Source: an uncultured Bacteroidota bacterium (GTDB lineage: Bacteria; Bacteroidota; Bacteroidia; Flavobacteriales; Schleiferiaceae). Taken from it: DNA of 34,641 bases. A program made the translations under genes and the position numbers. Position 1 is the first letter of the stretch. Each line of letters begins with the position of its first letter. Positions 1 through 34,641 of this stretch are shown here, in pieces. The stretch is from contig CAJXNI010000027.1 of NCBI GenBank assembly GCA_913057235.1, positions 1-34,641 on the forward strand, written 5' to 3'. The notes below the pieces were generated by a model that did no database searches, had not been told where the DNA came from, and saw nothing but the letters and a program-made list of their open reading frames with translations.

Positions 1-398
1 ATAAACTTTTCCGGTTCGTGAAAACGCACCCGCTCCCACAAACCCGGCAGGCGTTCCTGCTTATTTTTTAAGTAACGAAACTGCCCGTAATACGTGTTGC
101 AGGTGCTGCGGATATCGGCAAACTGCTCTTCGCGCAAAGCGTGACCCTCTACGGGAAGCTTTGACAGGAAGGGGCTGAGGTCTTGGTACTCAGCACTGGG
201 GTACTGCTCTTGACTCAAAAGTACGGCTAGCACCTGATCAGTTTCCTGTAAAGTGGTGGTAAGGGCCTCAACCCGGTTTAGGGGCCCCAATTCCAGGCAT
301 TTCTTTTTAGCCCAGGCGGTACTGCATAGTTTACTAAGTCCTTGGCGGATGTGGCCAAAGTCCAGTTGATCGGTAATATTTGCGGGGAAAAGTTTCAA
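1..398 (-). CDS. mutS2: MutS2-family DNA-binding ATPase, N-terminal part (runs off left edge)
   Basis: About 132 codons on the minus strand are present; the gene continues beyond position 1. The reading begins MKLFPANITDQLDFGHIRQG and resembles the N-terminal region of MutS2, which starts with a conserved L-x-F-x-x-I-R segment, followed by the helical core with an E-T-D-x-x-L motif. MutS2 proteins bind branched DNA or stalled ribosomes; the ATPase and Smr domains would lie outside the window. No ATG exists in this frame between the upstream stop and the conserved region, so TTG at 398 is the probable start. A TACTTTTG -7 box at 424-431 fits that start. The identification rests on the N-terminal region only. 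Confidence 0.75.
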   Translation of the reverse strand, partial: MKLFPANITDQLDFGHIRQGLSKLCSTAWAKKKCLELGPLNRVEALTTTLQETDQVLAVLLSQEQYPSAEYQDLSPFLSKLPVEGHALREEQFADIRSTCNTYYGQFRYLKNKQERLPGLWERVRFHEPEKF

Positions 399-423
399 AC
401 TTTTGGGCCTTTTAACTTGGGGG

Positions 424-431
424 CAAAAGTA
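424..431 (-). promoter_or_regulatory. -7 promoter box for mutS2
   Basis: TACTTTTG on the minus strand is a perfect match to the Bacteroidota -7 consensus TAnnTTTG. It lies 26 bases upstream of the proposed TTG start at 398. No clear -33 TTG is seen at the right spacing. Confidence 0.5.
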
Positions 432-514
432 TTGTTCTTAAAAGAGACCCAGGCTTTCTACTTTTAGAGCCCACCTACCCGAAACCTTGGCGCATATAAA
501 ATTGTATTCTAGCC

Positions 515-1522
515 ATGTCTTTGCTAATTTTTAATTCCAAAGGGATTTACTGCCCGCCCGCCAAGGTGTACATAGACCCCTGGAAGCCGGTTAAAAAGGC
601 GCTGATTACCCACGCTCATGCTGACCATAGCCGCTGGGGAATGGAGGAGTACCTGGCACATCATGATAGTGTACCGATAATGAAGCACCGCTTGGGCAGC
701 GATATTAAAGTGCAGGGGATTGGTTACGGTGAAAAAATTCAAATCAACAGGGTAGAGTTCAGTTTTCATCCGGCCGGGCATATACCAGGTTCTAGTCAAA
801 TTAAAGTGAGCTACAAAGGCGAAACCTGGGTGGTAAGTGGTGATTACAAACTGGAAGACGATGGCTTAAGCGCGCCATTTGAGCCAGTAACTTGCCAGAA
901 TTTTATTACCGAAAGCACCTTTGGTTTGCCCGTGTACAGCTGGCCTAAACAGCAAGATACTTTTGCGGAAGTGAACGCCTGGTGGCGTCAAAATCAAGAA
1001 GCGGGTAAAGTATCCATTATTGCCGGTTACGCTTTGGGCAAAGCCCAGCGGATATTGCAAAACTTAGACACCGATATTGGCCCCATTTTTACCCACGGAG
1101 CGGTTGAGAATACCAATGCGGTTCTACGCGGGCAAGGTTACCCCTTACCGGCTACCACCTTGGTTACCCAGGATCACAAGAAGGCTGATTTCAAAGGAAG
1201 TGTTGTGGTCTGTCCACCCTCAGCCATGGGTTCACCCTGGATTAAGAAGTTTAGCCCCTATGCCACCGCTTTTTGCAGTGGTTGGATGGCCTTACGTGGT
1301 GCGCGCAGACGCAGAGCGGCAGACCGTGGTTTTGTGCTTTCAGACCATGCCGATTGGCAAGGCTTGAATGAGGCGGTTACGCTTTCCCAAGCAGAGAATG
1401 TATACGTAACCCACGGCTATAAAGATATTTTTGCGCGCTGGCTGCGCGAAGAAAAAGGCCTAAACGCTCAACCGGTAGAGACCCTTTTTGAAGGGGAAAG
1501 TTTGGAAGGAACTGATGACTAA
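515..1522 (+). CDS. Ligase-associated DNA exonuclease, metallo-beta-lactamase fold
   Basis: A 335-residue protein of the TIGR04122-like family: MBL-fold nucleases related to SNM1/Artemis and CPSF exonucleases that normally accompany an ATP-dependent DNA ligase and a Lhr-type helicase in bacterial DNA repair clusters. The metal-binding motif H-A-H-A-D-H is at residues 33-38, a further metal ligand region P-A-G-H-I-P-G-S lies near residue 87, and S-G-D-Y-K near 109. The C-terminal half has the S-D-H-A-D motif expected for the final metal ligands. No signal peptide. The gene is divergent from mutS2 and convergent with the antiporter gene; neither an ATP ligase nor a helicase gene is seen next to it, so here it stands alone. 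Start is an ATG; no rival start upstream. Confidence 0.85.
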   Translation: MSLLIFNSKGIYCPPAKVYIDPWKPVKKALITHAHADHSRWGMEEYLAHHDSVPIMKHRLGSDIKVQGIGYGEKIQINRVEFSFHPAGHIPGSSQIKVSYKGETWVVSGDYKLEDDGLSAPFEPVTCQNFITESTFGLPVYSWPKQQDTFAEVNAWWRQNQEAGKVSIIAGYALGKAQRILQNLDTDIGPIFTHGAVENTNAVLRGQGYPLPATTLVTQDHKKADFKGSVVVCPPSAMGSPWIKKFSPYATAFCSGWMALRGARRRRAADRGFVLSDHADWQGLNEAVTLSQAENVYVTHGYKDIFARWLREEKGLNAQPVETLFEGESLEGTDD

Positions 1523-1539
1523 GATCGAGCCAAGCTGGC

Positions 1540-3351
1540 CTAGGCCTTAGGAATAAAAGCTAATTGGCTCCCTTTGCTGTAATCGGGTAACTCTCTTTTA
1601 ATGGTTTCTACCTTACCGTCATCTTTCACCAGAAATAAAGGGATGATGGAACTTTTAAACTCCTTTTTCATTTCCCGAAATTCCTCCTCATTGGCAAAGC
1701 TGCGCAACTCAATCTTTTTGTGCTGGCGGATGCTGTGTGCCAGATTGAGGTAATCGGTTGAGCCGGTAAACAGCACGTTGGCCGGAAAGTCCATGTCCTT
1801 AACCTCTTGTTCTTTTTTACTGCTTAGGCGGTACACCTTTTCGGCACCAAACTCTTCTTCAAAATATTTGGTGGCCAGGCTGTTGATTTCCGCACTACTG
1901 GTAAGGGCCATCAGGTGCCCCAGGTTGGTGAGGTCAAGCTCATCAAAAACATTATCACTTAAAATGTTGCCCTCATAAGTTTCAAAACCTTGCTTGCGGG
2001 CTTCGGCCAGGTTGGGCTTGGAGGTGTCGGCCAGTAAAACGTCTAGGCCCTGCTCTTTAAGAAAAGCTGCTAAAAACCGGGCGTTTTCATTGGCCCCCAC
2101 CATTAAAAAGCCGGTAGGATCTTCACGCTCCACTTTAAGAATTTTAGCCAAGGGTTTAGCGCTGGCGCCTTGCAGAATTACGGTGCCCACAATCATTAAA
2201 AAGGTAAGCGGTAAAATCAGTTCAGCTTGCTCTGTATTTATGGTTGTAGACTCTCCCGTGGTGAGTTGCAGGGCAAAGAGTGAAGCTACGGCAGCAGCTA
2301 CAATTCCTTTGGGCCCTACCCAACTCATAAAAAAGATCTCACGCCAATTAAAGCTAGAGCCCAGGGTACTGAGCCAAACGCCCAGTGGCCTAATGAGTAG
2401 AATCACAATCCCGAACAGAATCAGGGACTCCAAACCAAGTTTTTCAATCTGATCTACATTGATTCGGCTGGAAAGCAAAATGAACAGCACTGAAATAAGT
2501 ATGATGCTCACATCTTCTTTAAAGGAGAGGATTTTTTTAAACTCATGCACCTTAATGTTGGCCAAAATGATTCCCATGAAAGTAGTGCTCATAAGACCCG
2601 CCTCATGGGCGATGAGCTCCGCAAAGGTAAAGGCAAAAACCACCAGGCCCAGGGCCACCACATTGCGCAAATACTTGGGAATGCGGTTTTTGGCCATCAG
2701 CCAGCGCAGGAAAAATGCGGCCAGAGCACCGATCACTATTCCGGCTGAAACCGTAATAAAAAACTCTTTAAAGACTTCCAAGGTATCGGCATTTTCCAAG
2801 TCTGAGGTTTGGATAAACTCATAGACCAATACCGCAATTAAGGCGCCCAGTGGGTCAATTAAAATGCCCTCCCATTTGAGCACATTGTTAACCCGCACAT
2901 TGGGCCGCACGTTGCGCAAAATAGGCGTAACCACGGTGGGGCCCGATACTATGATGAGCGCACCAAAAAGAAAGGCCAGCCTAAAGCTCAAGCCCAGCAG
3001 GTAGTGCGCGGCTAATCCTCCGCCTACCAGTGTAATTACCGGGCCAAAAATCAACAGGTTCCGCACTACCCCGGCCTGGTCTCTAATTTCCTTAATTTTT
3101 AAGGTGAGCCCTCCCTCAAAGAGAATAATGCCTACTGAAATGGATACAAAGGCAAAAAGCAGGTCTCCGCTAAAGATTTGATCGCCATCTAGCAGCTTGG
3201 AGCCAGAGGGAGAGATAAAGGCGCTTAAAGGCCCCATGGCCAAACCAATAATGATGAGTGGTAAAATGGCCGGTATTTTTATGCGCCAGGCCAGCCACTG
3301 CGCCAGTACGCTCAACACTAAAATACCAGCAAGTTCAATCATTCCTTCCAT
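1540..3351 (-). CDS. CPA-family Na+(K+)/H+ antiporter with C-terminal RCK/TrkA-N-like domain
   Basis: A 603-residue integral inner-membrane protein. Residues about 1-400 form the antiporter domain with a dozen or so hydrophobic segments; the family motif F-E-G-G-L-T-L is near residue 78, and the ion-binding region reads G-I-L-I-D-P-L-G-A around 160-170. Residues about 415-530 form a soluble nucleotide-binding-like domain (V-G-A-N-E-N-A-R-F, then L-L-A-D-T-S) resembling TrkA-N/RCK, followed by a C-terminal soluble tail. It would exchange Na+ or K+ for protons across the inner membrane in pH and salt homeostasis; the exact ion cannot be told from sequence. The Gly-rich dinucleotide motif of the RCK-like part is imperfect. 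ATG at 3351 or at 3342 (fourth codon) could start it. It ends 17 bases from the exonuclease gene, convergent. Confidence 0.88.
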   Translation of the reverse strand: MEGMIELAGILVLSVLAQWLAWRIKIPAILPLIIIGLAMGPLSAFISPSGSKLLDGDQIFSGDLLFAFVSISVGIILFEGGLTLKIKEIRDQAGVVRNLLIFGPVITLVGGGLAAHYLLGLSFRLAFLFGALIIVSGPTVVTPILRNVRPNVRVNNVLKWEGILIDPLGALIAVLVYEFIQTSDLENADTLEVFKEFFITVSAGIVIGALAAFFLRWLMAKNRIPKYLRNVVALGLVVFAFTFAELIAHEAGLMSTTFMGIILANIKVHEFKKILSFKEDVSIILISVLFILLSSRINVDQIEKLGLESLILFGIVILLIRPLGVWLSTLGSSFNWREIFFMSWVGPKGIVAAAVASLFALQLTTGESTTINTEQAELILPLTFLMIVGTVILQGASAKPLAKILKVEREDPTGFLMVGANENARFLAAFLKEQGLDVLLADTSKPNLAEARKQGFETYEGNILSDNVFDELDLTNLGHLMALTSSAEINSLATKYFEEEFGAEKVYRLSSKKEQEVKDMDFPANVLFTGSTDYLNLAHSIRQHKKIELRSFANEEEFREMKKEFKSSIIPLFLVKDDGKVETIKRELPDYSKGSQLAFIPKA

Positions 3352-3431
3352 GGAGGCGGGTTATTGGGATCTAATTCTCGTTCACAAGGCTCCGAAAATA
3401 CGTTATTCTTTTGGGAGCTTGTGAGGGTTTC

Positions 3432-3457
3432 AAAGGTTCAGGTGCCTTAAAGGTTCA
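3432..3457. repeat. Two direct AAAGGTTCA repeats, 17 bp apart, in an intergenic region
   Basis: AAAGGTTCA occurs at 3432-3440 and 3449-3457 in the 227-base gap between the divergent antiporter and adenosyltransferase genes. A tandem half-site arrangement could bind a regulator, but nothing else supports this, and it may be chance. Confidence 0.25.
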
Positions 3458-3578
3458 AATTTTTCAAAGCCTATTTGAGCGTGTTACGTTTAGCGCCTTC
3501 ATGTTTTTAAATTTTTTGTAAACCATTCCAATAGTTTTTTATTCTTTACCCTGATAAACAAGATGTTTTTCTCAGGAT

Positions 3579-4124
3579 ATGAAAATTTACACCAAAAAAG
3601 GCGATAAAGGCGAGACCTCACTGCTAGGCGGTACCCGCGTTAAAAAGAGTGATTTGCGCATTGAGGCCTACGGTACTACTGATGAGCTAAACTCGGTAAT
3701 TGGGCTTATACGCGATGCAGCCCAAAACAAGGAGCAGGAGGCTACCTTGGTGGCCATACAAAACAAGCTGTTTGCCATAGGCTCAAATTTGGCGGCTGGC
3801 CCCAGTTCCAAAATGGAGCTACCCCAGCTGGCGGAAGATGACCTAACGCACCTGGAAAAGGCCATGGACGCCATGGATGAAGAGCTGCCCCCTCTTAAAA
3901 ACTTTATTTTGCCGGGTGGAGATTTGGCCGCCTCACAGGCCCACGTGGGGCGCACCGTATGCCGCAGAGCAGAGCGTAAAGTAGTGGCTTTGGCCGATGC
4001 AGACCGCGTAGATGAACGCATCATCCAATACCTTAATCGATTAAGTGATTACCTCTTTACCCTGGCTCGTTTTTATACCTACAAACACGGAGGGGAAGAA
4101 ACACCCTGGAATTCAAAGGGTTAG
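3579..4124 (+). CDS. Cob(I)yrinic acid a,c-diamide / cob(I)alamin adenosyltransferase, PduO type
   Basis: A 181-residue cytosolic enzyme that transfers the 5'-deoxyadenosyl group of ATP to cob(I)alamin to make adenosylcobalamin. The N-terminal ATP-binding motif T-K-x-G-D-x-G-x-T is at residues 5-13, with S-L-L-G-G-x-R after it. G-T-x-D-E-L-N-S and the C-terminal R-R-A-E-R and L-N-R-L-S-D-Y-L-F segments are hallmarks of the PduO/MMAB family; the length is typical. In Bacteroidota its usual client is methylmalonyl-CoA mutase; an acyl-CoA carboxylase beta subunit at the far right of the window could belong to the same propionate pathway, but this link is inferred. The gene is followed by the DUF2795 gene, which has its own promoter. 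Confidence 0.93.
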   Translation: MKIYTKKGDKGETSLLGGTRVKKSDLRIEAYGTTDELNSVIGLIRDAAQNKEQEATLVAIQNKLFAIGSNLAAGPSSKMELPQLAEDDLTHLEKAMDAMDEELPPLKNFILPGGDLAASQAHVGRTVCRRAERKVVALADADRVDERIIQYLNRLSDYLFTLARFYTYKHGGEETPWNSKG

Positions 4125-4151
4125 AGAAATAAAACTTTTTAAGCCCATTAC

Positions 4152-4181
4152 TTGTTTGGGTGCGGTAAAAAATTATTTTTG
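4152..4181 (+). promoter_or_regulatory. Complete Bacteroidota-type promoter for the DUF2795 gene
   Basis: A -33 TTG at 4152-4154 and a perfect -7 TATTTTTG at 4174-4181 are separated by 19 bases, matching the TTG-N17-23-TAnnTTTG consensus. The DUF2795 start codon lies 20 bases downstream. This is one of the two most complete promoters in the window. Confidence 0.75.
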
Positions 4182-4201
4182 CAAAAATTAATAGTAGCAT
4201 T

Positions 4202-4426
4202 ATGTACTGGACATTAGAATTAGCAAGTTACTTAAGTGACGCCCCTTGGCCCGCAACAAAAGACGAGCTGATTGACTTTTCCATTCGTACAGGAGCGCCT
4301 TTAGAGGTGGTAGAAAACCTACAGGCCATGGAAGAAGAGGAAGAAGAGATTTACGAGTCCATTGAAGACATTTGGCCTGATTACCCTTCTGAAGAAGATT
4401 TTCTTTGGAATGAGGATGAATATTGA
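4202..4426 (+). CDS. DUF2795 domain-containing protein
   Basis: A small 74-residue acidic protein. Residues about 6-45 read like the DUF2795 domain (L-A-S-Y-L-x-D-A-P-W-P-A-T-K-D-E-L, then R-T-G-A-P-L-E-V-V-E-N-L), followed by a strongly acidic tail rich in Glu. Function is unknown; the family is widespread and highly conserved in Bacteroidota, and the domain in other phyla resembles a small helical fold. No membrane segment or signal peptide. It is a single-gene transcription unit with a strong promoter at 4152-4181 and an intrinsic terminator at 4456-4485, which suggests abundant and constitutive expression. Confidence 0.88.
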   Translation: MYWTLELASYLSDAPWPATKDELIDFSIRTGAPLEVVENLQAMEEEEEEIYESIEDIWPDYPSEEDFLWNEDEY

Positions 4427-4455
4427 AACGCTCTGTTAAAGCAGAAAATACGTTG

Positions 4456-4485
4456 AGCCTCCCGTTTTACGGGGGGCTTTTTTTT
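4456..4485 (+). terminator. Rho-independent terminator after the DUF2795 gene
   Basis: A 9-bp stem (AGCCTCCCG with CGGGGGGCT, one G-T pair) around a five-base loop is followed by a run of eight T. The run overlaps the stop codon of the convergent rhodanese gene. On the minus strand there is no T run after the hairpin, so it acts mainly on the plus strand. Confidence 0.85.
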
Positions 4486-4993
4486 ACTCATAGGTTTTTT
4501 GGCCGCGGTTTAGCCAAAAACCCCATATGCTGTTGTAGGGGTGAATTTGAAGGGTAGCCCCGCCCTGGGGGGTGTAAATAGTTTTTTCTTGATTGAGCCA
4601 CTCAAAAATGCCTCCGTATAAATTAAATACTTGGGTGTAGCCGGCCTCCTGCAATTTCTCGGCTATTTTTTCACTGCGGTACCCCACCGAACAATAGACC
4701 ACTATGGGATCATTTTTGGCAATGCCGGCAACACGGCTAAGTTGAAAAGAATCATAACCTACGTGAAGCGCTCCTTTTAGGTGACTCACTTTATACTCGG
4801 CCTGCGCACGCGCATCAAGTATCGTAAACTGTGCGTAGTTTGTGGCTAAACTGTCTACTGAGATTTCCGAAACGGAATGACTCAGTAAACCCTTAAGCAT
4901 GGTTCGGTAACCGAAGCTTTCTACCGGTTCTTGCGCCATAGTGCCAATGCTAAAAAGAAGACTGATAAGCCCTAAGCTTATGCAGCGATTCAT
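4484..4993 (-). CDS. Exported single-domain rhodanese-like protein
   Basis: A 169-residue protein with a signal peptide at residues 1-20 (cleavage probably after T-M-A, before Gln21) and one rhodanese domain at about 43-140. The active-site loop C-S-V-G-Y-R-S starts at Cys101, so the sulfur-accepting cysteine is present; L-D-A-R-x-x-x-E-Y (from about 59) and H-L-K-G-A are also typical. It would act in the periplasm or envelope as a sulfurtransferase or persulfide carrier; substrate unknown. The start codon lies two bases after the stop of a broken histidine-kinase gene, so it was probably the last gene of that operon and now appears to be the only intact member. Whether it still has a promoter is unclear; TATTTTAA just upstream is a weak -7 candidate. 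Confidence 0.88.
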   Translation of the reverse strand: MNRCISLGLISLLFSIGTMAQEPVESFGYRTMLKGLLSHSVSEISVDSLATNYAQFTILDARAQAEYKVSHLKGALHVGYDSFQLSRVAGIAKNDPIVVYCSVGYRSEKIAEKLQEAGYTQVFNLYGGIFEWLNQEKTIYTPQGGATLQIHPYNSIWGFWLNRGQKTYE

Positions 4994-4995
4994 AA

Positions 4996-5622
4996 TTAAA
5001 TGGATTTTAAAATAATTTTTTGCAATTCTTGCGCCTTAAAAGGCTTACTCACTTTAACATCAAATAATTCGGGCGCTTGTTCATTTTCAGAAGTTGCACA
5101 CACATCGGCAGACAAAGCCACCAGCACTTTTGTAATTGAGGTTTACAAAGGCTTTTACCCAGCGAATGTGTTGATCTTTGGCACGATAACGTATCCTGTA
5201 ACGACTTTCGCTTTTGTTGCATTCCAATCAATCTTTCAGACGTTTTTTCTTTCTTCCCAATCTTCCGCAAAAACATAATCCTTAAAATGGCCGTCCAGGC
5301 GGGGCTTAAGTAGGTTCACCAGCCTTCTAAACCTGTTTGTAAAACTATTTGTTGTAGTGAATTTACAATAGACTCAATACGGGTGCTGAGCTCTTCGGCC
5401 TTCTGGGTTTTACTTGTACCCGGGTCTTAAGCTCTTCATTTACCTTAAAAAGCTCTTTTGAGTTTTGCTCTAAGGTCTTTTTGCCCTGCACAATATCATT
5501 TGCAAAATCGCGGTAGGCCTTATCTACAGCATCTAAGAGACTGCCTAAGTCATAAGGGTTCAGATTAGGCGGCAAATGTTTTTTAACTGACGCCTTAACA
5601 GGCGGTGCCTACTTTTCTCCAT
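4996..5622 (-). pseudogene. Remnant of a PAS-containing hybrid histidine kinase (kinase core deleted)
   Basis: Pieces of one kinase gene read in order across several frames. From ATG at 5622: residues like L-L-R-R-Q-L-K, then (after a one-base shift in the T run 5579-5584) H-L-P-P-N-L and an L-L-D-A-V-D-K-A-Y-R-D-F segment with a coiled coil. After another shift at 5408-5411 the frame reads A-E-E-L-S-T-R-I-E-S-I-V. A stop follows, then PAS fragments: Y-L-S-P-A-W-T, H-F-K-D-Y-V-F-A-E-D-W, and R-Y-R-I-R-Y-R-A-K-D-Q-H-I-R-W-V. Near 5125 this joins the last third of a receiver domain (V-A-L-S-A-D-V, then V-S-K-P-F-K) ending at 4996. The HisKA, HATPase and most of the receiver are gone. Confidence 0.82.
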
Positions 5623-6756
5623 TTATTGACTAGAGGTTTTAAATGGTCATGGTTTGGTTATGCAACTCCCAGGCAGCGTGTTGCAAGAAAGGGGCAATTT
5701 ATCACTACGAGTAAAAACCGGTAAGGGCAGAAGCATCGCCCACCACTTCAGACACCGCCTCCACTTCTTCTTCAACCATTTGCTTTAAAACCAATTTACG
5801 GCCCACACAACTTATAAGTATTGATAATTGAGGGCTTAGGCCCTTAGCCAAACTAACTTTAGCGGCTCCTTCTGCTCCGTTTATCAGCCGGTCTGCATTG
5901 GCCTTCATTAATCGCACGTAAGTTTTTTCAGGAATATCGCCTGCAAAGATTAGGCTTTGCTCCTCTTCATTAATGCCCAAAATGGTGCGTACTAAGGGAG
6001 CATCGTTTTCATTTTGCCGCATGCTTAAAGGAAATAATAAACCCGAGGCCGGCAGTTCCTGGGCCTTATCGCCTAAAAATGACTTGTAGAGTTTTAGGGC
6101 AGGTTGCCTGTCAATTTCATACAGTACGTTGCCTTTAGATTTAGTAACCAGGCGGTCAAGCCCGAAAGAGTCCCAGCCCCCCAGCGAGCCATAGCCAACT
6201 TGCAGGTCTGCGTTGTAAAAGCCTACGGCTGTAATAATATTATCTTGGATTTCACCCTTAGAATTAATCACGTAAGTGCGTTTAAAATCAGAGCTGTCAC
6301 CGGCAAGGCCTCTGGTAATGGCTACTTTCTCCGTTGGGTTTTGCGCATACCCTTTACTAAACTGGTGCCATTCACGTTCAAACCTTCTGAAAGTACAAAC
6401 ACATGTTTAAGATCTTTTTGGTCAAACTTGGCCAAAAGCACTTCACCGGCTTCTGCGCTGTTTTCAGCGTTTTCAGTTTGCTCAGTATGACCTACCACTT
6501 TGGTTTTTTCAAAGGCAACGTAGGTAATTACCAGGCTATCATCATTCACCTGCTCACCCGCAACTTCTTCTGCCGTAGAGCAGCCGGTAAGCAGTACTTC
6601 CGGCAATTTTTCCTTGAGGGTTTGCAAGGCGGGCTGTCTGTCTATCGCTTTTGATGCGCCAAAGACTAAAATGAATAGTGGGTTGAGTCCGTTACTGTCA
6701 ATAGATTCAGACGAATTGGCTACTAAAACTTGTTGGTAACATTGCATGGTGGGCAC
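5623..6756 (-). pseudogene. Broken FIST-domain sensor protein gene
   Basis: The N-terminal FIST domain is open from ATG 6756 to a stop at 6322, with motifs F-V-F-G-like L-V-F-G-A, L-L-T-G-C-S-T-A-E-E and D-D-S-L-V-I-T. A one-base loss in a T run at 6339-6342 (AAAACCC on the coding strand) shifts the frame; the other frame continues E-K-V-A-I-T-R-G-L-A-G-D and A-V-G-F-Y and runs through FIST_C to F-Y-S at 5705. There, TAG TGA TAA replace what is normally Y-G-E, after which I-A-P-F, W-E-L-H-N-Q-T-M-T-I still reads in frame to another stop at 5639. FIST proteins sense small ligands and partner signalling proteins; this one partnered the kinase remnant directly downstream. Confidence 0.88.
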
Positions 6757-6856
6757 TTTTTTAAACTACAACTTTTACGGTAGTTCGCACGGCAAGACGA
6801 AACCCAAAGATTAAGATTGGCGTGATTATTACCCTATAATTGGTGCTTAGGTTACT

Positions 6857-6864
6857 TACCTTTG
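6857..6864 (+). promoter_or_regulatory. -7 promoter box for secA
   Basis: TACCTTTG, a perfect match to TAnnTTTG, lies 35 bases before the secA start codon. The nearest TTG upstream (6840-6842) is only 14 bases away, shorter than the usual 17-23, so the -33 element is uncertain. Confidence 0.6.
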
Positions 6865-6899
6865 CGGCTTTACAGAGAAATTAAACCCAAATTATACCT

Positions 6900-9800
6900 A
6901 TGCTAGGTAATATAGTTCAAAAGCTTTTTGGTACTAAAAGTGACAGAGACATTAAGAAATTAATGCCCATTGCGGAGGCGGTAAATGCCGAGTATGAAAA
7001 GCTAACCGATTTAAGTAATGACGAGCTGCGCGCCAAAACGGCAGAATTCAAGGCGCAAATTCAAGAACACATACAGGAAGAGCAGCAGGAGATAAACGCT
7101 TTGCGCGAAAAGCTCAACACCTCCATTGAGGTAGACGAAAAAGAGCAGATCTATCTTCAGATTGATAAACTGGAAGAAAAAATTACCGAGCGATTGGAGG
7201 AAAAGCTGCAGGAGCTCCAATCGGCCGCTTTTGCCGTGGTAAAAGAAACTGCTCGCAGGTTTAAAGAAAATGATACGCTCACGGTAAAGGCTACAGATTT
7301 TGATAGAGAATTAAGTGACCACCTGGATGCTGTAAGCGTGGAAGGTGATACGGCCACTTGGAAAAATGAGTGGAAGGCAGCCGGGAGTCTTACCAAATGG
7401 GATATGCTCCATTACGATGTGCAATTAATAGGTGGAGCCATTTTACACAAGGGCGCCATTGCTGAGATGGCCACCGGAGAGGGTAAGACACTGGTATCCA
7501 CCTTGCCGGTATACCTAAATGCTTTATCTGGCCGCGGGGTGCACCTGGTTACCGTAAATGATTACCTCGCCCGCAGAGATGCTGAATGGATGGGTCCTAT
7601 TTACCAGTTTCACGGCCTTTCGGTAGACTGTATAGACAAACACCAACCCAATTCAGAAGAGCGCCGAAAAGCCTATCGGGCCGATATCACCTACGGAACT
7701 AATAACGAGTTTGGCTTTGACTACTTGCGTGATAACATGGCGCGCTCTCCCCAGGATTTGGTGCAGCGTAAACATAATTATGCCATTGTAGATGAGGTAG
7801 ATTCTGTTTTAATTGATGATGCGCGTACGCCTTTAATCATTTCGGGGCCCACCCCCAAAGGCGACCGTCAGGAGTTTAACCAGTTAAAGCCGCACGTAGA
7901 TAAACTAGTGCAGGCCCAACGCGCCTTGGTAGCCAAAGAGTTGAAAGAAGCAAAGAATTTAATTGCTTCCGCTGATAAGAAAGAGCGTGAAGAGGGCGCC
8001 CGTAAGCTGCTGAGAGCCTACCGAGGCATGCCTAAAAACAAAGCGTTAATAAAGTTTTTAAGCGAAGACGGTATGAAAACCCTCTTGCAGAAAACAGAGA
8101 ACACCTTTTTGCAAGAGCAGAGTAAAAATATGTACATCATTGATGATGAACTGTTTTTTACCATTGAAGAAAAAAACAACCAAATTGACCTTACGGATAA
8201 AGGCATTGACTTAATATCTAGCGACACCGACAGGGACTTTTTCATTTTAGAAGACATCTCAACCACCTTGTCAGAGCTTGAAAACTCGGGCCTGGAAGGC
8301 ACCGAAAAAGCCGAGAAGAAGGAGGAGATTATGCGCAACTATTCCGTGAAAAGTGAGCGCATTCACACCATGAATCAGCTTTTAAAAGCCTATACCCTTT
8401 TTGAAAAGGATGTAGAATACGTGGTGATGGACAACAAGGTGAAAATTGTGGATGAGCAAACCGGCCGTATTATGGACGGGCGAAGGTATTCAGACGGGTT
8501 GCACCAGGCCATTGAAGCCAAGGAGAACGTAAAAATTGAAGCCGCCACTCAAACCTACGCTACGGTTACCTTGCAGAATTACTTCCGCATGTACAACAAG
8601 TTGAGCGGTATGACCGGTACGGCTGAAACCGAGGCCGGGGAGTTTTGGGATATTTATGAGCTGGAGGTAACGGTAGTACCCACCAATCGCCCCATTGCCC
8701 GAGACGACCGCGAGGATTTAGTGTACAAAACCAAGCGCGAAAAATTCAATGCTATAATTGAAGAAGTTACCAAGTTGGTAGAGCAAGGTCGTCCGGTATT
8801 AGTAGGCACCACTTCCGTGGAAGTATCAGAGCTCCTAAGCCGCGCCTTAAAATTGCGTAAGATTAAGCACAACGTGCTCAACGCCAAGCTGCACCAAAAA
8901 GAAAGTGAAATTGTGGCTGAGGCGGGCCAGCCCGGTAGCGTTACCATTGCCACCAACATGGCTGGTAGGGGAACAGATATTAAACTTCCGCCTGAGTGTA
9001 AAGAGGCGGGTGGCTTGGCCATTATTGGCTCAGAGCGCCACGACTCACGTAGGGTAGATCGCCAATTGCGCGGTAGGGCCGGAAGGCAGGGAGACCCTGG
9101 CAGCTCGCAATTTTTTGTGTCTTTAGAAGATAACCTCATGCGCCTGTTTAATTCAGAGCGGGTGGCCAAACTCATGGACCGTATGGGCTTGAAAGAAGGC
9201 GAGGTGATTCAACACAGCATGGTTTCTAAAAGCATTGAGCGCGCTCAGAAGAAGGTAGAGGAAAACAACTTTGGTATCCGTAAGCGCCTTTTAGAGTATG
9301 ATGATGTGATGAACGCCCAGCGTGAGGTAATCTACAAGCGGAGAAGAAACGCCCTTTATGGGGAACGCATGCAGGTAGACATTGCCAACATGTTTTACGA
9401 TACCCTGGAAGCCATTTTAGCTGTGCACCATGAGGCTAAAGATTACGATGCTTTTAACTTAGATATGTTGCGGGTATTTAGTATGGACAAGCCTTTTAGC
9501 CAGCAAGATTTTGAGAAGATTACGGCTGATAACCTGCTGGAAAGCTTGCATGAGAAAGTGCTACGGGCCTACACTGAAAAAAATGAGCTAATAGCTAAAA
9601 TGGCCATGCCCGTTGTGCGCAATGTGTATGAGAACGAAGAAAATAATTATGAAAATATTGTAGTTCCCATTACCGATGGCCAAAAGGGTATTAATGTAAC
9701 CACTAACCTAAAGGAGGCGGTTGAAACTGAGGGTCGCCAATTAATCAGAGACTTGGAGAAGGCCATAACGCTAGCCATGATTGATGATAGCTGGAAAGAG

Positions 9801-10244
9801 CATCTCCGCGAGATGGATGACCTCCGCCAAAGCGTGGGCAACGCACAATATGAACAGAAAGACCCTTTGCTTATTTACAAGTTTGAGGCTTTTGAGCTTT
9901 TCAAAACTATGGTAGATAAGGCCAACCGTGAAATTGCCAGCTTCTTGTTTAAGGGGCAGTTACCGGTGCAAGACCAAAGCCAAGTGCGGGAAGCTAAGGC
10001 TCCACAACGGGTTAAATATGATGAGCTGCAAACCTCACACCCGCAGTTAGCCGCCAGCGGGGGCGGCTCTTCAGAAGCACAGCCTGTGGCTCCGCCCAAA
10101 CCTAAGCCGGTGGTAAGCGAAAAAAAGTTTGGCCGCAATGATCAGGTCACCATTCAAAACCTGAGTACCGGTGAAAAGAAAACCATGAAGTACAAAAAAG
10201 CAGAACCCTTGATTGAGGGTCAGCAATGGATGTTAATTGACTAA
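6900..10244 (+). CDS. secA: Preprotein translocase ATPase subunit SecA
   Basis: The 1,114-residue motor of Sec-dependent export, which binds SecYEG at the inner membrane and threads preproteins out using ATP. The Walker A motif A-T-G-E-G-K-T is at residues 191-197. T-V-N-D-Y-L-A-x-[17 protein letters not shown] and [19 protein letters not shown] follow in order. The second motor domain has [10 protein letters not shown] and [12 protein letters not shown]. It is longer than the E. coli protein because of charged, helical insertions near residues 50-110 and 300-460, normal for the phylum. The C-terminus ends with a basic segment (F-G-R-N-D then a K-Y-K-K region) and lacks the Cys-rich zinc motif used for SecB binding elsewhere. 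Complete, with no frame damage. Confidence 0.99.
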
Positions 10245-10247
10245 AAA

Positions 10248-10708
10248 ATGAAAAATATGAAATGGAAGTTTTTAAGTATCGCTTTAAGCTATACTAGGCC
10301 ATCGGTTGATCATCGGCTGTAAGCCTGGCAGATGTGCAAAAACAAGAAGAATAAGCAACGCAGGCCTTAAATGAGGCGCAAGAGGAAATAGTGATGCTGG
10401 CCAAGCTCAAAGAAAAGTACTCCAAAGAAGGCATTAAGGCCAAAATAAAAACTCTTAGGAAAGAGTTGAATGATGCATAAAGTGACATCAAAGCTTTGGA
10501 AGGGTTAGAGTCTGGTTCAGTAGAAGAGCATTCTGATGAAGCCGTGACCAAGCTGCAGCAGCAAAGTGAACGACTGGAAGAAGAAATAGAGCGTTTAAAA
10601 AACTTGCCTGAAGAAGACTGGAGTGAAACCGTTCAAGTCATAAACACAAAAATAGCAGAGCTTAAAGCCGCCATAAGTTCTATTACGGCCAACATTAAGA
10701 AACAGTAA
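10248..10708 (+). pseudogene. Broken gene for a small secreted coiled-coil protein
   Basis: Three bases after the secA stop an ATG opens M-K-N-M-K-W-K-F-L-S-I-A-L-S, a signal-peptide start. A frameshift at about 10290-10300 moves into a frame that runs to 10708 but contains three stops: TGA at 10307, TAA at 10352 and TAA at 10478. Ignoring the stops, the product is a Glu/Lys-rich, Leu-heptad coiled coil of about 150 residues ending with N-I-K-K-Q. Two of the stops (GAA/AAA to TAA type) need only one base change. I do not recognise the family. The shared terminator at 10726 indicates it was co-transcribed with secA. The last 70 codons remain open, but no good start exists there. Confidence 0.75.
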
Positions 10709-10725
10709 ATAAACGAGTTATCCTG

Positions 10726-10766
10726 AATGCGGCCTGTACGAGCAATCGTACAGGCCGCATTTTTTT
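10726..10766 (+). terminator. Strong rho-independent terminator of the secA unit
   Basis: A perfect 16-bp stem (AATGCGGCCTGTACGA with its complement) closes a GCAA tetraloop and is followed by a run of T. It ends transcription of secA and the broken downstream gene. The T run directly abuts the -7 box of the next operon. Confidence 0.95.
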
Positions 10767-10768
10767 GC

Positions 10769-10776
10769 TACCTTTA
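10769..10776 (+). promoter_or_regulatory. Probable -7 box of the ECF sigma operon
   Basis: TACCTTTA differs from TAnnTTTG by the last base only. The expected -33 position falls inside the preceding terminator hairpin and has no TTG, so the promoter may be weak or used by another sigma factor. Confidence 0.35.
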
Positions 10777-10852
10777 GTAAAAACATCGGTCTTTTTTAGA
10801 CAACCCTTTTAAAGGACCGCGGTCTAACAGAGTGTAAAGAACCATTGAAAAC

Positions 10853-11467
10853 TTGAGTTCAAAACCAGAACATAGCATTAGAATAGAAGACTTGGGCGGT
10901 TTTGTCCAAGCCAAAGAAATTTTGCTGACTGCATCTGAACAAGAACTAGTAGCGGCTTGCCAGGCCGGAGAACGCAAAGCACAGAAAAGGGTGTATGAGC
11001 TTTTTTCGGGAAAAATGCTGAGCATTTGCCGCAGGTATGCTAAAAGTGAAGAGCAAGCGCAAGATTTTATGCATGATGGTTTTATTAAGGTTTTTCTGAA
11101 TATTCAAAAGTTTAAGGGTCATTCCTCACTTGCAACCTGGATTACGCGCATTATGATTAACAATAGTATAAGCGCCATTAGAAAGGAAGTGCGGAAGGGC
11201 ATCAAAGTAAAATTAGATAAGGTTCAGTTGCCAGATGCTTCCATTGAAGACTTTGAAGTGATTGAACAAAAAGGAATAAGTGCGCAAGAAGTGTTTGATA
11301 AAATTACCCAATTGCCCCTCGGCTACCGTACCGTATTTAGTATGTACGTTTTAGACGGCTACACCCACCGTGAAATTGCTGAAACGTTGGGCGTAAGTGA
11401 AGGCACTAGCAAAAGCCAACTGGCCAAAGCCAAAAAAATGTTGTACAAATTTTTAACGCAGGCTTAA
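10853..11467 (+). CDS. ECF-type RNA polymerase sigma factor
   Basis: A 204-residue sigma-70 family protein with only regions 2 and 4. Region 2 is at about 27-105 (L-V-A-A-C-Q-A-G-E, Y-E-L-F-S, F-M-H-D-G-F-I-K-V-F, then F-K-G-H-S-S-L-A-T-W-I). Region 4 is at about 148-202 (L-P-L-G-Y-R-T-V-F, H-R-E-I-A-E-T-L-G-V-S-E-G-T-S-K-S-Q-L). It would direct RNA polymerase to a small regulon. There is no ATG before region 2: TTG at 10853 is taken as start because a stop lies just upstream, but TTG at 10922 is also possible and would remove a 23-residue extension. The next gene starts three bases after the stop, so the two are co-transcribed and that protein is the likely regulator or effector. Confidence 0.93.
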   Translation: MSSKPEHSIRIEDLGGFVQAKEILLTASEQELVAACQAGERKAQKRVYELFSGKMLSICRRYAKSEEQAQDFMHDGFIKVFLNIQKFKGHSSLATWITRIMINNSISAIRKEVRKGIKVKLDKVQLPDASIEDFEVIEQKGISAQEVFDKITQLPLGYRTVFSMYVLDGYTHREIAETLGVSEGTSKSQLAKAKKMLYKFLTQA

Positions 11468-11470
11468 GCA

Positions 11471-12814
11471 GTGAAAGACCCCTTACGTCATATTGAACAT
11501 TTCATAAAGCAGCGCGTCAGCTTTTTACAGACGCCCGCCCCCAATGATTGGGAAGTGTTTGAGAAGAAGCTGCAAAGAGCCCTGTTTTTCAGGAGGCTTA
11601 AAGTTTACGTGAGCTTGGGGGCGGTGACGCTACTATTTTTGCTCATAAACCAAAACCTGCTTTTTGGTCCCAACTATCAACGACCCAATTCTTTTGACGG
11701 TTGGCAGGCCCCTCATTTTAAAGCGCTGCCCGCCAATGTTTCTGCAAAACAGCCCCTATCCGAGGTAAGCCTTGGCGCTGCACCCTTACCAAAGCAAAAC
11801 CCTGCCTTAGCCCAGGTAAATACCCCTAAAATAAAAGGGCAGAAAAAAGCCCTTTTATCCCCTGTTAGCATCAACCAGGTCAAAGTAGCGCCACTCAGTA
11901 ACTTATCTAAGCGTAATGTAATTGCACCACGCCCTAAGCTTTTACCCATTGCAGACCCCAGGCCCAGGGCTACCGGTAACAACTTAGTGTTTACAAATCC
12001 TTCGGTTACTCAAGAACTCATACTAAAGCCGGGCTTTTTGGAAAGCCGCAGTCCAGACTTTGTTTCAGAGCTAAGGCGTAAGCCCCATACTCCCAGGTAT
12101 ATTAGTCCTTTACAGGCCAAAAGCCCTTGGAGTTACAGCATTAATGTTTATCCCAATTTTACCTTTAGAAAGTTTAGGGTAAACCCCGATAAGGCCTATT
12201 TGCTGCACAGCGATTTTATAGATGAAATGCAGAACAATGAAAACCGAGGTTTTAGCTTAAACATTGGTTTTGAAGTTAGCCGTAGAGTAGCACCTACCAC
12301 CTACCTAAATACAGGACTTGAATACATTACCAACACGTATCAGGCTAACTTTAATTTTAGAAAGTTCAGGGAAAGCAACATAGATCCCAATACCGGAGAG
12401 ATACTCAATTATGATCTTAGTGAAAACCCTGAGCAGGTAATTTTTAATGATGACAATCAGTTCCATTACCTTAATATTCCGCTCAGCATTAGCTACCAGC
12501 CTTGGGCTACTAAGCATTTGCGCCTGAATCTAGAAGCCGGGGCCAGTCTTTTGTACTTTTTGAATGCAAGAGGCACAACTTTAGACTACAGCACCTTAGA
12601 TATAATCAACCTTTCTGAGCGCTCTTACCGCAAATTTATGGGCTCATTAAGCATGAAAATAGGCATGCAATACTGGGTAAACCCCCAAGTGAACATTGGC
12701 CTTGAGCCCACCTTCATGTATTTCACCAACACCATTTATACCAATGATTACCCCTTTGACGTAATTCCTTATTCGCTGGGTCTTAACCTCAACCTACAAA
12801 TAAAGCTCAACTAA
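11471..12814 (+). CDS. Membrane-anchored protein with C-terminal outer-membrane-type beta-barrel domain, sigma-factor partner
   Basis: A 447-residue protein starting at GTG, three bases after the sigma factor gene. Residues 1-37 are a charged cytosolic segment (with N-D-W-E-V-F-E-K-K-L, which resembles the N-terminus of Bacteroidota anti-sigma-like proteins). Residues about 40-62 are one transmembrane helix, 63-215 a Pro/Lys-rich linker, and 216-447 an antiparallel strand-rich domain with alternating aromatic residues, of the PorT/OMP_b-brl_2 type. The pairing suggests it controls the sigma factor through its cytosolic tail, as an anti-sigma factor would; this is inference. The family is often annotated simply as outer membrane beta-barrel protein. 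A helix in the inner membrane together with a barrel is unusual topology. Confidence 0.75.
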   Translation: MKDPLRHIEHFIKQRVSFLQTPAPNDWEVFEKKLQRALFFRRLKVYVSLGAVTLLFLLINQNLLFGPNYQRPNSFDGWQAPHFKALPANVSAKQPLSEVSLGAAPLPKQNPALAQVNTPKIKGQKKALLSPVSINQVKVAPLSNLSKRNVIAPRPKLLPIADPRPRATGNNLVFTNPSVTQELILKPGFLESRSPDFVSELRRKPHTPRYISPLQAKSPWSYSINVYPNFTFRKFRVNPDKAYLLHSDFIDEMQNNENRGFSLNIGFEVSRRVAPTTYLNTGLEYITNTYQANFNFRKFRESNIDPNTGEILNYDLSENPEQVIFNDDNQFHYLNIPLSISYQPWATKHLRLNLEAGASLLYFLNARGTTLDYSTLDIINLSERSYRKFMGSLSMKIGMQYWVNPQVNIGLEPTFMYFTNTIYTNDYPFDVIPYSLGLNLNLQIKLN

Positions 12815-12894
12815 GGTTAATTACCTTGAAGAGAAAGTAAAGTGGCTGTTTGAACTATTGGCTGGTTCTTTTCGTACTTGTTTATAAAGAATAT

Positions 12895-13650
12895 ATGAAA
12901 TTCCTCACCTCGCTAATTGCCTTTACACTCAGTTTTAACCTCAGTGCCCAAAGCTACCTTCAAACCTCTCAAAACCTTTTAAGAGCGCTCAAAAACGGCC
13001 AAGATGCTAGTCCTTTTGTCCGCATAATTGCGGATGCTAATCCGCAGGAGCTGGCCGCACAAATAGACACCGATCAAAAGCGCCTGGCTTTTTGGATAAA
13101 CCTGTACAACGGCTTAATACAGTATAAGCTCAAACAAAATCCTGGTTTGTACGAAGAGCGTGGTGACTTTTTTGGCGATGATATTTTAACCGTAGCGCGC
13201 TCTTCCGTAAGTTTTGATAATATTGAGCATGGCGTTTTAAGGCGGGGCACCTCCAAGTATTCTTATGGTTATTTTAAGAATCCCTTTGGCGGAGATTGGC
13301 ACAAGCCCTACATGGTTGATGAAATTGACTGGCGCATACACTTTGCTTTAAACTGCGGTGCCAGCTCATGCCCACCAGTGCGTATTTACGATGAGGCCAC
13401 TATCAACAGCCAATTAAATGAAAGTACTCAGCAGTATTTGCAAAGTCAGGTGCGTTATAATGCCGATGAGAAGCAAGTTCACCTGCCTAAATTAATGGAT
13501 TGGTTTAGCGGTGACTTTGGCGGAGAAGACGGTGCATTGGAAATTATAAAAAACAGAGGATTTATACCTAGTACCAAGGTGTCAGTAGATTACAATGATT
13601 ACAACTGGACCCTAAAAATTGGCCCCGGTGTATTTTATCAAAATGACTGA
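12895..13650 (+). CDS. Exported DUF547 protein
   Basis: A 251-residue protein with a signal peptide at residues 1-18 (F-N-L-S-A-Q-S region) and a DUF547 domain from about 40 to 225. Typical motifs are F-W-I-N-L-Y-N, I-E-H-G-V-L-R, D-P-type N-P-F-G-G-D and A-L-N-C-G-A-S-S-C-P-P, the last containing the conserved Cys pair. DUF547 proteins have been linked to papain-like cysteine peptidase folds, but a substrate is not known. ATG at 12895 is chosen over the TTG at 12850 because the signal peptide begins there. It lies 80 bases after the barrel gene, on the same strand, and may be part of the sigma operon or its regulon. It nearly touches the convergent aminotransferase gene. Confidence 0.88.
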   Translation: MKFLTSLIAFTLSFNLSAQSYLQTSQNLLRALKNGQDASPFVRIIADANPQELAAQIDTDQKRLAFWINLYNGLIQYKLKQNPGLYEERGDFFGDDILTVARSSVSFDNIEHGVLRRGTSKYSYGYFKNPFGGDWHKPYMVDEIDWRIHFALNCGASSCPPVRIYDEATINSQLNESTQQYLQSQVRYNADEKQVHLPKLMDWFSGDFGGEDGALEIIKNRGFIPSTKVSVDYNDYNWTLKIGPGVFYQND

Positions 13651-13653
13651 ATT

Positions 13654-14811
13654 TTAGCCCAACTTCGCTAAAAGAGCCCCGGCTTTTTCCAGGGTTTCTT
13701 CGTTTTTAGCAAAGCAAAAGCGTAGCACCTTGTGGTCTGTAGGAAAGCGGTAGAAAGGACTGACGGGAATAGCGGCCACGCCATGCTTTACCGTTAATTC
13801 ATGGGCAAAGGTCATATCGTCCTGCGTACTTACGGAGCTATAATCAGCCAATTGAAAATAACTGCCGTAGGTAGGCAATGCCTTGAAGCCGGTTGAGGCC
13901 AAGGCCTTCTCAAAAACTTTTTGCTTTTGCTCATAAAAGCCACCAATAGCGCGTAGGTCTGTAGTGTTTAAATATTCGGCCAAAGCCAACTGCACGGGTT
14001 TATTAGTGCAAAAAACCTGGTACTGATGCACTTTTTGAAATTCTTTCATGAGTGGTTCAGGCGCCAGGCAATATCCGGTTTTCCAACCGGTTACATGCAA
14101 GCTTTTCCCCAGGCTCCCCATCACAAAAGCACGCTGCTTTAAAACTTCATGACTTCTAATGCTGAGGTGCTGAGCACCATTAAAAATAATGTGCTCATAA
14201 ACTTCATCGGCCAATAACAGAATGTTACTATTTTCCACAATTTCGGCCAGCGCATTTAAGTCGTCTTGGGTAAGCACACTGCCGCTAGGGTTGTGCGGAG
14301 TATTAATAATGATCATTTTGGTGCGGTGATTCACTACCCGTTTTACCTGATTCCAATCTATGCTATAATTGGGGTGTTCTAATTTTACGGTAATTGGGGT
14401 GCCGCCATTGAGCTCAATCATGGGCATGTAACAATCATAGGCCGGGCTAAAAAGAATAACCTCATCTCCTTCTCGTATGGTGGTTGCAATGGCCGTGGCA
14501 ATACCTTGGGTAGCCCCTGCGGTAATGGTTATTTCTTTATCAGGATGGTATTGGGCTCCGTATAAATCTTGCGTGAAATCTACTATAGCCTGCCTTAATT
14601 CTGGTACGCCTGCCATGGGAGCATATTGGTTATGCCCCGCCTTCATGTTTTGGTGCACCAGCTCTATTAAAACCGGGTCTACTTCAAAATCGGGGAAACC
14701 CTGAGAAAGGTTTAGCGCCTGATGTTTTTGGGCTAAAGCACTCATTAGGGTAAAAATGGAACTTTCTACGTGGCTTAGTTTGCCGCTAATATGAAGAGGT
14801 TTTACTGGCAT
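13654..14811 (-). CDS. Class I/II pyridoxal-phosphate aminotransferase, methionine/kynurenine aminotransferase type
   Basis: A 385-residue fold-type I aminotransferase close to YbdL-type methionine aminotransferases. The motif L-S-Q-G-F-P-D-F is near residue 35. T-A-G-A-T-Q-G (about 97), N-T-P-H-N-P-S-G (170-177) and L-L-A-D-E-V-Y-E-H (about 199) form the cofactor site, and the Schiff-base Lys is Lys236 in S-L-G-K-S. The C-terminal Arg in L-R-F-C-F-A-K binds the carboxylate. It would transaminate methionine or aromatic amino acids to 2-oxo acids, in methionine salvage or amino-acid turnover. Start: ATG at 14811 (M-P-V-K-P-L) aligns best; an upstream ATG at 14856 would add 15 unrelated basic residues and run almost into the divergent gene. 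Confidence 0.92.
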   Translation of the reverse strand: MPVKPLHISGKLSHVESSIFTLMSALAQKHQALNLSQGFPDFEVDPVLIELVHQNMKAGHNQYAPMAGVPELRQAIVDFTQDLYGAQYHPDKEITITAGATQGIATAIATTIREGDEVILFSPAYDCYMPMIELNGGTPITVKLEHPNYSIDWNQVKRVVNHRTKMIIINTPHNPSGSVLTQDDLNALAEIVENSNILLLADEVYEHIIFNGAQHLSIRSHEVLKQRAFVMGSLGKSLHVTGWKTGYCLAPEPLMKEFQKVHQYQVFCTNKPVQLALAEYLNTTDLRAIGGFYEQKQKVFEKALASTGFKALPTYGSYFQLADYSSVSTQDDMTFAHELTVKHGVAAIPVSPFYRFPTDHKVLRFCFAKNEETLEKAGALLAKLG

Positions 14812-14873
14812 AAGATTACGCGTTTTACGCTTAGTTAGCTGAAACTTTAAGCGCAACTATGGGTTGTGGTGGT

Positions 14874-15404
14874 ATGAAAACAATTAATAAGAACCTTATT
14901 GTTGAGCTAAAGTATATTCTTCGCGAAGGTGGTGAAAATGGCGAAGTCATGGAAATTATGGACGAGCATTGGCCGTTGAAATTTTACTTTGGGGCCGGGA
15001 GCATGTTGCCCGCGTTTGAAGCTGAATTGGAAGGTTTACAAGAGGGGTACTCCTTTTCATTTATGATTTCGGCTAAAGATGCCTACGGCCCTCTAGATCC
15101 TGATAATATTGAAGAAGTAGCTCTCAAGGATTTACCCGACAGTGAGCGTTTTCCAAATAAAAACTTTGAGAAAGGGGACCGCTTGGTTTTTAGCATGGGT
15201 AGCCGAAATGAAAGGCTGGGCACTATTAGTGAGGTGTTGCCTGAATCTGTTTTGGTAGATTTTAATCACGCCTTAGCTGGTAAAGACCTTCATTTTAGTG
15301 GTCAGGTGCTATACGTGAGGGAGCCTCGCCAAGAGGAGCATGAAGCTAAGCGCTACATAGAACCTAATGGCATACGCTCAGATAGTCGTCTTAGAGATGA
15401 GTAG
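14874..15404 (+). CDS. SlyD-like FKBP-type peptidyl-prolyl isomerase
   Basis: A 176-residue cytosolic protein with an FKBP fold: an N-terminal strand (V-E-L-K-Y-I-L-R-E), a G-x-G-S-M-L-P-A-F-E motif near 45, an inserted-in-flap chaperone domain at about 70-125, and the closing V-D-F-N-H-A-L-A-G-K-D-L-H-F motif near 125-138. It is expected to act as a prolyl isomerase and chaperone. The metal-binding His-rich tail of E. coli SlyD is absent. The start at 14874 (M-K-T-I-N-K-N) is favoured on family alignment; ATG at 14859 would add M-G-C-G-G. The reading overlaps the next gene by eight bases. Confidence 0.9.
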   Translation: MKTINKNLIVELKYILREGGENGEVMEIMDEHWPLKFYFGAGSMLPAFEAELEGLQEGYSFSFMISAKDAYGPLDPDNIEEVALKDLPDSERFPNKNFEKGDRLVFSMGSRNERLGTISEVLPESVLVDFNHALAGKDLHFSGQVLYVREPRQEEHEAKRYIEPNGIRSDSRLRDE

Positions 15405-16038
15405 CGTCTGTGATAGTGACACATTTTTTAAAGCCCTAAATGGGTTTTTTGAAGAGCATGGTTATGAGCTCTATCCGGTACTTAATCAGTTTAGAAAGTA
15501 CCGGGAGGGTGGTTTTACCAATGTAATTTTCAGTAACACCCAATACGCAGACCGTCTAGTGGTAGAATGCACCTTTGGTTGCCGCATTAATTTGGTGGAA
15601 GAAACCGTAATGCCGTTTAGCAATGGTGTAAATGGCTACAAAGAGGAATCCAATACTACTGTTACCAACTTGGCCAATTATTTAGGTAAGCCTGGTTTTA
15701 AATTAAGGGTAGAAAATACTTCATCTTTGGAGGAGAGCGTCTGCTTTGTAAAAACCTTTTTTGAAACAGAGGGCTTCGAGTTTTTAGAAAAAATGACTTC
15801 TGTGCGCCAGGTAGAAGCTTTTTTTAATGCGAACCCTACAGGCAATTCTATGTACTCTTTTAATCACCAACTAAGGGCCTTTAGGGGCATAACCTTGGCC
15901 ACCATTGCTCAAAACCCCCGTTGGGAGGAACTGCGGAAAGAATACCTGCAACTTTTAAGTAAATACGGAACTCCACCTATTATTATAGACAAGTTTAACC
16001 GGTTATGCAGTCATCTTGCGCGCATAAGTTTAAATTAA
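15397..16038 (+). CDS. Unknown protein translationally coupled to the SlyD-like isomerase
   Basis: A 213-residue protein with no signal peptide or membrane helix. I do not recognise it with confidence. The N-terminal half (F-F-K-A-L-N-G-F-F-E-E-H-G-Y-E-L, then L-V-V-E-C-T-F-G-C-R-I) vaguely resembles DUF4304-like proteins of unknown role. The C-terminal half looks all-helical. The ATG at 15397 overlaps the isomerase stop (ATGAGTAG), so the two are translated as a coupled pair; an earlier ATG at 15367 lies inside the isomerase gene and is less likely. A terminator at 16037 ends the pair. Confidence 0.65.
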   Translation: MSSVCDSDTFFKALNGFFEEHGYELYPVLNQFRKYREGGFTNVIFSNTQYADRLVVECTFGCRINLVEETVMPFSNGVNGYKEESNTTVTNLANYLGKPGFKLRVENTSSLEESVCFVKTFFETEGFEFLEKMTSVRQVEAFFNANPTGNSMYSFNHQLRAFRGITLATIAQNPRWEELRKEYLQLLSKYGTPPIIIDKFNRLCSHLARISLN

Positions 16039-16078
16039 AAAAGCTGCCCCAAGAAACAAAGTCCTAAGGCAGCTTTTT
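16037..16078. terminator. Bidirectional rho-independent terminator between convergent genes
   Basis: AAAAAAGCTGCC at 16037-16048 pairs with GGCAGCTTTTT at 16068-16078 across a 19-base loop, giving T runs in both directions. It serves the unknown gene on the plus strand and gdhA on the minus strand. The loop is longer than usual. Confidence 0.7.
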
Positions 16079-16101
16079 AATTAAGGTTAGCAGGTTACAC
16101 T

Positions 16102-17514
<1,413 letters not shown>

Positions 17515-17532
17515 TCAGTCTACTTAGCTCAT

Positions 17533-17548
17533 TTTGTGCGCACACAAA
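17533..17548. promoter_or_regulatory. Inverted repeat in the gdhA-purD control region
   Basis: TTTGTG and CACAAA form a perfect 6-bp inverted repeat around CGCA, exactly at the -33 region of purD and 50 bases upstream of the gdhA -7 box. Its position suits a regulator binding site; no binding protein can be named. Confidence 0.4.
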
Positions 17549-17552
17549 GTTT

Positions 17553-17560
17553 TACCTTTA
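17553..17560 (+). promoter_or_regulatory. Probable -7 box for purD
   Basis: TACCTTTA differs from TAnnTTTG at the last base only and lies 19 bases before the purD start. A TTG at 17534-17536 is 16 bases upstream, one short of the usual range. Confidence 0.4.
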
Positions 17561-17579
17561 CCGGCTTTAAAATCACCTC

Positions 17580-18857
17580 ATGAATATTTTAGTATTAGGA
17601 AGCGGAGGCCGCGAGCACGCTTTGGCTTGGAAGCTTGCCCAAAGTCCAAAGTGCCAGCAACTTTTTATTGCCCCCGGAAATGCCGGAACACAGTTAGTAG
17701 GCACTAATTTGGCGCTAGACCCAATGGATTTTAAAGCCATAGGAGCCCTTTGTAAGGAAGAAAATATTGCCATGGTGGTGGTAGGCCCAGAGGCGCCTTT
17801 GGTAGCTGGGTTGGTAGATTACTTTCAAAGCGAAACTGCCTTAAGCCACATTCAAATGATTGGCCCTGATAAGGCCGCTGCCCAATTAGAGGGAAGCAAG
17901 CGCGTGGCCAAAGAGTTTATGCAAAAACACCACATTCCTACCGCTTTGTACCAAAGCTTTAAAAAGGATGAATTGGCACAAGGCCAGGCATTTTTAGAGA
18001 AAATGCAGCCCCCCTATGTGCTCAAGGCCGATGGCTTAGCTGCTGGCAAAGGTGTACTCATTTTAGAAAGTTTACAAGAAGCTAAAGATGAATTAGCTGC
18101 TATGCTGCAAGGAAAATTTGGGGCCGCCAGTGATGAGGTGGTTATTGAAGAGTTTCTGAGTGGCCGTGAATTTTCGGTATTTGCCCTCACAGACGGGAAA
18201 AATTATCAGATTTTACCGGTGGCTAAGGATTACAAGCGCATAGGAGAAGGGGATACAGGATTAAATACCGGGGGCATGGGTGCGGTTTCACCAGTGGCTT
18301 TTGCCGATGAAAAACTCATGCAAAAAGTTGAAGAACGAATTGTGAAACCAACCATTTCAGGCATAGCCCAAGCGGGTAATTACTACCGTGGCTTTGTTTT
18401 CTTTGGTTTAATTGAGGTTAAAGGAGAGCCCTATGTTATTGAATACAATGTGCGCCTGGGAGATCCCGAAACCGAGGTGGTGCTGCCCCGGGTAAAAAAT
18501 GATTGGGTGCAGTTGCTTAAGGCTGCCGCTCAGGAGACTTTGGGTGGAGAACCTTTGGAGATTGATGAAAATTTTGCTTGCACAGTTATGGCCGTGTCTG
18601 AAGGTTACCCAGAAAGCTATGAGAAGGGTAAGGTCATTTCGGGTTTAACCCAAATACCTCAGCTACAAGATGTGATTAGTTTTCATGCAGGAACCAAAGC
18701 GCAGAATAAGGAAGTAGTGACTGCTGGTGGCAGAGTTATAGCTTTTACCGGCTTGGGCCCTACAAAAGAAAAGGCTTTGCAACACAGTTACAAAGCCTTA
18801 CAAACTATATGTTTTGAGGGGATAACGTACCGTACCGATATTGGCCACGATGCGTAA
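17580..18857 (+). CDS. purD: Phosphoribosylamine-glycine ligase (GAR synthetase)
   Basis: A 425-residue ATP-grasp enzyme of purine synthesis that joins glycine to phosphoribosylamine with ATP. The N-terminal domain carries G-S-G-G-R-E-H-A-L at residues 7-15 and V-V-V-G-P-E-A-P-L. The ATP-grasp domain has Y-V-L-K-A-D-G-L-A-A-G-K-G-V near 141-154 and the metal-binding N-V-R-L-G-D-P-E-T-E near 287-296. The C-terminal domain reads S-E-G-Y-P. Length is normal for a single-domain bacterial PurD. No other pur gene lies in the window; the gene is divergent from gdhA, linked through nitrogen supply, and convergent with the tiny membrane-protein gene that follows. Confidence 0.98.
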   Translation: MNILVLGSGGREHALAWKLAQSPKCQQLFIAPGNAGTQLVGTNLALDPMDFKAIGALCKEENIAMVVVGPEAPLVAGLVDYFQSETALSHIQMIGPDKAAAQLEGSKRVAKEFMQKHHIPTALYQSFKKDELAQGQAFLEKMQPPYVLKADGLAAGKGVLILESLQEAKDELAAMLQGKFGAASDEVVIEEFLSGREFSVFALTDGKNYQILPVAKDYKRIGEGDTGLNTGGMGAVSPVAFADEKLMQKVEERIVKPTISGIAQAGNYYRGFVFFGLIEVKGEPYVIEYNVRLGDPETEVVLPRVKNDWVQLLKAAAQETLGGEPLEIDENFACTVMAVSEGYPESYEKGKVISGLTQIPQLQDVISFHAGTKAQNKEVVTAGGRVIAFTGLGPTKEKALQHSYKALQTICFEGITYRTDIGHDA

Positions 18858-18864
18858 AAAGGCA

Positions 18865-19035
18865 TTACTTTTCGCCTCTGCGTTGGTGACCTAACATTTG
18901 TCCCATCCAGTATAAAAATAAAATGGAACCAATTAGTATAAATAAAAAGTTGGGGATATTTCCCAAAGTGGGAAGAATTTCAAAAGTCCAGAGAAGAAAA
19001 TCACCTAATCCTTCAACAATGTCTTTTACTTGCAT
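18865..19035 (-). CDS. Small conserved membrane protein, DUF6341-like
   Basis: A 56-codon gene. The protein starts M-Q-V-K-D-I-V-E-G-L-G-D-F, has one hydrophobic segment at about residues 28-45 (P-N-F-L-F-I-L-I-G-S-I-L-F-L-Y-W) and ends with a polar tail G-H-Q-R-R-G-E-K. This layout and the F-I-L-I-G-x-x-x-F-x-Y-W-M pattern match the small DUF6341 proteins of Flavobacteriia, which I recall next to purD and a DUF6427 gene, as here. Function is unknown. Support for a real gene: a complete promoter (19055-19086) sits right upstream, and the reading fills the gap between neighbours exactly. It lies convergent to purD, with seven bases between the stops. Confidence 0.78.
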   Translation of the reverse strand: MQVKDIVEGLGDFLLWTFEILPTLGNIPNFLFILIGSILFLYWMGQMLGHQRRGEK

Positions 19036-19054
19036 GGGGTTAAAATTTGGGCTT

Positions 19055-19086
19055 CAAAAGTAGCTAAAAAGCAATCATGTTTGCAA
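19055..19086 (-). promoter_or_regulatory. Complete promoter for the small DUF6341-like gene
   Basis: On the minus strand a -33 TTG at 19084-19086 and a perfect -7 TACTTTTG at 19055-19062 are separated by 21 bases, within the 17-23 range. The -33 element lies inside the first codons of the divergent DUF6427-like gene, so the two transcription starts overlap. Confidence 0.65.
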
Positions 19087-20027
19087 AACTGTTTGACCAT
19101 ATTAGCGTAGGGAGTTTGGTAAACGCTTTAACGTTTACCCTTTTGCTACTAAGTGCAGTATTTCTCTTGCCGGTTGAAAGTCTGCAAATCAAAATTTTGG
19201 GTCTATCTTTAAGGTTGCCTTCCTTGCCCACCCAGCTCTTGGCGGTGGTAATACCCTTAATTATTGCCGCAGCTTTTAATGAATACACTAATCGCACCCG
19301 GCTTTTTAATGGGCACAACCATCTTATGGTGTGTGTGGGTTTTCTGGTATTTGCCGCCTTATTGGCTGCCGGGGCCTTTGAGGCATTGGTCTTATTACCT
19401 ATAGCCTTTGTTTTTTACTGGAAATTAAGCCAACTGGTACGGGTAAAATCGGCCAAGTATTTATCCTTTGACATTGGCTTACTTATTGGGTTTTTCAGCT
19501 TGTTGTACCCACCACTTTTAGGCCTTTACCCCCTTCAATTAATGCTTACCTTTTTTCAGGGAAAGCTTAGCGCCCGGGCCTTTATGTCTGGTTTTTTAGG
19601 ACTTTGTGCCGGGGTTTTTTTTCCAGCCTTTGTGAGCAGTTGGTTTGGTTTTAATTTATTAACATATTGGTTGGCAGGCTTGCAAAAAATAAGCTTGTCA
19701 ATTAATGCCTTTGCGCAATTGAGTATGTGGACGCTGGTACCACTAGCTCTTTTGCTCTTAGCCGTTCTTCAAAAACTACCTGTCTTGTTAAGCAGGGCTA
19801 ATAATATGCAAAGGGTAACTTATAGTTTTTGGTATTTAGCCTTGGTGGGGGTGTTGGTGCTTTTACTCTTTTTAAGTAGCAAAATACTTTGGATGGTTTT
19901 TTTAATACCACCTTTTGCCTGGGTAATTAGTAAAGTGCTGGCCGAAAGTTCCAACAAATGGTTTCGCGATAGCTTGTACTTGCTTTTGGCAGCTGCTGCG
20001 CTCATTCAGCTTCAGCATGTAGGATAA
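19077..20027 (+). CDS. Polytopic inner-membrane protein, DUF6427-like
   Basis: A 316-residue protein with about ten hydrophobic segments and very few charged residues, for example residues 15-33, 52-67, 82-115 and 125-150. The arrangement (Met-Phe-x-K-L-F-D start, tandem Leu-rich helices) and position beside purD and a DUF6341-like gene match the DUF6427 family of Flavobacteriia. Its function is unknown; it has no transporter motif I can recognise. The two stops with the convergent thioesterase are two bases apart. The ATG is 41 bases from the start of the divergent small gene. Family assignment is moderate since it rests on topology and neighbourhood more than on motifs. Confidence 0.65.
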   Translation: MFAKLFDHISVGSLVNALTFTLLLLSAVFLLPVESLQIKILGLSLRLPSLPTQLLAVVIPLIIAAAFNEYTNRTRLFNGHNHLMVCVGFLVFAALLAAGAFEALVLLPIAFVFYWKLSQLVRVKSAKYLSFDIGLLIGFFSLLYPPLLGLYPLQLMLTFFQGKLSARAFMSGFLGLCAGVFFPAFVSSWFGFNLLTYWLAGLQKISLSINAFAQLSMWTLVPLALLLLAVLQKLPVLLSRANNMQRVTYSFWYLALVGVLVLLLFLSSKILWMVFLIPPFAWVISKVLAESSNKWFRDSLYLLLAAAALIQLQHVG

Positions 20028-20029
20028 AG

Positions 20030-20566
20030 CTATTCTGTATCCGTACCCTCTTCCCCTAAAAAAAGAGCCTTCAATTCAGTAGCGTCTGATGGGTTCATCT
20101 TTCCCGCTAAAATCAAGGCCAGTTGTTTTCTGCGTAAGGCGCCCTCATAACGGGTTTTTTCAACTTCCGTTTCAGGAATTACCTCTGGCACCCCAATAGG
20201 GTTTCCTAATTGGTCAACCGCTACAAAAGTGTAGATGGCTTCATTGGCTTTGGTTTTTTTGCCAGCTACGGTTTGGTCTTCAATATATACATCTACAAAA
20301 ACTTCTATACTGGAAGAAAAAGCGCGAGACACCTTGGCTTCTAAAGTAACAATGGCACCTTGCGGTATAGGCTGGTTAAAGGAAACATTGTTAACTGAAG
20401 CCGTGACCACAATCCGCTTGCAATGCCTGTGGGCCGCAATAGCCGCAGAACGATCCATCCAACTAAGCAGCTGGCCACCAAAAAGATTTTTAAGATTATT
20501 GGTATCGTTGGGAAGAACTATCTCGGTGAGAACCGTTAATGATTCCCGCGGTGTTTTAGCTTTCAT
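20030..20566 (-). CDS. Hotdog-fold acyl-CoA thioesterase (BACH/YciA type)
   Basis: A 178-residue single hotdog domain enzyme that hydrolyses acyl-CoA to free acid and CoA. The signature T-x-x-V-L-P-N-D-T-N-N-L-K-N-L-F-G-G-Q-L-L-S-W-M-D is at about 11-37; the Asn and Asp residues in this stretch contribute to the active site. A second motif V-T-A-S-V-N-N-V-S-F-N-Q-P-I follows at about 52-65, and A-I-Y-T-F-V-A-V-D near 111. Chain-length preference cannot be inferred. A perfect -7 box and a palindrome lie just before the ATG, giving a very short leader. It is downstream of, and on the same strand as, the HU-SPOR gene. Confidence 0.9.
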   Translation of the reverse strand: MKAKTPRESLTVLTEIVLPNDTNNLKNLFGGQLLSWMDRSAAIAAHRHCKRIVVTASVNNVSFNQPIPQGAIVTLEAKVSRAFSSSIEVFVDVYIEDQTVAGKKTKANEAIYTFVAVDQLGNPIGVPEVIPETEVEKTRYEGALRRKQLALILAGKMNPSDATELKALFLGEEGTDTE

Positions 20567-20588
20567 GCAGAAATTTTCTGCAAAATTA
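20567..20588 (-). promoter_or_regulatory. -7 box and overlapping palindrome at the thioesterase start
   Basis: On the minus strand TAATTTTG (20581-20588) is a perfect -7 box. It is followed directly by a 15-base palindrome, 7-bp arms GCAGAAA and TTTCTGC around one base (20567-20581), that ends at the ATG. The probable transcription start falls inside the palindrome, so it could be an operator or a leader hairpin covering the start codon. Confidence 0.5.
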
Positions 20589-20593
20589 CGGCT

Positions 20594-21760
20594 TTAATTC
20601 TCGTTAAGCCATGCTTTGTAGTTCACTTGGGTGCGAATGTCTTGCAACATTTCCAAGGCAGTACTTCTACTACTATGGCGGCCTACGGCCACGCGTGTGT
20701 ACTCACCGTAAGTGCCTGCTAAATAGGCCTCGTAACCGCGGGCCTCAAGAGCCGTAATATATTTATTCGCATTGCTTTTGTCGCTAAAAGATCCCACTAC
20801 AATTTGAAAAGCAGGTTGCTCTAGAGGGGCCGTAGCAGATGCTTCAGAAGAGCTGTTGTAGGTGCTTTCACTGTTGGCTCTGGAAGCATCGGCCGCAGAG
20901 CCTGTGCTTGAATTCATTTCTTCACTTTCACTGGAACTCACAGGAGCCTCTTCTACACCATAGTCGCTTTTTTCAGCGTCTGATATTTCCTGGCTTTCAG
21001 CCGGGCCGTCTTTTAAATTGTAAAGACCTTCTTCCTTGCTCTTTTCAGACTCTGTAGAAACGCGGTTGGCCTCCGCATTACTATCCTCTCTATTTGCTTT
21101 TGCGTCACGGTCTTCTACAAAAACATTGCTGATGTATCCGGCCGCGCTGTCTACTTTTTCAGGATTGTAATAACTGTACAAGGCAATGGCAAATACCGGA
21201 CCCAAAATGGCGGCCCATTTTATCCAGCCATTGTTAGATTTAGATTTTCCTTTGCCTTCACTGTTTTTTTGGGCAGCTTTAGCATTGGATTTGTTCTCAA
21301 TGGCGCGGTTTACGCTGCGTTTAATTTGTTGTTCTCGCTCCATAGCGGTAGCTCTAAAAATATTTAAACCGTAAGAATGGATGTTATAATTAATGTCTAA
21401 AGCCGGGCTAAATTGAAGCAGGTTTTCAGCGTCATAGAATAAGCGCCCTACGCCATACAAGTTTATTTTTTTGCCTGATTGAAGAATTCTTCGCCAACTG
21501 CGTGTTGAGAAGGCAATGCTTTCCAAAGCTCTTTCATAACTCACCCCTTCTACTTTGGCAATGTGCTTGGCTAATAAGCCATCATTTTCATTAATGCGTT
21601 GGTTAAAGGCCACTCGCTTAGAGGGTGGTCTAAACATGTTGGTGGCTTGATTTACCTCAGCCGGGTGGTAACGAGTTAAAAAGGCACCGAAACCAGGCAC
21701 TACCACACACTCATGGTAATATAAAAGGTCGCTTATATGTTGATCTATGGTGGTTCTCAC
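20594..21760 (-). CDS. HU-CCDC81 and SPOR domain-containing envelope protein
   Basis: A 388-residue protein starting at GTG. Residues 1-145 contain a tandem HU-CCDC81-type domain (L-L-Y-Y-H-E-C-V-V-V-P-G-F-G-A-F, then G-K-K-I-N-L-Y-G-V-G-R-L). Residues about 180-200 form one transmembrane helix (W-A-A-I-L-G-P-V-F-A-I-A-L). A long Ser/Glu-rich linker fills 215-310, and a SPOR domain at about 312-386 ends the protein (F-Q-I-V-V-G-S-F, A-L-E-A-R-G-Y-E-A-Y). SPOR domains bind denuded peptidoglycan at the division septum, and the HU-like part would be cytosolic. This two-part design is widespread in Bacteroidota; its role is probably in division or cell-wall organisation. The -7 box at 21768-21775 sits right before the start. 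Confidence 0.9.
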   Translation of the reverse strand: MRTTIDQHISDLLYYHECVVVPGFGAFLTRYHPAEVNQATNMFRPPSKRVAFNQRINENDGLLAKHIAKVEGVSYERALESIAFSTRSWRRILQSGKKINLYGVGRLFYDAENLLQFSPALDINYNIHSYGLNIFRATAMEREQQIKRSVNRAIENKSNAKAAQKNSEGKGKSKSNNGWIKWAAILGPVFAIALYSYYNPEKVDSAAGYISNVFVEDRDAKANREDSNAEANRVSTESEKSKEEGLYNLKDGPAESQEISDAEKSDYGVEEAPVSSSESEEMNSSTGSAADASRANSESTYNSSSEASATAPLEQPAFQIVVGSFSDKSNANKYITALEARGYEAYLAGTYGEYTRVAVGRHSSRSTALEMLQDIRTQVNYKAWLNEN

Positions 21761-21767
21761 AATGAAA

Positions 21768-21775
21768 CAAATCTA
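21768..21775 (-). promoter_or_regulatory. -7 promoter box for the HU-SPOR gene
   Basis: TAGATTTG on the minus strand matches TAnnTTTG exactly and lies seven bases before the GTG start, so the transcript should be almost leaderless. No -33 TTG at normal spacing. Confidence 0.45.
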
Positions 21776-21868
21776 CAAAAATGACTCAATACTGCCACTG
21801 CTTAAGAACAATGCGACTTTAAAATTAGGCAATTCACTAAATTTCAAGGCCCAATAATTTTAGTACCT

Positions 21869-22978
21869 ATGTTTAAACCTGGAACTGAACTGCATTATCA
21901 AATTGCCTTAACCTTAACCCACGGTCTTGGCCCTCGGCTAGCTAAAAGGCTCATCAGTACTTTTGGCAGTGCTCAGGCTGTTTTTAAGGCCTCCCAAAAG
22001 GACTTGGCTCAGGTAGAGCGCATAACTCAACCGGTTTTGTCCGATTTAAAAAACACTAAACATCTGGCTAGAGCCGAACAAGAATTAGAGTTCATGGAAA
22101 AGCATGGGCTCAAGGCCCACTTCTTTCTAGATAAAAGCTACCCTCGCAGACTGCGCCACTGTGAAGACGGCCCGCTCATTTTGTATCAAAAAGGAAACTG
22201 CAACCTTAATAGGGCCAAGGTTTTGGCGGTGGTTGGCACCCGTAACGCTACAGACTATGGTAAAAACTTTACGGCCAGGTTTACGGAGGAACTCAAGAAC
22301 ATGAGCCCCTTAATTGTAAGCGGTATGGCCTACGGTATTGACGCGGCTGCTCACCGGGGTGCTTTAGACCACAAAATACCTACCGTAGGGGTTATGGCCC
22401 ACGGTTTAGATAAAGTTTACCCGCATCTGCATCGTAAACTAGCGGAGGAGATTATAGCGGCCGGGGGCGCTCTCATCTCTGAATTTATAAGCGGATCTAA
22501 GCCCGATAGGGAAAACTTTCCAAAACGAAACCGCATTATTGCCGGCATGAGCGATGCTACCTTGGTGGTAGAGGCGGGCAAAAAGGGTGGAGCTCTCATT
22601 ACCGCAGACTTAGCCAATAGCTACCACCGCGATGTTTTTGCCGTGCCAGGCCGCGTAAATGATCGTTCCAGTGAAGGATGCAATCAACTTATTAAAAGCA
22701 ATCAGGCGGCTTTATTCACCGGAGTAAAAGACTTGGAATACATTATGGGCTGGCAGCAAGATAAATCTAAAACCATTCAGTCTGAGCTTTTTACCAGCCT
22801 TACGGCCGAAGAGCAGGAACTTTTTGACCTCCTGGAAAAAGAGAACCGCGGCCTAGAGTTAGAATACATTTGCAACCAATTGGGAAAAACCACCTCCAAG
22901 GCATTGCAAGCTTTAATGACTCTTGAACTCAAGGGCATGGTTAGAGCTTTGCCAGGAAAAGTCTACACCAAAGGTTAA
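21869..22978 (+). CDS. dprA: DNA-processing protein DprA/Smf
   Basis: A 369-residue protein that loads RecA on incoming single-stranded DNA during natural transformation. Residues 1-70 hold a helix-hairpin-helix-like domain (L-T-H-G-L-G-P-R-L-A-K-R-L). The Rossmann-like DprA domain spans about 75-290, with A-V-V-G-T-R-N-A-T-D-Y-G and V-S-G-M-A-Y-G-I-D-A-A-A-H-R-G-A-L. Residues F-P-K-R-N-R-I-I-A-G-M-S (about 212-223) are also typical. The C-terminal winged helix (L-E-Y-I-C-N-Q-L-G-K-T-T-S-K-A-L-Q-A-L) is at about 325-355. Length is normal. It sits just upstream of a lone receiver-domain gene. Other competence genes are not seen in the window. Confidence 0.97.
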   Translation: MFKPGTELHYQIALTLTHGLGPRLAKRLISTFGSAQAVFKASQKDLAQVERITQPVLSDLKNTKHLARAEQELEFMEKHGLKAHFFLDKSYPRRLRHCEDGPLILYQKGNCNLNRAKVLAVVGTRNATDYGKNFTARFTEELKNMSPLIVSGMAYGIDAAAHRGALDHKIPTVGVMAHGLDKVYPHLHRKLAEEIIAAGGALISEFISGSKPDRENFPKRNRIIAGMSDATLVVEAGKKGGALITADLANSYHRDVFAVPGRVNDRSSEGCNQLIKSNQAALFTGVKDLEYIMGWQQDKSKTIQSELFTSLTAEEQELFDLLEKENRGLELEYICNQLGKTTSKALQALMTLELKGMVRALPGKVYTKG

Positions 22979-23025
22979 AGCATTTTTTCGAATTGGTTAC
23001 ATTAGCCCAAAATTGCTGGAGGGGC

Positions 23026-23400
23026 ATGGAAACACCTGCAAATCGTAAGCTTTTAATGGCTGAAGACAATGCTATAAATCGTAAGCGGGTAGATTTACTT
23101 TTCCAACGGCATGGTATTACCTTAAATTTTGCCAATAACGGAGAAGATGCATTTAATTATGTGTTAAATGATAGCTTTGACTTGATACTTACGGGTAATG
23201 AAATGCCAATATTAGGCGGTGTTACAGCCACTCAAAAAATAAAAGAAGCATTGGGTGAGCAGGCTCCCCTGATTATCGCCTTAACGGCTCATGCCCTGGA
23301 AGGTGAGCGTGAAGAATTCTTAAACCAGGGTTTTGATGAATACCTAGGTAAGCCCATAAAAATGGAGGAGCTTAATGAACGGGTTCGTGAGCTCCTGTAA
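23026..23400 (+). CDS. Single-domain receiver protein lacking the phospho-acceptor aspartate
   Basis: A 124-residue CheY-like receiver with no output domain. Acidic pocket Glu13-Asp14 (A-E-D-N), the switch Thr87 (L-T-A) and Lys109 (G-K-P-I) are present. The segment D-L-I-L-T-G-N-E-M-P aligns with the usual D-L-I-L-M-D-I-Q-M-P, so the acceptor Asp is Gly57 (GGT). It therefore cannot be phosphorylated in the normal way and may be a pseudo-receiver that binds other partners, or a protein that lost function. ATG at 23026 is chosen over the TTG at 22993 because residues before it are not conserved in the family. It lies 47 bases after dprA on the same strand. Confidence 0.85.
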   Translation: METPANRKLLMAEDNAINRKRVDLLFQRHGITLNFANNGEDAFNYVLNDSFDLILTGNEMPILGGVTATQKIKEALGEQAPLIIALTAHALEGEREEFLNQGFDEYLGKPIKMEELNERVRELL

Positions 23401-23401
23401 T

Positions 23402-23409
23402 TACTTTTG
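23402..23409 (+). promoter_or_regulatory. -7 promoter box ahead of the glycosyltransferase cluster
   Basis: TACTTTTG, a perfect -7 match, lies 11 bases before the TTG start of the first glycosyltransferase and 2 bases after the receiver stop. It suggests that the 23.4-25.5 kb operon has its own near-leaderless promoter. Confidence 0.55.
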
Positions 23410-23420
23410 CCAGTATTAGT

Positions 23421-24122
23421 TTGGCCACTCTCAATCCCTATTTAAGTATTATTATCCCCACCTTTAATGAGGAGGCAAACCTCAAGCGCTTAGCGCCCCA
23501 TATTTCGGCTCCGCATATTCAGGTAATTGTAAGTGACGGAGGCAGCACAGACGACACCCCTCAATTGGCCCGTGAGCTAGGCTTTGCAGTAGTCAAGTCT
23601 CCTAAAAAAGGCCGAGGCCCTCAACTTAACCAAGGCGCAAAGCTGGCTAAGGCGCCGGTGCTCTTTTTTCTGCATGCAGATTGTAAGCCACCAGAAGGAT
23701 TTGATCAAGCTATTAAGCAAACCATAGCCAAAGGCTATAGCAGTGGTTGCTTTAGATTGCAATTTGATTGGAACCACTGGCTATTAAGTTTTAGCGCCTA
23801 CCTCACCCGTTTTAATTTTAATGCAGTGCGTTTTGGAGACCAGGGTTTCTTTGTAACCCATGCGCTTTGGCAACAATTACACGGCTATAACACAGAGCTA
23901 CTATTAATGGAAGATCAAGATATTGTGCGCAGAGCGCGAAAACTCGAGACTTTTAAAATTGTGGCTAAACCAATGCTTACTTCGGCCCGTAAGTATAGAG
24001 CCAACGGAGCCCTGCGTTTACAGTGGATTTATTTTAACATTTGGTGGCGCTTTTACAGAGGCTATCCTCAAAAGGAATTACTAAATTATTACCGTCAAAA
24101 AATAGTTGATGACCGGCAGTAA
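23421..24122 (+). CDS. TIGR04283-family glycosyltransferase 2 (arsenosugar-associated)
   Basis: A 233-residue GT-A-fold family 2 glycosyltransferase. The nucleotide-sugar site reads S-I-I-I-P-T-F-N-E-E near residue 9, V-I-V-S-D-G-G-S-T-D-D-T near 36, and F-F-L-H-A-D-C-K-P-P with the metal-binding D near 79. The G-F-D-Q-A-I and F-G-D-Q-G-F-F segments fit the TIGR04283 subfamily. These proteins usually stand beside TIGR04282 partners and have been tied to arsenosugar synthesis mainly by gene neighbourhood, so the sugar acceptor is unproven. The start is TTG (M-A-T-L-N-P-Y-L); no in-frame ATG precedes the motif. It overlaps the next gene by 14 bases. Confidence 0.88.
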   Translation: MATLNPYLSIIIPTFNEEANLKRLAPHISAPHIQVIVSDGGSTDDTPQLARELGFAVVKSPKKGRGPQLNQGAKLAKAPVLFFLHADCKPPEGFDQAIKQTIAKGYSSGCFRLQFDWNHWLLSFSAYLTRFNFNAVRFGDQGFFVTHALWQQLHGYNTELLLMEDQDIVRRARKLETFKIVAKPMLTSARKYRANGALRLQWIYFNIWWRFYRGYPQKELLNYYRQKIVDDRQ

Positions 24123-24717
24123 ATCTTCCCGTACGTTATTAATTTTTGTTAAACAACCCATCCCCGGAAGGGTGAAAACCAGGCTGGGTAAAAGCATTGG
24201 CCACCCGGCTGCTGCCGAAGTGTATAAAAAACTATTACACCACACCAAGCAAGAAGCTATGAAGGTGGCCGCCCAGCGCCAAGTATGGTATGGCCAGGCT
24301 GTAGCCGATGATGATTTATGGCAGGCGCCACATTTTACCCGGTATGCTCAGCCGCAAGAAGACCTGGGCGGCCGCATGGCATTCGCCTTTAAAGAGGCCT
24401 TTGCCCAGGGAGCACAAAAAGTGGTGATTATTGGTTCAGACTGTCCGCAGTTAAGTGCCTCAGTTGTAGAGCAAGCGTTTGAAGTCCTGGATCATGATGA
24501 GGTAGTGCTTGGCCCTGCAGCCGATGGGGGTTATTACCTCTTAGGTCTGCGTCATTTTTATGACCTTTTTAATCGGGTGAATTGGAGCACGGCTCAGGTT
24601 CTAGCCCAAACCCAGGAAAAAATTGAACAGAATGGCCTAAGTTTTCAACTTTTGCCCACCTTAAGCGATTTAGATACTCTAGAAGATTTAAAGAAATTTC
24701 CAGAATATGACCCATAA
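24109..24717 (+). CDS. TIGR04282-family glycosyltransferase (DUF2064)
   Basis: A 202-residue nucleotidyltransferase-like protein of the DUF2064/TIGR04282 family. It shows L-L-I-F-V-K-Q-P-I-P-G-R-V-K-T-R-L-G near residue 10, E-D-L-G-G-R-M near 85, V-V-I-I-G-S-D-C-P-Q-L near 107, and L-G-P-A-A-D-G-G-Y-Y-L-L-G near 135. These resemble CofC/MobA-type sugar-phosphate or nucleotide binding sites. It is the usual partner of the TIGR04283 protein. ATG at 24109 overlaps the previous gene by 14 bases and its end overlaps the next gene by 11, so the three are translationally coupled. Confidence 0.88.
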   Translation: MTGSKSSRTLLIFVKQPIPGRVKTRLGKSIGHPAAAEVYKKLLHHTKQEAMKVAAQRQVWYGQAVADDDLWQAPHFTRYAQPQEDLGGRMAFAFKEAFAQGAQKVVIIGSDCPQLSASVVEQAFEVLDHDEVVLGPAADGGYYLLGLRHFYDLFNRVNWSTAQVLAQTQEKIEQNGLSFQLLPTLSDLDTLEDLKKFPEYDP

Positions 24718-25519
24718 ACTTGAAGAAGCTACCGCCTTTTTAAAACAAAATGGTTTTGCCAACCCCGATGTTGGCCTTGTACTAGGTACCGGCCTGGGCA
24801 AGTTTATTGACCACCTAAAAATAGAAAAGTCCATTCCGTACCAACGCATTCCACATTTTCCGGTGGCTACTATGGAGTTTCATGCCGGGCACTTGATTTT
24901 AGGCACCATTGGCCAGCAAAAGGTATTGGCCATGAAAGGGCGCTTTCATTTTTACGAGGGCTATAGCATGCAGGAAATCACATTCCCCATAAGGGTGATG
25001 AAAATGCTAGGCATTAAAAAGCTTTTACTTTCCAATGCTGCGGGCGGTATAAACCTTGATTTTAAGAAAGGCGACTTGGTGCTCATTGAAGATCACATCA
25101 ATCTACAACCCGCCAACCCTTTAACGGGCACCAACTTAGATAATTTAGGTCCACGGTTTCCCGATATGAGCGAACCCTACAGCCTGCAATTGATTAACCA
25201 ACTAAAGTCCATAGCCCAAAAAGAGCACATCACTTTAAAAGAAGGTGTGTATGTTTCCGTGTCCGGGCCCAATTTAGAAACCAGGGCAGAGTACCGGTAT
25301 TTAAAAATTATTGGAGCCGACATGGTAGGCATGAGCACCGTACCTGAGGTTATTGTAGCGCGCCACATGAATTTACCGGTTTTGGCCGTATCGGTTATTA
25401 CCGATGAATGCGACCCCAAAAACCTACAACCCGTAAACATTGAGGAAATTATTGAGGTAGCCGGCACGGCCGATGAAAAGTTGAGCCAACTTTTTGCTCA
25501 ATTAATTTCTGAAGCATAG
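24707..25519 (+). CDS. Purine nucleoside phosphorylase, trimeric family
   Basis: A 270-residue enzyme that splits purine nucleosides with phosphate to base and pentose-1-phosphate. The phosphate-site residues are in G-T-G-L-G (27-31) and H-A-G-H (59-62). The N-A-A-G-G motif is at 110-114 and Glu191 lies in N-L-E-T-R-A-E. The G-M-S-T-V-P-E-V-I-V-A-R-H block (208-220) is nearly identical to human PNP. Aligned to human PNP without gaps, Asn243 (6-oxopurine contact) is here Asp233 in V-I-T-D-E. That change is known in human PNP to allow adenosine, so 6-aminopurine nucleosides may be accepted. It overlaps the preceding glycosyltransferase gene. Confidence 0.93.
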   Translation: MTHKLEEATAFLKQNGFANPDVGLVLGTGLGKFIDHLKIEKSIPYQRIPHFPVATMEFHAGHLILGTIGQQKVLAMKGRFHFYEGYSMQEITFPIRVMKMLGIKKLLLSNAAGGINLDFKKGDLVLIEDHINLQPANPLTGTNLDNLGPRFPDMSEPYSLQLINQLKSIAQKEHITLKEGVYVSVSGPNLETRAEYRYLKIIGADMVGMSTVPEVIVARHMNLPVLAVSVITDECDPKNLQPVNIEEIIEVAGTADEKLSQLFAQLISEA

Positions 25520-25591
25520 CCAGGCTCATTCACAAATTTTCCAAAATTCATTTCACCATTCGGTATAAACTCCATTTAATTCCATTGCCAC

Positions 25592-27028
25592 ATGAATAGT
25601 CACTATGACATTATTGTAATTGGGGCCGGTTCTGGAGGCTTAGGAGTTGGCATTGGTATGGCCAAGTTTGGCTTTAAAGTGCTAATGGTTGAAAAAAACC
25701 AGCACAACTTTGGCGGTGAGTGCTTAAACTCAGGCTGCATACCTAGCAAGGCGCTTATTCATGTGGCCAATACCTTGGCGCAAGCGCGTGAAAGCACCCA
25801 GTTTGGTTTTACCCTTACGGGCGAAACTAATTTAGACCGGGTACTAGAGTACGTTCACTCCAGGCAGGATATTATTCGTGCGCATGAAAGTCCTCAGTAT
25901 TTAAGAGAAGAAGGCATAGACGTTGAAATTGGTGAAGCGCACTTTACGGGTAAGCAGGAAATTGAAGTTAACGGCCAGAAGGTCAAGGCCAAAAGAATTT
26001 TGGTGGCTACGGGCTCCAAGCCCCGCATGATTCAAGTGCCAGGCCAGGAGCAAATGAAAGTGTACACCAATGAAAGCCTGTTTAACCTAAAAACACTTCC
26101 TAAAAACCTTTTGGTGGTAGGTGCGGGGCCCATTGGCCTGGAAATGAGCCAGTGCTTTGCGCGCTTAGGATCTAAGGTGGTGGTAACCGACCGGGGTAAC
26201 CGAATCATGAATAAAGAGCTACCAGAGGTTTCGGCTTTGGTGCAGGAGCGGTTGGAACAAGAAGGAATTGCGTTTCAACTCAACTGTGAGCTGCAGGCCT
26301 TTGAAGACGGCCAGCTCGCCTTGCTCAAAAATGAAAATGGGCAAACTCAAAAAGTTCCCTGTGATGCCGTTTTGGTGGGTATTGGCAGAGAGATTTCCTA
26401 CCAGGGTCTCCAATTGGAAAAGGCCGGAGTGAAAATGAAAAAGAGCCGCCCCATCATTGACGACTACCTGCGGGCCAAAGGCAACTCAAAGGTGGTGTTT
26501 GCGGGTGATGCCGCGCAAACGCTCTTATTCTCCCATGCGGCTGAATTGCACACCACTATTTTGCTCACCAACTTTTTTAGCCCCTGGCCCTTCAAGAAAA
26601 AGTGGACTACCGACAATTTTAGCTGGGTAACCTTTACCGACCCACAAGTGGCCACCTTTGGTTTAAGCCAAAGTGAGATAGAAAACCGTGGTTTGGCCTA
26701 TGATAAAATTGATTTTAAAATGGATGGTGATGACCGTGCCACCACCTCCAACTACCGCTACGGCCGCCTGATTCTTTTCTTGAAAAAGAACCGCTTAAAC
26801 CCCCGTAACGGAAAAATTTTGGGTGGCACCATTGTAGCGCCCAATGCCGGAGAAATGATTCAGGAACTTATTTTGGCTAAAGAAAAAGGTTTAGGGGCCG
26901 GGGCTCTTTTTAATAAAGTGTATCCCTATCCCACCCAGAGCCGGGTTACAAAAATCGCCCTAGTGGAAGAATTTTCGGGAGGCCTTACGCCTGCTATAAA
27001 AAAGCTTCTGCGGCTTTTATACCACTAA
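25592..27028 (+). CDS. FAD-dependent pyridine nucleotide-disulfide oxidoreductase, MerA/Lpd-like
   Basis: A 478-residue flavoprotein. FAD motif G-A-G-S-G-G is at residues 11-16; the redox pair is Cys44 and Cys49 in G-G-E-C-L-N-S-G-C. A second Rossmann motif V-V-G-A-G-P-I-G-L-E lies near 177, and F-A-G-D-A-A-Q near 304 closes the flavin site. The dimerisation domain is present, but the usual catalytic H-P-Y-P-T-x-x-E motif is Y-P-Y-P-T-Q-S-R, so the His and Glu of lipoamide dehydrogenase are missing. It is often labelled mercuric reductase, but there is no N-terminal or C-terminal extra Cys pair to support this. It follows the PNP gene by 72 bases; joint function is likely but unproven. Confidence 0.9.
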   Translation: MNSHYDIIVIGAGSGGLGVGIGMAKFGFKVLMVEKNQHNFGGECLNSGCIPSKALIHVANTLAQARESTQFGFTLTGETNLDRVLEYVHSRQDIIRAHESPQYLREEGIDVEIGEAHFTGKQEIEVNGQKVKAKRILVATGSKPRMIQVPGQEQMKVYTNESLFNLKTLPKNLLVVGAGPIGLEMSQCFARLGSKVVVTDRGNRIMNKELPEVSALVQERLEQEGIAFQLNCELQAFEDGQLALLKNENGQTQKVPCDAVLVGIGREISYQGLQLEKAGVKMKKSRPIIDDYLRAKGNSKVVFAGDAAQTLLFSHAAELHTTILLTNFFSPWPFKKKWTTDNFSWVTFTDPQVATFGLSQSEIENRGLAYDKIDFKMDGDDRATTSNYRYGRLILFLKKNRLNPRNGKILGGTIVAPNAGEMIQELILAKEKGLGAGALFNKVYPYPTQSRVTKIALVEEFSGGLTPAIKKLLRLLYH

Positions 27029-27036
27029 GCTTTTTT
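26998..27036 (+). terminator. Possible weak terminator after the oxidoreductase
   Basis: AAAAAAGCTT and AAGCTTTTTT form perfect 10-bp arms around a 19-base loop that spans the stop codon region. The stem is AT-rich and the loop long, so activity is uncertain. Confidence 0.35.
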
Positions 27037-27106
27037 CTTTTAACGGCAATTTAACCATAGGTCTATACTAAATGGCTAATCTTTGCTTGAGTAAATAATT
27101 AGTACC

Positions 27107-27946
27107 ATGAAGTTTCTTTCCTTTTTAGCGGCCACTTTGTTTTCTACCCTTTTAATGAGCCAAAGCATAACCGGAGTAGCCACCTATAAAACCCTTACAG
27201 ATCTACCTTTTAAAATGGACAGCACCAGTGCCAGCCCAGACCAACAGGCCATGATTCAAAAATTAATGGCCAAGGAGCTGCGCAAAGAATACACCTTAAC
27301 CTTTAATAGACAAGAGTCTGTTTTTAAAGAGGTAGAGGAGCTGGAAAAGGAAGGGGGCTTGCGAATGGGCGGCTTTATGTCAATGTTTGGTGGGGCCAGC
27401 GGCCTCATTTACAAAGACCTCAAAAATCAGCAGTTTGCCGAGCAGAAGGAGTTTTTTAGCAAGAAGTTTTTAATAAAAGACAGCCTAAGCCAATACCAGT
27501 GGCAGCTAGGTAAAGAAACCAAAAGCATTGGCAAGTACACTTGTTACAAGGCTACTGCCACTAAGGTTTTTGAGCGCATGACCCTATCGCGCAACAGCGA
27601 GGGTGAAACTAAGGATAGTACCTATTCAGACACCATTAATCTCACCGCTTGGTACACCATGCAAATCCCCATTAGCAATGGCCCCGATAAATACGGAGGT
27701 TTGCCTGGCCTAATCATGGAGCTAAACAATGGCTCTACAGTGATGCTTTGCACTAAAGTGGTGCTTAATCCTACAGAGCCTGTTGAAATTGAGGCACCTA
27801 CCGAGGGCGAAGAGGTTTCATTAGAGGAATACTCGGAAATTACTTTTGAGAAAATTAAGCAGATGCAAAAAATGTACAAGAGCCGCGCTGGTGAGGGAGG
27901 CGGTCGCGGCCGAGGAGGCAGCATGACCATAACCATTGGTGGTTAA
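27107..27946 (+). CDS. GLPGLI family exported protein
   Basis: A 279-residue protein with a signal peptide at about residues 1-19 (T-L-L-M-S-Q-S) and the literal signature G-G-L-P-G-L-I at 197-203, from which the family TIGR01200 takes its name. The rest reads as strands of a lipocalin- or beta-sandwich-like domain with a Glu-rich segment near 225-250. The C-terminal tail is Gly/Arg-rich (residues 262-272). Function unknown; the family is usually encoded next to a large outer-membrane barrel, as here (34 bases downstream). Both are expected to face the periplasm or outer membrane, so the pair probably forms one envelope system. Confidence 0.93.
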   Translation: MKFLSFLAATLFSTLLMSQSITGVATYKTLTDLPFKMDSTSASPDQQAMIQKLMAKELRKEYTLTFNRQESVFKEVEELEKEGGLRMGGFMSMFGGASGLIYKDLKNQQFAEQKEFFSKKFLIKDSLSQYQWQLGKETKSIGKYTCYKATATKVFERMTLSRNSEGETKDSTYSDTINLTAWYTMQIPISNGPDKYGGLPGLIMELNNGSTVMLCTKVVLNPTEPVEIEAPTEGEEVSLEEYSEITFEKIKQMQKMYKSRAGEGGGRGRGGSMTITIGG

Positions 27947-27979
27947 ACCTTTCATTCATTTCGCACTCTTAACTTTTTT

Positions 27980-30673
27980 ATGCAAAAAATTCTCTTTACC
28001 GCCTGTGCTTTGCTAAGCGCCTTTTGGGGCTTCGCCCAAAAAACGGAGTTAAACGGCACACTTCTCGATGAAAATCAGGCCCCGCTGGAAATGGCCAATG
28101 TGTTGGTGCAAAACGCACAAGACAGCAGCATGGTTACCTACGGCTTTACCGATGCCGATGGCCAATTTCGGTTTAAACTACCCACCGGCAAAAAGTACCT
28201 TTTGGCCATTTCCTACTTGGGTTATCGCAGTCGTTTGGTACCGGTAACCCTTTCGGGCGAAAGCCAAAACCTAACCATTGAATTGGAGCCGGATACTGAA
28301 ACCCTGGCAGAGGTAGAGGTGGTGGATGAGATGCCGGTGGTGATTACGGGTGACACCATTTCGTACAAAGCAGATGCTTTTACCACCGGGCAAGAACAAA
28401 AGCTGGAAGACGTGTTAAAAAGGCTGCCCGGAGTGGAGGTAGATGAAGATGGCCAGGTAAAAGTAGAGGGCAAAACCGTGGAGAAAGTAATGGTTGAGGG
28501 CAAGGATTTTTTTGACGGAGACAGCAAAATTGCCACCAAAAATATTCCGGCTGATGCGGTAGACAAAGTGCAGGTGGTACGTAATTATGAAGAAGTGCAA
28601 CCCTTAGCGGGTTTAAGCACCGAAGACCGGGTAGCGCTAAACATAAAATTGAAGGAAGGCAAGAAAAACCTTTGGTTTGGTGATTACGAAGCCAAGGTGG
28701 GCGACCCGGAACGCTACCTGGCCCATACCAACGCCTTTTTTTACAGCCCCAAGGCCAGCTTTAATGTTATTGGCGATATCAACAACCTGGGCAAACCTGC
28801 TTTTACACTGCGCGATTATTTCCGCTTTTCAGGCGGATTTAGGAACCTCGCCAATCGCTCAGGTTCTAACTTTCAATTTGCCATTGATGATATTGGTATT
28901 CCCCTGGGTCAAAATAACCGTGCTGAAAATATGGTTAGCCGTTTTGGAGCCGCCAACTTCAATTATTCGCCCTCCAAAAAATTAACCGTTTCCGGTTTTT
29001 TTATTGTGAATGAAAGTGTGATTAGCAGCCCCTATACCACCACGCGTACCTACATTGGTTTAGACAGTTTAAACGGCACGGAAAATTTAGATGCGCAAAA
29101 CCACCAGCACCCCTTAACCACGCTGGGCAAAGTAAGTGCCGTGTACAAGCCAGACCCCAGCCTGCAGGTGAATTACGATGCCTTTGCCAAATACTCCAAC
29201 CAGCGCAATAGTACCGGACTGTTTTCAGATTTTGGTGATTTTCAAAACGACTTAACCACCCGTAGCCGGCAAGAGCCCTACGAGCTAAAGCAAGAACTGG
29301 GCTTTTTTAAAGAGGCTGGTAAAAGTGTGTACCGCGTAGAAGCGCAGTACCTGATAAAAAGGCAAGACCCTACATTTGCCCTCAGCTCTAACCAGCCGCT
29401 TTTTGTGCCGCTTTTTACAGAGCTCAGAGACTCGCTTACCCTCTTTAACAATCTGGTTCAAAACCAGGTAGTGAACAGTCGCCAGTTTCAAGGCAGTGCC
29501 TCCTATTACTATATCTTAAATGGAAAAAACCACCTGGAGCTTTCGGCCGGTACCAATTTAAATAACCAGGATTTTGAGTCGGCTTTAGCCGAAGGTGAAA
29601 TTGCCGACCAGCAGGCCTTCCCCGATTCTGTGTTAAACAACCAAGCCGATTTTAGCCTCAATGATTACTTTGCTGGGTTGCATTGGAAAGCCAAGCTGGG
29701 TAAGTTCACGATTCGCCCAGGAGTTAATTTCCACAACTACCAAATATTTGATGCCCAAAACGGCACCACAGAGACGCAAAACTACAACCTGGTATTACCC
29801 GATGCTTTTGTGCGCTATGCCTTTGGTAAAAGTGAAAACCTAACCTTGCGCTACAGTTTACAAGCGCAGTTTTTTGATATCAACCAGGTGTTTGACGGTA
29901 TTATTCTGCAAAGCTACAACAGCCTTTTTCAGGGAAGCAATGACTTGAGAAACGCCACCTTGCACAATCTCAATTTGTCTTATTTTAAGTTTGACATGTT
30001 CAACTTCACCAACATTTTTGCCAGCCTTAATTACAGCCGAACGCTAGATGGAGTGACCAATGCCGTAGATTATTTATTTCAAGGAAGAGAGCGCGTATTT
30101 AAGCCCATCAATTCGCCAGGCTTTAATGAAAACTTCACCGCATCGGGCTCCTGGTCTAGAAAGTTTGAATATTTTAAAACCGATGCCCGCCTCAGCTACA
30201 GCTACAACAACACCAACAATCAAGTGGATCGGCGTAATAATAACAACAGTAGTTTTAATCAGGGGTACACAGCAGGCATAGGCACCAACTTTGAGAAATG
30301 GCCTAACCTTGATGTGAACTATAACTTTACCCATAATAATTATTTGGGCGCCAATACCAGCAGCACCTTTACCAATCACCGCCCGTCATTTGAGCTCACT
30401 GCGGTAGTGTTTAAAGATTTTGTTTTGCGGGGAGAGTATACCTACAACAATTATGGCAATCCGGGAGCAGATGACCGCACCAGCTTTGATTTTTTAGATG
30501 CCCGTGTAGAGTACCAAAAAGAAGGCAGTCCTTGGCTTTTTAGCCTGCAGGGCTTAAACCTGCTCAATACGCAATTCATCCGCGAAGACGGGCTAAGTGA
30601 CAACCTCATAACCACCACCGCCTACACCGTACTGCCGCGTTACCTTTTGGCCGGGGTACGCTATGATCTCTAA
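27980..30673 (+). CDS. Large outer-membrane beta-barrel protein, TonB-receptor-like with carboxypeptidase-like N-terminal domain
   Basis: An 897-residue protein with a signal peptide at about 1-19 (ending W-G-F-A-Q). Residues about 23-108 form a carboxypeptidase-regulatory-like domain (L-N-G-T-L-L-D-E-N, then Y-L-G-Y-R-S-R). A plug-like region follows at about 115-225 (I-T-G-D-T-I-S-Y-K-A-D-A-F, L-E-D-V-L-K-R-L-P-G-V-E-V-D, G-K-D-F-F-D-G-D). Residues 230-897 contain many amphipathic strands typical of an outer-membrane barrel; the C-terminus ends in V-R-Y-D-L. It belongs to the outer membrane protein beta-barrel family (PF14905-like) rather than a classical SusC. No clear TonB box is seen. 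It is operonic with the GLPGLI gene; the cargo is unknown. Confidence 0.9.
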   Translation: MQKILFTACALLSAFWGFAQKTELNGTLLDENQAPLEMANVLVQNAQDSSMVTYGFTDADGQFRFKLPTGKKYLLAISYLGYRSRLVPVTLSGESQNLTIELEPDTETLAEVEVVDEMPVVITGDTISYKADAFTTGQEQKLEDVLKRLPGVEVDEDGQVKVEGKTVEKVMVEGKDFFDGDSKIATKNIPADAVDKVQVVRNYEEVQPLAGLSTEDRVALNIKLKEGKKNLWFGDYEAKVGDPERYLAHTNAFFYSPKASFNVIGDINNLGKPAFTLRDYFRFSGGFRNLANRSGSNFQFAIDDIGIPLGQNNRAENMVSRFGAANFNYSPSKKLTVSGFFIVNESVISSPYTTTRTYIGLDSLNGTENLDAQNHQHPLTTLGKVSAVYKPDPSLQVNYDAFAKYSNQRNSTGLFSDFGDFQNDLTTRSRQEPYELKQELGFFKEAGKSVYRVEAQYLIKRQDPTFALSSNQPLFVPLFTELRDSLTLFNNLVQNQVVNSRQFQGSASYYYILNGKNHLELSAGTNLNNQDFESALAEGEIADQQAFPDSVLNNQADFSLNDYFAGLHWKAKLGKFTIRPGVNFHNYQIFDAQNGTTETQNYNLVLPDAFVRYAFGKSENLTLRYSLQAQFFDINQVFDGIILQSYNSLFQGSNDLRNATLHNLNLSYFKFDMFNFTNIFASLNYSRTLDGVTNAVDYLFQGRERVFKPINSPGFNENFTASGSWSRKFEYFKTDARLSYSYNNTNNQVDRRNNNNSSFNQGYTAGIGTNFEKWPNLDVNYNFTHNNYLGANTSSTFTNHRPSFELTAVVFKDFVLRGEYTYNNYGNPGADDRTSFDFLDARVEYQKEGSPWLFSLQGLNLLNTQFIREDGLSDNLITTTAYTVLPRYLLAGVRYDL

Positions 30674-30730
30674 ATAGTCTGAGTGCCAAATGGTGGGATT
30701 TTGTTACTTTTCAACGTTTAAATCCTCGTC

Positions 30731-31558
30731 ATGCCCCCAAAAAGCCGCAATTTAATTTTTACTTCTGCTGGTGATAACTCAGTGGTACTTGAAAACTGGC
30801 TTGCTCCCAATGGTAATTATGATATAATGGTATGCTATTACGGAGAATCAGCCGAGACCTTCGCAAAATTTAGCCAATCTGTGGAGTATTGTTTCCAAAG
30901 AAAGGGAGCCAAGTACCAAAACCTTAAATTCTTATTTGAAAAGTATCCCGAAATTTTTGAGGCTTATGATTACTTCTTCCTATTGGATGATGATATAATT
31001 TTTGACGGGGTAAGTGGAATTAATAAATTATTTGAGCTTATAAAAAGACTAAACTTATGGGTGGTAGCTCCTACCTTTAAAAGGGATGGTTCCTCAAAAA
31101 TTAGTCATCCAATTACCAAGCAGCGGCCTCAGTTTCATTACCGATACACCAATTTCTTTGAAACAGGAGTGCCACTAGTCTCTAAAGAGGTTTTAATGAA
31201 ATTTTTAAAAGTTTACGATGAACCCATACTGGGGTGGGGAGTAGATTACATGATAACGTGGAGCATGGATCCACAAGCTACTAACAAGTATGTTCTTGTG
31301 GATGAGGTGGCCGTGATCAATCCCTTTGATGAAGCTAAAGCGAATGGACGTGAAATGGCCAAATTACCTATTTCATCTCTAACGCAAGAACAGGAAGATT
31401 GGGAGGCTTTTAAAAAAGAAAAAGGAATAGCAGAATTGGCGCATAGAAATTACAAACTGATTCCTAAGAGAAAGTTCTTTTTAAAAGAGCTTTTAAAAAG
31501 GTGGCGCAGAATTGTTACTGGCCAAAAGCAGGTGCCTCGCATAGGCTTAGGAGCCTGA
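30731..31558 (+). CDS. DUF707 family protein (glycosyltransferase-like)
   Basis: A 275-residue soluble protein that resembles DUF707, a family common in plants and scattered in bacteria. The pattern Y-D-Y-F-F-L-L-D-D-D-I near residue 78-88 looks like a metal-binding D-x-D of a GT-A glycosyltransferase. S-H-P-I-T (about 123), H-Y-R-Y-T-N-F-F-E-T-G-V-P, and G-W-G-V-D-Y near 172 fit the DUF707 consensus. A function in glycan synthesis is inferred only. The base composition is visibly more AT-rich than in the neighbours: only 17 of 60 bases at 31021-31080 are G or C, against 36 of 60 at 29101-29160. This could indicate transfer. ATG at 30731; no clear partner gene. Confidence 0.72.
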   Translation: MPPKSRNLIFTSAGDNSVVLENWLAPNGNYDIMVCYYGESAETFAKFSQSVEYCFQRKGAKYQNLKFLFEKYPEIFEAYDYFFLLDDDIIFDGVSGINKLFELIKRLNLWVVAPTFKRDGSSKISHPITKQRPQFHYRYTNFFETGVPLVSKEVLMKFLKVYDEPILGWGVDYMITWSMDPQATNKYVLVDEVAVINPFDEAKANGREMAKLPISSLTQEQEDWEAFKKEKGIAELAHRNYKLIPKRKFFLKELLKRWRRIVTGQKQVPRIGLGA

Positions 31559-31586
31559 AGCACCCTGCTAACTTGTCTAAAAAATC

Positions 31587-33065
31587 TCACAATCGAGCCT
31601 TTAGAGCATGGCTAGCCTCCGCATCGGCATAATTCCAACTGGCCACACCTAAACTTTGCTGCTGCCTTAAGTACGCTTTCGCGCGATGGTCTAAGGCCTC
31701 TTTAAAACGTTCCATACTGGTATAATTGATCCAGCGCACCTCATTGGTATTATGGCGCTCAATTTGGTATTCAATGCGGTCTAGGTTGGCATATAAAGTG
31801 GGAAATACCTGCGGATTTAAATCCAGGTAATTGTCTACGTCAATTTCATTGGCCATGCCGTGGTTCAAGTTCACGCGCGCAATTAAGGCATCCCAATTAA
31901 TCACGCTGCACAAGCCAAAAAGTAGCAGGCTGTAAGCCGATACCCAACGTACCGTAAAAGCAGCATTGCGCTTTTGATACACCTTCACCGCTAAGGAAAC
32001 CAGGGCTACGGCTACAATGCTTAAAAACAAAATAAGTGTAATGCGCTTGCTGGCCAAACCGTGAAAGCCTATGTAATGAAAGGTACGTATAGCCACCGAC
32101 ACGGTTAAAATCAGGTTTTGCAAAACCCATGCAATGGCCAGGGCCTTAAGCCAACCTTTATCCGGAAAAAAGTTGAGGTTTTTACGGAAAAAGAAAAACA
32201 CCAAAGCAGCTGATAAAATCAGGCTCACCAAGAGCCAGCCCACACCTTCATGCACAAAATCCTTGAGGCTAAATTGCTCGGGTACATAAAACTGAAACCA
32301 CACCCACTTAATGTCTATAATATTAATAGCCAGCAAAAGCAGGTTTAAGGAGCCAAAGGCTAAAAGGGCACTTAGGTATTCATGTTTTAGGGCCAGCGTT
32401 TTAAAGTGGCGCTTGGTTTTCAAGGGTTCCCATTTGCGCTTCAAGAAATTACCGCTTTGTAAAACCAAGGGTTGCTTTCTAAGCTTGAGAAAGGCCCACC
32501 GGGTAATTAAAAGGCCAAAAATGATGAAGAAGAAATAGGTGTAGTCCAGCCGGTCAAGGAAGCTAAAAAAGTTGCCAAAGGCCGCGTTAGACCAATCTCT
32601 AAAAATGGCATTGCCGGCATGAAACAGGGCAAAAAATACTATAAACAGCAGTAGGGGTAAAAGAGCAATACGCATGTACACTAGTCCGGCTGGTTTTCTT
32701 CCGCGTTCTTTCAAAATAGCTTGGGGAAAAATAGGCTGGCGCAGTGAAAAGAAGGAGATGGCTCCGCTAAAAAAGTTCTCCAAAACAGAGCTTTGTTGGT
32801 TGTGGAGGTATCCGCTGTAAGTGGCAAAACTTAAAACCAATACCACTACACTTACCGAAGTATTTACCAATACCACCCCAATTGCGGCCAGGCTAAAAGG
32901 AATAAGGTAGAGGAGCTCGCTTAGCTTAAACGGGCTTTGGTGTGTTACTTTTTGATAGGCCAGGAGCAGGCTGGCAAATAGGCAAAGGTTTATGCCCATA
33001 CCCTCTTTCCAAAACAAAAAGTGAAACAATATTAGGCATAAGGTGAATAAAAGATTGGTTCTCAT
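31587..33065 (-). CDS. DUF4173/DUF4153-like multi-pass membrane protein
   Basis: A 492-residue protein with about 12 hydrophobic segments through residue ~400 and a soluble C-terminal domain of roughly 90 residues. The membrane part contains the family-like segment D-F-V-H-E-G-V-G-W-L-L-V-S (about 268-280) and R-K-N-L-N-F near 295, and the last helix leads into a helical tail with N-I-D-R-Y-like N-L-D-R-I-E-Y. Function is unknown; DUF4173-type proteins are common in Bacteroidota and Firmicutes, and nothing in the sequence suggests a specific substrate. It is convergent with the DUF707 gene and on the same strand as the thioredoxin-like gene upstream, which a terminator separates. Confidence 0.72.
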   Translation of the reverse strand: MRTNLLFTLCLILFHFLFWKEGMGINLCLFASLLLAYQKVTHQSPFKLSELLYLIPFSLAAIGVVLVNTSVSVVVLVLSFATYSGYLHNQQSSVLENFFSGAISFFSLRQPIFPQAILKERGRKPAGLVYMRIALLPLLLFIVFFALFHAGNAIFRDWSNAAFGNFFSFLDRLDYTYFFFIIFGLLITRWAFLKLRKQPLVLQSGNFLKRKWEPLKTKRHFKTLALKHEYLSALLAFGSLNLLLLAINIIDIKWVWFQFYVPEQFSLKDFVHEGVGWLLVSLILSAALVFFFFRKNLNFFPDKGWLKALAIAWVLQNLILTVSVAIRTFHYIGFHGLASKRITLILFLSIVAVALVSLAVKVYQKRNAAFTVRWVSAYSLLLFGLCSVINWDALIARVNLNHGMANEIDVDNYLDLNPQVFPTLYANLDRIEYQIERHNTNEVRWINYTSMERFKEALDHRAKAYLRQQQSLGVASWNYADAEASHALKARL

Positions 33066-33115
33066 GGCGATGAATTTGCTTAAAAACGTTAGGCGCCTTG
33101 CCTTTAGTATAGACC

Positions 33116-33148
33116 AAAAAAAACGCCCCAGCCAAAAGGGGTGCGTTT
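33116..33148 (-). terminator. Terminator of the thioredoxin-like gene
   Basis: On the minus strand AAACGCACCCC (33138-33148) and GGGGCGTTT form a stem with a small bulge around a TTTTGGCT loop, followed by eight T. It separates the thioredoxin-like gene from the DUF4173-like gene. Confidence 0.75.
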
Positions 33149-33172
33149 AAACTTGTAAGATGAGCTCTAATC

Positions 33173-33781
33173 TTATTGGCGCTTTATGGAGCAGCCAATT
33201 TCCCGGGTATCAGCCGGGTCAATTTCCTGATTGGCTTCCAAAGCTTTAAGCGCCTCCTCTAAGTAGAATTTCTCAGCCTGTTTGCTTTGGTTCTCATACT
33301 TATCATTGATGGAGCCCCGGTACACCAATTCCAAATCGTCATTAAAAAGAAAAACGTGCGGGGTGGTTTTGGCACCAAAGGCATCCGCCAATTTATTGTT
33401 TTGATCAATCACATAGGGCGTGTTGTAGCCGGCCTCTTTAAAGTGTTTCTGCATGGCCTCCATGCTATTTTCATTTTTACGCTTGCGAGTATTGGAATTT
33501 ACCAGCACCATGCCTATGCCCATTTCCTGGGTAAGCTTCCCTAAACGTGGATATTGATCTTCCCAGGCCAAAACAAATGGACAGGTGTTGCAGGAAAAAA
33601 TTACCAGTAAACCCTTTTCACCTTTTAACTGGGCCAGGTTATACTTTTTACCATCGGTGCCTTGCATGCTGTAATCGGTCATAGGTGCCTTGGCTCCCAG
33701 GCCGAGCATTTTGCCGCCCTTAAAAGCCAAACTGAATACGAGTAAAAGAGCCAGGGCCCCCAGAGAAATATACTTTTTCAT
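33173..33781 (-). CDS. Exported thioredoxin-family redox protein
   Basis: A 202-residue protein with an N-terminal signal or anchor at residues 1-22 (I-S-L-G-A-L-A-L-L-L-V-F-S-L-A-F). The AhpC/TSA-thioredoxin domain spans about 25-170; the active site is Cys64-x-x-Cys67 (C-N-T-C-P-F) after L-L-V-I-F-S. Y-V-I-D-Q-N-N-K-L-A and the cis-Pro T-T-P-H-V-F-L-F are also present. It would act in the periplasm as a disulfide reductase or oxidase; target unknown. The C-terminal segment carries an extra Cys (C-S-I-K-R-Q). It is close to TlpA/ResA relatives but lacks their usual Trp-Cys-x-x-Cys form. TAATTTTA about 33813-33820 could be its -7 box. Confidence 0.88.
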   Translation of the reverse strand: MKKYISLGALALLLVFSLAFKGGKMLGLGAKAPMTDYSMQGTDGKKYNLAQLKGEKGLLVIFSCNTCPFVLAWEDQYPRLGKLTQEMGIGMVLVNSNTRKRKNENSMEAMQKHFKEAGYNTPYVIDQNNKLADAFGAKTTPHVFLFNDDLELVYRGSINDKYENQSKQAEKFYLEEALKALEANQEIDPADTREIGCSIKRQ

Positions 33782-33871
33782 GAAACTGATTTTAGAATGT
33801 GATAAACCTTAAAATTAGGGGGAAGTTTTTTAGAGCGCTCAAAAGCAATGTTAAAATCGTCTCAGTAAATC

Positions 33872-33904
33872 AGACCTCACAGGTTTCCTAAACCTTTCAG
33901 GTCT
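33872..33904. repeat. Nested palindromic repeat (interspersed hairpin element)
   Basis: AGACCT (33872-33877) pairs with AGGTCT (33899-33904), and inside it AGGTTT (33881-33886) pairs with AAACCT (33890-33895), leaving two three-base mismatched spacers and a CCT loop. It lies in the 153-base gap between the thioredoxin-like gene and the small conserved gene. This hairpin type (AGACCT...AGGTCT with AGGTTT...AAACCT) resembles the extragenic palindromes I recall from Flavobacteriia genomes. Only one copy is seen here, and there is no T run, so it is not a standard terminator. Confidence 0.55.
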
Positions 33905-33934
33905 TTGCTTTCACCAGTGATTTCTTTAAAACTA

Positions 33935-34300
33935 CTAAACCGATAGCAGTCTCTCACAAGCCATGGTCCAAATGCGCTTGTTGGCATCTTGAGCTATGGG
34001 CCGGTAGGCTTCAAATTCAGCTACCGTAAAGTGTCCCAGAATTAAGCATTTCACCTCTCTTTTTAAGCTTTGGTCGTTTTTAAACGCTTTTTCTACCCAG
34101 GCTTTTTTCTTCTCTGCGGGCAGGCGGTTTAGATCAGTTTTCTTTTGCTGGAGGTAGGCTTTGAAATAGGCCACCAGCAAGGGGTGCTGCAATTTTAAAA
34201 TAGGGCGCAGCGTTTTATTCTGAAATTGCTCAATGGCGCTTTGGGCCTTGGGGTCATGGCTCACGGCCAAGTGCGGCCTAATGGTTTCTTTCGGCTCCAT
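33935..34300 (-). CDS. Small conserved Bacteroidota protein (often mislabelled glyoxalase)
   Basis: A 121-residue all-helical basic protein with no signal peptide or membrane segment. The pattern F-Q-N-K-T-L-R-P-I-L-K-L-Q-H-P-L-L (about 26-42) and K-K-A-W-V-E-K-A-F-K-N-D-Q-S-L-K (about 65-80) match a small Bacteroidota family that databases often call glyoxalase; no glyoxalase metal ligands are seen, so that name is not supported. L-I-L-G-H-F-T-V-A-E-F (about 86-96) and the C-terminal helix complete it. The role is unknown. It lies downstream of the acyl-CoA carboxylase gene, on the same strand, after a 131-base gap. Confidence 0.8.
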   Translation of the reverse strand: MEPKETIRPHLAVSHDPKAQSAIEQFQNKTLRPILKLQHPLLVAYFKAYLQQKKTDLNRLPAEKKKAWVEKAFKNDQSLKREVKCLILGHFTVAEFEAYRPIAQDANKRIWTMACERLLSV

Positions 34301-34431
34301 GTTCTGCTTTTTTTCGGCTTTAAGCCGATGTTCTGAAAGCTAGTAAACCAATCACCGGGGCTTTAGTTGGTGGAACTAAAAAAGCTTACCCAGGGTTGAG
34401 TTGGCTTTTTGGAATGATCATGTTTGGAGCT

Positions 34432-34641
34432 TTACAAAGGAATATTCCCATGCTTCTTTTTAGGCAGGCTGTCTACCTTGTTTTCCAGCATTTTGAACGC
34501 CTTAATGAGCTTCTCGCGGGTTTGGTCTGGGCGAATCACTTCATCTACATACCCACGTGCCGCAGCCCGGTAAGGGTTGGCAAAAATGTCGGCATACTCT
34601 TTTTCTTTTTCGGCCAGTTTGGCTTCAGGGTCTTCTGCATT
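34432..34641 (-). CDS. Acyl-CoA carboxylase carboxyltransferase (beta) subunit, C-terminal part (runs off right edge)
   Basis: The last 69 codons are present. The readable sequence E-K-E-K-E-Y-A-D-I-F-A-N-P-Y-R-A-A-A-R-G-Y-V-D-E-V-I is followed by T-R-E-K-L-I-K-A-F-K-M-L, and it ends K-K-K-H-G-N-I-P-L. This is the conserved end of propionyl/acetyl/methylmalonyl-CoA carboxylase beta subunits (PccB type), which transfer carboxyl from carboxybiotin to acyl-CoA. The N-terminal and catalytic regions lie outside the window, so the acyl chain cannot be told. The stop codon is TAA at 34432-34434. Confidence 0.9.
   Translation of the reverse strand, partial: NAEDPEAKLAEKEKEYADIFANPYRAAARGYVDEVIRPDQTREKLIKAFKMLENKVDSLPKKKHGNIPL

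Follow-up and report, generated by a model that had tools for sequence, protein, structure and literature searches.

The closest described system is the arsenosugar biosynthesis cluster, which comprises ArsS (TIGR04167), the arsenosugar ArsM (NF038099) and members of the TIGR04169, TIGR04282 and TIGR04283 families. The acceptor of the sugar in arsenosugars is glycerol or a glycerolipid. In the titles and abstract beginnings of open-licence PubMed Central articles, we found no description of the steps that follow ArsS, nor any literature on TIGR04283, on DUF2064, on arsenosugar biosynthesis with TonB, or on arsenosugars with flavobacteria and ABC transporters. Here, we consider a related gene cluster in a window of 34,641 nucleotides, which is the whole stretch of DNA that was analysed, from the genome (G000) of an uncultured member of the Schleiferiaceae (Bacteroidota).

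The four-gene cluster and its neighbourhood

A sequence-only reading had described a TIGR04283 gene, a TIGR04282 gene and a gene for a purine nucleoside phosphorylase (PNP) that overlap at both joints and are followed by a disulfide oxidoreductase gene, and all four were recovered in this arrangement, the first two above their curated cut-offs. The TIGR04283 protein (23421..24122, + strand) is a GT2-family glycosyltransferase (219 bits against a cut-off of 182; PF00535). The TIGR04282/DUF2064 protein, with a predicted CofC-like nucleotidyltransferase fold (24106..24717, + strand; 207 bits against 134), starts at ATG 24109 (likely) or TTG 24106 and, depending on the start, overlaps the preceding gene by 14-17 nt. 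The trimeric-type PNP (24707..25519, + strand) overlaps in turn by 11 nt and exceeds the cut-offs of both PRK08202 (361.4 against 218) and TIGR01700 (313.8 against 293.35 bits). After a gap of 72 nt follows the pyridine nucleotide-disulfide oxidoreductase (25592..27028, + strand), whose best model, PRK06370.1-3, gives a score of 380.6 against the 620 bits required. This protein contains a CxxxxC motif (C44, C49) and no C-terminal vicinal cysteines; an identity as MerA was rejected (285.2 of 454.45 bits; no Cys beyond position 257 in a protein of 478 residues).

Four further Schleiferiaceae genomes (G204, G209, G213 and G215) share the order GT2-TIGR04282-PNP, with protein identities to the window of 42-48% for the GT2, 51-55% for TIGR04282 and 73-75% for the PNP. 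With recurrence at these identities, the gene order is not due to chance. The oxidoreductase gene directly follows in three of the four (63-68% identity), and the full four-gene order is thus found in G000, G204, G209 and G213. The genes for DprA and a single-domain response regulator upstream of the cluster (21869..23400, + strand) are recurrent neighbours in the family and are not thought to be part of the pathway. A rhodanese of the NF045521 "rhoda_near_glyco" family, located in the same window 18 kb from the four genes (4484..4993, - strand; 186 bits against 145), is likely a displaced member of the same system. A protein of the broad DUF547 family (12850..13650, + strand; PF04784, 98 bits) is possibly another, and DUF547 genes were found within several of the clusters.

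Predicted activities of the TIGR04282 protein and the phosphorylase

The suggestion that the cluster encodes two glycosyltransferases probably does not hold, as the predicted fold of the TIGR04282 protein is that of a nucleotidyltransferase. In a fold search with the model of the window protein (pLDDT 93.8), the uncharacterised homologue 3cgx ranked first, followed at ranks 2-9 by guanylyltransferase-type or probable nucleotidyltransferases, and the remainder of the best 50 of 355 matches at E <= 0.001 were mostly nucleotidyltransferases or NDP-sugar pyrophosphorylases. The protein thus resembles the CofC/FbiD guanylyltransferases and NDP-sugar pyrophosphorylases in its predicted fold and in a match to the CofC model TIGR03552 (4e-9), whereas the score of 36.4 bits lies below the curated CofC cut-off of 105 and the identity to the structures at ranks 2-9 is 16-19%. 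A K[ST]RL loop, which has a role in NTP binding, is present in 44 of 48 TIGR04282 proteins and in 0 of 60 DUF2064B proteins. We argue that the glycosyltransferase name of TIGR04282 is wrong, and from the nucleotidyltransferase-like fold we infer that the chemistry is probably phosphorolysis, nucleotidylation and then transfer by one glycosyltransferase rather than two.

In a residue alignment, the window PNP has an Asp at the position of Asn243 in human PNP and an Ile at that of His257. Among the PNPs of the loci considered here (duplicates included), the Asp is present in 33 of 35 and Ile or Val in 35 of 35. These residues match Asp220 and Val233 of MTAP, at base and 5'-pocket positions, whereas against the MTAP model TIGR01694, with its cut-off of 274.85 bits, the window PNP reaches no more than 96.4. 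The residues may not be specific to the cluster, since the Asp is shared by the chains 4lna and 4m1e (Spirosoma and Planctopirus) and by the PNP of locus L137, which was not seen adjoining TIGR04282.

The C9 locus, its relatives and the arsenic genes

The proposal that the cluster could work with distant partners found support in a locus on another contig, C9. Encoded there are a paralogue of TIGR04282 that lacks the K[ST]RL loop, a TonB receptor, an ABC importer of the YnjB-like type and a radical SAM enzyme, here called rSAM9. The distant radical SAM enzyme is not ArsS, however; it belongs to a family without an NCBIfam name and is encoded with the receptor and the importer, whose two permeases score 22.2 and 25.0 on PF00528, slightly below the gathering score of 26.4. 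Assignment of rSAM9 to a named family was rejected: among 41 weak NCBIfam matches the 25 shown were all under cut-off, and the best score against named radical SAM families was 47 bits against a cut-off of 500. Sequence matches in the PDB cover the N-terminal part only, and a search with the predicted fold recovered assorted radical SAM enzymes. The best of these PDB matches were EpeE/BtrN-type enzymes with an auxiliary domain, at 14-16% identity and an rmsd of 5-9 A. Like them, rSAM9 combines a CX3CX2C motif with further conserved cysteines (C219, C249-C250 and C311xxC314), and each of its cysteines is conserved in 97% or more of the 74 sequences aligned.

In Aquimarina algicola and A. aggregata, the relatives of these genes form a single run in the order TIGR04169, ArsS, DUF2064B, TonB receptor, SBP, two permeases, ATPase, rSAM9, rhodanese, TIGR04282, PNP, ArsM and DUF547, with TIGR04283 further on. 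Seven members of the A. algicola run pass curated cut-offs (TIGR04169, ArsS, the NF045521 rhodanese, TIGR04282, PNP, the NF038099 ArsM and TIGR04283). These two runs suggest that the loci of the window and of C9 are scattered pieces of one arsenosugar-type system. In G200, of the same family as our genome, rSAM9, the importer, DUF2064B, rhodanese, TIGR04282, TIGR04283, DUF547 and the oxidoreductase are encoded in a single locus of about 18 kb.

Across 80 rSAM9 loci, for which the counts are sensitive to contig ends and to greedy gene calling and rSAM9 itself was labelled in 72, PNP and TIGR04282 occur together in 9, a nucleoside hydrolase and/or MTR-kinase-like gene occurs in 10 others, and the flanks that were fetched contain no PNP and no hydrolase/kinase gene in 59. 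Five of the 80 loci (L137, L165, L171, L195 and L209) show no importer, receptor or DUF2064B gene. In locus L106 of genome G182, a PNP and an MTR-kinase-like gene occur together. The rSAM9 genomes also yielded 30 TIGR04282 loci, of which 12 have a PNP within their 1.5-kb flanks and 17 have a rhodanese adjoining TIGR04282. The locus labels are best matches to our own gene clusters, with NCBIfam confirmation of most members for L185 alone; of the four loci with an ArsM label, L185 and L192 alone are strong (at least 600 bits), against 68-86 bits in L142 and L181. The label TIGR04282 is doubtful in L152 (96 bits) and in L184 (85 bits), and the genome of L152 (G243) has no TIGR04282 over cut-off.

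The sequence-only reading noted no arsM or radical SAM partner in the window, and neither ArsS nor ArsM was found over cut-off in the whole genome, where the best scores were 27.1 of 300 bits for ArsS, 40.7 of 263 for the general arsM model NF008823 and 34.9 of 400 for NF038099. All are far below the cut-offs, and the presence of either gene elsewhere in the genome was rejected; no gene of the window or the C9 stretch was labelled TIGR04169. A lack of arsenic methylation genes in genomes with the four-gene order had been put forward as an argument for a different product, and here the outcome is mixed: NF038099 is over cut-off in none of the four, but ArsS is in two, the sisters G209 and G213, and NF008823 was run on G000 alone among them. 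ArsS was not over cut-off in G204, G215 or G200.

TIGR04282 is over cut-off in 48 of 50 rSAM9 genomes and in 123 of 198 genomes drawn from the phylum (Fisher p 4e-7), and among the genomes with TIGR04282, ArsS is found in 14/48 and 77/123, respectively (p 1e-4); the 50 were hand-picked from 80 with isolates and longer contigs first, the draw differs from them in make-up, and the tests ignore kinship. As ArsS coexists with rSAM9 in 15 of the 50 genomes, rSAM9 is not simply an ArsS substitute, and such replacement as a general rule was dropped. In the phylum draw, 46 of the 123 TIGR04282 genomes are without ArsS, two of which (G000 and G045) contain rSAM9 at E <= 1e-15. The other 44 have neither, and TIGR04282 thus need not mean arsenic. 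ArsS and arsM matches were not associated in this draw (NF008823 at 1e-30, p 0.47).

A proposed pathway, its alternatives and known systems

We hypothesize that a nucleoside-to-glycoside pathway of the arsenosugar type is divided between the two loci, its downstream half in the cluster and its upstream half on contig C9, a proposal that we consider about evenly poised between right and wrong. The genes, their conservation, their single-locus linkage in relatives, the predicted nucleotidyltransferase fold and the absence of ArsS and ArsM are observed here, and all of the chemical steps and arsenic as the 5'-substituent are our inference. The PNP would phosphorolyse a 5'-modified adenosine to adenine and a 5-substituted ribose-1-phosphate, which TIGR04282 would convert to an NDP-sugar and TIGR04283 would transfer onto an acceptor to yield the glycoside, while the oxidoreductase and the rhodanese may serve in reduction or sulfur handling. 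The C9 module, including its TIGR04282 paralogue, would provide the substrate, either as an imported preformed ribosyl compound or as an imported precursor adenosylated by rSAM9 in place of ArsS. A more speculative version, to which we give clearly less credence, is that arsenosugars, arsenic nucleosides or methylated arsenicals of other organisms are imported via the TonB receptor and ABC importer, processed or adenosylated by rSAM9, and rebuilt into a glycoside of the cell's own by PNP (or a nucleoside hydrolase and an MTR-kinase-like enzyme), TIGR04282 and TIGR04283, in the absence of its own ArsS and arsenic methylation.

Arsenic as the 5'-substituent is unproven, given the 44 TIGR04282 genomes with neither ArsS nor rSAM9. 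We also considered the possibility that the same enzymes act in the same order on a sulfur, selenium or phosphorus substituent, or on a carbon group added by rSAM9, to produce a different ribosyl glycoside. The lack of ArsS and ArsM in our genome, the 44 genomes just mentioned and the distance of rSAM9 from named radical SAM families agree with this, but rSAM9 and the importer lie inside the ArsS- and ArsM-containing clusters of two Aquimarina, and the sisters G209 and G213 combine a window-type cluster with ArsS; on balance, we regard a substituent other than arsenic as possible though not probable. If ArsS and ArsM were instead hidden in assembly gaps, the synthesis could be canonical. The genome is in 49 contigs, yet its completeness is 99.97%, ArsS is likewise missing from G215 and the one-contig G200, and NF038099 is over cut-off in none of six family genomes tested, all of which makes hidden genes highly improbable.

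The PNP passes two housekeeping models and might be an ordinary purine salvage enzyme that by chance shares an operon with two sugar enzymes of an unrelated envelope biosynthesis. This is unlikely, as its pairing with TIGR04282 recurs at the rSAM9 and TIGR04282 loci, and in both Aquimarina the PNP gene is flanked by those for TIGR04282 and the arsenosugar ArsM, a position that also renders plausible the earlier suggestion of a base-stripping step. Biosynthetic genes that are accompanied by a TonB receptor, SBP and ABC importer of their own could alternatively suggest a metallophore-like system, in which the glycoside is exported, binds metal and returns. However, no exporter was identified, though without a specific exporter search, and the hydrolase and/or MTR-kinase-like genes that accompany the importer at 10 of the 80 loci indicate breakdown of an imported riboside, and we consider such a system quite unlikely.

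Our findings offer a concrete, testable enzyme order of phosphorolysis, nucleotidylation and glycosylation, and draw attention to a radical SAM family of the Bacteroidota that is unnamed in NCBIfam and is accompanied by an import system of its own. Through this association, arsenic sugars might be not only made but also scavenged. The alternative clusters recall salvage by 5'-methylthioadenosine phosphorylase and MTR kinase (MtnP, MtnK) in their MTR-kinase-like gene, which scores 117.5 bits on TIGR01767, under its cut-off of 275. Our genome differs from the arsenosugar biosynthesis cluster in having no detected ArsS or ArsM, in the presence of rSAM9 and an importer, and in the division of the genes over two contigs, whereas it shares with that cluster TIGR04282 and TIGR04283 over cut-off and, with the Aquimarina clusters, the PNP and the NF045521 rhodanese.

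Gene content and conservation of the cluster

The four genes picked out by the sequence-only reading are real: they lie on one strand, the forward one, at 23421-27028, and their coordinates agree with the claimed overlaps at the first two joints, the third being a 72-nt gap. The first matches TIGR04283 (219 bits, cut-off 182), the second matches TIGR04282 (207 bits, cut-off 134), the third encodes a trimeric-type purine nucleoside phosphorylase (PNP), and the last gene codes for a pyridine nucleotide-disulfide oxidoreductase that scores below the cut-off for all 25 models listed. The window also holds a rhodanese gene (4484-4993; NF045521, 186 bits, cut-off 145) and a DUF547 gene (12850-13650). 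Downstream of the oxidoreductase, at 27107-30673, lie a GLPGLI-family gene and one for an 897-aa CarboxypepD_reg/outer-membrane beta-barrel protein; relatives of both follow the PNP in genome G215 (L096).

With the TIGR04282 protein as query, eight matches were obtained among 40 relatives (own genome counted), and six of the matched genomes belong to the Schleiferiaceae, the family of the window. The order GT2-family glycosyltransferase, TIGR04282, PNP is kept in four further family genomes (G204, G209, G213 and G215); DprA, in which a response-regulator domain is variably present, lies upstream in these genomes, and in three of them the oxidoreductase comes next. Among the six matched family genomes, ArsS (TIGR04167) is present in G209 and G213, and none was found in G204 (90% complete).

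A second locus with a radical SAM family unnamed in NCBIfam

In the own genome (2.83 Mb, 99.97% complete), searches returned nothing over cut-off for ArsS (best 27 of 300 bits), the general arsM model NF008823 (41 of 263) or the arsenosugar ArsM model NF038099 (35 of 400). The suggestion that the cluster could have distant partners is borne out by another contig, where a weak TIGR04167 match lies about 7 kb from a second, weaker DUF2064 gene (DUF2064B). The order of transcription is DUF2064B, a TonB receptor, a YnjB-like binding protein (NF008633, 362 bits, cut-off 203), two permeases, an ATPase and a radical SAM enzyme (rSAM9), which reached no cut-off among its best 25 NCBIfam models.

Scanning genome contigs yielded 106 rSAM9 relatives, mostly from Bacteroidota by record title, of which 80 were retained and their fetched flanks (up to 10 kb per side) labelled. 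The importer is the most frequent neighbour (binding protein 64/80, ATPase 62/80, permeases 60/80 each), followed by the own-type TonB receptor (55/80), DUF2064B (50/80), TIGR04282 (13/80, two labels weak), PNP (12/80), rhodanese (11/80), an MTR-kinase-like gene (9/80), nucleoside hydrolase (7/80), ArsS (5/80) and ArsM (4/80, two weak). The whole run is present in Ulvibacter litoralis (lacking an ArsM label), Aquimarina aggregata and A. algicola, the last with seven members over curated cut-offs. In six loci, from three Algoriphagus, Marivirga and two MAGs (L194, L197, L198, L200, L201, L204), an ABC importer precedes genes for a nucleoside hydrolase, an MTR-kinase-like protein and rSAM9, and a TonB receptor/SusD-like pair lies close by. 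Going by record title alone, seven relatives (L132, L169, L176, L177, L178, L180, L182) are non-Bacteroidota: the isolates Sulfidibacter and Acanthopleuribacter, Thalassovita, and Chlorobiota, Armatimonadetes, Ignavibacteria and Kapaibacterium MAGs.

TIGR04282 exceeds its cut-off in 48 of 50 rSAM9 genomes, and ArsS is found in 15. Of the six matched family genomes, the rSAM9 data cover the own genome, G200 and G215; these three carry rSAM9 and no ArsS over cut-off. The DUF2064B locus of G209 (L097) has ArsS and a TIGR04169-type gene in place of rSAM9. A single stretch of about 18 kb in G200 unites relatives of DUF2064B, binding protein, permeases, ATPase and rSAM9 and a TonB receptor of a different type with TIGR04282, TIGR04283, rhodanese, DUF547, oxidoreductase, an MTR-kinase-like gene and nucleoside hydrolase.

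TIGR04282 and ArsS are strongly linked in a draw of 198 genomes from the phylum (both 77, TIGR04282 only 46, ArsS only 2, neither 73). ArsS and arsM are not, with NF008823 at 1e-30 (both 45, ArsS only 34, arsM only 61, neither 58); ArsS is thus frequently present where no arsenite methyltransferase is recognised, 34 of 79 ArsS genomes lacking such a match. rSAM9 is rare in this draw (3/198 at E <= 1e-15, including a weak 61-bit match in G167) and occurs in two of the 46 TIGR04282-only genomes, the own genome and G045. At least one other, G026, which has no ArsS over cut-off, carries an ArsM-like methyltransferase gene (181 of 263 bits) overlapping a gene for a 327-aa radical SAM protein (L118:1435-3461) with no NCBIfam match at 1e-30. 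Neighbouring matches of the same kind were seen in several genomes of its family.

Predicted chemistry and probable relation to arsenosugar synthesis

The predicted TIGR04282 structure (pLDDT 93.8) matched first the uncharacterised homologue 3cgx, then 3-phosphoglycerate guanylyltransferase, Rv2983 (named 2-phospho-L-lactate guanylyltransferase), KdsB, GlmU, IspD and similar proteins. The 50 listed matches include FKRP, and no ordinary glycosyltransferase was recognised among them. The motif K[ST]RL is present in 44 of 48 TIGR04282 proteins and absent from all 60 DUF2064B proteins. Because of these fold matches and this pattern, we read TIGR04282 as a putative nucleotidyltransferase. PNP would supply its substrate, a sugar-1-phosphate, and TIGR04283 would be the sole glycosyltransferase.

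At the position of human PNP Asn243, where Asp favours adenine, 33 of 35 locus PNPs (duplicates counted) have Asp; the two others (L202, L209) do not adjoin TIGR04282. At His257, a residue in contact with the 5'-hydroxyl, all 35 (duplicates counted) have Ile or Val. PNP with TIGR04282 occurs in nine of the 80 rSAM9 loci and nucleoside hydrolase or an MTR-kinase-like gene in ten, with zero overlap, as expected if these were two routes to the same ribose-1-phosphate; but in 59 of the 80 loci the fetched flanks contain neither PNP nor a nucleoside hydrolase or MTR-kinase-like gene. Counter to this separation, PNP and an MTR-kinase-like gene occur together in G182 (L106).

We infer arsenic as the element of the pathway from gene context, and all steps are predicted. 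Passages of PMC13077682 call genes arsenosugar glycosyltransferases on the basis of annotation, and the review PMC12608789, in the part bearing on small organoarsenicals including arsenosugars, describes their uptake mechanisms as largely unknown. Passages of PMC12159101 that refer to Cheng et al. (2021) for ArsS attribute the adenosylation of arsenic in oxo-arsenosugar biosynthesis to a radical SAM enzyme. The cluster is most likely a dispersed variant of the arsenosugar-type clusters that lacks ArsS and ArsM and is tied to a radical SAM family unnamed in NCBIfam and to that family's importer.
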